Positions 1 through 64,000 of a stretch of 64,000 nt of DNA are shown in pieces (positions within the stretch are counted from its first letter, which is position 1; each line of letters begins with the position of its first letter). The notes below the pieces were generated by a model. That model did not search any database. It was not told where the DNA came from and was given only the letters and a program-made list of their open reading frames with translations. The translations under genes and the position numbers were made by a program. The DNA is taken from assembly GCF_020622355.1 (NCBI RefSeq), contig NZ_WHVL01000004.1, forward strand, positions 310,001-374,000, read 5' to 3'. Source of the stretch: Vreelandella malpeensis. Its GTDB lineage: Bacteria; Pseudomonadota; Gammaproteobacteria; Pseudomonadales; Halomonadaceae.

Positions 1-1262
<1,262 letters not shown>

Positions 1263-1289
1263 CCACGCGAACAACCATGGGCCCAAACC

Positions 1290-1946
1290 ATGAGCAAGCA
1301 ACTGATTCTGGCGCTCTCCAAGGGGCGCATTCTCGAGGAAACGCTGCCGCTTCTGGCCGACGCCGGCATCACGCCGGCGGAGGATCTCGGCAAGAGCCGC
1401 AAGCTCTTGTTCGACACCAACTTGCCGGACGTGAAGCTGGTGGTGATTCGCGCCACCGACGTGCCCACCTACGTGCAGCTCGGCGCAGCGGATCTCGGCA
1501 TCGCCGGCAAGGACGTGCTGCTCGAACACGGGGCTGAAGGGCTCTACGAGCCGGTCGATCTCGATATTGCCCGCTGTCGTCTGATGACCGCCGGTGTCAC
1601 CGGCCAGGCCCCGCTCAAGGCGCGCCGCCGGGTGGCCACCAAGTTCGTCAACGTGGCAAGGCGCTACTACGCCGAGCAGGGCATCCAGGCCGAGGTGATC
1701 AAGCTTTATGGGGCGATGGAACTGGCCCCCTTGATGAATCTGGCCGACGAGATCGTAGACATCGTCGATACCGGTAACACCCTGCGCGCCAACGGCATGG
1801 AGCCGCGCGAGCTGATCGCCGAGATCAGCACGCGCCTGGTGGTCAACAAGGCAGCCATGACCATGAAGCACGAGCGCATCAAGCCGCTGCTGGCGCGACT
1901 CGACAGCGCTGTCAAACACCGCAAGGCCGAGCTTGCGAAGGGATGA
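1290..1946 (+). CDS. hisG: ATP phosphoribosyltransferase, short form
   Basis: Catalyses the first step of histidine synthesis, joining ATP and PRPP. The 218-residue protein opens with [18 protein letters not shown] and contains the PRPP-binding segment [16 protein letters not shown]. It lacks the C-terminal regulatory domain of the roughly 300-residue long form, so it is the short HisG(S) type, which by family knowledge needs the partner HisZ; no hisZ lies in this window. It is followed 10 bases later by hisD, so the two are probably co-transcribed with murA. Confidence 0.96.
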
Positions 1947-1956
1947 GAGGTCAATG

Positions 1957-3270
1957 ATGAGCGACAACCCGGTCACGATCCATCGGCTATCCACCGCCGA
2001 TACCGACTTCGAGCGCCGCCTCGACGACCTGCTCGCCTGGGAGGGCGTCTCGAACGATGACGTGCAGTCCCGGGTCGCGGCCATTCTCGAGGACGTCAAG
2101 CATCGCGGTGACGCGGCGGTGATCGAGGCGACTCGTCGCTTCGATCGTCTCGAGGCGAGCGCCATGGAGGAGCTTTGCCTGTCGCCGCATCGGCTCGAGG
2201 CTGCCTTCAAGGGGCTTCCCGACGAGCAGCGCACGGCGCTCGAAAACGCCGCCGAGCGGATTCGCCGCTACCACGAGCGCCAGAAGCCGACTTCCTGGCA
2301 GTACGAGGAGCTCGACGGCACGGTGCTCGGTCAGAAAGTGACGCCGCTGGATCGCGCCGGCATCTACGTGCCGGGTGGCAAGGCGGCCTACCCGTCGTCG
2401 GTATTGATGAACGCCATTCCCGCCCAGGTGGCCGGAGTCGGCGAGATCGTCATGGTGGTGCCGACGCCGGATGGCGTAGTCAACGAGCTGGTACTGGCCG
2501 CCGCGCATCTAGCCGGGGTCGATCACGTCTTCACCATTGGCGGCGCCCAGGCGGTGGCGGCGCTGGCGTACGGCACCGAGAGCGTGCCGCGGGTCGACAA
2601 GATCGTGGGTCCCGGCAATATCTACGTGGCGACCGCCAAGCGGGCGGTGTTCGGTCAGGTCGGCATCGACATGATCGCCGGACCGTCGGAAATCCTGGTA
2701 GTCTCCGACGGCCAGACCGACCCGGAGTGGCTGGCGATGGATCTCTTCTCCCAGGCCGAGCATGACGAGGACGCCCAGGCGATCCTGGTGAGCTGGGACG
2801 GCGAGCATCTGGACGCGGTGCAGGCGGCCATCGAGCGTTTGCTGCCGACGCTCGATCGCGAGGCGATCGTGCGCGCATCGCTTTCCCGGCGCGGCGCATT
2901 GATCCAGTGTGCCGATGAGGATGAGGCGCTCGCGCTGATCAATCGCATCGCGCCCGAGCACTTGGAGCTTTCGGTAGCCGAGCCCGAACGGCTGGTGTCC
3001 GAGGTGCGGCACGCCGGCGCCATCTTCATGGGCCGCTATACCGCCGAGGCGTTGGGCGACTACTGCGCCGGGCCGAATCACGTGCTGCCGACCTCCGGTA
3101 CCGCGCGCTTCTCCTCGCCGCTCGGCGTCTACGACTTCCAGAAGCGCTCGTCGCTCATTCACTGCTCCGCCGAAGGCGCCTCGACGCTGGGTCGAACCGC
3201 CTCGGTCCTCGCCCGCGGCGAATCGCTCACCGCCCACGCCCGCTCTGCCGAATACCGCATTCGCGATTGA
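1957..3270 (+). CDS. hisD: Histidinol dehydrogenase
   Basis: NAD-dependent zinc enzyme oxidising L-histidinol to histidine, the last two steps of the pathway. Zinc ligands are in [11 protein letters not shown] and [12 protein letters not shown], the catalytic Glu-His pair is in RIAPEHLEL, and the C-terminal histidine is in [14 protein letters not shown] chose the ATG at 1957 ([11 protein letters not shown], 437 residues) because GAGAGG lies about six bases upstream; an ATG at 1954 and a GTG at 1933 are in frame. hisC, which follows hisD in Pseudomonas, is absent; the next gene is convergent. Confidence 0.96.
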
Positions 3271-3281
3271 TGCGTGCCTCT

Positions 3282-4529
3282 TCAGGAGTCGCTGCGTCGA
3301 TCGAGGGTCATTTCGGTCGGGGTGGGGCGCTCGCCCACTTCCAGGGTCATCTGGATGCGCTCGCCGTTGCGCACTACGGTCAGCGGGAGTTCGGTGCCGG
3401 GTGCGATGGAGGCGATGTCGCTCATGGTCGAGCGGGCATCGAGAATCGCCTGGTTGTCGATGGAGAGCAGCACGTCGCCGGGCTGCAGCCCGGCACGCTC
3501 CGCCGGACCTTCGCTGACCACGCCGGCCACGATCACCCCCTGAGGGGTGCGTAGCCCGAAGGAGGCGGCAAGCTCGCGGGACAGGGCCTGGGCCTCGATG
3601 CCCAGCCAGCCGCGAATCACCCGGCCCCGGGTGACCAGTTCGTCCAGAACGCTGTGTGCCAGGTTGGCGGGAATCGCGAAGCCGATGCCCTGGGAGCCAC
3701 CGGAGCGCGAGAAGATCGCCGTGTTGATCCCGACCAGCGCGCCTTCGGCGTTGACCAGCGCACCGCCGGAGTTGCCCGGATTGATCGCCGCATCGGTCTG
3801 GATGAAGTCCTCGTAGGCGTTGAGGCCCAGGTGGCTGCGTCCGGTGGCGCTGATGATACCCATGGTCACCGTCTGGCCGACACCGAACGGATTGCCGATG
3901 GCCAACGCCACGTCACCCACCGCCACGTTGCGTGAATCGGTCAGCTCGATCACCGGCAGGTCGTCTAGGTCGATGCGCAGCACGGCCAGGTCGCTCTCCG
4001 GGTCGGTGCCGACCACCTCGGCCAGCGTCTCGCGACCGTCGCGCAGTGCCACCTGAATCTGATCGGCATCGTTGATCACATGGTGATTGGTCAACACGTA
4101 GCCGTCCTGGCTGACGATGACCCCGGACCCCAGGCTCGAGAGCATGCGCTGGTGGGCAGTGGCGTCGTCGCTGCTGAAGAACTGCTGGAAGAAAGGATCC
4201 GACATCAGTGGATGCTGGTCACGCTCGACGATGCGCGACGAGTAGATGTTGACCACCGCCGGCGCCGCCTGGCTCACCGCATCGGCGTAGCTCGCCGGGC
4301 CTTGGTCGCGATTCAGGGGGGCGGCCTGGCGAATCTCGGGGCGCGGGCGGTTGATGGCGGGATCGGAGGTATCTCCGGTGGTCACCAAGGTGCCCGGCGC
4401 AGAAACGGCGGCCGGCGGATCGTCGCGAAACGGGTTGGGGAGCAGGTCGGGAAAGGCCAGCAGCAGCAGCGCCGCCACCAGAATTCCGGTAACGATTGGC
4501 CATATATAAGGCAGTACGAAGCGGTGCAT
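3282..4529 (-). CDS. algW: DegS/AlgW-type site-1 serine protease, membrane anchored, one PDZ domain
   Basis: A 415-residue trypsin-like periplasmic protease. Residues 8-28 form a single N-terminal membrane anchor, followed by a Pro-rich linker to about residue 75. The protease domain carries a visible triad: H150 (TNHHV), D180 (ESDLAVLRID) and S254 (NPGNSGGAL). One PDZ domain covers about 290-390. The anchor plus a single PDZ matches DegS/AlgW, which cleave the anti-sigma factor RseA/MucA under envelope stress, rather than soluble two-PDZ DegP. The same gene lies beside hisD in Pseudomonas. The specific substrate here is inference. It ends 11 bases from convergent hisD. Confidence 0.88.
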   Translation of the reverse strand: MHRFVLPYIWPIVTGILVAALLLLAFPDLLPNPFRDDPPAAVSAPGTLVTTGDTSDPAINRPRPEIRQAAPLNRDQGPASYADAVSQAAPAVVNIYSSRIVERDQHPLMSDPFFQQFFSSDDATAHQRMLSSLGSGVIVSQDGYVLTNHHVINDADQIQVALRDGRETLAEVVGTDPESDLAVLRIDLDDLPVIELTDSRNVAVGDVALAIGNPFGVGQTVTMGIISATGRSHLGLNAYEDFIQTDAAINPGNSGGALVNAEGALVGINTAIFSRSGGSQGIGFAIPANLAHSVLDELVTRGRVIRGWLGIEAQALSRELAASFGLRTPQGVIVAGVVSEGPAERAGLQPGDVLLSIDNQAILDARSTMSDIASIAPGTELPLTVVRNGERIQMTLEVGERPTPTEMTLDRRSDS

Positions 4530-4664
4530 GCAGGGTATCCTCAGCCGTAGGCAGTTACGGAGGCGGCCGGGTTCGCTATGACGCGGCGCGAGCTTTACAC
4601 TAGGCGCTATGGTAACACTTTTTCGATAAGTTCCTCAGCCGTCAAACCGTTACAAGGAGGGCAC

Positions 4665-5426
4665 GTGATTCATCGCGACCAGCTCGTAAAGGCGTGCGAC
4701 CACCAGCTTCGCTCCGCCCGCTTCAAGGACTACACCATCAACGGTCTGCAGGTACAGGGGCGGGACAGTGTCACGCGCGTGATGACCGGGGTGACCGCTA
4801 ATCAGGCGCTGCTCGACGAGGCCGTGGCCTGGCAGGCGGACCTGGTGCTGGTGCATCACGGCTATTTCTGGAAGAACGAGCCGGTGGCGATCACCGGCAT
4901 GAAGCATCGGCGCATCAAGACGCTGATGGATCACGACATCAACCTGCTGGCCTACCATCTGCCGCTGGACGCCCATGCCGAACTCGGCAACAACGCCGAG
5001 CTCGCTCGGCGCCTGGGCTGGAAGGTGGAGGGGTGCCTGGACGGCGAGCTGGGCGAGGGGCTCTTGTGGTCCGGAAGAATTCCCCAGGCGCAGTCTCTCC
5101 AGGCACTGGCCGAACAGGTGAGTGCGGTGCTCGAGCGCACGCCCACGGTGATCGAGGCGCCGGGCATTGCCCGCATCGAGCGCATCGCCTGGTGTACCGG
5201 CGGTGGGCAGGATATGATCACGCAGGCTTTCGAGGCCGGCGCCGAGGTGTTCGTCTCCGGCGAGATTTCCGAGCGCACCACGCACCTGGCGCGCGAGATG
5301 GGTATTCACTACATCGCTGCCGGGCATCACGCCACCGAGCGCTACGGGGTGCAGGCGTTGGGCGAGTGGGTTGCCGACGAGTATGGCGTTGCCCATCGCT
5401 TCGTGGATATCGACAACCCCGCCTGA
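4665..5426 (+). CDS. Nif3-like dinuclear metal centre hexameric protein (YbgI family)
   Basis: A 253-residue NIF3/YbgI-family protein. Conserved metal-ligand segments are VHHGYFW near residue 65, AYHLPLDAH near 100 and AGHHATERYGVQAL near 220. Members form toroidal hexamers with two metals per subunit; the cellular reaction is not settled (GTP cyclohydrolase I-like or hydrolase roles have been proposed). The GTG at 4665 is preferred because AAGGAGG lies six bases upstream and it gives the family length; an in-frame ATG at 4578 would add an unconserved tail. Transcribed away from the algW-type gene. A GC-rich inverted repeat follows the stop. Confidence 0.87.
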   Translation: MIHRDQLVKACDHQLRSARFKDYTINGLQVQGRDSVTRVMTGVTANQALLDEAVAWQADLVLVHHGYFWKNEPVAITGMKHRRIKTLMDHDINLLAYHLPLDAHAELGNNAELARRLGWKVEGCLDGELGEGLLWSGRIPQAQSLQALAEQVSAVLERTPTVIEAPGIARIERIAWCTGGGQDMITQAFEAGAEVFVSGEISERTTHLAREMGIHYIAAGHHATERYGVQALGEWVADEYGVAHRFVDIDNPA

Positions 5427-5432
5427 ACGCCG

Positions 5433-5456
5433 CGAAGCGAGGCGGGCCTCGCTTCG
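5433..5456. terminator. Hairpin terminator-like inverted repeat after the Nif3 gene
   Basis: Perfect 11-base arms CGAAGCGAGGC / GCCTCGCTTCG separated by two bases, seven bases after the stop. There is no T-run, so intrinsic termination is likely but not assured. It lies between convergent genes. Confidence 0.5.
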
Positions 5457-5523
5457 TCGGTCGACTCCGGGGGGCTTCAGGCCGCCGGGTTCACTGCTCT
5501 TCGCTCAATATCGAGCGCTTCGC

Positions 5524-5985
5524 TCAATAACGCGGTGGCTGGGCGACGTCGCTCTTGCTCGCGGCATTGTTCTTGAGGCCGAAATCTTCGGAAAGCGTGC
5601 CACCCTTGCCATCGGCGTAGTCTCGCGGCATGGCCGGGGCGTCGCTGGCGGCGGGCGTGGTGCGAGACGCGGCGGCCTTAGGGGCGTCGTCCTGCGCGGG
5701 TGTCGGGCGATGGCCAAGCTGCCACTGACCGGCATCGCTTTGCATCTGCCTCTCGAGCTCGTCGGCCTGGCGGCGGATGCCGTCCAGGCAGTCGCGCACG
5801 TTGCCGAAATGGCCGCCCATCGCCTTCTTGAGTTCGGCGATCTGGTGCTCGCGCTCGAGCAGCGTCTGCTTGAGCGATGCCCGGTGACGCTCACCCCGGC
5901 TCAATAGCCGGTAGCACGCAAGGCCAATGAGAAAACCGACGACCAGGCCGACGAGTGCATAGATGAATGGTGAGTTTGCTTCCAC
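5524..5985 (-). CDS. zapG: Cell division/envelope protein ZapG (YhcB, DUF1043)
   Basis: A 153-residue inner-membrane protein. Residues 7-28 form one transmembrane helix (IYALVGLVVGFLIGLACYRLL), followed by a coiled-coil rich in Glu, Lys and Arg (about 35-85) and a disordered Ala/Pro/Asp tail. This is the layout of DUF1043/YhcB (ZapG), which links division and elongation machineries in enterobacteria. It is divergent from zapE, another division factor, across a 191-base gap with promoter-like elements on both strands. A 12-base direct repeat (5499-5510 and 5518-5529) overlaps the 3' end. Confidence 0.85.
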   Translation of the reverse strand: MEANSPFIYALVGLVVGFLIGLACYRLLSRGERHRASLKQTLLEREHQIAELKKAMGGHFGNVRDCLDGIRRQADELERQMQSDAGQWQLGHRPTPAQDDAPKAAASRTTPAASDAPAMPRDYADGKGGTLSEDFGLKNNAASKSDVAQPPRY

Positions 5986-6053
5986 AGTCTTCTCCCTGAA
6001 AGTGATTGGCGCTGTTCCGGCGTATCGCTGAGCGTGCTGGCGAACCCTGCTGC

Positions 6054-6084
6054 ATTATAGGCGTCTCTCGGCGGCTCGGGTCAA
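6054..6084 (-). promoter_or_regulatory. Putative promoter of zapG
   Basis: Reading the minus strand, TTGACC (6084-6079) and a perfect TATAAT (6059-6054) are separated by 19 bases, 69 bases upstream of the zapG start. The spacer is longer than the ideal 17. Confidence 0.45.
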
Positions 6085-6114
6085 TGCGCCGATGCGCTCA
6101 TTGCTTAACGCGCG

Positions 6115-6120
6115 TATAAT
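6115..6120 (+). promoter_or_regulatory. Putative -10 element of zapE
   Basis: A perfect TATAAT 57 bases upstream of the zapE start; no good -35 hexamer is visible at the standard distance. Confidence 0.4.
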
Positions 6121-6176
6121 TAGCCGCCTTCATGCACTGGCCGCCTTGGCCGCGCCATCGACCGGGAGAGTATTGA

Positions 6177-7358
6177 ATGTCATCGACTGTCGCCTCGGCA
6201 ACGGCAAGTCCCGCCCATCCGCCCACGCCCCTTCAGCGCTATCGACGCGACATTCAGCGCGACGACTTCCAGTTCGACGCCGCCCAGCAGAACGCGGTCG
6301 AACACCTGCAGCGCCTTTATGACGAGCTGCTGGCCACGCCCTCGACCACGCCCAAGACCGTGGTGGCCCACAAGGGCCTGAAAGCGCGCATGGCGGGGCT
6401 CATGGGCAAGAAGAAGCCGCAGGGCGAGCCGGCGCTGCCGCGGGTGCGCGGGCTTTACTTCTGGGGTGGGGTGGGGCGCGGCAAGACCTATCTCGTCGAT
6501 ACCTTCTTCGAGGCGCTGCCATTTCCCGACAAGATGCGCACCCACTTTCACCGCTTCATGCAGCGGGTGCACAACGAGCTCAACCACTACAAGGGCGAGA
6601 AGAACCCGCTCGAGCTGATCGCCGGCAAGTTTGCTACCGAGGCGCGGGTGATCTGCTTCGACGAGTTCTTCGTCAAGGACATCACCGACGCGATGATCCT
6701 GGCCAACCTGCTCGAGGCGCTGTTCGAGCGCGGGGTGGTGCTGGTGGCGACTTCCAATATCGTGCCCGACGAGCTCTACAAGGATGGCCTGCAGCGCACA
6801 CGCTTTCTGCCCGCCATCGAGCTGCTCAACCGCCACTGCGACGTGGTGAACGTCGACTCCGGCGTCGACTACCGCCTGCGCGCGCTCGAGCGCGCCGAAA
6901 TCTTCCATGCCCCTTGCGACGAGGCGGCCGAGCGCGAGCTTGCCCGCAGCTTCAAGGAGATCGCCGGCCAGGCCGGCGAAGCGGAGGCGCCGCTCGAGGT
7001 GAATCACCGCGTGCTCAAGACCCGCAGGCTCTGCGACAGCGTGGTCTGGTTCGACTTCAAGGCGCTGTGCGACGGCCCGCGCAGCCAGAACGACTATATC
7101 GAGATCGCCCGCGAGTTCCACACCGTGCTGGTCTCCAATGTGCCCCAGATGGGCGCGAAACAGGACGACCAGGCGCGGCGCTTCATCAACATGGTGGACG
7201 AGTTCTACGATCGCGGTGTCAAGCTTCTGATGTCCGCCGAGGTGGCGGTTGAGACGCTCTACACCGACGGCAAGCTGACCTTCGAGTTCAAGCGCACGCT
7301 CTCGCGGCTGCAGGAGATGCAGTCGCGCGAATACCTGGCGCTTCCCCACAAGCCGTGA
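6177..7358 (+). CDS. zapE: Cell division ATPase ZapE (AFG1 family)
   Basis: A 393-residue AFG1-like P-loop ATPase. Walker A is GGVGRGKT at 97-104 and Walker B is VICFDEFF with D162/E163; VLVATSNIVPDELYKDGLQR resembles the sensor region of the family. In E. coli ZapE associates with the Z ring and is needed for constriction under low oxygen or heat. Length and motifs are normal. It sits between the divergent zapG and the ribosomal genes rplM-rpsI, as in Pseudomonas (the PA4438 region). Confidence 0.93.
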   Translation: MSSTVASATASPAHPPTPLQRYRRDIQRDDFQFDAAQQNAVEHLQRLYDELLATPSTTPKTVVAHKGLKARMAGLMGKKKPQGEPALPRVRGLYFWGGVGRGKTYLVDTFFEALPFPDKMRTHFHRFMQRVHNELNHYKGEKNPLELIAGKFATEARVICFDEFFVKDITDAMILANLLEALFERGVVLVATSNIVPDELYKDGLQRTRFLPAIELLNRHCDVVNVDSGVDYRLRALERAEIFHAPCDEAAERELARSFKEIAGQAGEAEAPLEVNHRVLKTRRLCDSVVWFDFKALCDGPRSQNDYIEIAREFHTVLVSNVPQMGAKQDDQARRFINMVDEFYDRGVKLLMSAEVAVETLYTDGKLTFEFKRTLSRLQEMQSREYLALPHKP

Positions 7359-7375
7359 AAAAAAGCCGCGCGGTG

Positions 7376-7405
7376 CTTAACTTGTCGGCAACGCTCGTGT
7401 AGAAT
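7376..7405 (+). promoter_or_regulatory. Possible promoter of rplM-rpsI
   Basis: CTTAAC (7376-7381), an 18-base spacer and TAGAAT (7400-7405). This leaves about 120 bases of leader before rplM, room for the L13-type autoregulatory leader known in E. coli. I did not identify the L13 binding structure. Confidence 0.35.
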
Positions 7406-7533
7406 GCCGCCTCGCTGTACGTTACAGGCTTTTCGAGACGCACGTCTCGGCGGGTCGGTAACCAAAAAGAATAGGGATGGTGAAAGGCGTCATGCCTTGT
7501 CACCCAATACACTTAAACTGGTGAAATTCATCC

Positions 7534-7962
7534 ATGAAGACGTTCAGTGCTAAGCCGCAGTCCGTCCAGCGCGACTGGTATGTTGTCGATGCTACGGACA
7601 AAACGCTCGGTCGTCTGGCCACCGAAATCGCTCGCCGCCTGCGTGGCAAGCACAAGCCCGAATTCACGCCTCACGTCGATACCGGCGACTACATCGTCGT
7701 GATCAACGCCGAGAAGGTCCAGGTTACCGGCAACAAGGCCAAGGCCAAGACCTACTACCGCCACACCGGTTACCCGGGCGGTCTGCGCTCCATGACGTTC
7801 GACAAGATGCTCGACCATGCGCCCGAGCGCATCATCGAGTTCGCCGTCAAGGGCATGCTGCCAAAGGGCCCGCTGGGTCGCGCCATGTACTCCAAGTTGA
7901 AAGTGTACGCTGGTGCCGAGCATCCCCATACCGCTCAGCAGCCGCTTGAACTGAACATTTAA
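7534..7962 (+). CDS. rplM: 50S ribosomal protein L13
   Basis: A 142-residue protein, the standard L13 length. [40 protein letters not shown] and HTAQQP are all present. L13 is an early 23S rRNA assembly protein. It is followed after 13 bases by rpsI, the universal rplM-rpsI pair, and preceded by a 175-base untranslated stretch that may carry the autoregulatory leader. Confidence 0.99.
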
Positions 7963-7975
7963 GGAAATCTTCGCC

Positions 7976-8365
7976 ATGTCACAGCAATATTACGGTACCG
8001 GGCGCCGCAAGACTTCCACCGCTCGTGTGTTCCTCAAGCCGGGCTCCGGCAAGATCACCGTCAACAACCGCGCCCTCGACGAGTTCTTCGGTCGCGTGAC
8101 CGGTCGCATGGTGGTTCGTCAGCCCCTCGAGCTGACCGAAACCCTGAACCAGTTCGACGTCTACGTCACCGTTGAAGGCGGCGGCGGTTCTTCCCAGGCC
8201 GGCGCCATTCGTCACGGCATCACCCGCGCTCTGATGGAATACAACGAAGAGCTGCGCCCGGCGCTGCGCGCTGCCGGTTACGTGACCCGCGACGCCCGTC
8301 AGGTCGAGCGTAAGAAAGTCGGCCTGCGTAAAGCACGTCGCCGTCCGCAGTTCTCCAAGCGTTAA
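7976..8365 (+). CDS. rpsI: 30S ribosomal protein S9
   Basis: A 129-residue S9 beginning [16 protein letters not shown], with [15 protein letters not shown] and the basic C-terminal tail [11 protein letters not shown] that reaches the P-site tRNA anticodon in the 30S subunit. An AAGGAA-type ribosome site lies in the 13-base gap after rplM. A strong inverted repeat follows. In Pseudomonas petABC comes next; here sspA does. Confidence 0.99.
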
Positions 8366-8383
8366 TTTCCGCGCTGGTACTGC

Positions 8384-8416
8384 GAAAACGCCCAGGCCCA
8401 TGGCCTGGGCGTTTTC
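8384..8416. terminator. Terminator after rpsI
   Basis: Perfect 15-base arms beginning GAAAACGCCCAGGCC, a three-base centre, and the reverse complement ending in GCGTTTTC; the arm ends in four T residues. Confidence 0.85.
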
Positions 8417-8565
8417 ATGTCGGCCCCGTGCGTTGAGAGCAAGCGCCCAAAAGCGTGTAAGGGATGTTAAGGTGCGTCGAGCGCCGCAAGCGAGCGCGGA
8501 GTCGCCAACATCGGAGGCTCCCGGCATGGTATTATTGACTACTGTTCTATAACGAGGATGCTTTC

Positions 8566-9192
8566 ATGGGTGTTGTGGCCAAGCGGTCTTCTATGATCTT
8601 CTACTCCGGAAACGACGATCATTTTAGCCATCGTGTGCGCATTGTTCTGGCCGAGAAAGGGGTCGCCGTGGACATCGTCGATGTCAATGACGATCAGCCG
8701 CCGCAGGAGTTAGCCGATCTCAACCCCTACAACAGCGTCCCCACGCTGCTGGACCGCGATCTGGTGCTCTACGAATCCAAAGTGATGATGGAGTACCTGG
8801 ACGAACGCTTCCCGCACCCGCCGCTGCTGCCGGTCTATCCGGTCGCCCGTGCCCAGAGTCGGCTCTGGATGCACCGTATCGAGCGCGAATGGTGCCCCTT
8901 GCTCGACCAGATTCGCACGGGCGGCAAGAAGGAGGCCGACAAGGCGCGCAAGGAGCTGCGTGAAAGCCTGATCGGCATCTCGCCGATCTTCGAGGACATG
9001 CCTTACTTCATGAGCGACGAGTTCACACTGGTCGACTGCTGTCTGGCGCCGATCCTGTGGCGCTTGCCGGAGCTCAACATAGAGCTGCCCGAGAAGCAGG
9101 TGAAACCGCTTCTGAGCTACATGACGCGGGTTTTCGAACGCGAGGCGTTCAAGGAGTCCTTGAACGAGCGCGAGAAAGAGATGCGTACATAA
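8566..9192 (+). CDS. sspA: Stringent starvation protein A
   Basis: A 208-residue protein with a glutathione-S-transferase fold. The N-terminal thioredoxin-like half includes [17 protein letters not shown] and [19 protein letters not shown]; the C-terminal half is helical with REW and [12 protein letters not shown]. SspA lacks GST activity and binds RNA polymerase to modulate transcription in stationary phase and stress. It is followed 56 bases later by sspB, the usual pair. An upstream ATG/GTG choice ([10 protein letters not shown]) is typical of the family. Confidence 0.96.
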
Positions 9193-9248
9193 CCCTTCAG
9201 GGCCTCACCGGTGGCGAGGCCCTGCCGATTTTGAAAGAGGGAAGTCTG

Positions 9249-9719
9249 ATGAAATCGAGCCGTCCCTATATTGCCCGGGCCCTGTACCAGTGGCTTCTCG
9301 ACAACGACCTGACGCCTCACCTGGTGGTGGACGCCACGCTGCCCGGGGTCGAGGTGCCGCGCCAGTTCGTGCAGAACGGCCAGATCGTGCTCAACGTCGC
9401 CCCCACTGCGGTGCGCGACTTGTTCATGGAGAACCAGGCGATCGGTTTCAGCGCCCGCTTCGGCGGCCAGCCCATGAACGTGCTGATCCCCACCGATGCC
9501 CTGATCGCGATCTACGCTCGCGAGAACGGCGCGGGCATGGTCTTCGGCCACGAGCCCGAGCTCGAGACCGGGGAGGGTGAAGGTGAGGCGGACGATGCAC
9601 CGCGTGACGAGGACACAGGGCCACAGCTCAGCGTCACCGAGTCCACCGATGGGCCGGACGACGAGCCGCCCAAGGGCGGCAAGCCCAAGAAGAAGCCGAC
9701 CCTTCGCGTCGTCAAGTAA
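9249..9719 (+). CDS. sspB: ClpXP protease specificity-enhancing factor SspB
   Basis: A 156-residue adaptor that binds ssrA-tagged proteins and hands them to ClpXP. The folded domain (about 1-110) has SSRPYIARALYQWLLDND, THVVDA-like beta strands and GQIVLNVAPTAVRDL; a long acidic linker follows (GEGEADDAPRDEDTG), and the tail PTLRVVK matches the ClpX-binding XB peptide. I chose the ATG at 9249 after GAGGGAAG because it gives the canonical N-terminus. The gene ends just before a bidirectional terminator. Confidence 0.96.
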   Translation: MKSSRPYIARALYQWLLDNDLTPHLVVDATLPGVEVPRQFVQNGQIVLNVAPTAVRDLFMENQAIGFSARFGGQPMNVLIPTDALIAIYARENGAGMVFGHEPELETGEGEGEADDAPRDEDTGPQLSVTESTDGPDDEPPKGGKPKKKPTLRVVK

Positions 9720-9750
9720 TTGGCCGTCGAGTCGTTTCCGATCCGGCACG

Positions 9751-9780
9751 AAAAAAGCCTCGCATTCGCGAGGCTTTTTT
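9751..9780. terminator. Bidirectional terminator between sspB and dolP
   Basis: Thirteen-base arms AAAAAAGCCTCGC and GCGAGGCTTTTTT around ATTC; A-run and T-run on both sides serve both convergent genes. Confidence 0.93.
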
Positions 9781-9799
9781 CATGGCAGAGTGGCGAAGG

Positions 9800-10372
9800 T
9801 CAGTCGATGTAGTCGAAGACCTTGACGATGCGCTGGATACCGCCCACTGCCGAGGCGGCGTTGACGATGCGATCGGCTTCCTGGCGAGTCACCATGCCCA
9901 TCAGGTAGACGCTGGCGTTTTCGGTGGTGACCTTGAGTTTCGAAGAGTCGATCGAGTCGTTGGTCGCCAGGTGGCTGATCACATTGGTGGTGAGCCAGGT
10001 ATCGGTCAGGCGCTGGCTGGCGGGCAGGTTGGCGGCGATCGCCAGCTCGTTGTGCACCTGATTGACGCCGCGCAGGCTGGAGGCCACCTGACCTGCCTTG
10101 TCGCGCAGCTCTTCGCTGGGCACCTGGCCGACCAGCAGCACCGAGCCGTTGTAGCTGTGGGCGCGAATGCGGGCGTCGCCCAGGCGTGCGTCGGCGCTAT
10201 CCAGGGCGCGCTCCACCTGGCGCTCGATGGTCGAGTCCACGGCCTGCACGTCGTTGCTGCGCTGGCCGTAGTTGGAGGGGTTGGAGGCTGAATTGTTGGC
10301 GCAGCCTGCCAGCAGCACTGCACTGCAAACGCCCATCAAGCAAAAGGTACGAAACGCGTTACGAAGGACCAT
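9800..10372 (-). CDS. dolP: Outer-membrane lipoprotein with two BON domains (DolP/YraP)
   Basis: A 190-residue lipoprotein: a signal peptide ends in the lipobox LAGC with acylated C24, followed by two BON domains (about 45-110 and 120-190; HNELAI and the SYNGSVLLVGQV / TTENASVYLMGMV strands). DolP keeps the outer membrane intact and binds anionic phospholipids at division sites. It is the last gene of the lpoA-yraN-diaA-dolP operon on this strand, the same order as in E. coli. Length (E. coli 191) and domains are normal. Confidence 0.93.
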   Translation of the reverse strand: MVLRNAFRTFCLMGVCSAVLLAGCANNSASNPSNYGQRSNDVQAVDSTIERQVERALDSADARLGDARIRAHSYNGSVLLVGQVPSEELRDKAGQVASSLRGVNQVHNELAIAANLPASQRLTDTWLTTNVISHLATNDSIDSSKLKVTTENASVYLMGMVTRQEADRIVNAASAVGGIQRIVKVFDYID

Positions 10373-10410
10373 TGTCGACTCCTTAAAGAATGGGGATGAC
10401 CAGGGCGGGC

Positions 10411-11013
<603 letters not shown>

Positions 11014-11024
11014 CTAATGTCATG

Positions 11025-11396
11025 TCAGTAAGCGTCGAAAGCCGCCTTCTCCCAGTGGAATTCCAGAGAAGGGGAGTGGCCGGTGATGGCTAGAATATCA
11101 AAACGGCACGGGGTTGAGACAGCGTAACGCGCGATATACAGCGAAGCGGCGCGAATCAGGCGTCGCTGCTTGGTAGGGGTGATGGTTTCCAGAGGGTGGC
11201 CGTAGGCGGGGGTGGCGCGATGCTTCACCTCGACGAAGACCAGGGTATCGCCGTCTTGCATGATCAAGTCGAGCTCGCCGCCCTTTACCTGGTAGTTGGC
11301 GCTGACGAGCGTGAGCCCGCGGTCGATCAGCCATCGAGCGGCCAGTCGCTCGATGGCTAGACCGCGCTTGCGCGCGGTCTGGGGTCTATCAGTCAC
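11025..11396 (-). CDS. yraN: UPF0102 family protein YraN
   Basis: A 123-residue protein with a restriction-endonuclease-like fold: ARKRGLAIERLAARWL, then the putative nuclease core GGELDLIMQDGDTLVFVEVKHR (Asp and Glu-x-Lys), then KQRRLIRAASLYI. Cellular function is unproven in the family. It overlaps the 3' end of lpoA by eight bases, so translation is probably coupled, and diaA follows 20 bases later. Confidence 0.92.
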   Translation of the reverse strand: MTDRPQTARKRGLAIERLAARWLIDRGLTLVSANYQVKGGELDLIMQDGDTLVFVEVKHRATPAYGHPLETITPTKQRRLIRAASLYIARYAVSTPCRFDILAITGHSPSLEFHWEKAAFDAY

Positions 11397-12888
11397 CCAG
11401 TAGTCCCGGGGTCAGGATCGGGCCGGGCCGGCCGTTCTGGAAACGTGCCCAGGGCAGCTCGCGATGGATGCGGCCATCGCCTGCGATGGTCAGCTCCCCG
11501 GTGGCGCCGTTGAAGCCTTGAATCGAGGAGAGATCCGACAGGCGCGTGGCGAGTTCGAAGGCATCGACGCCCATTGCCTGCAGGCGGAAAAGCGAAGCAT
11601 CGCCTTCCCCGCTCAGAGCCTCGTAGCTCTGGTAAAAGGGCAGGGCTTCCGGGCCGCCGACGGCTGCATCGGGAATTTGCCACGGGATATCGACGAACAT
11701 GACGTCGTTCAAATCCTGATCGAGGCGCCGCTCGCGGGAGCCCTCGTTCAGGTGCGACGTGGCGTAGATCGGCAGGTCCGGCGCGTAGTAGTAGTCCATG
11801 GTCGGCGGCACCTGGCGCGCGTACTCGGGCAGGGCGAGCAGGAACAGAGCATCGATGTTGCCCAGCTGGGCACGATCGCCGCTGACGTTGAGCGCAGTCT
11901 GAACGGCGTTGGAGACGGGGTTGCTCGGGTTGTAGCGCACCGCATTGGTCACTTCGCCTCCCTGGCCCTGAAACTCGTTCCAGAAGGCTTCGCCAACCCG
12001 GCGGCCCCAGTCGTTGTCCGGCACCATGACCGACATCTGACGACGACCGTCTTCAAAGGCACGGCGCGCTGCCTGGCGCGCTTCGTCCTCGGCAGAGAGG
12101 CCATACTGGAACAGGCGCGACGCCTGATTCTGAGCATTGCTGCCGTAGTTGAGCGCCAGCGTCGGCACCGGCACATCGGACTGCTGCTCCAGGCGGCTCA
12201 CCTGCTCCTTGTCGAGCGGGCCGATGATCAGTTGGGCATTCATCTCCTCGGCGCGGCGGTAGAGCTCGTCCATCGAGTGTTGGGAGGCATCGACGAAGCT
12301 CAGCTGGACATCGCCGTCGCGAATCGAGGCGTGCTGACGCATCGCGTTGCTGAGGGTGTCGGCGATATTGCTGAGCGGGCCGGACTGAGGCAGTGCGACC
12401 ATGATGCGCGTGATGCTCTGACCCTCGAGCTCCGGCAGGCTCGCCTGGGAGCGGCCGGGCTGATCCATCGCGCCGCGCGCCCACTGGGCGCGTTCGCGCA
12501 GCGTCTGCTGGGCGTCGCCGCTCATGGGCAGCTCATCGTCGAGGACCTGGGTGGCGCGCAGCACCGCGCGGGGGTCGTCGAGCGCCCGACCGAGCTCGGA
12601 GAACAGCAGTGCCCAGCGTACCCGGTCACGATCGGACAGCTCGCCTTCCTCCACGGCGCTCGCCGCCTCGAAGGCCGCTTCGCGCTGGCCCTGCTGGGCC
12701 AGGATGTCCGCCGCCTCCAGGCGGCTCTGGGCGGCCTGGCCGGGAGCCTGCTGCTCCGCTTGATCCAGGAGTCGTCCGGCGTCTTCGCCGGCCATGCGGT
12801 CCACCACGCTGGGCGATTGGGTGGCGCACCCGGAGATCAATAGCGCCGTGACGGCGGTGGCGAGCAGGCCACGAAGTGAACGTTTCAT
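11389..12888 (-). CDS. lpoA: Penicillin-binding protein activator LpoA (short form)
   Basis: Outer-membrane lipoprotein that activates the bifunctional peptidoglycan synthase PBP1A. The signal peptide ends in LISGC, so C21 is lipidated; a helical TPR-like region (about 25-150) follows, then a periplasmic-binding-protein-like domain (LPQSGPLSNIADTLSNAMRQ; LIIGPLDKEQV). At 499 residues it is clearly shorter than E. coli LpoA (678) or Pseudomonas LpoA (about 600), mainly in the N-terminal region. The ATG at 12888 is chosen over upstream in-frame starts because it begins the signal peptide and follows AAGGAAGG. First gene of its operon and divergent from rsmI. Confidence 0.92.
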   Translation of the reverse strand: MKRSLRGLLATAVTALLISGCATQSPSVVDRMAGEDAGRLLDQAEQQAPGQAAQSRLEAADILAQQGQREAAFEAASAVEEGELSDRDRVRWALLFSELGRALDDPRAVLRATQVLDDELPMSGDAQQTLRERAQWARGAMDQPGRSQASLPELEGQSITRIMVALPQSGPLSNIADTLSNAMRQHASIRDGDVQLSFVDASQHSMDELYRRAEEMNAQLIIGPLDKEQVSRLEQQSDVPVPTLALNYGSNAQNQASRLFQYGLSAEDEARQAARRAFEDGRRQMSVMVPDNDWGRRVGEAFWNEFQGQGGEVTNAVRYNPSNPVSNAVQTALNVSGDRAQLGNIDALFLLALPEYARQVPPTMDYYYAPDLPIYATSHLNEGSRERRLDQDLNDVMFVDIPWQIPDAAVGGPEALPFYQSYEALSGEGDASLFRLQAMGVDAFELATRLSDLSSIQGFNGATGELTIAGDGRIHRELPWARFQNGRPGPILTPGLLGD

Positions 12889-13002
12889 GTATCCTTCCTT
12901 AGGTTTGCGTTGGTGCAGAGGCTGTGCCGAGGATGGTTCCCTCAATCCTTGCACAAGCATAGCGCACCATCCGTGCAAGTTATCAAAAAATCGGGAGTCA
13001 GT

Positions 13003-13860
13003 ATGACCTACCAGCCTCCGGGCACATTGTACGTGGTCGCCACGCCCATTGGGAATTTACAAGACCTGACGCCGCGTGCCGCCCGGGTTCTCGAAAGCGT
13101 TACGCGTATCGCTGCCGAGGATACCCGCCATAGCGCACGGCTGCTGGCGCACCTGGGCATCAACAAGCCGCTGATCTCGCTTCACGAGCATAACGAGGCG
13201 CGCCGGGTCGACACCCTCGATGCCTACCTGGAAGCCGGTGAGGACATCGCCTTGATCAGCGATGCCGGCACCCCCTTGATCAGCGATCCGGGCTTCGTGC
13301 TGGTACGCGAGCTGCGTGCCCGGCAGCGCCACGTGGTGCCACTGCCCGGCGCCTGCGCGCTGGTCACCGCGCTCAGCGCCGCGGGCCTTCCCACCGACCG
13401 CTTCACCTTCGGGGGCTTTCTGCCCGCCAAGCCCGGTGCCCGGCGCCAGTCGCTGGAGAAGTGGTCCACGCGCGAGGAGACCCTGGTGTTCTACGAGTCG
13501 CCTCACCGCATCGAGCACACCCTGCAGGCCTTGGCCGAGCAGTTGCCCGAGCGGGCCATCGTGCTGGCTCGCGAGCTGACCAAGACCTTCGAGACCTTCT
13601 TGCAGGGAAGCGCCCAGGAGCTTCTGGAGATTCTCGCCGACGACCCCAATCAGGGGCGGGGCGAGTTCGTGGTGATGATCGCCGGCGCCCCGGCGATGGA
13701 CGAGCGCCAGGCTCGCGACATCGACGACGAGCGCCTTCTCAAGGCTCTGCACGATGAGGGTGTGGGTGTGAAGCAGGGCGCCAATATCGCCGCGAGCCTT
13801 CTAGGGGGGCGCAAGAAAGAGTGGTACGCGCGGCTGCAGGCAATGAAGCCTGAGGTGTGA
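13003..13860 (+). CDS. rsmI: 16S rRNA (cytidine-1402-2'-O)-methyltransferase
   Basis: A 285-residue tetrapyrrole-methylase-fold SAM enzyme that 2'-O-methylates C1402 of 16S rRNA in the P site. Motifs: GTLYVVATPIGNLQDLTPRA at the N-terminus, AEDTRHSARLL, LISDAGTPLISDPGF and FVVMIAG. The ATG at 13003 follows GGGAG by about six bases; upstream in-frame sequence is not conserved. RsmH, encoded just downstream of rnpB, methylates N4 of the same nucleotide, a functional pairing also seen in Pseudomonas. Confidence 0.96.
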   Translation: MTYQPPGTLYVVATPIGNLQDLTPRAARVLESVTRIAAEDTRHSARLLAHLGINKPLISLHEHNEARRVDTLDAYLEAGEDIALISDAGTPLISDPGFVLVRELRARQRHVVPLPGACALVTALSAAGLPTDRFTFGGFLPAKPGARRQSLEKWSTREETLVFYESPHRIEHTLQALAEQLPERAIVLARELTKTFETFLQGSAQELLEILADDPNQGRGEFVVMIAGAPAMDERQARDIDDERLLKALHDEGVGVKQGANIAASLLGGRKKEWYARLQAMKPEV

Positions 13861-13927
13861 GTACGGCATAGCTTAGAAAAGCGTCGACTTGACGAGGCAC
13901 TGCAAACTTAGCACTGAAAACAGGGCA

Positions 13928-13956
13928 TTGAGACACGAGCGGGGCGCTGGTATGCT
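13928..13956 (+). promoter_or_regulatory. Promoter of rnpB
   Basis: TTGAGA (13928-13933), exactly 17 bases, then TATGCT (13951-13956), ending seven bases before the predicted RNA 5' end at 13964. Spacing and position fit a sigma-70 promoter. Confidence 0.8.
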
Positions 13957-13963
13957 TGCCGCC

Positions 13964-14318
<355 letters not shown>

Positions 14319-14329
14319 CCATTTCCATA

Positions 14330-14350
14330 AAGGCCCCCGCGGGGGCTTTC
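14330..14350 (+). terminator. Possible terminator of rnpB
   Basis: A 14-base GC palindrome (GCCCCCGCGGGGGC) flanked by AAAG and TTT. The T-run is short, so some read-through into rsmH 20 bases later is possible. Confidence 0.55.
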
Positions 14351-14369
14351 GACATCCTGCGAGCGTACC

Positions 14370-15323
14370 ATGTCCTCTGCAAGCCAGCCCGTTACCGATT
14401 TTCGCCATACGAGCGTCTTGCTAGACGGTGCGGTCGATGCGCTGGTGCATGCGCCGGACGGTGTCTATCTCGACGGCACCTTCGGGCGCGGCGGGCACTC
14501 TCGCTTGATTCTCTCGCGCTTGAGCGACGAGGGCCGGCTGCTGGCGATGGATCGCGATCCCCAGGCCATCGAGGCCTCCGCCGCGATCGATGATCCACGC
14601 TTCTCGATCACCCGGCGTGAGTTCGCCCGCCTGGGCGAGTACGCCAGAGAGCTCGGTCTTCACGGCAAGCTCGCCGGGGTGCTTCTGGACATCGGCGTCT
14701 CGTCGCCACAGCTCGACGACCCGGAGCGCGGCTTCAGCTTCATGCGCAACGGCCCGCTCGACATGCGCATGGACCCGACCCAAGGCGAGAGCGCGGCACA
14801 GTTTCTTGCTCGCGCCAGCGAGGCCGACATCGCCCAGGTGTTCAAGACCTACGGCGAGGAGCGTTACGCGAAGCGCCTGGCGCGAGCGGTAGTGACGCGG
14901 CGCGCCGAGAAGCCCTTCACCCATACGCTGGACCTGGCCGAGGTACTCAAGACCGCGCACCCGGCCTGGGAAAAGGGCAAGCACCCGGCGACCAAAGCGT
15001 TCCAGGCGCTGCGCATCTACCTCAACGGTGAGCTCGAGCAGCTCGACGCGGCGCTCGATGCAGCGCTGGAGGCGCTGGCTCCCGGCGGTCATCTGGTAGT
15101 GATCAGCTTTCACTCGCTGGAGGATCGCCGGGTCAAACGCTTCATTCGCCACCACGTGCGTGGCGATACCCACCTGCCCAAGGGCGTGCCGATTCGCGAC
15201 GACCAGCTCGAGCGTCGTCTCGAGGCGATCAACAAGGGCGAGCGACCCTCACAGAGCGAGGTGGCCGAGAACCCGCGGGCGCGCAGCGCCGTGATGCGCG
15301 CGGCCAGAAAGCGAGACGCGTGA
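14370..15323 (+). CDS. rsmH: 16S rRNA (cytosine-1402-N4)-methyltransferase
   Basis: A 317-residue SAM methyltransferase (formerly MraW). Typical segments are [31 protein letters not shown] (SAM loop), [37 protein letters not shown] and [15 protein letters not shown]. It is the first gene of the division and cell-wall cluster. mraZ, which normally precedes rsmH and encodes the cluster's repressor, is absent; only 50 bases separate rnpB from this start. It overlaps the ftsL start by one base. Confidence 0.98.
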
Positions 15324-15655
15324 TGCTCGAGCGACTCGACTACTGGTGGTCGGTGCTGCGCGCCGAATGGCCTTTCAAGCTGCGCCCCCGCCTGTGGCCC
15401 CTGATCATCACGCTGCTGTTTCTGGCCTGCCTGCTCACGGCGCTCGCGGTGGTGGCGACCACCCACATGACCCGTACCCAGTACGCTCATCTTCAGCGCC
15501 TCGAGCAGGAGAAGAGTCAGCTGCAGACCGAGTGGGGGCAACTGCTCCTTGAAGAGGGCGCCTGGTCGACGCCGGCGCGCATCGAGCAGATCGCTACCGA
15601 CCGACTCGACATGCGCATTCCCGATGTCAACGATGTCGAGGTCATAAGGCCATGA
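15323..15655 (+). CDS. ftsL: Cell division protein FtsL
   Basis: A 110-residue bitopic inner-membrane protein: a short cytoplasmic N-terminus, one transmembrane helix at about 26-46 (PLIITLLFLACLLTALAVVA) and a periplasmic leucine-zipper-like coiled coil (LQRLEQEKSQLQTEWGQLLL). FtsL forms the FtsQLB complex that activates FtsWI. The ATG at 15323 overlaps the rsmH stop (TGATG); an in-frame GTG lies one codon upstream. The stop overlaps ftsI (ATGA), indicating translational coupling. Confidence 0.95.
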   Translation: MLERLDYWWSVLRAEWPFKLRPRLWPLIITLLFLACLLTALAVVATTHMTRTQYAHLQRLEQEKSQLQTEWGQLLLEEGAWSTPARIEQIATDRLDMRIPDVNDVEVIRP

Positions 15656-17358
15656 ACCAACGGCGACGGGGAGGGAGTTCCCGACAGCTGCCGATCGCAC
15701 CGCCCCTCGGGGGCGGACGCTTTCTCTTCATCCTGATCCTGGTAGCGCTGGCGGCCATCGTGCTGATCGGGCGCATCACGCTGCTGCAGGTCATCGACCG
15801 GCCGTTTCTGCAAAGCCAGGGCGATGCGCGAACATTGCGCCACGAGGTGATCCCCTCCCATCGTGGCATGATCACCGACCGCAACGGCGAGCCGTTGGCG
15901 ATCTCCACGCCCGTGGTGACGCTTTGGGCCAACCCTCAGGAGCTGCCTTCCGATGGCATCCAGCGGGTGATGCTCGCTCAGGCGCTGGGCATGAGCCTGG
16001 ACGACCTGGAGTCGCGCGTGGCGCGCTACGAGAACCGCGAGTTCATGTATCTGCGCCGTCAGATGACGCCTGAGGCGGCCCAGCGCATTCTCGATCTGCG
16101 CACGCCCGGGGTCTACCAGCAGCGCGAGTACAAGCGCTACTACCCGGCCGGCGAAGTCGCCGCCCAGCTCCTGGGCGTCACCAACGTCGACGATATCGGC
16201 CAGGAGGGCCTCGAACTCGCCTACCAGCCGTTTCTGGCCGGCCATCCGGGCCAGCGCCGGGTGCTAAAGGACCGTCGCGGACGACTGGTGCGCGAGCTGG
16301 GCATCATCAGCGATGCCCAGCCCGGCGGCGAGCTATCGCTCGCCATCGATCAGCGCATCCAGTACATGGCCTACCGGGAGCTGCGCGCGGCGGTTGCCGA
16401 GAACGAGGCCGATGGCGGCGTGCTGGTCACCATGGATGCGCGCACCGGCGAGGTGCTGGCGATGGCCAACCTGCCATCCTACAACCCCAACAACCGCGCC
16501 GGGCTAGATCCGCGGGGGCTTCGCAATCAGGCGCTGGTCGACGTGTTCGAGCCTGGCTCGGTCATGAAGCCGCTGGCCATGGCGGCGATCCTCGAAAGCG
16601 GCGTGGTCGATCGCGACGTGGTGGTGGATACCTCGCCCGGCTGGATGCGCATCGACCAATTCACCATCCGAGACATTCGCAACTACGGCGAACTCGATCT
16701 GCCCGGCATTCTCGAGAAGTCCTCCAACATCGGCATGTCCAAGCTCACCTTGCAGCTCGACGACACCACGGTGTGGGAGAAGTACAACCAGCTCGGCTTC
16801 GGCCAGAGCCCGGGCACCGGCTTCCCTGGCGAATCGACCGGAAGCCTTCCGGCGCCGGTGCGCTGGTCGCGCAGCGAGCGCGCCGCGCTCTCCTACGGCT
16901 ACGGGCTCTCGGTCTCGGCAATCCAGCTCGCCAGCGCCTACACGGCGCTTGCCAACGGCGGGATGCGCATGCCGCCGTCGCTGTTGCGCCTCTCCGAGCC
17001 GCCCCAGGGGATCCCTGCGATCGACCCGAGCGTGGCGGACGACCTGCTGGATATTCTGGAAACCTCCGTCGGTCCCAACTCCGGCGGGCGCCGCGCTCGC
17101 GTGGAGGGTTACCGAGTGGGCGGCAAGACCGGCACGGTGCGCAAGACCGGGCTTCAGGGCTACGCCGAGAACGCCTACCGCAGCGTGTTCGCCGGCATCG
17201 CACCGATCTCGGACCCGCGAATCGTCACCGTGGTGATGATCGATCACCCGCGTGCCGGACAGTTCTACGGCGGCGCGGTGGCCGCGCCGGTCTTCTCCAG
17301 CGTGACCGGCAACGCGCTGCGGCTGCTGGACGTGCCGCCGGACTACGAGGTGGAGTAG
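15652..17358 (+). CDS. ftsI: Peptidoglycan D,D-transpeptidase FtsI (PBP3)
   Basis: Septal class B penicillin-binding protein of 568 residues. One N-terminal membrane anchor (about 23-45), a non-catalytic pedestal domain, then the transpeptidase domain with SVMK (S303 nucleophile, K306), SSN (357-359) and KTG (492-494). It crosslinks septal peptidoglycan with FtsW as glycosyltransferase partner. It lies between ftsL (4-base overlap) and murE, as in all gammaproteobacterial clusters. Length is close to E. coli FtsI (588). Confidence 0.98.
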   Translation: MNQRRRGGSSRQLPIAPPLGGGRFLFILILVALAAIVLIGRITLLQVIDRPFLQSQGDARTLRHEVIPSHRGMITDRNGEPLAISTPVVTLWANPQELPSDGIQRVMLAQALGMSLDDLESRVARYENREFMYLRRQMTPEAAQRILDLRTPGVYQQREYKRYYPAGEVAAQLLGVTNVDDIGQEGLELAYQPFLAGHPGQRRVLKDRRGRLVRELGIISDAQPGGELSLAIDQRIQYMAYRELRAAVAENEADGGVLVTMDARTGEVLAMANLPSYNPNNRAGLDPRGLRNQALVDVFEPGSVMKPLAMAAILESGVVDRDVVVDTSPGWMRIDQFTIRDIRNYGELDLPGILEKSSNIGMSKLTLQLDDTTVWEKYNQLGFGQSPGTGFPGESTGSLPAPVRWSRSERAALSYGYGLSVSAIQLASAYTALANGGMRMPPSLLRLSEPPQGIPAIDPSVADDLLDILETSVGPNSGGRRARVEGYRVGGKTGTVRKTGLQGYAENAYRSVFAGIAPISDPRIVTVVMIDHPRAGQFYGGAVAAPVFSSVTGNALRLLDVPPDYEVE

Positions 17359-17388
17359 CGTGACAGGCAATAGCGTGAAGGAGTGTCA

Positions 17389-18882
17389 ATGACGTCCCAT
17401 CCCAGTCGACTGTGGGCCGCGCTCAGGGAAGTGTGGCCGCCGGGCGAGCTTTTCGACGAGCGTGTCGAACTCCCCGAGACCTTCAAGGTGAGCACCGACT
17501 CCCGCGATATCGGTGCGGGCGACGTCTTCGTGGCGGTGCCTGGCAGCCAGCGCGACGGGCGTGATTTCATCGACCGCGCTCTGGAGCAGGGCGCGGCGCT
17601 GGTGCTGGCCCACGGCACAGCCGCACAGGTGGAGCTCGACGAACGCGTGCTCTACCTGCCGCACCTGGCGCTGCGCCTGGGCGAGTTCGGGCGCAGCCTG
17701 TTCGCGGTGCCCTCGACGCTCGAGCTGGTCGCGGTGACCGGCACCAACGGCAAGAGCTCGGTATCGCACTATATCGCCGCGCTCGGCGAAGCGCTGAATA
17801 CGCCCTCCGCGGTGATCGGCACTCTTGGCGTTGGGCGCCTCGAGGCGCTGGTCGATAGCGGCTTGACCACGCCCGGTGCGTTGTTCACCCAGGCCACGCT
17901 GGCGAATCTCGCCGGGCAGGGCGCGCGGCGCGTGGCGCTCGAGGCTTCCTCCCACGCCCTCGACCAGCATCGGCTGGATGCCTGCGATATTCGCGTCGGC
18001 GTGTTCACCAACCTGAGCCGCGATCACCTAGATTACCACGGCAGCATGGCAGCCTACGCCGCGGCCAAGGCGAAGCTCTTTCGTCGGCCGGAGCTTACGC
18101 TTGCCGTTGTCAACGCTCAGGACCCCTTGGCGCGGCTGATGCTGGCAGGGCTTTCGCCGGGTGTGCGCGTGCTGGCGGTGGGCGAGGACGAGGCCTGCAC
18201 GCTGCGCGTGCTGCACTGGCAGCCCCACGGTCAGGGCCAACAGGCGCTGATCGCGACGCCGGAAGGTGAAAAGGCGCTGGAGCTTGGCCTGATGGGGCGC
18301 TTCAACCTGGATAACGTGCTGCTTGCCATCGCCACGCTTTTCGGCATCGGCGAGTCGCTGGATGCGCTCTTCGAGGCCGCCGCGCGGCTGGCGCCGGTGC
18401 CTGGGCGCATGGCGCTGGTCACTGCCCCGAATGCGCCGAGCGTGGTCATCGACTACGCCCACACGCCGGATGCGCTGGGTTCCGCGCTCAAGGCGCTGCG
18501 CGATCACCTGGGCGATGCCGGGAAGCTGTGGTGCCTGTTCGGCTGTGGTGGCGAGCGAGATACCGGCAAGCGGGCCGAGATGGCGCGGGTCGCCGAAAGG
18601 CTTGCCGATCGGTGCGTGGTGACCGACGACAACCCGCGCGGCGAGTCCGCTGAGGCGATCCGTGCGATGATCCTGGCCGGTTTCGGCGAGAGTGCCCCGG
18701 TCACCGCTATCGGCGATCGTCGCCTGGCCATCGCTCAGGCCATCGAGCAGGCCGGTGCCGAGGACGTGATCCTGGTCGCCGGCAAGGGCCACGAGCCCTA
18801 CCAGGAGATCGACGGCGTGCGTCATCCCTACCGCGACGACGTCGAGGTGGAGAAGGCTCTCGCAACGCGGAGCGCACGTTGA
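17389..18882 (+). CDS. murE: UDP-MurNAc-L-Ala-D-Glu:meso-diaminopimelate ligase
   Basis: A 497-residue Mur ligase that adds meso-diaminopimelate to the stem peptide. The ATP loop is GTNGKSS (118-124); the DNPR motif at 414-417 within DDNPRGESAEAI marks specificity for meso-DAP rather than lysine, consistent with a Gram-negative wall. The ATG at 17389 is preferred (GAAGGAG six bases upstream) over a GTG at 17383. The stop overlaps the murF start by one base. Confidence 0.98.
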   Translation: MTSHPSRLWAALREVWPPGELFDERVELPETFKVSTDSRDIGAGDVFVAVPGSQRDGRDFIDRALEQGAALVLAHGTAAQVELDERVLYLPHLALRLGEFGRSLFAVPSTLELVAVTGTNGKSSVSHYIAALGEALNTPSAVIGTLGVGRLEALVDSGLTTPGALFTQATLANLAGQGARRVALEASSHALDQHRLDACDIRVGVFTNLSRDHLDYHGSMAAYAAAKAKLFRRPELTLAVVNAQDPLARLMLAGLSPGVRVLAVGEDEACTLRVLHWQPHGQGQQALIATPEGEKALELGLMGRFNLDNVLLAIATLFGIGESLDALFEAAARLAPVPGRMALVTAPNAPSVVIDYAHTPDALGSALKALRDHLGDAGKLWCLFGCGGERDTGKRAEMARVAERLADRCVVTDDNPRGESAEAIRAMILAGFGESAPVTAIGDRRLAIAQAIEQAGAEDVILVAGKGHEPYQEIDGVRHPYRDDVEVEKALATRSAR

Positions 18883-20228
18883 TGCAGTGGACACTCGAAG
18901 AGGTCGCCCAGGCGCTCGAACTGCCGCTTGCCGACGTCGCGTCCGGGGTGGCGCTCTCTGCCGTGGTGACCGATACCCGACGCATCGTGCCGGGGTGCCT
19001 GTTCGTGGCGCTCAAGGGTCCGCGCTTCGACGGCCATGATTTCGTCGCCCAAGCCTGCGAGCAGGGCGCTGCGGCGGTGCTGGTCGAGACACCCCAGACG
19101 GTGGATGCCCCTCAGTTGCTCTGCGCCGATACGCGCCTGGCGCTCGGGCTGCTCGGGCGGGCCTGGCGCACGCGCTTCAAGCACCCCATCGTCGCCGTGA
19201 CCGGCAACAGCGGCAAGACCACGGTCAAGGAGATGACCGCGCACCTGCTGGCGCCGCTCGGGCCGGTGCTGGCCACCGAGGCCAATCTCAACAACGATTT
19301 CGGCGCACCGCTGACCCTTCTACGCCTGAACGACGAGCACCGTGCCGGCGTGGTCGAGCTCGGCGCCAATCACCTGGGCGAGATCGCCTGGACGGCGCGG
19401 CTCGCGGCGCCGGACGTGGCGATCATCACCAACGTGACCGGCGCCCATGTTGGCGAGTTCGGCGGCATGGGCCAGATCGCCCAGGCCAAGGCCGAGATCC
19501 TCGCCGGGCTCGGCGTCGACGGCGTCGCCGTGCTCAACGCCGATGATCGCTACTTCGCCACCTGGGCAGCGCTTTCGCATCCGCGCCGGGTGGTCAGCTA
19601 CGGCTTTTCGAGCGATGCGCGCGTCAGCGCCTGGGGCCTTTCCTGCGACCCGCAAGGGCGGTATGCTTTCACGCTCGTCGAAAACGGGGTCCCGCTTGGC
19701 GAGGTGCGCCTGCCGCTACCGGGCAGGCACAACGTCAGCAACGCCCTGGCGGCGGTAGCGGCGGCTCTGGCCCTCGGCGTTGCACCAGAGAGCGTACTGG
19801 CGGGTCTTGGCTCGCTCGTGCCGCTCAAGGGCCGCCTGAGCGTCTTGAAGGCGAAAGGCGGCGCCACGCTGCTCGACGATACGTACAATGCCAATCCGGG
19901 TGCGATGAAGGCCGCTCTCGAGACCCTGAAAGCGTTCCCGGGGCCGCACTGGTGCGCGCTGGGGGCCATGGGAGAACTTGGTGAGGCCTCTGAGGCGCTG
20001 CACGCCGAGGTCGGCCGTGTTGCCCGTGAGCTTGACATCGACACGTTGCTCACCTGCGGTGATGCCGCGCGCGCCATCAGCACTGCCCACGGTCGCGGGC
20101 AGCATTTCGACGACCACGAGACGCTTGCGCGTCATATCATCAATACGCTGCCGCCCGGTGCCACGTTGCTGGTCAAGGGGTCACGCAGTGCGGGCATGGA
20201 AAGCGTCATTGCCGCACTGCTCGGTTGA
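18882..20228 (+). CDS. murF: UDP-MurNAc-tripeptide:D-Ala-D-Ala ligase
   Basis: A 448-residue Mur ligase that adds the D-Ala-D-Ala dipeptide made by Ddl (ddlB downstream). N-terminal domain with VVTDTRRIVPGCLFVALKG, ATP loop GNSGKTT at 108-114, then LLDDTYNANPGAMKAAL in the central/C-terminal region. The ATG at 18882 overlaps the murE stop (TGATG); a TTG codon one position upstream is less likely. mraY follows after 19 bases. Confidence 0.97.
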   Translation: MQWTLEEVAQALELPLADVASGVALSAVVTDTRRIVPGCLFVALKGPRFDGHDFVAQACEQGAAAVLVETPQTVDAPQLLCADTRLALGLLGRAWRTRFKHPIVAVTGNSGKTTVKEMTAHLLAPLGPVLATEANLNNDFGAPLTLLRLNDEHRAGVVELGANHLGEIAWTARLAAPDVAIITNVTGAHVGEFGGMGQIAQAKAEILAGLGVDGVAVLNADDRYFATWAALSHPRRVVSYGFSSDARVSAWGLSCDPQGRYAFTLVENGVPLGEVRLPLPGRHNVSNALAAVAAALALGVAPESVLAGLGSLVPLKGRLSVLKAKGGATLLDDTYNANPGAMKAALETLKAFPGPHWCALGAMGELGEASEALHAEVGRVARELDIDTLLTCGDAARAISTAHGRGQHFDDHETLARHIINTLPPGATLLVKGSRSAGMESVIAALLG

Positions 20229-20247
20229 AACAGGGTAAACGCCGTTC

Positions 20248-21330
20248 ATGTTAGTTCATCTGGCGAATTTTCTGGCGCAGTACCAGAGCGCCTTTCAGGT
20301 CTTCAACTACCTCACGCTTCGTATCATTCTCGCCGCGATCACCGCGCTGATGCTCTGTCTGTGGCTGGGGCCGTGGGTCATCCGCCGCCTGGTGGAAGGC
20401 CAGATCGGCCAGGCGGTGCGCGACGACGGCCCGCAGTCGCACCTCTCCAAAGCCGGCACGCCCACCATGGGTGGGGCGATGATCCTGCTATCGATCGCGC
20501 TCAGCACTCTGGTGTGGGGGGATCTCACCAACTACTACGTCTGGGTGGTGCTGGGCGTGACGCTGGGCTTCGGCGCCATCGGTTGGGTGGACGACTATCG
20601 CAAGGTGGTCGAGAAGAATCCGCGCGGGCTGCCCGCTCGCTGGAAGTACTTCTGGCAGTCCGTGGTCGGCCTGGGAGCAGCGGTCATACTCTACGTCACC
20701 GCCACCACGCCCGCGGAGACGAGTCTTCTGCTGCCGCTGTTCAAGGATTTCGCGCTGCCGCTGGGCATCTTCTACATCGTGCTGACCTACTTCGTGATCG
20801 TGGGCAGCTCCAACGCGGTGAACCTGACCGACGGACTCGATGGCCTGGCCATCATGCCGACGGTGCTGGTCGCCATGGGGCTTGCGGTATTCGCCTATGC
20901 CAGCGGCAACGCGGTCTTCGCCACCTACCTGCACATGCCCTTCATCCACGGTACCGGCGAGCTGGCGGTCTTCTGCGCCACCATCGCCGGCGCCGGGCTC
21001 GGGTTTCTGTGGTTCAACACCTATCCCGCCCAGGTGTTCATGGGCGACGTGGGCGCACTTGCGCTGGGGGCGGCCCTCGGCGTAGTGGCGGTCATCGTGC
21101 GCCAGGAGATCGTGCTGTTCATCATGGGCGGCATCTTCGTGCTCGAGACCGTTTCGGTCATTCTTCAGGTGGCGTCCTTCAAGCTGACCGGCCGCCGGAT
21201 CTTTCGCATGGCGCCGCTGCATCACCACTACGAGTTGAAGGGCTGGCCGGAGCCGCGGGTCATCGTGCGCTTCTGGATCATCACCGTGGTGCTGGTGCTT
21301 CTGGGGCTGGCGACGCTCAAGGTTCGCTGA
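20248..21330 (+). CDS. mraY: Phospho-N-acetylmuramoyl-pentapeptide transferase
   Basis: A 360-residue polytopic membrane enzyme that makes lipid I from UDP-MurNAc-pentapeptide and undecaprenyl phosphate. Signature segments: [24 protein letters not shown] (catalytic Asp pair), [13 protein letters not shown] and the C-terminal [12 protein letters not shown] loop. About ten hydrophobic helices, identical in length to E. coli MraY (360). In the cluster between murF and murD. Confidence 0.98.
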
Positions 21331-21368
21331 TCAACGCCGCCGATCGCCCCCGCGCAAGGAGCCGACGC

Positions 21369-22745
21369 ATGCAAGTACCAGAGGGAGTCACCGCGGTCAT
21401 CGGGCTGGGTATCTCCGGCCGGGCGATCTGCCGCCACCTGCAGCGTCTGGGTACGCCCTTCGTGCTGATTGATACCCGGGCAGAACCCCCGGGGCTTGCG
21501 GATTTCAAGTCGCTTTATCCGGAGGTGACCACCTGGTGCGGCCCGCTTTCGAAAGTGGATTTCAGCCGCGCCCGGGAAGTGGTGCTGAGCCCCGGGGTCG
21601 ATCCCACGACCCCGGGGCTCGAGGGCTTGTCCGGGCGGCAAAGCCCGGTCACCGGCGAGCCTCTGCTGGTGGGGGAGATCGCGCTGTTTCGCCGCGCAGT
21701 GAAGGCGCCGATCGCGGCGATCACCGGCTCCAATGCCAAATCGACCGTCACTACGCTGCTGGGCGACATGGCAAGGGGCTGCGGGGTCGACGCCGCCGTG
21801 GGCGGCAATCTCGGTACGGCGGCGCTGACGCTGCTGGAAACCCATCCCGAGGCCGAGCTCTACATTCTCGAGCTCTCGAGCTTCCAGCTCGAGACCACGC
21901 CCAGGCTCGGCGCTGCTGCAGCGCTGTTTCTCAATCTCAGCGACGATCATCTTGATCGCCACGGCGACCTGGAAGGCTACCGCGCGGCGAAGGCGCGCAT
22001 CTTTCTTGGCGCCGAGAGCGCCGTGGTCAACGCCGACGACCCTCGTACCTGGCCGGATGCGCCGGGCGTGCCGCTTGACCATTTCGGTGCCAGCGCCCAT
22101 CTCGAGGGTGGCTGGGGTCTGGCGACGGTGGACGGGCGAACCTGGCTTGCCAAGGGCGATGAGTGTTTGATCGACGTCGAGTCACTTCCGCTTGCCGGGC
22201 GTCACAACCAGCTCAACGCGCTGGCCGCGCTCGCCCTCGGTGAGCGTTTGGGCCTTTGTCGCGAGAAGATGCTCGAGGCGCTCGTGCAGTTCAAGGGCTT
22301 GCCCCATCGCAGCGAGCTGGTCGACACGCTTGCCGGCGTGCGCTATGTCAACGACTCCAAGGGCACCAATGTCGGCGCGACCCTGGCGGCGATCGAAGGC
22401 ATCGGGGAGGGGGTCGACGGCCGCCTGGTACTGTTGGCCGGTGGTGTCGGCAAGGGCGCCGACTTCTCGCCGCTCGCCGCACCGCTTGGCCGCTACGCCC
22501 GCGAGGTCGTGGTGTTCGGCGCCGATGCCCTGCGCCTCGAGCAGGCGCTCGAGGGCGCGGTGCGTGTCCGCCGGGTCGCGACCCTCGTTGACGCCTTGAA
22601 CGCCGCCCGCGAGATCGCCGAGCCTGGCGACTGCGTGCTTCTTTCGCCAGCCTGTGCCAGTCTCGACCAGTTCGCCAACTACGAGGCGCGCGGCGAGGCG
22701 TTTCGTCGCTGGGTGGCCCAAAACCGCAGTGAGGTGTCTTCATGA
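21369..22745 (+). CDS. murD: UDP-N-acetylmuramoylalanine:D-glutamate ligase
   Basis: A 458-residue Mur ligase adding D-glutamate. N-terminal Rossmann loop AVIGLGISGRA; ATP loop GSNAKST (120-126), with Ala replacing the usual Gly as in Pseudomonas; YVNDSKGTNVGATLAAI near 320; and LLSPACASLDQFANYEARG near the C-terminus. The ATG at 21369 follows AAGGAG. The same frame stays open far upstream through mraY, but that part is a shadow frame. It ends overlapping ftsW (ATGA). Confidence 0.97.
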   Translation: MQVPEGVTAVIGLGISGRAICRHLQRLGTPFVLIDTRAEPPGLADFKSLYPEVTTWCGPLSKVDFSRAREVVLSPGVDPTTPGLEGLSGRQSPVTGEPLLVGEIALFRRAVKAPIAAITGSNAKSTVTTLLGDMARGCGVDAAVGGNLGTAALTLLETHPEAELYILELSSFQLETTPRLGAAAALFLNLSDDHLDRHGDLEGYRAAKARIFLGAESAVVNADDPRTWPDAPGVPLDHFGASAHLEGGWGLATVDGRTWLAKGDECLIDVESLPLAGRHNQLNALAALALGERLGLCREKMLEALVQFKGLPHRSELVDTLAGVRYVNDSKGTNVGATLAAIEGIGEGVDGRLVLLAGGVGKGADFSPLAAPLGRYAREVVVFGADALRLEQALEGAVRVRRVATLVDALNAAREIAEPGDCVLLSPACASLDQFANYEARGEAFRRWVAQNRSEVSS

Positions 22746-23923
22746 GTCGTCGTCAGCGCTTTCTGAACGCCGTCGCCACGCGTCATCTGCCCTGCGACAT
22801 CTGGCTGATCGTGGCGGTGGTCACGCTGGCGGGCCTGGGTTGGGTGATGGTCAGCTCCGCCTCGGTAGGGCTTCTGGAAAACAGCTACTACTATTCTCGC
22901 CAGCACGCGATCTTCTTGTTGGTGGCGGGGTTCGCCTGCCTGTTCATGCTCTGCGTGCCGCTCGAGGCGTGGCGCCAGAACGCCTCGCTCATCCTGATGG
23001 CGAGCATCTTCATGCTGGTGATGGTGCTGCTGGTCGGCCAGGAGGTCAACGGCAGCAAGCGCTGGATCTCGCTGCCCGGGCCGCTGCCCAGCCTGCAGAT
23101 CTCGGAGCTGGGCAAGGTGGGATTGATCTTCTACATGGCGGCGTTCATGTCGCGCTTCACCTATGAACTGCGCAACCGGGCGTTCAGCATGTGGCGGCCG
23201 ATCGCGGTGCTCGCCATTCCCGCGGGACTTCTGTTCCTGGCGCCGGACTTCGGTGGCATGGTGGTCTACACCGTCTGCGTGATCGGCATGCTGATGATGA
23301 GCGGAGCGTCGCTCACGCTGCTGATCGGCAGCGGCGGGGTGCTGACCTTCGGGGCGGTGATGATGGTGATCATGGAGCCCTACCGCCTGGCACGCTGGAC
23401 GAGCTTTCTCGACCCCTGGGCGGATCAGTTCGCCACCGGCTACCAGTTGACCCAGGCCCTGATCGCCTTCGGCCGCGGCCACGTGACCGGCATGGGCCTT
23501 GGCAACAGCGTGCAGAAGCTCCACTACCTGCCCGAGGCGCATACCGACTTCATCTTCGCGGTGATCGCCGAAGAGCTCGGCATGATCGGCGCGGTCTGCG
23601 TGGTGCTGCTGTTCACCCTGTTCGTCGCCCGGGCGATGCTGATCGGCCGGCGGGCGGAGCTTTCCGGCCACCTGTTCGGCGCCTACGTGAGCTACGGCAT
23701 CGGCTTCATCGTCTCCGCCCAGGCGTTCATCAACATGGCGGTGAGTTCGGGGCTTCTGCCCACCAAGGGGCTGACGCTGCCGCTGGTCAGCTACGGCGGA
23801 TCGAGCCTTTTGGTGACCGGCATGATGGTCGGGCTGTTGCTGCGCGTCGATGCGGAGACTCGCCACCGGCCCAAGCGCGCCTCGACACCTTACAAGGCGC
23901 GCTACGAACCCCATCTATCGTGA
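22742..23923 (+). CDS. ftsW: Peptidoglycan glycosyltransferase FtsW
   Basis: A 393-residue SEDS-family membrane protein, ten predicted transmembrane helices. It polymerises lipid II at the septum with FtsI. Visible signatures: VMVSSASVG, NGSKRWISLPGP, GLGNSVQKLHYLPEAHTDF (the conserved periplasmic loop with the catalytic Asp region) and LVSYGGSSLLV near the C-terminus. Overlaps murD by four bases; murG follows after 29 bases. Confidence 0.97.
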   Translation: MSRRQRFLNAVATRHLPCDIWLIVAVVTLAGLGWVMVSSASVGLLENSYYYSRQHAIFLLVAGFACLFMLCVPLEAWRQNASLILMASIFMLVMVLLVGQEVNGSKRWISLPGPLPSLQISELGKVGLIFYMAAFMSRFTYELRNRAFSMWRPIAVLAIPAGLLFLAPDFGGMVVYTVCVIGMLMMSGASLTLLIGSGGVLTFGAVMMVIMEPYRLARWTSFLDPWADQFATGYQLTQALIAFGRGHVTGMGLGNSVQKLHYLPEAHTDFIFAVIAEELGMIGAVCVVLLFTLFVARAMLIGRRAELSGHLFGAYVSYGIGFIVSAQAFINMAVSSGLLPTKGLTLPLVSYGGSSLLVTGMMVGLLLRVDAETRHRPKRASTPYKARYEPHLS

Positions 23924-23952
23924 GTAGCACCCAGAGCAACAAGGAGTTTTCG

Positions 23953-25050
23953 GTGACGACGAATAGACGTCGACGCATTCTGATCATGGCCGGCGGCACC
24001 GGTGGCCACGTCATTCCTGCGCTGTCGCTGGCCCGCGCGCTCGCCGCCCGGGACGTCGACGTGGAGTGGCTGGGCAGCCCGCGCGGCATCGAGAATCGCC
24101 TGGTGGTCGAGGCGGGTATCCCGCTGCATACCATCGCCGTGGCGGGTCTTCGTGGCAAGGGGCTGGCTGGCTGGTTCAAGGCGCCGGTCAACCTGAGTCG
24201 TGCGGTAGGCGAGGCCCGGCGTGTGATCAAGACCTTCGCGCCTGACGTGGTGGTGGGGCTTGGTGGCTTCGCCAGCGGCCCCGGCGGACTGGCGGCGAGA
24301 CTCGCTGGCATCCCGCTGGTGATCCACGAGCAGAATGCCGTGGCCGGGTTGACCAATCGGGTGCTGTCGCGTCTGGCAACCCGCACCTATGCCGCCTTCG
24401 ACGAGGCCTTCGGCCCGCGTGCCGAAGTGATCGGCAATCCGGTGCGCGAGGAGATCGCCGCGCTCGGCGAGCATCCGCGCACCCGGGAGGAGATCGCTTC
24501 CCGGCGGCTGCGGCTGCTGGTGGTGGGCGGCTCGCTTGGCGCGGTGGCGCTCAACGAACGCTTGCCCACTGCGCTTGCCGCGCTCGATGCCGACCGGTGC
24601 CCGGAGATATGGCACCAGGCCGGCAAGGAGCGCGATGAGACGACTCGCCAGAACTACGCAGCCGCCGGGGTCGAGGCGACGGTGTCACCCTTCATCGACG
24701 ACATGGCCCGCGCCTACGACTGGGCGGACCTGGTGGTGTGCCGTTCGGGTGCCTTGACCGTGGCGGAGCTCGCCGCGGCAGCGAAACCATCGCTTCTGGT
24801 ACCGTTTCCGTACGCCGTGGATGATCATCAGCGGATCAATGCCGAGGTCCTGGTCAAGGCAGAAGCGGCGCGCTGCGTGGTGCAAGCGGAGCTGACCGAA
24901 GCGCGCCTGATCCACCACCTCGACGAGCTCTTGAACCGTGACACCCTGGTGGAGATGGCGTCCAGGGCGCGCCGGGCAGCGCACCTCGAGGCCACCGAGC
25001 GTTTAGCGGCAGGATGCCTTTCGTTAGTCAAGCAAGGAGATATGGCGTGA
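23953..25050 (+). CDS. murG: UDP-GlcNAc:lipid I GlcNAc transferase
   Basis: A 365-residue GT28 glycosyltransferase that makes lipid II on the inner face of the membrane. N-terminal glycine-rich loop [15 protein letters not shown], then [32 protein letters not shown] and [21 protein letters not shown] in the UDP-GlcNAc domain. The GTG at 23953 is chosen because AAGGAG lies six bases upstream. The stop overlaps the murC GTG start (GTGA). Confidence 0.97.
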
Positions 25051-26513
25051 CCGATCCAATCACCGACAAGCCGGCGCAGCGCGCCCCCGCCGGGCCCGGC
25101 ATGCGCCGCATCAAGCGCCTTCATTTCGTGGGCATCGGCGGGGCGGGGATGTGCGGCATCGCCGAGGTCCTTGCCAACCAGGGCTACTCGGTCAGCGGCA
25201 GTGACATGAAGGTTTCCTCGGTGGTGGCGCGGCTGCGTGGCTGCGGAGTCGAGGTGTTCATCGGTCACGCCGCCGAGAATGTCGCGGGTGCAGATGTCGT
25301 GGTGGTCTCCAGCGCCATCGACGAAACCAACCCGGAAATTCGCTGGGCCCACGAGCACCGCGTGCCCGTGGTGCGCCGCGCCGAGATGCTCGCCGAGCTG
25401 ATGCGCTTTCGCCACGGCATCGCGGTGGCCGGCACCCACGGCAAGACCACGACCACGAGCCTTACCGCAACGCTTCTGGCCGAAGGGGGGCTCGACCCGA
25501 CCTTCGTGATCGGCGGCAAGCTGACCAGCGCCGGTGCCAACGCGCGGCTCGGTGAAGGCGACTACCTGGTGGCGGAAGCCGACGAGTCCGATGCGTCGTT
25601 TCTGCACCTGCAGCCGATGGTGTCGATCGTCACCAATATCGATGCCGACCACATGGCCACCTATGGCGGCGACTTCGAGCGCCTGAAGACCACCTTCATC
25701 GAGTTTCTGCACAACCTGCCGTTCTATGGTCTGGCGGTGCTGTGTACCGACGACCCGCACGTCAAGGGGCTGTGCGACCAGGTCAAGCGCCAGTTCGTCA
25801 CCTACGGCTTCAATGAGCAGGCCGACTACCGCATCGAGGACTTTCGCCAGCACGAGGGGGAGGTCTCCTTCACCGCGCGCCGGCCGGACGGCGCGGCACC
25901 TCTCGAGGTACGCCTGGCGATGCCCGGGCGCCACAACGCGCAGAACGCCATGGCGGCGATCGTCGTGGCTACGGATGCCGGTGTCAGCGATGCGGCGATC
26001 CTCAAGGGGCTTGCGAATTTCGCCGGTGTCGGGCGACGTTTCCAGGTCCATGGTCACTTCCCGGCGCCGAACCGGGAAGGCGAGATCATGCTGGTGGACG
26101 ACTACGGTCATCACCCGCGCGAGGTCGACATGATCATTCAGGCGGTGCGCGCCGGCTGGCCAGAGCGGCGCCTGGTGATGCTCTACCAGCCCCATCGCTA
26201 CAGCCGTACGCGAGACCTGTACGAAGACTTCGTGCGCGTGCTCTCCCAGGTCGATACGCTGGTGCTGCTCGACGTCTACAGCGCCGGTGAGCCGGTGATC
26301 CCCGGTGCCGAAGGGCGCACGCTGGCCGGCTCCATCCGCCAGCGCGGCGAGGTGGACCCGCTGTTTGTCGAGCATAAGCAGGAGCTTGCGCCACTGCTGA
26401 AAAAGGTGCTGCGCCCGGGAGATATCCTGATTACACAGGGGGCGGGGGACGTCGGCGGCATCGCGCTCGCCCTGGCCCAGGCACGACTCCAGTTGGATGA
26501 GGTGACACTATGA
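25047..26513 (+). CDS. murC: UDP-N-acetylmuramate:L-alanine ligase
   Basis: A 488-residue Mur ligase that adds the first amino acid of the stem peptide. N-terminal [20 protein letters not shown] loop GTHGKTTT (129-136), [12 protein letters not shown] and [10 protein letters not shown], with [11 protein letters not shown] in the C-terminal domain. The GTG at 25047 overlapping murG gives the normal length and has AAGGAG upstream; an ATG at 25014 inside murG would add an unconserved stretch. The stop overlaps ddlB (ATGA). Confidence 0.97.
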
Positions 26514-27442
26514 TGGATGCCAGTGCGCGCTCGGCCTCGTTTGGCCGAGTAGTGGTGGTATATGGCGGCACCTCCGGCGAGCGTGAGGTGTCGCTCAAGA
26601 GCGGGGCGGCGGTGCTCGAGGCGCTCAAGCGTCAGGGTGTCGATGCGCTGGGCTTTGATCCCCGCGAGGGCGGCCTGGCCGGGCTCGAGGCGCTGGCGCC
26701 GAGTGCGGTGTTCATTGCGCTTCACGGCCGCGGCGGCGAGGACGGTACCCTGCAGGGAGCGCTGGAGCTTCTCGGCATTCCCTATACCGGCAGCGGCGTG
26801 CTCGCCTCGGCGCTCGGCATGGACAAGGAGCGTACCAAGCAGGTTTGGCGCGCCCAAGGGTTGCCGACTCCGGAAAGCATCACCTTGACGGCCGACGCCG
26901 ACTGGAACGGCGTCATCGCGGCGCTGGACCTGCCGATGATCGTCAAGCCCGTCCATGAAGGCTCGACGCTCGGCATCAGCATCGTCAGGAGTCGCGAGGA
27001 GCTCGAGGCGGCCTACCGCGAGGCGGCCCGGTTCGATGCCCGAGTGATGGCGGAGCGCTTCGTCCAGGGCGAGGAGTATACCGTGGCGCTGCTCGGTGAC
27101 GAGGTGCTGCCGGCCATTCGTGTGGAGGTGCCGGGCGGCTTCTACGACTATGAGGCGAAATATCTCTCCGACACTACCCAGTACCATTTGCCCTGCGGGC
27201 TCGACGCCGAGGCCGAAGGTGCGCTTGCCAGGTTGTGCCGCCAGGCGTTTTCCGCCATGGGCGGGCAGGGCTGGGGACGTATCGACGTGATGCGCGACGG
27301 CGCCGGAATGTTCTGGCTGATCGAGGTCAATACCGTTCCGGGCATGACCGATCACAGCCTGGTGCCCCAGGCGGCGGCCCACGCCGGTATCGATTTCGAT
27401 GCGCTGGTACTGCGCATCCTGAACACCGCCGTGTCCGCATGA
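26510..27442 (+). CDS. ddlB: D-alanine:D-alanine ligase B
   Basis: A 310-residue ATP-grasp enzyme producing D-Ala-D-Ala for MurF. Segments: [44 protein letters not shown] (split over the substrate loop), [12 protein letters not shown] and [18 protein letters not shown] with the metal-binding Glu/Asn. The length matches DdlB (306) rather than DdlA (364). ftsQ follows after 22 bases. Confidence 0.97.
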
Positions 27443-27464
27443 GCCCCCTTTGCAATGAGCGATC

Positions 27465-28175
27465 ATGAAAAAGCGTAACGCATGGCTTGGAGTGATCCTG
27501 CTGGCCCTGCTGCTGGGCGCCGGCGGGCGGGCGCTATGGCTATGGCTCGACCGGCCCATCGAGCGCGTCTCGATTCGCGGCGAGTGGGAGTACGTCAGCG
27601 CCGACTACCTGCGCACCCAGCTGGCGCCATTGGTGCACAACGCCACCTGGCTCTCGGCGGATCTGGGCGAGATTCGCGACCGCGCGCTCTCCATCGGCTG
27701 GCTGCACGAGGTGCGTATTTCCAGGGAGTGGCCCAACGCCCTGGTGTTCGAGCTGGTCGAGCAGCTGCCGGTGGCGCGCTGGAACGATGACTTTTTGCTC
27801 AATACCGAAGGCAAGCCCTTCGCCTTCGCGCCGCTCGAGGTGCCGCAGGGGCTTCCCGACCTGGGGGGGCCGGTGGGGAGCAGCGAGGAAGTGCTGATCT
27901 ATTACCGACGTCTGACGACGCACTTCGCCACGCTCGCCCTTGGCCTTTCCCAACTGCGTCTGGAGCCTCGCGGAGCCTGGCGGCTGCAGCTCGACAACGG
28001 CACCTGGGTAATGCTGGGTCGACGCCAGCACGACATTCGCCTGGCACGACTGTCCGCTTCCTGGCAGCGCGAGCTGGGCCGCCAGGGCGACCAGATTCGT
28101 TACATCGACCTGCGCTACCCCAATGGTGTGGCCGTGGCCTGGCATGGCCAGAGCGATTTCGACGCTGATGATTAG
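27465..28175 (+). CDS. ftsQ: Cell division protein FtsQ
   Basis: A 236-residue bitopic membrane protein: a short basic N-terminus, one transmembrane helix (about 7-25), a POTRA domain (IERVSIRGEWEYVSADYLRTQ to about residue 100) and a beta domain ending in YIDLRYPNGVAVAW. It recruits FtsL/FtsB to the divisome. Shorter than E. coli FtsQ (276) but normal for the fold. Unusually, about 400 non-coding AT-rich bases separate it from ftsA. Confidence 0.95.
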   Translation: MKKRNAWLGVILLALLLGAGGRALWLWLDRPIERVSIRGEWEYVSADYLRTQLAPLVHNATWLSADLGEIRDRALSIGWLHEVRISREWPNALVFELVEQLPVARWNDDFLLNTEGKPFAFAPLEVPQGLPDLGGPVGSSEEVLIYYRRLTTHFATLALGLSQLRLEPRGAWRLQLDNGTWVMLGRRQHDIRLARLSASWQRELGRQGDQIRYIDLRYPNGVAVAWHGQSDFDADD

Positions 28176-28283
28176 GAGCAGGTGCCCTAGTATTTACGTT
28201 CAAGCAGCGTTGAACACTTAAAAGTAAGCGATTGCCAACACCTGAAATCCCGCCAATGGGGTTTAAATTCTTGGTCAAGCCCA

Positions 28284-28312
28284 TTATCGTGGTGCGGGAC
28301 TAGTCGTATAAT
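28284..28312 (+). promoter_or_regulatory. Putative ftsA-ftsZ promoter
   Basis: TTATCG (28284-28289), a 17-base spacer and a perfect TATAAT (28307-28312). The -35 hexamer is poor, but the -10 is consensus and stands out in a high-GC genome. Confidence 0.55.
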
Positions 28313-28336
28313 GGTCATCATTTCTATATGATGACC
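28313..28336. promoter_or_regulatory. Palindrome at the putative ftsA-ftsZ start site
   Basis: GGTCATCAT, six bases, ATGATGACC: a perfect inverted repeat starting at the base after the TATAAT. It covers the expected transcription start, so it could be an operator or a 5' hairpin of the RNA. No T-run follows, which argues against a terminator. Confidence 0.5.
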
Positions 28337-28506
28337 CTGTTTGCCATCGTTCTGGACGTTCTGGTTCGCGATTATCCAACCAAACTAAATGATAACGATG
28401 AAGCATGGTTAATAACCTGTTTGTTGACTAGTTTTATTTAATTCGGTGACTTGGCCAGCTGTTTATATAAAAGCATGTATAAATAGTTAGTAGTTGGTAA
28501 ATGTAT

Positions 28507-28540
28507 CGATAGGGCAGTGCCGACCATCAATAACCTATCG
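28507..28540 (+). repeat. Inverted repeat in the ftsA leader
   Basis: CGATAGG (28507-28513) and CCTATCG (28534-28540) with a 20-base loop, ending about 15 bases before the AAGGAG ribosome site of ftsA. Confidence 0.35.
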
Positions 28541-28572
28541 CTTGAGATCACTATAAGGAGATAACCCGGCTC

Positions 28573-29862
28573 ATGGCAGGCTCACCCAATGCATCCAATA
28601 TGGTTGTCGGGCTGGACATCGGAACGTCCAAGGTCGTCGCGATAGTCGGTCAACCCACCGATGACGGTGGCATCGAGATTGCGGGTATCGGCTCACATCC
28701 TTCACGGGGAATGAAGCGCGGCGTCGTGATCAACATCGAATCGACCGTGCAGTCGATTCAGCGTGCCGTGGAAGAAGCGGAACTCATGGCGGGGTGCGAC
28801 ATCCACTCTGTCTACGTCGGCGTCGCCGGAAGTCACATCAGTTCGATGAACTCCGACGGGGTCGTCGCCATCAAGGAGCGTGAAGTTACCCCCTCGGACA
28901 TCGACCGGGTCATCGATTCGGCGCGGGCACGCGCCATCTCCGAAGGCCAGCGGGTGCTTCACGTGTTGCCTCAGGAGTTCTCCATTGACGCCCAAGGCGG
29001 CATTCGCGAGCCGCTCGGCATGTCCGGGGTGCGGCTCGAGGCCCAGGTGCATCTGGTCACGGCGGCGCTGAACGCGGTGCAGAACATCGAGAAGTGCGTG
29101 CGTCGTTGCGGGCTGGATGTGGATGCCATCATTCTCGAGCAGCTCGCTTCCAGCATGGCGGTCCTCACCGAGGACGAGCGCGAGCTCGGTGTCTGCATGG
29201 TGGATATCGGCGGGGGTACCACCGACATGGCGATCTTCAGCGAGGGGGCGATTCGCCATACGGCGGTCATTCCCATTGCCGGTGACCAGGTCACCAACGA
29301 TATCGCCATGGCGCTACGCACCCCGACTCAGCATGCCGAAGAGATCAAGGTGAAGTACGCGTGCGCGCTCACCCAGCTCGCGGCAAGCGATGAAATGATC
29401 AAGGTACCCAGCGTGGGCGATCGCCCGTCGCGGGATCTCTCCCGCCAGGCGTTGGCGGAAGTGGTCGAGCCGCGTTACGAGGAGCTCTTCACGCTGGTAC
29501 GCGATGAATTACGCCGCAGTGGCTACGAGGACATGGTGGCCGCCGGGGTGGTGCTCACCGGCGGCACCTCGCGTATGGAGGGGGTCAGCGAGCTGGCGGA
29601 GGAAATCTTCCACATGCCGGTGCGTATCGCCTGCCCGCAGAACGTGCGCGGTCTGGCGGACGTGGTCCGCAACCCCATCTATGCGACCGGCGTCGGTCTT
29701 CTGCACTACGCATTGCAGGAGTCACGCCACGGACAGGGTCAAGAAAGCCATGGTCGGGTCAGCTCGCCCCACAAGGGACGCAGCGAGCTCGCCCAGCGTA
29801 ATAGCAGGGACGATCATTCGGCACTAGCAAGAATCAAGGGCTGGTTCAAAGGAAATTTCTGA
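28573..29862 (+). CDS. ftsA: Cell division protein FtsA
   Basis: A 429-residue actin-like ATPase that tethers FtsZ to the membrane. Phosphate-1 loop [16 protein letters not shown] at the N-terminus, the SHS2/1C region ([15 protein letters not shown]), [16 protein letters not shown] (phosphate-2) and [12 protein letters not shown] (adenosine motif). The C-terminal amphipathic helix [13 protein letters not shown] is the membrane-targeting sequence. AAGGAG lies 12 bases upstream of the ATG. Followed 34 bases later by ftsZ. Confidence 0.98.
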
Positions 29863-29896
29863 CAGGGCCGCAAGCGCGGTTCAGGAGACGGGGCTT

Positions 29897-31072
29897 ATGT
29901 TCGAATTGGTAGATAACGCACCCTCGAGCAGTGCGGTCATCAAGGTCGTCGGTGTCGGCGGCGGCGGCGGTAATGCCGTCAACCACATGGTGGAAAGCAA
30001 CATCGAGGGCGTCGAGTTCATCTGCGCCAACACCGATGCGCAGGCGCTCAAGCGCGTCTCCGCCAAGACGGTCTTGCAGCTGGGCGGTGAGATCACCAAG
30101 GGCCTGGGGGCCGGTGCCAATCCCGAAGTCGGGCGTCAGGCCGCCATGGAAGATCGCGATCGCATCGCCGAGCTTCTCGACGGCGCCGACATGGTGTTCA
30201 TCACCGCCGGCATGGGCGGTGGTACCGGGACCGGCGGTGCGCCGGTGGTCGCCCAGGTGGCCAAGGAGCTGGGTATTCTGACGGTGGCCGTGGTGACGCG
30301 TCCGTTCCCGTTCGAGGGTCCCAAGCGCATGCGCGCCGCCGAAGAGGGCATGAAGGAGCTCTCCGAGCACGTCGACTCGCTGATCACCATTCCCAACGAG
30401 AAGCTCCTCTCGGTGCTTGGCAAGAACGCCACGCTCTTGACCGCCTTCAGCGCGGCCAACGACGTGCTGCTGGGCGCGGTACAGGGCATTGCCGAGCTGA
30501 TCACCAGCCCCGGCATCATCAACGTCGACTTCGCCGACGTGCGCACCGTGATGTCCGAGATGGGCATGGCGATGATGGGCACCGGCGGGGCCACCGGCGA
30601 GAACCGCGCCCGTGAGGCGGCGGAAAAGGCCATTCGCAGCCCGCTGCTCGAGGATATCGATCTGCACGGTGCGCGTGGCATCCTGGTCAACATCACCGCC
30701 GGCCCGGATCTTTCCATCGGCGAGTTCAATGATGTGGGCGCGACGGTTCAGGAGTTCGCCTCCCAGGAAGCGACCATCGTGGTGGGAACCTCCATCGACA
30801 TGGAGATGTCCGACGAGCTGCGCGTGACCGTGGTGGCTGCAGGCCTCGACGGCACCAAGCCCAAGGCGGCGGTACGCGAGCCAGCGCGTCGTTCAGCGGC
30901 CGAGCCTGCGGATTATCGCAAGATGCAGCAGCCGACCATTACGCGACAGCAATCCGCCGCTCGCGCCGAAGCGCAGGAAGCCGCACCCAAGCCGCGTCCC
31001 GAGAAGCGTCGCGCCGCCGAAGCGGACGACTATCTCGATATTCCTGCTTTCCTGCGCCGCCAGGCGGATTGA
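29897..31072 (+). CDS. ftsZ: Cell division protein FtsZ
   Basis: A 391-residue tubulin-like GTPase that forms the Z ring. Glycine-rich [16 protein letters not shown], tubulin signature GGGTGTG at 107-113, T7 loop region [11 protein letters not shown], then a disordered linker (about 318-375) and the conserved C-terminal peptide [14 protein letters not shown] that binds FtsA and ZipA. Length is normal (E. coli 383). A long imperfect hairpin lies 32 bases after the stop, before lpxC. Confidence 0.99.
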
Positions 31073-31104
31073 ACCTCGTCTCCGTGACGATATCGGGTTC
31101 ACTC

Positions 31105-31159
31105 AACGGCAAACGAGGGTTTCGACAGATTCTTTTTGTTGAAACGCTCGTTTGCTGTT
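31105..31159. repeat. Long hairpin between ftsZ and lpxC
   Basis: Arms 31105-31129 and 31135-31159 pair over 25 positions with one G-G mismatch and three G-T wobbles (core CAAACGAG / CTCGTTTG and GTTTC / GAAAC), leaving a five-base loop. There is a T-run in the 3' arm but none after the stem. It could be a partial terminator, a processing site or a barrier setting the ftsZ/lpxC ratio. The remaining 87 bases before lpxC contain TTGCTG-18-GATAAC (31152-31181), a weak promoter candidate overlapping the stem. Confidence 0.6.
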
Positions 31160-31246
31160 AAAGTAAACACTGTTCGATAACTTTTTTCTATTCACGCCAG
31201 CGGCCGGTTGTTTCGGCACCGTCGTTACCAGAGTTTCACCACGCCC

Positions 31247-32158
31247 ATGATCAGACAACGTACACTACAAAATGTCATTCGCGCTACCGGAGTGGGTCTG
31301 CATTCCGGTAAAAAAGTCCATTTGGCTTTGCGTCCGGCACCCGCAGACACAGGGATAGTGTTTGTCAGAACCGATCTGGATCCCGTGGTACACGTGCCTG
31401 CCCGGGCCGAGCTGGTCGAAGACACCAAGCTTTGCACCGCGCTCTCCTTCGAAGGGGTCAAGGTCGCGACCGTCGAACACTTGATGTCCGCCTTTGCCGG
31501 GCTCGGTATCGACAACGCCTATGTCGACGTGAGCGCAGCAGAAGTACCGATCATGGACGGCAGCGCCAGTCCCTTCGTCTTTCTGATTCAGTCGGCGGGC
31601 ATCCACGAGCAGGACGCACCGAAGAAGTTCATCCGTATCAAGCAGCGAATCGCCGTGACCGACGGTGACAAGGAGGCGGTTTTCTTGCCTCACCAAGGCT
31701 TCAAGGTATCGTTTTCCATCGATTTCGATCACCCGGTGTTCGAACAGCAGAACCAGAACGCGCTGATCGACTTCTCGACGACGTCCTTCGTCAAGGAGGT
31801 ATCGCGAGCTCGTACCTTCGGCTTCATGCGCGATCTCGAGTTTTTGCGCTCGAACAATCTTGCGCTCGGCGGCAGCTTAGACAATGCCATCGTCGTTGAC
31901 GACTACCGCATCGTGAACGAGGGCGGGCTTCGCTACGAGGACGAGTTCGTCAAGCACAAAGTGCTGGATGCGATCGGAGATCTCTACCAGCTCGGGTTCA
32001 GCCTGATCGGCGAATTCCGTGGCGTGAAGTCCGGCCATGCCCTGAACAACCAGCTGTGCCGCGAGCTTCTGGCCCAGCCCGAGGCGTATGAGATCGTGAC
32101 CTTCGAAGGCGAGAAGGCGGTAGCGCCCATCTCCTACGCTGCACCGGCCATGGCCTGA
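31247..32158 (+). CDS. lpxC: UDP-3-O-acyl-N-acetylglucosamine deacetylase
   Basis: A 303-residue zinc amidase, the committed step of lipid A synthesis. Zinc ligands are H78 (TVEHLMSAF), H237 and D241 ([12 protein letters not shown]); H264 (KSGHALNN) is the catalytic base. The ATG at 31247 gives [21 protein letters not shown], the canonical N-terminus; an upstream in-frame ATG at 31208 would add a non-conserved tail. Last gene of the division/cell-wall cluster and convergent with dciA. Confidence 0.98.
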
Positions 32159-32216
32159 GTTCTAAAGACGTGATTTTGCAAGGCCGCGGTTGAAATGAGT
32201 TGTTTACGCCCCATCT

Positions 32217-32243
32217 ATGAAGCACCGCCTGGCGGTGCTTCAT
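32217..32243. terminator. Bidirectional terminator-like hairpin between lpxC and dciA
   Basis: Perfect 13-base arms ATGAAGCACCGCC / GGCGGTGCTTCAT about a single central T, overlapping the dciA stop codon. No T-run. Confidence 0.6.
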
Positions 32244-32716
32244 GCGTTTGGGGGCGGCCCTTTCTTGTCGGCGTGAGAGGCGAGGCGTTCCAGCGCACGT
32301 TTCAGGCGTGGATCGTCGGTGTCGTCGGCGCATTGAGCGATGGTCTCGCCGGCATCGGCAGATAGCGAGCGGTGGTAGCGTTCGGGGGCTTTGACCGGAC
32401 GCACCGGGCGTACCTTGAAGTGAAAACCGGTCACCGCCTCGAAGCCGGGCAGTTGATGCAAGAGTTCGAGCAGTCGGCGCTGCTCGAAGCGCAGCCAGGC
32501 AAGCCACGTCGCCTGTCCGCTGATCACCGTCAGGCGCGCATTGCTGAATCCGCCCACGTAAATGTGTGGGCGCATCTCTTCAGGCAGGTGAGCGCGCAGA
32601 TGACACTGGGCCTGGTCGATCAAGCGCGACTGGCGCAGAAGGTTGCTCACCTCGGTAGAGCTTGCGAGCACCGACTTGATGGGCTGTGCGCGAGAACGCT
32701 TAACCTTTATACTCAT
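32240..32716 (-). CDS. dciA: DciA family (DUF721) protein, probable DnaB helicase loader
   Basis: A 158-residue DUF721 protein. The N-terminal KH-like half has SSTEVSNLLRQSRLIDQAQCHL, RLTVISGQATWLAWLRFEQRRLLELL and the predicted nucleic-acid surface; the C-terminal tail is polar and disordered. DciA is the ancestral replicative-helicase operator in bacteria lacking DnaC. The ATG at 32716 gives MSIKVKRSRAQPIKSVL, as expected; a longer in-frame start at 32800 is less likely. Placed between lpxC and secA as in Pseudomonas (PA4405), divergent from the small secA-linked gene. Confidence 0.82.
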   Translation of the reverse strand: MSIKVKRSRAQPIKSVLASSTEVSNLLRQSRLIDQAQCHLRAHLPEEMRPHIYVGGFSNARLTVISGQATWLAWLRFEQRRLLELLHQLPGFEAVTGFHFKVRPVRPVKAPERYHRSLSADAGETIAQCADDTDDPRLKRALERLASHADKKGPPPNA

Positions 32717-32805
32717 ACGCTTAATTCCAGAGTGCCGATTCAGTACGCAAGCACCGGCTTGATGTAATGTCGAAAGCCTAACACGCCAGGGAGCCGCCAC
32801 ACAGC

Positions 32806-33192
32806 ATGTCGTTGACGCCCACGCTCGTTACCCCGCCTTGCCCTCGGCGCGCGCGCCGCAGCGGCCTGGCGCGTTGGTGGCTGGCGGGACTGCTGGTCGG
32901 CTGTCTGCTACCGGCAAGCCTTGCGACCGCCGACGCCAGCCGCGTAAGCGAGCGCAGTGTCGCCATCTGTCTGTGGGTGCCGGCGATGCTGCGTGCGCAG
33001 TCACGGCGTCTTGCCAGCGAGCAGCGCTCGCGTCGAGCGGCCGGACGCAAGAAGGCACTCGGCGCTTGTCTGTCGCGCCTTCTCCTTGCCCAGTTCACCG
33101 GCCAGCCGATGGTCGCCGCGCGGGATGTCTTCACCCGACGCGGCCCGCCCCGCCCACTGCCCTTGAAATATCCTCGCCGCTTTATTCAATAG
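32806..33192 (+). CDS. Small exported protein upstream of secA, candidate SecM-like arrest peptide
   Basis: A 128-residue protein with no resemblance to a known enzyme. Residues 13-24 are strongly basic, 25-43 hydrophobic (WWLAGLLVGCLLPASLATA), and ATADA offers a signal-peptidase site, so it should enter the Sec pathway. The remainder is Arg-rich. Residues 112-115 are Arg-Gly-Pro-Pro (codons 33139-33150), 13 residues before the end. RAPP-type motifs arrest ribosomes in several known Sec/YidC-monitoring leaders, and SecM itself lies just upstream of secA. The stop is 39 bases before secA. Gene reality is likely from its position; the arrest function is inference from signal peptide, motif and context. 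Confidence 0.65.
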   Translation: MSLTPTLVTPPCPRRARRSGLARWWLAGLLVGCLLPASLATADASRVSERSVAICLWVPAMLRAQSRRLASEQRSRRAAGRKKALGACLSRLLLAQFTGQPMVAARDVFTRRGPPRPLPLKYPRRFIQ

Positions 33193-33212
33193 GGCGCCCA
33201 CCGGGTGCGACC
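33111..33212 (+). promoter_or_regulatory. Possible mRNA structure controlling secA translation
   Basis: Three nested complementary pairs flank the RGPP codons: GGTCG 33111-33115 with CGACC 33208-33212; CACCCG 33132-33137 with CGGGTG 33202-33207; CGCCC 33151-33155 with GGGCG 33192-33196. The fold would end immediately before the weak secA initiation region. Found by eye, no energy calculation. Confidence 0.35.
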
Positions 33213-33231
33213 GAAAAGATTTGGAACGTTC

Positions 33232-35952
<2,721 letters not shown>

Positions 35953-36009
35953 CTGTATCGCATCCATCAAGCGGCTCTAGTCGGATGAACTAGGCGAGAG
36001 GAGAAGAAC

Positions 36010-37224
36010 ATGGCGGTGGGTCACTGTCCGTTTCCACAAATGCCGCCCCTCGAAGGGGTGCGACTTGGCTGTGCCATGGCCGGGATCAAGAAGCCCCAGC
36101 GCCGTGATCTCGTCGTCATCGAGCTGCCCGAAGGCGCCACGACCGTGGGCGTCTTTACCCAGAACGCCTTCTGCGCGGCGCCGGTGATTGCCGCCAAGAC
36201 GCATCTGGAAAGCACCGCGTCGCGCTACTGGGTGATCAATACCGGCAACGCCAACGCGGGCACCGGCGAGGCGGGACTGACGGATGCCTACCGCACCTGT
36301 CAGGCGATGGCCGAACAGGCCGGCGTCGTCAGTAAAGCGGTATTGCCGTTCTCCACCGGCGTGATCGGCGAACCACTGCCGATGGAGCGCTTGCTCGCAG
36401 GGCTGCCAGACGCTTTTGCGGCGCTCGACGGTTCGAGCCAGGCCTGGGAGGCGGCGGGCCAAGGCATCCTGACCACCGATACCCGCGCCAAGGGCGCGAC
36501 TGCGACCGGCATCATCGACGGCCAGGCGTTTCACATCAACGGCATCACCAAGGGCTCGGGCATGATCAAGCCCAACATGGCCACCATGCTGGGGTTCGTG
36601 GTGAGCGACGTCACCATCGAGAAGTCGCTGCTGGCAAGGCTTCTGCGCGAGACCGTGGATCTCTCGTTCAACGCCATCACCGTTGACAGCGACACCTCGA
36701 CCAACGACGCCTGCATGCTGGCGGCGACCAACACCGGCGTGCGCATTGAGACCGATGAGCAGGTTGCCACGTTCAAGGCCGCCCTGCAGGAGGTGATGAC
36801 CTCGCTTGCCCAGATGATCATTCGCGACGGCGAGGGGGCGACCAAGTTCGTGACCTTGGAGGTCGTCGGTGCCAAGAGCCGATGTGAGGCGCTCGATGTC
36901 GCCTTTACCGTGGCCCACTCCCCACTGGTGAAGACCGCGCTCTACGCCAGTGATGCCAACTGGGGGCGCATTCTCGCTGCGGTGGGCCGCGCGCCGATAG
37001 AGCGTTTCGACGTCAGTCGCGTGGTGATCGACCTGGGCGATGTTCGCCTGGTGGAAAACGGCGGACGCGCCGCCGGTTACTCCGAGGCCGCGGGTAGCCG
37101 GGTGATGGGTGAGGAAGAGATCACCATTCGTATAGACCTGGGGCGGGGAGAGGCGCGGGCCACCGTATGGACCTCGGATCTCTCTCACGACTACGTGTCG
37201 ATCAACGCCGACTACCGTAGCTGA
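36010..37224 (+). CDS. argJ: Bifunctional ornithine acetyltransferase / N-acetylglutamate synthase
   Basis: A 404-residue arginine-pathway enzyme that recycles the acetyl group between N-acetylornithine and glutamate. It self-cleaves before the nucleophilic threonine in NMATMLGFV (T192). Other segments: VFTQNAFCAAPV, INTGNANAGTGEAG, SDANWGRILAAVGRA and DLSHDYVSINADYR at the end. AGAGGAGAAG precedes the ATG. It follows secA by 57 bases, as in Pseudomonas (PA4402). Confidence 0.97.
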   Translation: MAVGHCPFPQMPPLEGVRLGCAMAGIKKPQRRDLVVIELPEGATTVGVFTQNAFCAAPVIAAKTHLESTASRYWVINTGNANAGTGEAGLTDAYRTCQAMAEQAGVVSKAVLPFSTGVIGEPLPMERLLAGLPDAFAALDGSSQAWEAAGQGILTTDTRAKGATATGIIDGQAFHINGITKGSGMIKPNMATMLGFVVSDVTIEKSLLARLLRETVDLSFNAITVDSDTSTNDACMLAATNTGVRIETDEQVATFKAALQEVMTSLAQMIIRDGEGATKFVTLEVVGAKSRCEALDVAFTVAHSPLVKTALYASDANWGRILAAVGRAPIERFDVSRVVIDLGDVRLVENGGRAAGYSEAAGSRVMGEEEITIRIDLGRGEARATVWTSDLSHDYVSINADYRS

Positions 37225-37317
37225 GCCGGTCGAGCTCGGCTCGCAGCGTTGTCGAACGTTCGGTCCCTGTGCAGTCAAGCGCTGACGACGCCAGCGCTCC
37301 AATGTGGAAAAGACGTA

Positions 37318-38274
37318 ATGAATGTAAAGGTAAAACGGCGGGTTCACGTGGCCGCTGCGGCCATCGTGAGTGCCGACAAGCAGCAGGTGCTGATCGCGCG
37401 CCGCCCCTCCAATGTGGATCACGGTGGGCTATGGGAGTTTCCCGGCGGCAAGCTCGCCCCTTACGAGACCGGCCTCGAAGGGCTCAAGCGCGAGCTTCAT
37501 GAGGAGCTGGGCATCGAGATCCGTCGTGCCCAACCCTTGATCCGCGTTCACCACGAGTACAGCGACAAGCATATCCTGCTCGACGTCTGGCAGGTGCACG
37601 AATTCGCCGGCGAGCCCTTCGGCCGGGAAGGCCAGGCGGTGCGCTGGGTGCCGATGGAGGAGCTGGTCAGCTATCCGTTCCCGGCGGCCAACCTGCCGAT
37701 CCTGCGCGCGGTGATGCTGCCGACCGAATACCTGATCACCGGCGAGGAAGCCGACGACGAGCGCTTTGCGGGGCTGCTCGAACGGGCTCTGAAAGAGGAT
37801 GGCGTGCGCCTGGTCCAGCTACGCGCCAAGGGGCTTTCGACAGACGCCTACGTTGCGCGCGCCGAGCGCTCACTTGCCCTGTGCCGCGACTACGGCGCGA
37901 AGCTTTTGCTCAACGGCGAGCCTGAGCTTCTTGAGCGCGTCGATGCCGATGGCATTCACCTGACCAGCGAGCGGCTGATGAACCTGGAGCGTCGGCCGAT
38001 CGCCGAAGGCAAGTGGCTCTCCGCCTCGACCCATAATCAAGCGCAGCTCGAGAAGGCGGCGAGCCTGGGGTGCGATTTCGTCACCCTGTCGCCGCTGCGC
38101 ACCACGCCCTCGCATCCGGAAGTCGCGCCCATGGGCTGGCACGATTTTCAGCAGCTGGTCGAGCGCGCCGGCATGCCGGTGTTCGCCCTCGGCGGCATGA
38201 CCCGCTTCGACGCCAACCACGCCCGGGCGGTGGGCGCCCAGGGCATCGCCTCGATTCGCGATTTCTGGAAGTAG
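37318..38274 (+). CDS. Nudix hydrolase fused to a thiamine-phosphate-synthase-like (ThiE/TenI) domain
   Basis: A 318-residue two-domain protein. Residues 8-130 are a MutT-type Nudix domain with a complete Nudix box at 44-66 (GKLAPYE, then RELHEELGI). Residues about 135-318 resemble the ThiE/TenI TIM barrel (VRLVQLRAKGLS, DADGIHLTSERLM, WLSASTHNQAQLEKAASLG, FALGGMTRFDANHARAVGAQGIASI). MutT removes 8-oxo-dGTP; what the ThiE-like half does is unproven. The fusion is also found beside argJ in Pseudomonas (PA4400). The ATG at 37318 begins at the first conserved residue. Confidence 0.9.
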   Translation: MNVKVKRRVHVAAAAIVSADKQQVLIARRPSNVDHGGLWEFPGGKLAPYETGLEGLKRELHEELGIEIRRAQPLIRVHHEYSDKHILLDVWQVHEFAGEPFGREGQAVRWVPMEELVSYPFPAANLPILRAVMLPTEYLITGEEADDERFAGLLERALKEDGVRLVQLRAKGLSTDAYVARAERSLALCRDYGAKLLLNGEPELLERVDADGIHLTSERLMNLERRPIAEGKWLSASTHNQAQLEKAASLGCDFVTLSPLRTTPSHPEVAPMGWHDFQQLVERAGMPVFALGGMTRFDANHARAVGAQGIASIRDFWK

Positions 38275-38289
38275 CCGCACCAGGAAACG

Positions 38290-38324
38290 AAAACGCCGGA
38301 GCCTTGGGGCTCCGGCGTTTTTTT
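38290..38324. terminator. Terminator between the Nudix fusion gene and aguB
   Basis: Arms AAACGCCGGAGCC / GGCTCCGGCGTTT with a TTGG loop and a seven-T run on the plus strand; serves two convergent genes. Confidence 0.93.
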
Positions 38325-38334
38325 GTGCGCGCGG

Positions 38335-39237
38335 CTAGTCGCGGTAGCGACGGGTCAGGTCGCCGTAGGCGTCCACGCGGCGGTCGCGAAGGTAGGGCCA
38401 GATACGCCGGGTGTGCTCGCTCTTCGCCATGTCGAGGGTGACCACCAACTGCTCGGCCTCGGTGCCGGCATGGGCCAGAAGCTCACCCTGGGGGCCGCAG
38501 ACAAAGCTTCCGCCCCAGAAGTCGATGCCGGCGCCGACGCCGGAGTGATCCGCCTCGAAGCCGACCCGGTTGGCGACCAGCACCGGCACGCCGTTGGCTA
38601 CGCCGTGGGCACGCTGGATCAATGTCCAGGCCTCTTTCTGGCGACCCTTTTCGGCGTCGTCGTCCTGCGGATCCCAGCCGATGGCGGTGGGGTAGAGCAG
38701 AAGCTCCGCGCCGGCCAGCGCCATGAGACGTGCCGCTTCTGGATACCACTGATCCCAGCACACCAGCACCCCGAGCCTGCCGACGGAGGTGTCGATGGGC
38801 GTGAAGCCTTCGTTGCGCTGCTCGTCGGCGTCGCCTGGGGTGAAGTAGAACTTCTCATAGAAGCCCGGATCGTCGGGAATATGCATCTTGCGGTACTGGC
38901 CCACGCGCCCGCGTGCGCCGTCGAAGACCACGGCGGTGTTGTGGTAGAGCCCGGCGGCGCGCTTTTCGAAGATCGAGCCGACCAGCACGATGTCGAGCTC
39001 CCGGGCGAGTGACGCCAGGCGCTGGCCGGTAGGGCCGTCGAGCGGTTCGGCGAGTTCGAACAGCGCCGGGTCCTCGTACTGGCAGAAGTAGTGCGTGGCG
39101 TGCAGCTCCTGGAGGAGCACGAGCTTGGCGCCGCGGGCGGCGGCGGCGCGCACGCCTTTCTCGCTCTCGGCGAGGCTCTGGGCCTTGTCCGGCCAGGCGC
39201 TTTGCTGAATTACGGCGACGGTCAATGCGTGGGTCAT
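38335..39237 (-). CDS. aguB: N-carbamoylputrescine amidase
   Basis: A 300-residue carbon-nitrogen hydrolase (nitrilase fold) that converts N-carbamoylputrescine to putrescine. The catalytic triad is visible: E44 (LLQELHA), K117 (YRKMHIPDD) and C160 (VLVCWDQWYPEAAR); the HATHYFCQ and WYPEAAR segments are typical of AguB. The ATG at 39237 overlaps the aguA stop by four bases, so both are translated together in the agmatine route to putrescine. Confidence 0.94.
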   Translation of the reverse strand: MTHALTVAVIQQSAWPDKAQSLAESEKGVRAAAARGAKLVLLQELHATHYFCQYEDPALFELAEPLDGPTGQRLASLARELDIVLVGSIFEKRAAGLYHNTAVVFDGARGRVGQYRKMHIPDDPGFYEKFYFTPGDADEQRNEGFTPIDTSVGRLGVLVCWDQWYPEAARLMALAGAELLLYPTAIGWDPQDDDAEKGRQKEAWTLIQRAHGVANGVPVLVANRVGFEADHSGVGAGIDFWGGSFVCGPQGELLAHAGTEAEQLVVTLDMAKSEHTRRIWPYLRDRRVDAYGDLTRRYRD

Positions 39238-40304
39238 GCATCCTCCTCGAAAAGCGCAGTGTCGAGGGTACCGCGTGGCAGCTGCATGGTCAGGCAGTGG
39301 AGGCTGCCGTGCTGGCGAATCACGCTGTGGCACTCGACGGGAATCACCCGGCGCCCGGGAAAGGCGCCGGCCAGGGCATTCAGGGCGCCAAGATCCGCCG
39401 GGTCGGCGTAGGTGGGTACCAGTACCGCCTCATTGATGATCAGGAAGTTGGCGTAGGTAGCGGGCAGCCGGTGGCCGTCGTCGGGATCGAACGCCGCCCG
39501 GGGCCAGGGCAGGGCGACCAGCCGGTAGGGCGAGCCGTTGAGGCGGCGAAAGGCCATGAGCTCGGCTTCCATCGCCTTCAGGGCCGCGTAGTGTGGATCC
39601 GTTTCGTCGTCGCAGCGCACGTAGGCAATGGTGTCGGGGCTGCAGAAGCGTGCCAGGGTATCGACGTGGCTGTCGGTATCGTCGCCCTCCAGGTAGCCGT
39701 TCTCGAGCCACAGGATGCGCGAAACGCCGAGCTCCGCCTTCAAGACCGCCTCGATCTCCTCATGCGAGTGATCCGGATTGCGGTTGGGGTTGAGCAGGCA
39801 CTCCTTGGTGGCCAGCAGCGTGCCTTCGCCGTCGGTCTCGATGCCGCCGCCCTCGAGTACCAGCGGCTTCGTTACCACCGGGCAGGCCCAGACACCTTGG
39901 CGCTCGAGGGCACGGGTCAGCGCATCGTCACGCAGTGCGGGAAACTTGCCACCCCAGCCGGTGAAGGTGTAGTCGAGAAGCGCCATCTCGCCGTTCTCGC
40001 CCATCACCCCGAGCGGGCCGTGATCGCGGGCCCAGGTGTCGTCGGTGTCAATCTCGATCAGGCGCAGGCGACCGGGCGCAACACCCAGGGTCGCAAAGCG
40101 TGTTGCGAGGCGCTTCCGGGTGGCCGCGTCCGGTACGCTGATCAGCACGCGTTGCGTGTCAGCGGTGGCCAGGACAATGCGCTCGAGGGTCGCCTCGATA
40201 CATTCGAGAATCGGCTGCCAGTCGCCGTCCGGGCGTGGCCAGGTCAACTGCAAGCCATCTTGGGGGTGCCATTCCGGCAGCAAGCGGTAAGAGGGGTGTG
40301 CCAA
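39234..40304 (-). CDS. aguA: Agmatine deiminase
   Basis: A 356-residue pentein-fold enzyme that hydrolyses agmatine to N-carbamoylputrescine. RLLPEWHPQDGLQLTWP at the N-terminus, DDTWARDHGPLG, EGGGIETDGEGTLL, DGDDTDSHVDTLARF-like metal/substrate segment, and C337 in GSLHCLTMQ as catalytic cysteine. No ATG precedes the conserved N-terminus in a suitable place; I propose TTG at 40304 (GAGAG about ten bases upstream). An in-frame start at 40454 would add 50 unconserved residues. First gene of aguA-aguB, divergent from lolC. Confidence 0.9.
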   Translation of the reverse strand: MAHPSYRLLPEWHPQDGLQLTWPRPDGDWQPILECIEATLERIVLATADTQRVLISVPDAATRKRLATRFATLGVAPGRLRLIEIDTDDTWARDHGPLGVMGENGEMALLDYTFTGWGGKFPALRDDALTRALERQGVWACPVVTKPLVLEGGGIETDGEGTLLATKECLLNPNRNPDHSHEEIEAVLKAELGVSRILWLENGYLEGDDTDSHVDTLARFCSPDTIAYVRCDDETDPHYAALKAMEAELMAFRRLNGSPYRLVALPWPRAAFDPDDGHRLPATYANFLIINEAVLVPTYADPADLGALNALAGAFPGRRVIPVECHSVIRQHGSLHCLTMQLPRGTLDTALFEEDA

Positions 40305-40508
40305 AATCGGATGCTCTCGTTGCCCATGAAAGGCGGCCTGACGTGAAGGCCGATGTCGCGCGCAATGTAGGGGCTCGCCCGCCAAGTTGCAAGTCATTGT
40401 CCCTGTGCTGAACCACCGGCTGGCCGATCGTATCCTCAATGCGTGTTTGCGCATGCAGCAGGCTCAAAAAAACCGTACCATGGGCGCCCATCATCAAGGA
40501 ATCCTGCC

Positions 40509-41750
40509 ATGCTTGACCGTTTGCCATTTCTGGTGGGGCTGCGCTACGTGCGCGCCAAGCGCCGCAACCACTTCATTTCGTTCATCTCGCTGATTTCGAT
40601 GCTGGGTCTGACGCTGGGCGTCACCGTGCTGATCCTGGTGCTGTCGGTGATGAACGGCTTTGACCACGAGCTGCGCACGCGCATTCTCGGCATGGTGCCC
40701 CACACCAAGATCGAGTACCAACCCGGCCTCATCGAGTGGGAAACACTCGCCGACCGGCTGATGGAGCGCGACCGGGTGATCGGCGTGGCCCCTTACGTCG
40801 AGCAGCAGGGCATGTTCTCCGCCGGCGGCCAGAACCAGGGCGCGATGGTGACCGGGATTGATCCGGCCTGGGAAGAGCAGGTTTCGATCGTGGGTCAGCA
40901 TATGCGTGAAGGCGCGCTCGAGGATCTCGCCCCGGGCGAGTGGAACGTGGTGCTGGGATCGATTCTCGCCAATCGCCTGCGGGTCGGCGTGGGCGATCGG
41001 GTGACGCTGCTGGTGCCGGAGGCCTCGATCACGCCGGCCGGGGTCTTCCCGCGCCTCAAGCGCTTCACGGTGAGCGGCATCTTCAGCGTTGGCGCCGACC
41101 TCGACGGCAGCCTTGCCTACGCCAACATCGAGGATATGCAGACACTGGCGCGCCTGGGCGATGCGATCGGCGGGTTGCGCGTCGAGCTCGACGATCTGTT
41201 CGTCGCCGGCAGCGAAACCCAGGCCATCGTCAACGACCTGGGGCCGGGCTACGTCGGCCGCGACTGGACCTTCACCCAGGGCAGCTTGTTCCAGGCAATC
41301 CAGATGGAGAAGCGCATGATCGGGCTGCTGCTGACGGTGATCGTCGCCGTGGCGGCGTTCAACATCGTCTCGACCTTGGTCATGGTAGTGACCGACAAGC
41401 GGGCGGACATCGCCATCCTGCGCACCATTGGCGCGACGCCACGCTCGATCATGGGTATCTTCATCGTCCAAGGCCTGACCATCGGCTTGATCGGTATCGC
41501 GCTTGGCGTGCTCGCCGGAGTGGTGCTGGCGTTGACCATCTCGGATCTCGTCGCCTGGTTCGAGGCCACCTTCGGTATCCAGTTCCTCGATGCCGGGGTC
41601 TATTTCGTCAGCCACCTGCCGTCGCGCCTGCTGTTCGACGACATTCGCGACATCGTGCTGGCGGCCTTCGGCCTGACCTTCCTCTCGACGCTCTATCCCG
41701 CCTGGCGCGCCGCGCGGGTTCAGCCAGCGGACGTACTGCGCTATGAATAA
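40509..41750 (+). CDS. lolC: Lipoprotein-releasing ABC transporter permease LolC (possibly LolF-type)
   Basis: A 413-residue inner-membrane permease with four transmembrane helices (about 25-47 and three in 270-400) and a large periplasmic MacB-like domain. With LolD it extracts outer-membrane lipoproteins and hands them to LolA. The segment ITPAGVFPRLKRF aligns with the LolA-binding Hook of LolC (TPMG-x-x-P in E. coli). No second permease (LolE) follows lolD here, so it may work as a homodimer (LolF-type) or with a LolE encoded elsewhere. The ATG at 40509 starts the conserved N-terminus. Confidence 0.93.
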   Translation: MLDRLPFLVGLRYVRAKRRNHFISFISLISMLGLTLGVTVLILVLSVMNGFDHELRTRILGMVPHTKIEYQPGLIEWETLADRLMERDRVIGVAPYVEQQGMFSAGGQNQGAMVTGIDPAWEEQVSIVGQHMREGALEDLAPGEWNVVLGSILANRLRVGVGDRVTLLVPEASITPAGVFPRLKRFTVSGIFSVGADLDGSLAYANIEDMQTLARLGDAIGGLRVELDDLFVAGSETQAIVNDLGPGYVGRDWTFTQGSLFQAIQMEKRMIGLLLTVIVAVAAFNIVSTLVMVVTDKRADIAILRTIGATPRSIMGIFIVQGLTIGLIGIALGVLAGVVLALTISDLVAWFEATFGIQFLDAGVYFVSHLPSRLLFDDIRDIVLAAFGLTFLSTLYPAWRAARVQPADVLRYE

Positions 41751-41760
41751 GGACGCGCTC

Positions 41761-42474
41761 ATGAATTCGACGATTTCCGATGCCCCGGTGATGCTCTCCT
41801 GCCAGGGACTCACCCGCGTCTACAGCGAAGGCCCGCAGGACCTCACCGTGCTCGACCGGCTGACCCTCGAGGTGCGCGCAGGCGAACGCGTGGCCATCGT
41901 TGGAAGCTCCGGCTCTGGCAAGACGACGCTCTTGAACCTGCTCGGCGGGCTCGACCGTCCCAGCGATGGCAGTGTCGTCATCGCCGGGGAGTCTCTGGCT
42001 GGGCTCAACGAAACCCGGCTGGGCCATTTTCGCAACCGCTACATCGGCTTCGTCTACCAGTTCCACCACCTGCTGGCCGAGTTCAGTGCGCTGGAGAACG
42101 CGGCGTTGCCGTTGATCATTCGCGGCCAGCGCAAGAAGGAGGCCGAGAAGCGCGCCATGGGGATTCTGGAGCGGGTCGGCATGAAGGCCCGCGCGGACCA
42201 CAAGCCCGGCGAGCTTTCCGGCGGCGAGCGCCAACGCGTGGCGATCGCACGCGCCTTGGTCACCGATCCGAGTCTCGTGCTGATGGATGAGCCCACCGGT
42301 AACCTGGACCAGGCCACCGCCGGCACCATCCTCACCCTGATGGATGAGCTGGCCAGCGAAAGCGCCTGCGCCTTTGTCATCGTCACCCACGACCCGGCCC
42401 TTGCCGCCCATCAGGACCGCGTGTTGCGACTCGACGCCGGCAAGCTCCTCGAGCAGGAAAGGGCGCCCGCCTAA
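41761..42474 (+). CDS. lolD: Lipoprotein-releasing ABC transporter ATPase LolD
   Basis: A 237-residue ABC ATPase with Walker A GSSGSGKT (48-55), signature LSGGERQRVAIARAL and Walker B LVLMDEPTGNLD. YQFHHLLAEFSALENAALP is the LolD-specific stretch contacting the permease coupling helix. I prefer the ATG at 41761 (AAGGA about eight bases upstream); an ATG at 41743, overlapping lolC by eight bases, is in frame. Only four bases separate its stop from the stop of the convergent DUF2062 gene. Confidence 0.95.
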   Translation: MNSTISDAPVMLSCQGLTRVYSEGPQDLTVLDRLTLEVRAGERVAIVGSSGSGKTTLLNLLGGLDRPSDGSVVIAGESLAGLNETRLGHFRNRYIGFVYQFHHLLAEFSALENAALPLIIRGQRKKEAEKRAMGILERVGMKARADHKPGELSGGERQRVAIARALVTDPSLVLMDEPTGNLDQATAGTILTLMDELASESACAFVIVTHDPALAAHQDRVLRLDAGKLLEQERAPA

Positions 42475-42478
42475 GCGG

Positions 42479-43030
42479 CTAGTCGTCGAATTCCGATTCG
42501 ATGCGTGCCCGCCGCTGCCGGCGCTTCTGCCGGCGGCGTTTCCAGTTGTGAGAGACATGCCAGCGCCAGATCAGGCGGATGGCGATATTGGCCAGCACCG
42601 CGACGATGATCGCTGCCACCACTGATCCTAGAAACAGTGGCGGCACGATGTCGTGCATCTGCTCGGCCAGCCAGCGGGTCGAGATCCGCGACGGGGCCTC
42701 GCGCACCGGCGCGCCCATCAGATAGGTTCCCACCCGATAGTTGAAGTAAAAGATCACCGGCATGGTCAGCGGGTTGGTAATCCACACAAGACTCACCGAT
42801 AGCGCCAGGTTGCAGCGAAACACCCGCGCGCCGAGGGCGGCCACCATCATCTGCAGCGGAATCGGCAGCATCGCGCAGAACAGCCCGACGCTAAAGGCGT
42901 TGGCCACGCTTTTGCGCGTCAGAAGCCAGAGTCCGGGGTCGGCGATCAGCGGCGCCATGAAGCGCAGCGAGCGCTGGCGCCTCAAGGTGTCGGGCCTGGG
43001 CATGTAGCGCTGCAGGAAACGACGCGGCAT
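42479..43030 (-). CDS. DUF2062 membrane protein
   Basis: A 183-residue protein. Basic N-terminus (MPRRFLQRYMPRPDTLRRQ), then SVANAFSVGLFCAMLPIPLQM, VSLVWITNPLTMPVIFYFNYRVG (the NP-containing core of DUF2062) and a third hydrophobic helix (about 140-165), ending in an Arg-rich tail. Function of the family is unknown. It sits between lolD and comEC in Pseudomonas also, but here it is on the opposite strand to both. Confidence 0.88.
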   Translation of the reverse strand: MPRRFLQRYMPRPDTLRRQRSLRFMAPLIADPGLWLLTRKSVANAFSVGLFCAMLPIPLQMMVAALGARVFRCNLALSVSLVWITNPLTMPVIFYFNYRVGTYLMGAPVREAPSRISTRWLAEQMHDIVPPLFLGSVVAAIIVAVLANIAIRLIWRWHVSHNWKRRRQKRRQRRARIESEFDD

Positions 43031-43121
43031 GTGGGGTACTCTTGAAAATAGTGCGCCCTATTATCCACATCGCGCAGCGCTTCGGCTACGCCAAGCGTTT
43101 AACGGCGAAGGCGGAGGAACG

Positions 43122-45392
43122 ATGCAGCGAGGGATGGTCATTCCAGCGGCCCTGGCCGCCTTGGGCGCGGCGCTGCTGGCCTGGCAAAGCGGAGACGAAG
43201 GGCGGCTGGGCCCGTGGGTCGGCGCGCTGGCATTGATCATGCTGCTGATCGTCAGCCGCTCGCCACGGGCGATCGTCTGGCTGGCCGTCGGTAGCTGGGT
43301 GTTCGTCGCCGTTCACCACCAGTGGCAGCGCCAGCTTCCGGCAGGCCTGGCGGGCGAGGATCTGCAGGTGCAGGTGCGGGTGCTCACTGCCGAGCGCGAG
43401 GCTGACATCACTCGTTTGACGCTCGCTATCCAGCGCTGCCGGGCCGGCGCGAACCTGCCAAGGTGCGACGCGCTTGGCCGGGTGCGGGTCAGCGCTTACC
43501 AGGATCACCCCTACGCCGCGGGTGAGCGCTGGCAGTTGACCCTTCGCCTGCGCGCTCCTCATGGCTTCGCCAACCCGTCGAGTTTCGATTACGCCGCCTG
43601 GCTCTGGCGCGAGGGTATTCACGCCACCGGCTACGTGCGTGCGACGCCGTCGCCCCGGCGACTCGAGGCCGCGCGCCCTACGCTGCGCACACTGGCGCTC
43701 GAGCGCCTCGATCGTGCGCCGCTTGAGCCGCGCACGAAGCGCTGGCTGGCGGCGCTGTCGCTGGGCGACAGCAGCCAGCTGACGCAAGAGGACTGGGCGC
43801 TGCTCAACGCTACCGGCACCACCCACCTGGTGGTGATTTCCGGGCTTCACGTGGGGCTGGTCGCCTCCTTCGTGCTGCTGGCCTGCCGACTCATCGCACG
43901 GCTCGTCACTCCCTTGAGCTGGCGGCTGCGCGCCTGGCCCTGGTGGGCGGCGGGCGCTGCGTGTATCGGCTACGCGCTGCTGGCAGGCATGGGGCCACCG
44001 GCACTGCGCGCCATGGTGATGACGCTGCTCGGGCTATGGGTGCTCGGCGGGCGCCACGCGCCGGGGCCCTGGCAAGCGTGGTGGCTGGCGCTGGTGATCG
44101 TGGTGGCACTCGACCCGTTGGCCGCCTGGCGGCCTGGGCTGTGGCTCTCCTTCGTGGCGGTGGCCTGGCTGATCGTCATCTGGCAGGGGCGCACGCGGCC
44201 TGTCGGTATCAAGGGCTGGGGGTACGCGCTGGTGCGTACTCAACTGCTGCTGGCACCGCTGATGGCCGCAGCGGTGTTGATCGCCTTCGGTCGCGTCGCG
44301 CCTGGTGCCCCGCTGGTCAACCTGCTGGCGGTACCCTTCGTCAGCCTCGTAATGGTCCCGCTGGCGCTGCTGGGTTGGCTGGGCGCGGCGCTGCCCGGTG
44401 TCGGCGACGCCCTCTGGTGGGGGTTCGGGCAGTCGCTCGGCCTCTTTCGGTGGCTGCTCGATGCGACGCTTGCGCTCGCGCCGCTCTGGCAGCCATCGGC
44501 GGCGCTGCGCTACCCGCTGGCTGCGGCGTGGCTTCTGGTCGCGCTCTGCTTCGGGCTCGCCTTCGTGCCCGGCTGGCTGCGAGCGATTTCCCTGGCGGTG
44601 GCGGGGTTTCTGCCGTTCGCCCACGTTCCTGAAGCGCTGCCGCCCGCGGCGCTGCGCGTCACGGTCCATGACGTCGGGCAGGGCCAGCTCGTGGAGCTCG
44701 AAAGCGCCCGCCGGCGCATGCTCTACGATACCGGCCCGCGTTTCAGAAGCGGCTTCATGCCGCTCGAGTCGCTCTGGGCGCCGGGTCGGCACTTCGATCG
44801 GGTGCTGGTGAGTCACGCCGATAGTGATCACGCCGGCGGCGTAGCGGCGCTGCGGCGAGAGCACCAGGTGGCGCAGTGGCTGGCCCCGCGGGGCGAGACG
44901 CTGGCGGTGGAGCATCGCCACTGCGCTCAAGGCGTCGAGTGGCGCGAGGATGGTATCGATTACCGCGTGCTCTGGCCGCTGCCGGGGCTGAACGCGCTGT
45001 CGCCCAACGAACGCTCCTGCGTGCTTGAGGTACGTATCGGGGAGCATCGCCTGCTGATCACCGGCGACGCGGGCAGCGACAGCGAGCGGCGCTTTCTCGG
45101 CGCGCTCGAGGGGAGGGTCGACGTGCTGGTCGCGGGGCACCATGGCAGCAACACGAGTTCCGGTATCCAGTTCGTGCGCGCGACCGAGCCCAGGCACGTG
45201 GTCTTCAGCGCCGGGCGAGGCAACGCTTTCGGCCACCCGACGGACGCGGTGGTACGCCGTTTTCGCGCCGTGGGTAGCTGCCTGTGGAACACCGCCCACG
45301 ACGGCGCGCTGACCTTCGTGCTGCGCGCCGGCGAGGATCTCGAGGTTTCACCTCAACGCGCGCCGGGAGGAGGGCGCAGGCGGTGTCGATAA
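43122..45392 (+). CDS. comEC: DNA internalisation competence protein ComEC/Rec2
   Basis: A 756-residue inner-membrane protein for uptake of single-stranded DNA. Two N-terminal helices and a soluble DUF4131 domain (about 60-190), the multi-helix Competence domain (ATGTTHLVVISGLHVGL; about 215-490), and a C-terminal metallo-beta-lactamase domain with SHADSDHAGG (564-573) and AGHHGSNTSS. All the parts of a full-length ComEC are there, so natural transformation is possible. The ATG at 43122 follows GGAGG; a longer in-frame start at 43029 lacks a ribosome site. Confidence 0.94.
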   Translation: MQRGMVIPAALAALGAALLAWQSGDEGRLGPWVGALALIMLLIVSRSPRAIVWLAVGSWVFVAVHHQWQRQLPAGLAGEDLQVQVRVLTAEREADITRLTLAIQRCRAGANLPRCDALGRVRVSAYQDHPYAAGERWQLTLRLRAPHGFANPSSFDYAAWLWREGIHATGYVRATPSPRRLEAARPTLRTLALERLDRAPLEPRTKRWLAALSLGDSSQLTQEDWALLNATGTTHLVVISGLHVGLVASFVLLACRLIARLVTPLSWRLRAWPWWAAGAACIGYALLAGMGPPALRAMVMTLLGLWVLGGRHAPGPWQAWWLALVIVVALDPLAAWRPGLWLSFVAVAWLIVIWQGRTRPVGIKGWGYALVRTQLLLAPLMAAAVLIAFGRVAPGAPLVNLLAVPFVSLVMVPLALLGWLGAALPGVGDALWWGFGQSLGLFRWLLDATLALAPLWQPSAALRYPLAAAWLLVALCFGLAFVPGWLRAISLAVAGFLPFAHVPEALPPAALRVTVHDVGQGQLVELESARRRMLYDTGPRFRSGFMPLESLWAPGRHFDRVLVSHADSDHAGGVAALRREHQVAQWLAPRGETLAVEHRHCAQGVEWREDGIDYRVLWPLPGLNALSPNERSCVLEVRIGEHRLLITGDAGSDSERRFLGALEGRVDVLVAGHHGSNTSSGIQFVRATEPRHVVFSAGRGNAFGHPTDAVVRRFRAVGSCLWNTAHDGALTFVLRAGEDLEVSPQRAPGGGRRRCR

Positions 45393-45445
45393 GGCGCGCC
45401 TTAGGGTAGAATCCGGCGCATTGCACACTACGTCCAGGAGCGCGT

Positions 45446-47182
45446 GTGACCGATTCCAGTTGGGTGATCTACAAACGTCTGTTGAGTTACGTCAAGCCGC
45501 ACTGGCGCATGTTCGCGCTGGCGATCATCGGTTTTCTGATCTATGCCGCCTCCAGTACGGCGCTGGCCGAGATGATGAAGCGGCTGATCGACGGTATCCA
45601 GAACCCCGACGCGGCGTTTCGCTTCTTCCTGCCGCTGTTCGTGGTGCTGATGTTCGCCGCCCGCGGGGTGGGCACCTTCTTGAGCACCTACTACATGGCT
45701 TACGTGGGCCGCTACGTGATCCATACCCTGCGCTGCGACGTGTTCGACCACATGCTGCACCTGCCGGGGCGCTTTTTCGACCAGCACTCGAGCGGGCATC
45801 TGGTGTCACGAGTGACCTACCACGTCGAGCAGGTGGCCGGGGCGGCCACCAATGCCGTGACGGTGATCCTGCGCGAGGGACTGTTCGTGATCGGGCTGAT
45901 CCTCTATCTGCTGTGGACCAACTGGATGCTCACGCTACTGTTTCTGGGCGTCACACCGGTGATCGCCGTCGTGGTCAGCTACGTCAGCAAGCGTTTTCGC
46001 AAGATCTCCAAGCGCATCCAGAACTCCGTGGGTGATGTGACCCACGTTGCCTCTGAAGCGCTGACCGGCTACCGGGTGGTGCGCACCCATGGCGCCGAAG
46101 GCTTCGAGAAGAAGCGCTTCGAGCGCGCCAGCGAAGAGAATCGTCGCCAGAGCATGAAGCAGGCGATGACGCGCGCGGTCAGCTCGCCGGTCATCCTGAT
46201 GCTGGTGGCGATCTCCATGGCGCTTCTGGTATGGCTCGCCATGGCACCGGCCTTCATGGCCAACATGACTCCGGGCGAATTCGTCGCCTTCATCACCGCC
46301 GCGGCGCTGATGATCAAGCCGGTGCGTCAGCTCACCGAAATCAACGGCGATATCCAGAAGGGCCTGGCCGCCGCCGCGGAACTCTTCGCCGTGGTGGACC
46401 TGCCACGTGAAACGGACGAGGGCACCCTGGCGCCCGAGACGCTCGAAGGCGACGTGCGCTTCGAGAACATCGGCTTTCGCTACGGCGAGGAGCATCCGAA
46501 CGTGCTGCACGGTATCGACCTGCACGTCGCCCCCGGCGAGATGATCGCCATCGTCGGGCGCTCCGGCGCCGGCAAGTCGACGCTGGTCGGGCTGTTGCCG
46601 CGCTTCTATCGACCCTCGGAAGGGCGCTTGCTGATCGACGGCGTCGATAGCGACGAATACGAACTCGGCGCGCTGCGCCGGCAGATTGCCATCGTTTCCC
46701 AACAGGTGACGCTGTTCAATACCACCATCGCCGCCAATATCGCCTACGGCGACTCGGTCCCGGATCTGGCCCGGGTCAAGGAGGCCGCCGATGCCGCTTA
46801 CGCCAGCGAGTTCATCGACAAGCTAGCCCAGGGCTTCGATACGCTAGTAGGGGAGAACGGTCTGACGCTTTCCGGCGGCCAGCGCCAGCGCCTGGCGATC
46901 GCCCGGGCCATCTACAAGCAGGCGCCGATCCTGATCTTCGACGAAGCGACCTCGGCGCTCGACTCCGAATCCGAGCGCTATATCCAGAAGGCCCTCGAGT
47001 ACGTCTGCAAGGGGCGCACGACCCTGGTGATCGCCCACCGGCTCTCGACCATCGAGCGCGCCGATCGCATCCTGGTGATGGAGCAAGGGCGCATCGTCGA
47101 GTCCGGCACTCACCAGGCGCTGCTCGAACGCGACGGCGCCTATGCCGCGCTTCACAAGATGCAGTTCCAGGAGCCGGCGTGA
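45446..47182 (+). CDS. msbA: Lipid A export ATP-binding/permease protein MsbA
   Basis: A 578-residue homodimeric ABC exporter that flips core-lipid A across the inner membrane. Six transmembrane helices in 1-310, then the nucleotide-binding domain: Walker A GRSGAGKS (371-378), signature LSGGQRQRLAIARAIY, Walker B ILIFDEATSALD and H-loop VIAHRLST. GTG start (CAGGAG upstream). Overlaps lpxK by four bases, the usual msbA-lpxK pair. In Pseudomonas exbB-exbD occupy this place after comEC. Confidence 0.96.
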   Translation: MTDSSWVIYKRLLSYVKPHWRMFALAIIGFLIYAASSTALAEMMKRLIDGIQNPDAAFRFFLPLFVVLMFAARGVGTFLSTYYMAYVGRYVIHTLRCDVFDHMLHLPGRFFDQHSSGHLVSRVTYHVEQVAGAATNAVTVILREGLFVIGLILYLLWTNWMLTLLFLGVTPVIAVVVSYVSKRFRKISKRIQNSVGDVTHVASEALTGYRVVRTHGAEGFEKKRFERASEENRRQSMKQAMTRAVSSPVILMLVAISMALLVWLAMAPAFMANMTPGEFVAFITAAALMIKPVRQLTEINGDIQKGLAAAAELFAVVDLPRETDEGTLAPETLEGDVRFENIGFRYGEEHPNVLHGIDLHVAPGEMIAIVGRSGAGKSTLVGLLPRFYRPSEGRLLIDGVDSDEYELGALRRQIAIVSQQVTLFNTTIAANIAYGDSVPDLARVKEAADAAYASEFIDKLAQGFDTLVGENGLTLSGGQRQRLAIARAIYKQAPILIFDEATSALDSESERYIQKALEYVCKGRTTLVIAHRLSTIERADRILVMEQGRIVESGTHQALLERDGAYAALHKMQFQEPA

Positions 47183-48225
47183 GTCTGGCGAGCCGCTGGC
47201 TCGACGCCGTATACCGCCCGGGCGGAGCCTTCTGGCTGGTACCGCTCTACCCGCTGGGGGCGCTCTACCGAATACTGATGGCGCGACGAGCGCGCGCCTA
47301 CGCCACGGGTCGAAAAGCGGTCGCGCGCCTGCCGGTGCCGGTCATCGTGGTCGGCAACATCACCCTGGGCGGCACCGGCAAGTCGCCGCTAGTGGCGTGG
47401 CTGGTGCGCCGGCTGGTGGACAACGGCTGGACCCCGGGCATCGTGACAAGGGGCTACGGCGGCCGGGCGAAGAACCACCCGCTCCGGGTGAGCGCGAATA
47501 CCGACCCCGCCGAGTGCGGCGACGAGCCCGCGATGCTGTTTCGCCAGACCGGTGTCGCAGTGGTGGCCGACCCGAATCGACCGCGCGGCGCCCGGGCGCT
47601 CGTGGAGCAAGGGTGCGATATCATTGTCAGTGACGACGGTCTGCAGCATCTGGCATTGGGCCGCGATATCGAAATTGTGGTGGTGGATGGGGCCCGAGGG
47701 CTCGGCAACCGACGCTGCCTGCCGGCGGGGCCGCTGCGCGAGCCCGCCGGCAGGCTTAGCGAGGCGGATGCGGTGATCGTCACCGGCGTGCAGGCGACGC
47801 CGTTGCCGGTCGCGACCCAGTCAATGACGCTAGTGCCGGTACGCTGGCGCCGGGTGGCGAGTGGCGAGGCCGCGCCGCTGGCGCCGCTTCCCTTTGCCCC
47901 GCCCGTGCACGCGGTGGCGGGTATCGGCCATCCGGCGCGCTTTTTCGAGACCCTCGAGGCCCTCGGGGTGACGGGCGAGCGCCACCCGCTCACCGACCAT
48001 CACGTTTTCGATGCGACCACACTTGCGTTCACGCCGCCCCGGCCGGTGGTGATGACCGCCAAGGATGCGATCAAGTGCAAGAACCTCGCGCCCGCCGACA
48101 GCTGGGCGCTGGAGATCGAAGCCGCGCTGCCTGCCGGCTTCGAGGCCTGGCTGTTCAAGACCCTGGAAATAATCAACGATACACCCACACGTGCTGACAA
48201 TGACGAGGAAGGCGCTCATGGATAA
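47179..48225 (+). CDS. lpxK: Tetraacyldisaccharide 4'-kinase
   Basis: A 348-residue membrane-associated P-loop kinase that adds the 4'-phosphate of lipid A. Conserved [18 protein letters not shown] (P-loop about 59-70), [38 protein letters not shown] and the [10 protein letters not shown] segment. GTG start overlapping the msbA stop (GTGA). Its stop lies eight bases inside the UPF0434 gene. Confidence 0.96.
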
Positions 48226-48427
48226 GGAACTCTTGGCAATGCTGGTCTGCCCGCTCTGCAACGGCCAGCTGGAGTACGACAGAGAGGCCCGGGAACTGGC
48301 CTGCCACTACGATGGCCTGGCGTTTCCCATCCGGGAGGGGATACCGGTGATGCTGCCGGAAGAGGCGCGCGTGCTGAGCGCCGACGAGAAGCTCAAGCCC
48401 TCGCCGGGACGCACGGGAGACGCGTGA
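48218..48427 (+). CDS. UPF0434/Trm112-like zinc-ribbon protein (YcaR family)
   Basis: A 69-residue protein beginning [19 protein letters not shown], with [17 protein letters not shown]. Only the N-terminal CxxC pair is present, as in YcaR, so any zinc site would be incomplete or shared. Its role is unknown; it consistently lies between lpxK and kdsB, which suggests an envelope link. Overlaps both neighbours (8 bases with lpxK, 1 base with kdsB). Confidence 0.93.
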
Positions 48428-49227
48428 TGGCCGCCGAGGAAAATCTCGATTTCGTCGCCGTCATCCCCGCGCGGATGAACTCCTCGCGCCTGCCCGGCAA
48501 GCCGCTTCTCGACATCGCCGGCGAGCCGATGGTGGCTCACGTCTGGCGGCGCGCCGGGCTCTCGCGGGCCAGCCGCGTGGTGGTCGCCACCGACGACGTC
48601 CGTATCCGCGAGGCGCTGACACCCTACGGCGCCGAGGTGGTGATGACTCGCCCCGAGCACCCCTCCGGCACCGATCGCCTGGCCGAGGTGGCCACGCACC
48701 TGGCGCTTGGCGACGACGCCCTAGTGGTCAACGTTCAGGGCGACGAGCCCTTAATTCCGCCGGCGCTGATCGACCAGGTCGCCGCGTGCCTTGCCGCGGA
48801 CCCGGGGGCCGCCATGGCCACGCTCGCCGAGCCCATCGTCGACGTCGAGACGCTCTTCAACCCCAATGCGGTCAAGGTGGCCCGAGCGCACTCCGGACGC
48901 GCGCTCTACTTCTCCCGCGCACCGATTCCCTGGGATCGCGACGCCTTCGCCCGGCGCCCGACGCTGTTGGAGACCGATGCCTGGCTCAGGCATATCGGCA
49001 TCTACGCCTACCGGGCGAGCTTTCTGAACGCCTTTCAAGAGATGGCACCGTCGCAGCTCGAGCAGCTCGAACAGCTCGAGCAGCTCAGAGCGCTGCAGCA
49101 CGGCCACGCCATCCAGGTAGCGCTGGCCTGCGAGCCCAACCCCGCCGGGGTGGATACGCCGGAAGACCTGGCCAAGGTGCGCTCGCTCATCGCACGCCTT
49201 GAGTATCCAGCGCGAGAAACGATGTGA
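48427..49227 (+). CDS. kdsB: 3-deoxy-manno-octulosonate cytidylyltransferase
   Basis: A 266-residue enzyme that activates Kdo to CMP-Kdo for LPS inner-core assembly. N-terminal [19 protein letters not shown] (CTP loop), [27 protein letters not shown] and [11 protein letters not shown]. The segment [11 protein letters not shown] looks repetitive but has the normal family length (E. coli LEKIEMLEQLR). The ATG at 48427 overlaps the previous stop (TGATG); a GTG one codon upstream is less likely. It overlaps murB by four bases. Confidence 0.97.
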
Positions 49228-50228
49228 CGGACTTGATGGCCAAGGCGGATCTCTCCCGCGCCAACACCCTGAAGCTTCCCTGCATCGCCGACTTCGCGGC
49301 ACGGCCCACCACGCTTTCAGCGCTGCGGGAGGTGATCGCTGAATGTCGCACGCGCGGGCTTTCGATCACGCTGCTCGGCGGCGGCAGCAACGTGCTGCTG
49401 CCGGAGCGTCTGCCTGGCGCGGCGGTGGTGCCCGCCTTGACGCAGTGGTGGATCGAGCGCGACGGCGAGCGTGCCACGGCCTACGTCGGCGCCGGGGTGA
49501 ACTGGCAATCGCTGGTCATGACGCTGGCCGAACGCGGCTGGTGGGGGCTCGAGAACCTGGCGCTGATTCCCGGCGCCTGCGGCGCGGCCCCGGTGCAGAA
49601 CATCGGCGCCTACGGCGTCGAGCTTTCTGACGTGATCGAAGGCGTGCAGGTGATGGCCTTGGATACCGGGCGCGTGCGCTGGCTGGATATCGCCGAGTGC
49701 GCCTTCGGCTATCGCGACAGCGTGTTCAAGCGCGCGCAGGCGGGGCGGGTGGTCATCACGCAGCTGGCGCTGAGGCTTGCCCGTCATGCGACTCCAAGGC
49801 TTGGCTACGGTGATCTGGCGGCGCGAGTGTCGGCCGACCCCACGCCGCTCGACGTCGCTCGGGCGGTGTGCGCCATTCGCCGCGAGAAGCTGCCGGACCC
49901 GGCCACGCTCGCCAATGCCGGCAGCTTCTTCAAGAACCCGATCGTTGCCCGCGAGCTCGCCGACCGGCTGGCCGCCCGTTATCCCGGCATGCCGCGCTTT
50001 CCCCAATCTCAGGGAGGCGACAAGCTGGCCGCCGGCTGGCTGATCGACCAGTGCGGCCTGAAAGGCGAACGGCAGGGCGCCTTCGGTGTGCACGAGCGCC
50101 AGGCGTTGGTGCTGGTACATTTTGGCGGTGGAACCCGCGAGGGGCTTCTGGCCTTTGCGCGGCACATCATCGAGGCCGTCGAGGAGCGCTTCGGCGTGAC
50201 CCTCGAGCCGGAGCCGCGCCTGCTCTAG
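49224..50228 (+). CDS. murB: UDP-N-acetylenolpyruvoylglucosamine reductase
   Basis: A 334-residue FAD enzyme (type I, E. coli class) that reduces the MurA product to UDP-MurNAc. [15 protein letters not shown] at the N-terminus, FAD loop [24 protein letters not shown], catalytic S234 in NAGSFFKNP, and the terminal LEPEPRLL with the second catalytic Glu. The GTG at 49224 overlaps kdsB; an ATG at 49236 is possible. Together with murA at the left edge both MurNAc-forming steps are in this window. Confidence 0.96.
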
Positions 50229-50246
50229 CGCGTCATCCAGACATAA

Positions 50247-50273
50247 AAAAACCCCGCTCGAGGCGGGGTTTTT
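50247..50273. terminator. Bidirectional terminator between murB and rne
   Basis: AAAAACCCCGC, a five-base loop and GCGGGGTTTTT; A-run and T-run on opposite sides serve both convergent genes. Confidence 0.93.
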
Positions 50274-50285
50274 CGTGAGGGTGGC

Positions 50286-53200
50286 TTACTCCTGGCCACC
50301 GCTCTCCTGCTGACGGCGCTTCTCGCGCGGGTCGTTGTGCGCCCGGCGGCGACGACGCTTGGCCGGCGCGGCGCTGAACGCCTCTTGAGCCGGTGCGTCG
50401 CTTTCGACCGGCGCCTTGGGCTCAACGTCACCCTGAGCGTCGATGCTGCTCTCGGGTCCGGCTTGGCCAGGCTTGGCGGCGACCGACACTTCGGGCTCTA
50501 CCGGCGTTGCCGGTGCGGCGGCTTCTGAAGCCGGCTCGACGCGCTGCTCAGTGGTTTTCACTGGCGTGGGCGTTTCGTCTACCTCGGCAGCGACCATCTC
50601 GGGCTTCGGCGCGGGTTCGGCGGTGTCATCCTGCGCTTTCTCGACGTCGGCTGCGGGTTCGACGGCGTCGGCGCGCGGTGCGCTCTCTTCGACCAACACC
50701 GAGCTGGACAGGGCGGATGGCTCCTCTACATTGGTCGGTTCGATCGGCTGCTCGGCCTGCGGTGCTTGTGCCTTTTGAGCGACCGGATCGGTCGTGTCGT
50801 TCTCGACCGGAGTCACTGGCGCTTTCGCGGCATCGCTGGGCGTTTGCGGCAGCTCTTCATGCACCGGCTCGTCTTTCTGCGGCTCTTCTTTTACCGGCGA
50901 GTCTTTGGGACGCTCTGCCTTGGGCGGCTCCTGGGCGCTGGCGGCGTCGCTCGGTTTGGAGTCCGCTGGCACAGCGATGCGCTGCTCGTCCTGTGCGACG
51001 TTTTCCTGCACGGGTTCGGTGACGGGAGTACTGGCCTGGTTGATCGACGGTTCGCGCGGCGCGCTTTGCTCCACCGGTTCGATCGACGGCTGCGGCTTGT
51101 CAGCCAATGAGGCAGTATCGGCCTTGTCGCTTACCGGCGCTTCTGGCTTGCTTTGTGCCGGAGCCTGGGCGGCTTCTGCCTGCAGGGCGAGCTGCTCGGC
51201 TTCGGCCTTGGGATTGACGGCCTGCTTGCGCGAGCGGCTGCGCGGGTTGTTACGAGTGCGCTTGGGCTTGCCGTCATCCTTCGGCGTGTCCTGGCGGGTC
51301 TCCTGCTTCGGCTCTTGACGAGCTTCCTGCTTGGGCTCCTGGCGGACTTCCTGTCTGGCCTCGGGCTGCGACTGAGCCGCGCTGCGGTTCTGCTCGCCTT
51401 TGGCATCGCTCTTCTTGGCGTCGCGCGGTTTTTCGCGCCGGCTTTCCGAGCGGCGGTTGTCCGCCGGTGCCTCCTGGGGCGCCGGGCGTTCGCTCTGGCG
51501 AGTGGGCTTGGCGGCGTTATCCGTCGCTTTCTGGTCGCTGGCGGCACCGCTGCGACGGCGATTGCGCGTGCGGCTCGGGGTGCTGCGCTTGTCACCCTCG
51601 TCCTGGCTCTTTGCCGGGCGCGAGGAGGGCGCATCGCCACGGCTCGTCGCGGACTCGCGACGCGTGTCGCGCGCCGGGCGGGCGCTCTCGGCACGGCGAC
51701 CTTCGGTGGTGGCGGGCTGGCTTCTGGTTTCGCTGGTCTCGTCGCTTCCCAGCAGCTTGCTGAAGCCACGAATCAAGCGCCCGAGAACGCCGGTTTCCGG
51801 GACTTCCGCCGGGGCGCTCTTGGCCGGGGGCGGCGTCTCGGTCTGCAGTGAAGCCGGCGCGGGGGCGTTGTGGGCGACGGTCTTCACCGCTGCCTCGGCG
51901 CGCTGCGCGGGCGGTGCGAAGCTCGGGTCCGGCTCCTTGCCGATATCGGTCTCGGTGGAGAGCTCGTAGCTCGAGAGCGTGTGGCTTTCGTCCTCGTCGA
52001 GATGGTCGGTACGCAGGCGCTGCACGTCGTAGTGCGGAGTGTGCATGTCCGGATTGGGCAGCAGCACCACGCGCACGTCCTGGCGCGATTCGATGTCCGC
52101 GAGCACGCTGCGCTTCTCGTTGAGCAGGTAGGTGGCGACGGGCACCGGCAGGATCGCGCGGATCTGGGCGCTGCGCTCCTTCATCGCCTCTTCCTCGATC
52201 AGGCGCATGATCGACAGCGACAGCGAGCGCACGTCGCGAATGGTGCCCTGACCGTTGCAGCGCGGGCAGACCACGCCGCTGGTTTCACCGAGCGACGGCC
52301 GCAGGCGCTGGCGCGACATCTCCATCAGGCCGAAGCGCGAGATGCGCCCGATCTGCACGCGGGCGCGGTCGAGCTTGAGCGCGTCGCGCATGCGGTTTTC
52401 GACTTCGCGCTGGTTGCGCGCTGGGCCCATGTCGATGAAGTCGATGACCACGAGGCCGCCGATATCACGCAGGCGCAGCTGGCGCGCGATCTCGTCGGCG
52501 GCTTCGGAGTTGGTCTGAAGCGCGGTCTCCTCGATGTCGCTGCCGCGGGTGGCGCGCGCCGAGTTGATGTCGATCGACACCAGCGCCTCGGTGTGGTCGA
52601 TGACGATCGAGCCGCCGGAGGGCAGCTTCACTTCGCGCTGGTAGGCGGTCTCGATCTGGGATTCGATCTGGAAGCGCGAGAACAGCGGTACTTCGTCGGT
52701 GTAGAGCTTGATCTTCTGCTGGTACGATGGCATCACCTGACGGATGAAGCCCAGTGCCTCGGCGTGGATCTCGGGATTGTCGATCAGCACCTCGCCGATG
52801 TCCTGGCGCAGGTAGTCGCGCATGGCGCGGATGATGACGTTGGATTCACGGTAGACCAGGAAAGGGGCAGGGCGCTTGGTGGCCTCGGCGGTGATCGACT
52901 CCCACACCTGGGCGAGGTAGTCCAGATCCCACTGCAGCTCTTCGGCGCTACGCCCGATGCCGGCGGTACGCACGATCAGGCCCATCTTGTCCGGCACGGT
53001 CATCTGTGACATCGCGTCCTTGAGCTGGCTGCGATCGTCACCTTCGATGCGCCGCGAGATGCCCCCGGCACGCGGATTGTTGGGCATGAGGACCAGGAAA
53101 CGCCCGGCCAGGCTGATGAAGGTGGTTAGCGCCGCGCCCTTGTTGCCGCGCTCCTCTTTATCTACCTGGACGATGACTTCCTGCCCTTCCTTCAGGACTT

Positions 53201-53468
53201 CCTTGATGCTGGGCCGCCCGGAGACGTCCTTGACGAAGTACTCCCGCGAGATCTCCTTGAGCGGCAAGAAGCCGTGGCGCTCGGCGCCGAAATCGACGAA
53301 GGCGGCCTCGAGCGAGGGCTCGACGCGGGTGATCTTGCCGCGGTAGATATTGGCTTTCTTCTGTTCCCGGGCGCCGGATTCGATGTCCAGATCGTAAAGG
53401 CGCTGTCCGTCGACGAGCGCGACCCGCAGCTCTTCGGGCTGGGTCGCGTTGATGAGCATTCTCTTCAT
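50286..53468 (-). CDS. rne: Ribonuclease E
   Basis: A 1060-residue endoribonuclease, core of the degradosome. [22 protein letters not shown]1 domain about 38-120, 5'-sensor and DNase I-like domain with catalytic D300 ([13 protein letters not shown]) and D343 (VVIDFIDM), Zn-link CPRCNGQG (C401, C404), then a disordered C-terminal scaffold from about 520 rich in Arg, Pro, Ala and Glu, with an 8-residue tandem repeat (RQEPKQEA type) at about 702-735 and an acidic stretch before a basic RRRRAH-type tail. The start at 53468 is the conserved Met. Long leader upstream. Confidence 0.97.
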
Positions 53469-54171
53469 GGTGTCTCGCAAAGCATGTGCACCGATTCACC
53501 GTCTGGCGGGGCGTCGACGAATCGCTTTTGCTGCGTGCTTGTGCTCGGCGCATGGCTATGCTGACGCGTTGAACCGGGGGCATGAGGGCCCGCGCGGTCG
53601 GTGGGCGTTGAGTACGTGGCGGAGGCAGGACATGTTTCGGTGGCTGTCACGTCCATCCGGCCCTGCTGACACCGCCTACACCTGGCATTCTTCGATTCGT
53701 CGGCGCCGGTATCGGCACCGCGTTGATCTTGTGTCTCGAGCGTACGCCCTGCGTGACGCGCAGGACCAGGCTCGAGGCATGTCGTGTCATCTTTTTTTCG
53801 TGGCGGCCGAGTCGGCAACGTCACGGATCCTTCCGCCCGTCGGGGCAAAAGGAGTGTTCTTCTAGAACCTTTCGGTAATGGGTAATGCGTACACTATTCC
53901 ATTGGACCTTCGCTCGGGCCTGCGTGTCGGTCGTGCAGGCGCTTGGGCATGGCGGGCAACGATGTGCGGGGTTCCCCTTCGGCGTGATCATCACGGGGTC
54001 GTCGGGTCGTTCCGACAGCGGATCACGCCATGCCGATGAGCTCACTGGAATATAACAGCAAAGACAACCGCCAGCAATTGACGCAATGGCTTCGCCACTG
54101 CGCTAGAATGGCGCCCCGACGTGAAAAGTTGGCGTGAAAAAAAGAAGCAATCGAACCAGGAGCATGCGGCG
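53469..54171. other. Non-coding region between rne and rluC, mostly the rne leader
   Basis: About 700 bases with no convincing gene; open frames here are short and lack family features. A minus-strand promoter at 54049-54077 would give rne an untranslated leader of roughly 570 nt, long like the 361-nt autoregulatory leader of E. coli rne. The rluC side holds a TAGAAT (54104-54109) with TTGACG 20 bases upstream. I did not identify an rne hp2-like hairpin with confidence. Confidence 0.6.
54049..54077 (-). promoter_or_regulatory. Putative rne promoter
   Basis: Reading the minus strand: TTGCTG (54077-54072), 17 bases, TATATT (54054-54049). Predicted start near 54042, about 570 bases before the rne ATG. 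Confidence 0.55.
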
Positions 54172-55113
54172 ATGGCCGAAGGGCGTGAAGTACAGTGGGT
54201 GGAGATCGCCCCGGAACAGGCGGGTCAGCGGATCGACAATTTCCTGATGACCCGGCTCAAGGGGGCTCCTCGCGCTCTGATCTACCGCATCGTGCGCAAG
54301 GGCGAAGTGCGCGTGAACAAGAAGCGCATCAAGGCGGACTACCGACTCGTCGCCGGTGATCTGGTGCGCGTTCCGCCGCTGCGCCTGGCTCCGAAGGAGG
54401 CCCAGAAGGAGGTCAGTGACAACCTGCGTGACCTGCTGATCGGCAGCGTGATCATGGAAGGGCCGGACTGGCTGGTGCTCAACAAGCCTTCGGGGCTCGC
54501 GGTACATGGCGGCAGCGGCGTGAAGATCGGCCTCATCGAGGCGCTACGCCAGGTGCGCGACGACCTGAACTTTCTCGAGCTGGTCCACCGGCTCGATCGC
54601 GACACCTCGGGCTGTCTGCTGCTGGCCAAGTCCCGCGAGGCCTTGGTGACGCTCAACGAGTCGCTCAAGAAGCATGCCATGGACAAGCGCTACGTGGCGC
54701 TGGTCAGCGGGCGGTGGCCGGCGCGCAAGACCTACGTCAGCGCGCGTCTCGACCGGTTCGATGCCGGTAACGGCGAACGTCGGGTGCGGGTCGACCCCAA
54801 CGGCAAGGTGTCGCGCACCCACTTCCAGGTGCTCGAGGCCTTCGAGAAGGCCACTCTCATCGAGGCGGAGCCGGTGACCGGGCGTACCCATCAGATTCGT
54901 GTTCACGCCGCCCACGCCGGTCACGCCCTGCTCGGCGACGACAAGTACGCCACCCGCGAAAGTACCCAGATGACCCGGCAGCTGGGAGTGGAGCGCCTGT
55001 TCCTCCACGCCCGTGCGCTGACCTTTCCCGAACCCGGCAACGGTCGCCCGGTCACCGTCAAGGCACCGCTGCCCGAGGCGCTCGAAAGCGCGCTCGCCCG
55101 CGCCCGTCGCTAA
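54172..55113 (+). CDS. rluC: 23S rRNA pseudouridine(955/2504/2580) synthase
   Basis: A 313-residue RluA-family pseudouridine synthase. N-terminal S4 RNA-binding domain (about 18-75: QRIDNFLMTRLKG, RVNKKRIKADYRL), catalytic domain with D142 in HRLDRDTSGCLLLAKS and VTGRTHQIRVHAAHAGH. I prefer the ATG at 54172 (AGGAG nine bases upstream); a GTG at 54121 is in frame but lies within a few bases of the predicted promoter. The order rne-rluC divergent is as in E. coli and Pseudomonas. Confidence 0.95.
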   Translation: MAEGREVQWVEIAPEQAGQRIDNFLMTRLKGAPRALIYRIVRKGEVRVNKKRIKADYRLVAGDLVRVPPLRLAPKEAQKEVSDNLRDLLIGSVIMEGPDWLVLNKPSGLAVHGGSGVKIGLIEALRQVRDDLNFLELVHRLDRDTSGCLLLAKSREALVTLNESLKKHAMDKRYVALVSGRWPARKTYVSARLDRFDAGNGERRVRVDPNGKVSRTHFQVLEAFEKATLIEAEPVTGRTHQIRVHAAHAGHALLGDDKYATRESTQMTRQLGVERLFLHARALTFPEPGNGRPVTVKAPLPEALESALARARR

Positions 55114-55125
55114 TCAAGGAGTCTC

Positions 55126-55779
55126 ATGCGTTTCGATCTGATCATCTTCGACTGGGACGGTACCCTGATGAACTCGGTGCCGAAGATCGTCGCCTGCATG
55201 CAGGCTGCTGCCCGTGAGGCCGAGTGGGGTGAGCTCGAGGTGAGCGCCATCGAGGACATCATCGGCCTCGGCCTGCCCGAGGCGATCGCCACGCTCTGCC
55301 CGGGGATCGCGCCCGCCCAGGCCGAAACGCTCCGGCAGCGATACTCCCATCACTTCGTGCACGAGAACACCACGCCGATGCCGTTCTTCGACGGCGTCGA
55401 GGGGCGCCTCGCCCGGCTGCGCGCGCGGCCCGGTCAGCGCCTGGCGGTGGCCACCGGCAAGAGTCGTCGCGGGCTCGATCGTATCTTTCGCGAGACCGGC
55501 AGCGGCGTACTCTTCGATGCCAGTCGGACCGCCGATGAGACGCGCTCGAAGCCGCATCCGCAGATGCTCGAGGAACTGCTCGACGAGCTTGACGTCGGCG
55601 TCGACCGTGCCGTGATGGTGGGCGACACCGAGTATGACCTGGAGATGGCCCGCGCCATCGGCATGGCGCGGGTCGGGGTGACCTACGGCGTGCATACCCC
55701 GGCGCGCCTGTCCGCCAGCGAGCCGCGCTGGGTGGCGCACAGCGTCGCGGATCTGTTCGACTGGCTGGAAGGCGAATGA
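55126..55779 (+). CDS. HAD-superfamily phosphatase (phosphoglycolate-phosphatase-like)
   Basis: A 217-residue HAD hydrolase: motif I FDWDGTLMNS (nucleophile Asp near residue 9), helical cap (about 15-85), motif II VATGKS, motif III around K145, motif IV VGDTEYDLEMARA. Gph-like, but substrate cannot be set from sequence. Starts 12 bases after rluC with AAGGAG, and sits in the same place in Pseudomonas (PA2974). Confidence 0.92.
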   Translation: MRFDLIIFDWDGTLMNSVPKIVACMQAAAREAEWGELEVSAIEDIIGLGLPEAIATLCPGIAPAQAETLRQRYSHHFVHENTTPMPFFDGVEGRLARLRARPGQRLAVATGKSRRGLDRIFRETGSGVLFDASRTADETRSKPHPQMLEELLDELDVGVDRAVMVGDTEYDLEMARAIGMARVGVTYGVHTPARLSASEPRWVAHSVADLFDWLEGE

Positions 55780-55821
55780 TCGCTCGGGCCAGGCTCACCA
55801 CCGTGCAAGGGAAATCACACC

Positions 55822-56940
55822 ATGAACCACGATGATGGAAACAACGACCGCTCGCGGCGTCGTCGGCTGGACGACGCGGCACGCGGCGACACGCCAGATC
55901 GCTGGACGCAGGGCCCCGAAGTGGCGCCGCGCGCGAAGCACGAGGCCTTGGCCGGTAGGCCGGGCGATAGCGACGAGACGCTCCGAGAGCGCCAGCGCCT
56001 GGCGCAGATCGAGATGATGGACCGTTGGATCGGGGGCGTGCTCACCGAGCAGCGCCGTACCCGACGGTGGAAGCTCTTCTTTCGCCTGCTGTTGCTAAGT
56101 GTGGTAGTGGCGCTGGTTTCGCTGGTGGTGCACCGCGTCTACTTCGCCGAGCCCAGCGGCGCGGCGCCGGCCCAGGAGCACCTGGCGCTGGTAGAGGTGC
56201 ACGGTGTGATCGCAAGCGATGCCCCGGCCAATGCCGAACGCATCATTCAAGGACTCAATCGCGCCTGGGAAGCGGACAGTGCGGCGGCGGTCGTGCTGCA
56301 TATCGATAGCCCCGGCGGCAGTCCCGTGCAGTCCCAGCGGGTCTACGCCGAGATCATGCGGCTGCGTGAGCAGGGCGACAAGCCGATCATCGCCGTGATC
56401 GAGGACATCGGCGCCAGCGGCGCCTACTATATCGCCTCCGCCGCCGACGAGATCGTCGCATCGCCGGCGAGCCTGGTCGGCTCGATCGGCGTGATCTACG
56501 CCGGCTTCGGCTTCCAGGAGGCGATCGACCGCCTCGGGGTGGAGCGCCGGGTGATGACCGCCGGCGAGAACAAGGCCTTCCTGGACCCCTTTCAGCCGCT
56601 CGACGAGAGCAGTGCAGCGTTCTGGCAGACGGTGCTTGCCCAGACGCATCGCCAGTTCATCGAGGATGTACAGGCCGGGCGCGGAGATCGCCTGGCGGAT
56701 GACGAGACGCTTTTCTCGGGGCTGGTCTGGAGCGGCGAGCAGGCGATTGAGCTTGGTTTAATCGACGAGCTCGGCAGCCTCGAGCAGTTGGCCCGAGCCC
56801 GCGTGGGGAAGGCCGTGTGGGAGGATTACACGCCGAGTCTTGATCCCTTCGATCGTCTGACGCGGCGCTTCACCAGTGCGGCGGCGGCGCTTCTCGGCAT
56901 CGAGGTCAGCCACTCGCCGCTGCGCTTCGAGGCGCGCTAG
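55822..56940 (+). CDS. sppA: Signal peptide peptidase SppA-like S49 protease
   Basis: A 372-residue S49 peptidase, the single-domain type. A charged cytoplasmic N-terminus of about 84 residues precedes one transmembrane helix (86-104); the periplasmic protease domain has the oxyanion-region VVLHIDSPGGSPV, nucleophile S199 (DIGASGAYYIASAAD) and general-base K251 (GENKAFLDPF). It degrades released signal peptides and perhaps other membrane peptides. Its last 35 bases overlap the 3' end of convergent maf. Confidence 0.92.
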   Translation: MNHDDGNNDRSRRRRLDDAARGDTPDRWTQGPEVAPRAKHEALAGRPGDSDETLRERQRLAQIEMMDRWIGGVLTEQRRTRRWKLFFRLLLLSVVVALVSLVVHRVYFAEPSGAAPAQEHLALVEVHGVIASDAPANAERIIQGLNRAWEADSAAAVVLHIDSPGGSPVQSQRVYAEIMRLREQGDKPIIAVIEDIGASGAYYIASAADEIVASPASLVGSIGVIYAGFGFQEAIDRLGVERRVMTAGENKAFLDPFQPLDESSAAFWQTVLAQTHRQFIEDVQAGRGDRLADDETLFSGLVWSGEQAIELGLIDELGSLEQLARARVGKAVWEDYTPSLDPFDRLTRRFTSAAAALLGIEVSHSPLRFEAR

Positions 56941-57544
56941 CCTGGCGCTCGCCGAGCGGGTCCATTCCCGCCTGGCGCAGCATATCGCACAGCGCGATCA
57001 GGGGCAGGCCGATCAGTGCGTTGGGGTCGCGCCCTTCGAGGGCCTCGAACAGCGTGATTCCGAGGCCTTCCATGCGAAAGCTGCCGGCGCTGTCGAGCGG
57101 CTTCTCGCGCGCCACGTAGCGCTCGATCTCGGCGCTGTCGAGGGGCCTGAAGCGCACGTGGAAGGGTTCGACATGGATCTGGTGCTGGCCGCTTCGTGTA
57201 TCGAGCAGCGCAAGGCCGGTCAGGAAAGTGACTCGGTGCCCGGAAAAGCGCGCCAGGTTGGCGCAGGCGCGCTCGACGGTGTGCGGTTTGCCGAGAATCT
57301 CGCCGTCGAACAGGGCAATCTGGTCCGAGCCGATGATCAGGTGAGCCGGGAACCCTTTTGCCACGGCGTTGGCCTTGCCCAGCGCCAGTCGGCGCACGAG
57401 TGCCTCGGGAGTCTCGTCGGGACGCGGGGTTTCATCAATGTCCGGCGAGCGGCACTGATAGGGAAGCTCCAGTCGATCCAGCAGCGCCTTGCGAAAGCGG
57501 GAGCTCGAGGCAAGCACGAGGGGGGCGTCGGTAGTCTCGGGCAC
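56906..57544 (-). CDS. Maf-family nucleoside triphosphate pyrophosphatase (YceF group)
   Basis: A 212-residue Maf protein: LVLASSSRFRKALLDRLEL at the N-terminus, DIDETPRPDETPEALVRRLALGKANAV, IIGSDQIALFDGEILGKP (catalytic Asp/Gln), and a C-terminal GMDPLGERQ-containing end. Family members hydrolyse non-canonical nucleotides; the YceF subgroup prefers m7GTP. The reading frame runs on through the last codons of sppA before stopping, so the two genes overlap tail to tail. It sits between sppA and yceD as in E. coli and Pseudomonas. Confidence 0.93.
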   Translation of the reverse strand: MPETTDAPLVLASSSRFRKALLDRLELPYQCRSPDIDETPRPDETPEALVRRLALGKANAVAKGFPAHLIIGSDQIALFDGEILGKPHTVERACANLARFSGHRVTFLTGLALLDTRSGQHQIHVEPFHVRFRPLDSAEIERYVAREKPLDSAGSFRMEGLGITLFEALEGRDPNALIGLPLIALCDMLRQAGMDPLGERQASAPRSAAASG

Positions 57545-57698
57545 GGTATTCTCCTTGCGCGTTGCGCGTCTCGAAAAATTAAACGTCTTGAAAAAAAGTA
57601 TCGTTGTATCTCGCCCTACAGTCTATCTGGCGTATGGCTGCGCTTTCTCTAAGTTGTATTCAGCGCAGAACCCAATGACATGGCCCATTCATTACACT

Positions 57699-57716
57699 AG
57701 TTCAAGTGCTTGAACT
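57699..57716. promoter_or_regulatory. Palindromic operator candidate
   Basis: AGTTCAAG-TG-CTTGAACT: perfect 8-base arms. It resembles TetR-type fatty-acid regulator sites in size and symmetry, but is about 200 bases upstream of the promoter. Confidence 0.45.
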
Positions 57717-57720
57717 TTAC

Positions 57721-57776
57721 TTTGAAACAGTGCTTTGAAAACAGTGCTTTGAAAAACAGTATTTTGAAAACAGCGC
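57721..57776 (+). repeat. Four tandem copies of TTTGAAAACAGTGC
   Basis: Copies at 57721-57733, 57734-57747, 57748-57762 and 57763-57776; lengths 13, 14, 15 and 14, differing mainly in the A-run length and the last three bases. Confidence 0.9.
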
Positions 57777-57922
57777 TTTAGCTTTTTCATGCCAGTGTCG
57801 GCAACGAATCGTTTCGACGAGTCGAGCGCTCTTTGACAAGTCTGCTTTCAGGTTTAACGAGTTTCATGGCGAAGGACGACCAGAGTTCTTTCGTGAAACC
57901 GCGAATAATTGATGCTGTGGCT

Positions 57923-57951
57923 TTGACAGCGGCGGGGGGAGTGCCTATCAT
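57923..57951 (+). promoter_or_regulatory. Near-consensus promoter of yceD-rpmF
   Basis: Perfect TTGACA (57923-57928), 17-base spacer, TATCAT (57946-57951). The yceD ATG begins at 57961, ten bases after the -10, so the transcript should be leaderless or nearly so. Confidence 0.8.
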
Positions 57952-57960
57952 TGCGCGCCT

Positions 57961-58509
57961 ATGTTGACCTCACAACTCCCCAGTCGGGTCGAGCCCTACA
58001 AGCTCGCGACCCGCCGCGAACGACTCGAAGGCCAGGTGGCGCTTGACAAGATGGCGCGCTTGACCGAAGAGGCAGGCGAACAGACCGGCGAATGCTACGC
58101 AACGCTCGAGTTCGGTGTCGATGCCCAGGGTCGTCGTGAAATTCGTGGACATCTGCATGCGACGCTTTCGCTAGCCTGTCGTCGCTGTCTGGTGCCGCTC
58201 GAGCAGGACGTCTCCAGCGACTTTCTTCTGGGAATGATCTCCGACGAGGCGCTGGCGTCCGAGTTGCCCGCCAGCCACGAGCCGGTGCTGGTGGAGAACG
58301 AACAGCTGGATCTGCTGACGGTGATCGAGGATGAGCTCATCCTCAGCTTGCCGCAAGTGGTCTATCACGATGAGGCCGAGTGCTTTGTTTCGGCAGAGCA
58401 GCTGGTCAGCAGGACCGAAGGCGCGGAGCAAGAGAACGCGTCTCGACCGAACCCTTTCGCGGTGCTCGGTGCCCTGAAGGGCAAAGGGTCATCGGAAGGC
58501 CAGAAATAA
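57961..58509 (+). CDS. yceD: 23S rRNA accumulation protein YceD (DUF177)
   Basis: A 182-residue DUF177 protein. N-terminal LPSRVEPYKLATRRERLEGQV, the CRRC motif in SLACRRCLVPLEQDV, DEAECFVSAEQ, and the C-terminal PNPFAVLGALKGK. YceD is needed for normal 23S rRNA levels in E. coli. No Shine-Dalgarno is placed correctly upstream (a G-run lies about 19 bases away), consistent with a leaderless mRNA. rpmF follows after 36 bases. Confidence 0.93.
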   Translation: MLTSQLPSRVEPYKLATRRERLEGQVALDKMARLTEEAGEQTGECYATLEFGVDAQGRREIRGHLHATLSLACRRCLVPLEQDVSSDFLLGMISDEALASELPASHEPVLVENEQLDLLTVIEDELILSLPQVVYHDEAECFVSAEQLVSRTEGAEQENASRPNPFAVLGALKGKGSSEGQK

Positions 58510-58545
58510 GTATCACTGACCCACTCTATCTTGGAGTAACTACCC

Positions 58546-58716
58546 ATGGCAGTTCAACAGAATCGCAAGACTCGTTCCAAGCGCGGCATGCGTCGCAGCC
58601 ACGATGCGCTGAGCGCGCCGACCCTGTCTCAGGACAAGGAAACCGGCACCACGCACCTGCGTCACCACGTCGCTCCGGACGGCTTCTACCGCGGTCGCAA
58701 GGTCGTCGAGGTATAA
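58546..58716 (+). CDS. rpmF: 50S ribosomal protein L32
   Basis: A 56-residue zinc-free L32: [21 protein letters not shown] at the start, then [26 protein letters not shown] lies about nine bases upstream of the ATG. It is the usual bridge between yceD and plsX and couples ribosomal and lipid gene expression in many proteobacteria. Confidence 0.98.
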
Positions 58717-58756
58717 GCCTCTCACCTTCAGCCTGCGGCCAGGCAGCGAGTGGCGC

Positions 58757-59812
58757 GTGCGTCTAGCGATCGATGTGATGGGGAGCGACCAAGGTCCCCG
58801 CGCCATTGTCGAAGGTTCCGCCAGAGCCGTGGTCGAACGACCCGAGCTCGAGCTCGTCCTGTTTGGTCCGTGTCAGCACCTGGTTGCTGAGCTAGCGCGT
58901 TTGCCGCGGCCTCTGGCCGCGGCAACGTCGCGTCTGGAGCTTCGCGATGCGCCGCAAAGCGTCGAGCAGGACTCCACGCTCGCCTGGGCGCTGCGCAACG
59001 GCGGCGACACCAGCATGACTGCCATGCTGCGCTGCGTGGCCAGTGGCGAGGCCGCCGCCGGCGTCAGCGCCGGCAATACCGGCGCGCTGGTGGCCTTGGC
59101 GCGCCGCGAAGTGGGCATGCTCGAGGGCCTCTCGAGGCCAGCGATCAGCACCTCGGTGCCGGCCGGTCGCGGTCAGCGCTGCTACCTGCTGGATCTGGGT
59201 GCCAACGTCGATTCGCCCCCGGTGAGGCTGGTCGATTTCGCCCTGATGGGGGCGGCGATGGCGCAGTGTGTCGATGGCATCGCGCGCCCGGCGGTGGGGC
59301 TTCTCAACGTGGGTCACGAAGCCATGAAAGGCAGTGCCTGCGTTCGTGAGGCGGATCGAATGCTCGGTGAGCGTGCCGAGGCGTTCGGTATTGATTATCG
59401 CGGTTATGTCGAGGGTGGCGAAATCTACCGGGGCGAACTCGATGTCGTTGTCTGCGATGGCTTCGTGGGTAACATCACGCTGAAGGCGAGTGAAGGATTG
59501 ACCCGTATGCTGGTCGAGCGCGTGCAGGCGACGTTCGAGTCGCGTTTGTGCGGACGCTTGGCGAGCCTACTGGTCAGGCCTTTATTGCGCCAGCTCAAGC
59601 AAGAGCTGAATCCGGTGCGCTATAACGGGGCGAGCCTTTTGGGGCTCAAGAGAAGTATCGTGAAAAGCCACGGCAGTACCCAGGCCGATGGCTTCTACCA
59701 TGCCATCGAGCGCGCCCTGCGAGAGGCGTCGCTAAACCTGCCCGCCCGGGTCGACGCCCTGCTCAGAGAGCGTGGCCTTGCGGCAGCACCACCCCGGATG
59801 GCAGTACGGTGA
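58757..59812 (+). CDS. plsX: Phosphate acyltransferase PlsX
   Basis: A 351-residue enzyme that turns acyl-ACP into acyl-phosphate for phospholipid synthesis by PlsY. Start RLAIDVMGSDQGPRAIVEG; SAGNTGALVALARREVGMLEG, DLGANVDSPPVRLVDFALMG, NVGHEAMKG-like loop and DVVVCDGFVGNITLKASEGL are characteristic. GTG start at 58757. Slightly shorter than E. coli PlsX (356). It precedes fabD by about 90 bases. Confidence 0.97.
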   Translation: MRLAIDVMGSDQGPRAIVEGSARAVVERPELELVLFGPCQHLVAELARLPRPLAAATSRLELRDAPQSVEQDSTLAWALRNGGDTSMTAMLRCVASGEAAAGVSAGNTGALVALARREVGMLEGLSRPAISTSVPAGRGQRCYLLDLGANVDSPPVRLVDFALMGAAMAQCVDGIARPAVGLLNVGHEAMKGSACVREADRMLGERAEAFGIDYRGYVEGGEIYRGELDVVVCDGFVGNITLKASEGLTRMLVERVQATFESRLCGRLASLLVRPLLRQLKQELNPVRYNGASLLGLKRSIVKSHGSTQADGFYHAIERALREASLNLPARVDALLRERGLAAAPPRMAVR

Positions 59813-59860
59813 TTCTTTAGCGGACGGCCGGCATTGCGCTCAAGGCGTGGCCGGCGCGCC

Positions 59861-59866
59861 TATACT
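59861..59866 (+). promoter_or_regulatory. Possible -10 element upstream of fabD
   Basis: TATACT 38 bases before the fabD start; no convincing -35 at standard spacing. Confidence 0.3.
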
Positions 59867-59904
59867 CGGACGACCAAATGCCTACTAGAGCAAAGGTGAA
59901 CGAC

Positions 59905-60867
59905 ATGTCTCAACCCCTTGCCCTCGTGTTTCCCGGCCAGGGTTCGCAGCAGCTGGGAATGCTGCGCGAACTGGCCGAGCGCTACAGCGTGGTGGGAACG
60001 ACATTCGAGGAAGCGTCAGATGCCCTGGGCTTCGATCTATGGAAGACCGTTCAGGACGGCCCGGAAGAGGCGCTCAACAAGACGGCGTGCACCCAGCCGG
60101 CGCTGCTGACCTCGAGCGTGGCGATCTGGCGCGTCTGGCAGGAGCTCGAGGGGCCGCGCCCGGCGATGATGGCAGGTCATAGCCTCGGCGAGTACAGCGC
60201 CATGGTGTGCGCTGGCGTCATGGGGTTCGCCGAGGGCGTGCGCCTGGTGCAACTGCGTGGTGAAGCCATGCAGCAGGCGGTGCCCGAAGGCGAGGGTGCC
60301 ATGGCGGCGATTCTGGGGCTCGAGGACGACGTGGTGGAGGCCGCCTGCGAAGGAGCGGCTCAAGGCGAAGTGGTTTCGGCCGTCAACTACAACTCGCCCG
60401 GCCAGGTGGTCATCGCCGGTAACAAGGCGGCGGTCGAGCGCGCTATCGCGGCGTGCCAGGATGCCGGCGCCAAACGTGCGCTGCCGCTGCCGGTGTCGGT
60501 GCCCTCGCACTGCGCGCTGATGCGCCCGGCCGCCGAGCGCCTCGAGGAGTACATGCAGAACATCGAGTTCCGCGCGCCTCGCTATACCGTCATCCAGAAC
60601 GTCGATGCCCAGGCGCACGCCGATGTCGATACGCTGCGCACGCGCCTGATCGAGCAGCTCTACCAGCCGGTGCGCTGGGCGAGCTGCATCGAGCGCATGG
60701 CCGAGCAGGGCGCTCGCGTGTTCATCGAGTGCGGTCCCGGCAAGGTGCTGACCGGTCTCAACAAGCGCATCGTGCGAGGCAGCAAGGGTCTTGCGGTCAA
60801 TGATCCGGACAGCCTCGATGCCGCCCTCGAGCTTGCCCGCGAAGCGTTGGTCGATGACGACGCCTAG
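59905..60867 (+). CDS. fabD: Malonyl-CoA:ACP transacylase
   Basis: A 320-residue enzyme supplying malonyl-ACP. VFPGQGSQQLGML at the N-terminus, active serine S93 in AGHSLGEYSAM, catalytic His in VSVPSHCALM (about 202), and IECGPGKVLTGLNKRI. The ATG at 59905 has AAAGGTG upstream; an ATG at 59878 in frame is less likely. fabG follows after 44 bases. Confidence 0.97.
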   Translation: MSQPLALVFPGQGSQQLGMLRELAERYSVVGTTFEEASDALGFDLWKTVQDGPEEALNKTACTQPALLTSSVAIWRVWQELEGPRPAMMAGHSLGEYSAMVCAGVMGFAEGVRLVQLRGEAMQQAVPEGEGAMAAILGLEDDVVEAACEGAAQGEVVSAVNYNSPGQVVIAGNKAAVERAIAACQDAGAKRALPLPVSVPSHCALMRPAAERLEEYMQNIEFRAPRYTVIQNVDAQAHADVDTLRTRLIEQLYQPVRWASCIERMAEQGARVFIECGPGKVLTGLNKRIVRGSKGLAVNDPDSLDAALELAREALVDDDA

Positions 60868-60911
60868 GCACTATACTCAGCAGATCATTCAACGGTTGAA
60901 GGCAACGCCTT

Positions 60912-61655
60912 ATGACACAAGAACGTAGAGTCGCGCTGGTCACCGGCGCGAGCCGCGGCATCGGTCGCGCCATTTCCCATGAGCTTGGCCGCCAGGGACG
61001 TATCGTGATCGGGACCGCGACGAGCGAGTCCGGCGCCCAGAAGATCGACGCCGACCTGAAGGAGCAGGGCATCGAAGGGGCGGGCCTGTGCCTGAACGTG
61101 ACTGACCAGGCCAGCATCGACACCGTGCTCAAGGAAATCACCGAGCGTTTCGGTGCGCCGACCATCCTGGTCAACAATGCCGGTATCACACGTGACAACC
61201 TGCTCATGCGCATGAAAGAGGAAGAGTGGGATTCGGTCATGGATACCAATCTCAAATCCGTCTATCGTGTAAGTAAAGCTTGCCTTCGTGGCATGACGAA
61301 GGCACGCTTTGGGCGTATCGTGTCGATCAGCTCGGTCGTGGCCACCATGGGTAATCTGGGCCAGGCCAATTATGCTGCCGCCAAGGCGGGCATGGAGGGC
61401 TTCAGCCGCGCGCTGGCGCGTGAGGTCGCTTCCCGAGCGATCACCGTCAACGCGGTGGCGCCGGGGTTCATCGCCACCGACATGACCGAAGCCCTGCCCG
61501 AGGCCCAGCACGAGATGCTCTTGAAGCAGATCCCGCTGGCGCGCCTAGGTGGGCCCGAGGAGATCGCCGCCGCTGTGGGCTTTCTGACCAGCGACGCCGC
61601 TGGTTATATCACCGGTGAAACGTTGCACGTCAACGGCGGCATGAATATGCGTTGA
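60912..61655 (+). CDS. fabG: 3-oxoacyl-ACP reductase
   Basis: A 247-residue short-chain dehydrogenase that reduces beta-ketoacyl-ACP with NADPH. Cofactor loop [11 protein letters not shown] (11-21), NNAG at 88-91, catalytic S141, Y154 and K158 (NYAAAKAG), and VNGGMNMR at the end. Length and residues match FabG of E. coli. Second fatty-acid gene of this run. Confidence 0.98.
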
Positions 61656-61694
61656 TGGCTCGGGGTTTGGCGGTTGCGTCGACCCTGGGGCGTC

Positions 61695-61700
61695 TATAAA
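61695..61700 (+). promoter_or_regulatory. Putative acpP -10 element
   Basis: TATAAA about 80 bases before acpP with TTGCGT (61674-61679) 15 bases upstream. acpP commonly has its own promoter, which suits its high level. Confidence 0.4.
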
Positions 61701-61779
61701 CTACCCCGCAGCTTTTGGCTTGCGGTTTCCAAATAGCTGGTTATCAATAACGGCTAATGTGAATGACTGGAGTACGTTG

Positions 61780-62013
61780 ATGAGTACCATTGAAGAGCGC
61801 GTGAAGAAAGTCGTGGCTGAGCGCCTGAACGTCAAAGAAGAGGATATCCAGAATAGCTCTTCTTTCACCGAAGACCTGGGTGCCGACTCGCTTGACACCG
61901 TCGAGCTGGTCATGGCTCTCGAAGAGGAATTCGATACCGAAATCCCCGACGAGGAAGCCGAGAAGATCACCACGGTTCAGGAAGCCATCGACTACGTCAA
62001 CGCCCATCAGTAA
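61780..62013 (+). CDS. acpP: Acyl carrier protein
   Basis: A 77-residue, strongly acidic four-helix protein that carries growing fatty acids. Phosphopantetheine is attached to S37 in [16 protein letters not shown] lies about seven bases upstream of the ATG. A strong terminator follows, and a separate promoter-like element lies upstream. Confidence 0.99.
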
Positions 62014-62061
62014 GGGCCTGGTCGACGGAATCACGCCGAGTGCCTGATCGCGCTCGGTGCA

Positions 62062-62094
62062 AAAAAAGCCGCCCTGGTTCAGGGCGGCTTTTTT
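62062..62094 (+). terminator. Terminator after acpP
   Basis: AAAAAAGCCGCCCT, loop GGTTC, AGGGCGGCTTTTTT: a 14-base stem with a T-run. Confidence 0.93.
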
Positions 62095-62132
62095 GTGTGG
62101 GTCGCGCAGTGAATTCGTCCCTCGATCTCCGT

Positions 62133-62138
62133 TATACT
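62133..62138 (+). promoter_or_regulatory. Possible fabF -10 element
   Basis: TATACT 60 bases upstream of fabF, just after the acpP terminator; no good -35 hexamer. Confidence 0.4.
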
Positions 62139-62197
62139 AGGCGGCATTTAGAGAATGGCCTTAGGGTCTCGTACCAAGGATGCCGGGAGAAGAGCTG

Positions 62198-63436
62198 ATG
62201 GCGCGCAGAAGAGTAGTGGTAACCGGACTGGGTCTAGTGACACCGGTGGGCAATGACGTCGAGCAGTCGTGGGCCAGCATCGTGGCGGGCAAGAGCGGTA
62301 TCGCACTGATCGAGCATTTTGATACCAGCGGTTTCAACACCCGCTTCGGCGGGTCGGTCAAGGACTTCGATATCGGGCAGTATCTCAATCCCAAGGATGC
62401 ACGCAAGATGGACCTGTTCATCCAGTACGGCATGGCGGCGGGTGCCCAGGCCATTCAGGATGCGGGGATCGAGTGTACGGAAGAGAACGCCGAGCGTATC
62501 GGGGTGGCGATCGGTTCGGGCATCGGGGGACTTCCGATGATCGAGCAGAACCATAACGCGCTCAACAAGGGCGGCGCGCGCCGCGTGTCGCCGTTCTTCG
62601 TGCCCGGGTCGATCATCAACATGATCTCAGGCAACATGGCGATTCAGCACGGCTTCAAGGGACCGAACATCGCCATCACCACCGCTTGCACCAGCGGTAC
62701 TCACAATATCGGCTACAGCGCGCGCACCATCGCCTACGGCGATGCCGACGTGATGATCTGCGGCGGTGCCGAAATGGCCACCACGCCGCTGGGCCTTGGC
62801 GGCTTCTCCGCGGCCCGCGCGCTCTCCACGCGCAACGACGATCCGCAAGCCGCCAGCCGCCCGTGGGATGTCGACCGCGACGGCTTCGTGCTGTCTGACG
62901 GCGCAGGTGTGCTCGTGCTCGAGGAGTACGAGCATGCCAAGGCGCGCGGGGCGACCATCTACGCCGAGCTTTCCGGTTTCGGCATGAGCGATGATGCCTA
63001 CCACATGACAGCCCCCCCCGAGGATGGGCGCGGCGCGGCGCTGGCCATGAGCAATGCCATCAAGGATGCCGGCATCAATCCGGACCAGGTGCATTACATC
63101 AACGCCCACGGCACTTCCACCGCTGCGGGGGATCTGGCCGAGAGCCGGGCGGTCGAGCGAGTGATGGGCGATGCCGCGAAAGATGTCGCGGTCAGTTCCA
63201 CCAAGTCTATGATCGGCCACCTGCTGGGCGCAGCGGGCGCCGTGGAGGCGGTCTTCAGTATCCTGGCCATTCGCGACCAGGTGGCGCCGCCGACCATCAA
63301 CCTGGATAATCCCCAGCCTGGCTGCAACCTCGACTACGTGCCGCATACCGCGCGCGAGATGCGTATCGATGCCACGCTTTCCAACTCCTTCGGGTTCGGC
63401 GGCACCAACGGTTCGCTTCTGTTCACGCGAGTGTAG
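62198..63436 (+). CDS. fabF: 3-oxoacyl-ACP synthase II
   Basis: A 412-residue condensing enzyme that elongates acyl-ACP, including palmitoleoyl to cis-vaccenoyl in E. coli. Catalytic C164 ([10 protein letters not shown]), His near 304 ([11 protein letters not shown]) and His near 341 ([15 protein letters not shown]). The ATG at 62198 follows GGGAGAAG; an ATG at 62180 is in frame. pabC begins three bases after the stop. Confidence 0.97.
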
Positions 63437-63439
63437 GAC

Positions 63440-64000
63440 ATGCCGGACGCCTCGGTCCCCGCTGACGATCGCGGGCTCGCCTACGGCGATGGACTCTTCG
63501 AAACGGTGTTGATGCGCGCCGGCCAGCCGCTTTTATGGTCCTACCATCTGGCGCGGCTGGCCGAGGGCTGTCGGCGCCTGGGGCTTCCCATGCCGGACAC
63601 CGCCGCGCTCGACGCTGAGCTTGCAAGACCCGGCGCAGCGGCGCTCGAGGTGCTGAAACTGGTGTTGACACGAGGCAGCGGCGGTCAGGGCTACCGCGTG
63701 CCGGATGCGCCGGCTCCCCGACTGTTGGTAAGCAGGCGTGCTTTCGTGCCGTCCATCGTACGTTGGCAGGAGGGTGTCTGCGTGCGGCTTTGCGACCTGC
63801 GCCTGGGCCACCAGCCACGGCTGGCCGGCATCAAGCATCTCAACCGGCTCGAGAACGTGCTGGCGCGTCAGGAGTGGTATGACCCCGGTATCGCCGAGGG
63901 GCTTCTCGTCGACACTGACGGTAAGCTTGTCGAGGCTACCAGCATGAACGTGTTCTGGCGCGCGAAGGGGCAGCTCTGGACGCCGCCCGTCACGCGCTGC
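63440..64000 (+). CDS. pabC: Aminodeoxychorismate lyase (3' end beyond the window)
   Basis: The first 187 codons of a fold-type IV PLP enzyme that splits aminodeoxychorismate to 4-aminobenzoate for folate. DDRGLAYGDGLFETV and RLAEGCRRLGLP at the N-terminus, PLP lysine K132 in IKHLNRLENVLARQ, and VEATSMNVFW. The frame is open to the window edge, so it is truncated by the window, not by mutation. Context after fabF is the same in E. coli and Pseudomonas. Confidence 0.95.
   Translation, partial: MPDASVPADDRGLAYGDGLFETVLMRAGQPLLWSYHLARLAEGCRRLGLPMPDTAALDAELARPGAAALEVLKLVLTRGSGGQGYRVPDAPAPRLLVSRRAFVPSIVRWQEGVCVRLCDLRLGHQPRLAGIKHLNRLENVLARQEWYDPGIAEGLLVDTDGKLVEATSMNVFWRAKGQLWTPPVTRC

What the first reader, a model, noticed from the sequence alone, without database searches (positions are those of the whole stretch)
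32806..33192. Candidate SecM-like arrest peptide upstream of secA with an RGPP motif
A 128-residue ORF directly before secA has a basic N-region, a hydrophobic core and an AxA-type cleavage site, and ends with Arg-Gly-Pro-Pro 13 residues from its C-terminus. E. coli SecM sits in the same position and stalls at a Pro-containing motif (ending in RAGP) unless its nascent chain is pulled by the Sec machinery. RAPP-like arrest motifs occur in other Sec/YidC monitors. Apart from signal peptide, position and motif it shows no resemblance to E. coli SecM (no F-x4-W-I-x4-GIRAGP pattern). The Arg-rich mature part is also unlike an enzyme.
Basis: partly seen in the sequence, partly recalled or inferred. 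Interest (0 to 1): 0.82.

Follow-up and report, generated by a model that had tools for sequence, protein, structure and literature searches.

The report
Ribosome-stalling leader peptide before secA
A 128-residue protein encoded just in front of the secretion-motor gene secA in Halomonas-type bacteria carries an Arg-Gly-Pro-Pro motif that almost every relative examined keeps, and it is predicted to jam its own ribosome there until the secretion machinery pulls it free, which would raise SecA production when secretion is slow; it very likely belongs to a class of arrest peptides already described in 2024.

Summary
ORF 32806-33192 (+) encodes 128 residues with an export-signal-like N-terminus and RGPP at 112-115, 39 nt before secA (ATG 33232). 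It is a real gene: 257 of 275 genomes of the window's family match it, secA follows in all 100 loci read, and 118 of 119 proteins taken without regard to the motif keep RGPP/RAPP (the exception reads a different C-terminus). Signal and arrest segments differ mainly by synonymous changes, while the linker drifts. It is not SecM by sequence. It fits the published criteria for RAPP-like Sec monitors and is very likely the group "uA_RQH_Pseudomonadales", whose R109GPP member stalled E. coli and B. subtilis ribosomes in vitro; the main text names no Halomonas species. New here: one origin, on one branch of a SecA tree, where relatives carry an M23 peptidase gene; an invariant Cys in a Leu-Val-Gly/Ser-Cys signal; and a second conserved segment (49-70). 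How a stall would open secA was not resolved: RNA tests were inconclusive. Ordinary in kind, with a clean evolutionary story.

The parts
32806..33192 (+). uORF of secA: 128-aa predicted arrest peptide, with stop TAG
   Evidence: homologues
32788..32793 (+). AGGGAG, possible Shine-Dalgarno of the uORF, 12 nt before its ATG (inferred)
   Evidence: read
32875..32913 (+). hydrophobic signal core W24-L35 and P36; L30, C33, L34 and P36 identical in all aligned sequences
   Evidence: 215 of 215 (locus rows were picked partly by signal patterns); motif-blind set 119 of 119 L-V-[GST]-C-L-L-P
32902..32904 (+). codon of invariant Cys33, in a lipobox-like L-V-G/S-C (117 of 119; Thr before Cys in 2)
32923..32931 (+). 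A40-T41-A42, signal-peptidase-I-type cleavage site (inferred)
   Evidence: 108 of 119 proteins have a compatible -3/-1 pair within 4-10 residues after P36, a loose rule
32950..33015 (+). second conserved segment, residues 49-70 (around P59, R63, A64, S66, A70)
33016..33114 (+). variable linker, residues 71-103, often Arg-rich
33115..33150 (+). arrest segment, residues 104-115 (A-A-x-D-V-[LF]-[TS]-x-R-G-P-P)
33139..33150 (+). RGPP motif; predicted P-site codon P114 (33145-33147), A-site codon P115 (33148-33150)
   Evidence: motif; stall register inferred from RQH toeprints in PMC10987492 section 9
33193..33231 (+). uORF-secA spacer, 39 nt
33220..33226 (+). TTTGGAA, weak Shine-Dalgarno-like site of secA (GGA 6 nt before ATG; inferred)
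33232..35952 (+). secA (SecA_DEAD, P-loop_SecA, SecA_SW, SEC-C)
32240..32716 (-). dciA, divergent neighbour; on the opposite strand upstream in 80 of 80 named loci

Best explanation
This is a leader gene for secA whose product is predicted to be an export-monitoring arrest peptide: the ribosome would likely stall with Pro114 in the P-site and Pro115 in the A-site of the RGPP motif, and the stall would likely be relieved when the Sec machinery pulls on the emerging signal-bearing chain. Shown here: the gene, its place before secA, and protein-level conservation of the signal core and the arrest segment, with a less strict conserved segment at 49-70. From papers on the class: RQH members stall with the third motif residue in the P-site, and RAPP blocks peptide bond formation to the A-site proline. 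Inferred: when export is slow the stall persists and secA translation rises, as with SecM. Not shown: how the stalled ribosome exposes the secA start site.
For: Conservation by part: R112, P114 and P115 invariant in 59 aligned proteins (chosen by me from the 120 listed), G113 at least 90%; 118 of 119 motif-blind proteins R[AG]PP (117 RGPP, 1 RAPP; the best 120 of 177 hits less one partial, the window's own included). Codon test on 118 distinct sequences, 4000 random pairs: arrest segment 44% synonymous versus 28% amino-acid differences, signal 48% versus 14%, middle segment 26% versus 53%, linker 10% versus 84%. Synteny: secA follows in 100 of 100 loci read (110 held, 10 not read there; some are the same species twice), divergent dciA in 80 of 80. 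P36 lies 74-81 residues before the predicted P-site proline in the 119 proteins measured; the published median from signal to arrest site for short SecM homologues is 71 (measured differently). The motif lies 1-16 residues from the C-terminus. Published: uA_RQH_Pseudomonadales with R109GPP stalled E. coli and B. subtilis ribosomes, fraction arrested over 0.9; P-site at the third residue in all RQH members toeprinted; RAPP mechanism (abstract); for an RGPP peptide before secDF2, P127A lowered the reporter about 5.6-fold; RAPP and RGPP arrest is refractory to EF-P (abstract).
Against: No experiment on this protein. Predicted opening of the secA ribosome-binding site by a stall is weak in the window (0.44 to 0.45; 0.35 to 0.36-0.45) and family-wide hardly above synonymous-codon controls (0.42 to 0.57 real, 0.46 to 0.55 control, 118 sequences); the E. 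coli secM control was also weak (0.25 to 0.35), so the test lacks power. Most E. coli and B. subtilis proteins with RAPP-like motifs tested in print did not stall ribosomes, so the motif alone is not proof.
Confidence: 0.84

Rival explanations
1. A small secreted or lipid-anchored protein with its own job outside the cytoplasm, for which RGPP is a structural or binding motif and secA a mere neighbour.
For: The signal core is unusually conserved, with Cys in L-V-[GST]-C in 119 of 119; the mature part is Arg-rich and could bind something acidic.
Against: Residues 71-103 drift in length and sequence; no Pfam family for P0001 and only weak scattered hits in 59 members (best TauE, 6 members, E 0.0081; acr3, 1 member, E 0.0031) or in solved structures (best E 0.66); the tail after RGPP is variable and 1-16 residues long; secA follows in 100 of 100 loci read.
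Confidence: 0.07
2. An arrest peptide that stalls constitutively and works mainly by translational coupling or mRNA protection, not by sensing Sec activity.
For: No clear ribosome-binding-site switch was found in the window; in one relative (G009, L156) the uORF overlaps the secA start by ATGA, the shape of direct coupling.
Against: The signal core is the most conserved part, and a signal would be needless without export sensing; a second conserved segment lies 45-66 residues before P115, where it would be outside the tunnel (tunnel length recalled), and PMC10987492 notes regulatory elements in the spacers of SecM and VemP.
Confidence: 0.09
3. A true SecM that has diverged beyond recognition, sharing descent with the enterobacterial gene.
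For: Same place before secA, similar signal look, short-SecM-like spacing.
Against: None of 59 members matches SecM or SecM_small at E <= 1 while E. coli SecM matches SecM at 4.2e-58; hhalign 0.1%; BLASTP E 34. Of 390 order genomes searched, the 18 with a match are all in family f1, and relatives carry an M23 peptidase at this place, which speaks for a local origin.
Confidence: 0.04

Closest known systems
uA_RQH_Pseudomonadales and the RQH family of RAPP-like arrest peptides (Fujiwara et al. 2024, PMC10987492)
   Same: uORF of secA, small, signal-bearing, C-terminal RGPP, from a subset of GTDB Pseudomonadales; Arg at 109 in the tested member, and 5 of the 120 proteins held here have the motif's Arg at 109 (4 RGPP, 1 RAPP).
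   Different: The main text has no word beginning 'Halomon' and supplementary files could not be opened, so identity with the tested peptide is inferred. The paper reports no overall similarity among RQH members; here is one coherent homologous family with shared signal and middle segment.
E. coli SecM (PF06558) and SecM_small (PF10818)
   Same: Encoded before secA, N-terminal export signal, Pro-containing stall motif near the C-terminus.
   Different: No profile match; RGPP instead of F-x4-WI-x4-GIRAGP; SecM stalls with Gly165 in the P-site, here Pro114 is predicted.
ApdA / ApdP
   Same: R-[AG]-P-P core; predicted block of peptide bond formation to the A-site proline (abstract).
   Different: They precede secDF2 and were not compared by sequence here; the five residues before RAPP, which affect species specificity in ApdA/ApdP, are here D-V-[LF]-[TS]-x.
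VemP
   Same: Sec-monitoring substrate with an export signal.
   Different: Regulates secD2/secF2 in Vibrio and does not use a RAPP-like core (recalled); not compared by sequence here.

Membership tests
RQH (RAPP-like) Sec-monitor arrest peptides, group uA_RQH_Pseudomonadales | small unannotated uORF, same strand, directly before secA | tested here: met
RQH (RAPP-like) Sec-monitor arrest peptides, group uA_RQH_Pseudomonadales | N-terminal localisation signal | tested here: met
   rule-based reading only (basic N-region, 12-residue core, compatible -3/-1 site in 108 of 119); no SignalP available
RQH (RAPP-like) Sec-monitor arrest peptides, group uA_RQH_Pseudomonadales | C-terminal RAPP-like motif shared by uORFs of the same order | tested here: met
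   118 of 119 R[AG]PP; 1-16 residues from the end
RQH (RAPP-like) Sec-monitor arrest peptides, group uA_RQH_Pseudomonadales | belongs to GTDB r202 order Pseudomonadales | not testable with these tools
   recalled: GTDB places Halomonadaceae there; NCBI lists Oceanospirillales
RQH (RAPP-like) Sec-monitor arrest peptides, group uA_RQH_Pseudomonadales | ribosome stalls with the third motif residue in the P-site | not testable with these tools
   shown for class members in print, not for this protein
RQH (RAPP-like) Sec-monitor arrest peptides, group uA_RQH_Pseudomonadales | stall controls the downstream gene | tested here: inconclusive
   RNA accessibility and coevolution tests
SecM (PF06558 / PF10818) | match to the Pfam SecM or SecM_small profile | tested here: not met
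   0 of 59 members at E <= 1; E. coli SecM matches SecM
SecM (PF06558 / PF10818) | arrest motif F-x4-W-I-x4-G-I-R-A-G-P | tested here: not met
   sequence
SecM (PF06558 / PF10818) | encoded before secA with an export signal | tested here: met
   (signal by rule only)
Lipoprotein precursor (lipobox) | [LVI]-[ASTVI]-[GAS]-C in the first 40 residues (pattern recalled) | tested here: met
   L-V-[GS]-C in 117 of 119, L-V-T-C in 2; Cys33 in the window
Lipoprotein precursor (lipobox) | long uncharged stretch before the Cys and a hydrophilic start after it (recalled rules, e.g. PROSITE PS51257) | tested here: not met
   Arg23 lies 10 residues before Cys33, one too near for PS51257 as recalled, and Cys is followed by hydrophobic L-L-P

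The most novel reading that the evidence does not exclude
A Sec-monitor arrest peptide born once, at the base of the Halomonas group, at the very place before secA where its relatives keep an M23 peptidase gene, and then fixed: an origin of an arrest peptide that can be pinned to one branch. Its invariant Leu-Val-Gly/Ser-Cys signal would make it a lipoprotein-type monitor that senses the lipoprotein branch of export (Lgt/LspA) and answers through SecA, and the codons of the arrest motif double as the RNA strand that masks the secA start site.
Probability: 0.13. Interest if true: 0.68.

Novelty: new member of a known kind. Interest (0 to 1): 0.42.

Why it matters
It gives the RAPP-like arrest peptides, reported so far as lacking overall likeness among members, one deep homologous family with a clear origin. 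Its near-universal presence in the family (257 of 275 genomes) and single branch make it a natural test of how an arrest peptide arises, what besides RGPP must be kept (signal core, segment 49-70, D-V before the motif) and what may drift. If confirmed, it gives a SecA-control handle in Halomonas-type halophiles.

Tried and rejected
Descent from the M23 peptidase: its N-terminus in the 14 relatives printed shows no likeness to the uORF by eye; no alignment was run. Fate of the old gene: against three secA-side M23 proteins (L168, L181, L203) the window genome's four M23 genes reach 46% identity over 104 residues at the best catalytic-region match (genes), so it is unsettled.

SecM membership: rejected by profile.

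RNA switch: (a) accessibility of the secA Shine-Dalgarno with and without upstream RNA, against 60 synonymous recodings each: small, inconclusive (118 of 121 distinct sequences scored; mean rank 0.41, about 0.5 expected). (b) E. coli secM-secA as control: also small (0.25 to 0.35), so the method is weak. (c) Complementarity of matched versus mismatched loci over 35 clusters and 70 window pairs: strongest for uORF nt -3..+21 (from the P-site codon) with secA nt -32..-8 (-2.35 kcal, p 0.001 by sign flips, uncorrected), but control targets inside secA reach -1.5, and against within-locus shuffles the same pair of windows gives only -0.99 (p 0.07) while others do better; only suggestive (first look). 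(d) Rfam: no match at E <= 1 in 32600-33400. (e) Promoter and terminator scan of 32150-33300: none.

In 58 segments around the secA start of the window's genus-like group a hairpin GGGC/GCTC is 89% paired, second of 1146 four-pair helices tried; RNAalifold on all 58 gave no structure, on 50 left after I dropped 8 a weak one (-2.7), so it is a lead only.

Motif counts exclude the 164 loci, which were chosen by R[AG]PP. Those 164 hold 121 distinct stretches; the codon test used 118 distinct coding sequences from them, so its arrest-segment figure leans towards conservation at the four motif residues.

Genomes without the uORF: 18 of 275. secA was sought in 17 of them (G197 left out by me) and found in 15; the two without, G261 and G275, are 80% and 66% complete. 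An M23 gene lies before secA in all 15: 14 by their letters, four of the 15 (L168, L172, L175, L181) by Pfam profile. Of 21 other families, one genome each, 17 show M23 before secA by letters, five of those (L195, L199, L202, L203, L214) checked by profile; one is cut by a contig end and three have other neighbours. Motif-like frames flagged near secA in five (L194, L195, L201, L202, L208) were judged chance by eye.

Full report
WHAT IS THERE. The window holds, on the + strand, an ORF of 128 codons at 32806-33192, then secA, most likely from ATG 33232 (SecA domains). On the - strand upstream lies dciA (PF05258), likely start 32716. The protein has a basic N-region, a hydrophobic core W24-L35, P36, an A-T-A site at 40-42, an Arg-rich body and R112-G-P-P115 with 13 residues after it.

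IT IS A REAL CONSERVED GENE. With a profile of 59 of them, 257 of 275 genomes of the window's family match. In a sample of 390 genomes of the order, 18 match at E <= 1e-5, all in the window's family. In the 100 loci that the script read, secA follows (110 were held, 10 were not read there; the window's own copy and some species held twice are among the 100). dciA lies upstream on the opposite strand in 80 of 80 named loci, within 400 nt in 79.

WHAT IS KEPT AND WHAT DRIFTS. In 59 aligned proteins W24, W25, L26-V31 and C33-P36 of the signal, P59, R63, D107, R112, P114 and P115 are invariant (G32 is not) and G113 is at least 90%. In 119 full-length proteins taken without using the motif (the best 120 of 177 less one partial; the window's own included), 117 have RGPP and one RAPP; the exception, P0034, reads a different C-terminus, as after a frameshift. 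RAPP also stands in L103, L147 and the four genomes of genus g27 that I looked at (L157-L160). Among 118 distinct coding sequences, random pairs differ synonymously at 44% and in amino acid at 28% of codons of the arrest segment; for the signal 48% and 14%, the middle segment 26% and 53%, the linker 10% and 84% (loci chosen by R[AG]PP, so the motif itself is fixed by choice there; relatedness not corrected). The constraint on signal and arrest segment is thus on the protein. P36 lies 74-81 residues before the predicted P-site proline in the 119 proteins measured.

HOW IT LIKELY WORKS. Papers seen: PMC10987492 (abstract, passages, sections 7, 9, 12, 14, 25), PMC12992588 (abstract, passages, section 13), PMC10951233 (abstract, section 8); others only as search listings. 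[quoted passage not shown] Here that means P114 (33145-33147) in the P-site and P115 in the A-site. By analogy with SecM, pulling by active Sec machinery would end the stall, so slow export would lengthen it and raise SecA. The conserved segment 49-70 lies 45-66 residues before P115, outside the tunnel at the stall (tunnel length recalled); the discussion of PMC10987492 notes regulatory elements in the spacers of SecM and VemP. That segment 49-70 has such a role is inference.

WHAT I COULD NOT SHOW. How a stalled ribosome opens secA is open. Shine-Dalgarno accessibility rose from 0.42 to 0.57 on average over 118 sequences, against 0.46 to 0.55 in synonymous recodings; in the window it is 0.44 versus 0.45, or 0.35 versus 0.36-0.45 with other limits. 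The proven E. coli case gives only 0.25 to 0.35 by the same method, so failure here means little. A coevolution scan over 35 clusters points to stall-site nucleotides -3..+21 pairing with secA -32..-8 (-2.35 kcal, p 0.001 uncorrected for 70 windows), but control windows inside secA reach -1.5 kcal, and the second control, within-locus shuffles, does not bear it out (-0.99, p 0.07). Suggestive, no more.

ORIGIN. Of the 18 family genomes without the uORF, 17 were searched for secA and 15 yielded it. In all 15 an M23 peptidase gene stands before secA: 14 read by letters, four of the 15 confirmed by Pfam profile. Of 21 other families of the order (one genome each), 17 show the same M23 arrangement by letters (five confirmed), and none a convincing RAPP-like signal uORF. 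On a tree of 71 SecA N-terminal segments (35 uORF loci that I chose to span genera, plus 15 and 21 others) the uORF bearers form one side of one branch, support 100/99, and the nearest rows outside are M23 bearers. One gain at the base of the Halomonas group, at the place of the M23 gene, is the simplest reading; by eye the uORF shows no likeness to the M23 N-terminus.

THE SIGNAL. L-V-[GST]-C-L-L-P is present in 119 of 119 (G before Cys in 83, S in 34, T in 2), a lipobox-like string with an invariant Cys. Against a plain lipoprotein: Arg23 is close, hydrophobic L-L-P follows the Cys, and positions 40 and 42 mostly suit signal peptidase I (108 of 119 have a compatible site under a loose rule). 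I favour signal peptidase I (about 0.7) and leave the Cys unexplained. PMC10987492 does not use the word lipoprotein in its main text.

MEMBERSHIP AND NOVELTY. By the published criteria it is an RQH-type Sec-monitor candidate, and very likely one of uA_RQH_Pseudomonadales, of which the R109GPP peptide stalled both ribosomes tested. GTDB's placing of Halomonadaceae in Pseudomonadales is recalled; NCBI has Oceanospirillales. None of the 21 other families sampled in the order (one genome each) showed such a uORF, which supports the identification. No paper in the held library has both "Halomonas" and "arrest peptide", none has Halomonas, secA and translation arrest, and the uA_RQH name occurs in one paper only; most subscription papers, and bioRxiv preprints, are not in that library. 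It is not SecM.

VERDICT. Interest is moderate; the single origin and the hyperconserved signal are the parts worth following.

Noticed in passing
window 32902-32904; proteins P0001-P0120: Cys33 inside the signal core is invariant in a lipobox-like L-V-G/S-C-L-L-P; its role is unexplained.
   Followed up: partly
58 nt around the secA start (-52..+6) in L001-L079, L118, L123, L125 (58 distinct): A GGGC/GCTC hairpin sits just upstream of the secA Shine-Dalgarno in the window's genus-like group (89% of cells paired), and C[AG]TG is complementary to the CATG at the secA start (88%).
   Followed up: partly
L156 (G009): The uORF runs on past RGPP and overlaps the secA start by ATGA, a coupled variant.
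   Followed up: no
L157-L160 (genus g27) and L161: These members have spacers of 170-207 nt to secA; L157-L160 have RAPP in place of RGPP.
   Followed up: no
L065; L145 and L166 (G265); P0034: Copies whose reading frame breaks between signal and motif; G265 is 86% complete with 6% contamination, so sequencing error is possible.
   Followed up: no
L167-L181: An M23 peptidase gene occupies the place before secA in relatives that lack the uORF.
   Followed up: partly
window 17638 (-): A 105-codon open frame (stop to stop) with RAPP 19 residues from its end; may be a chance frame.
   Followed up: no
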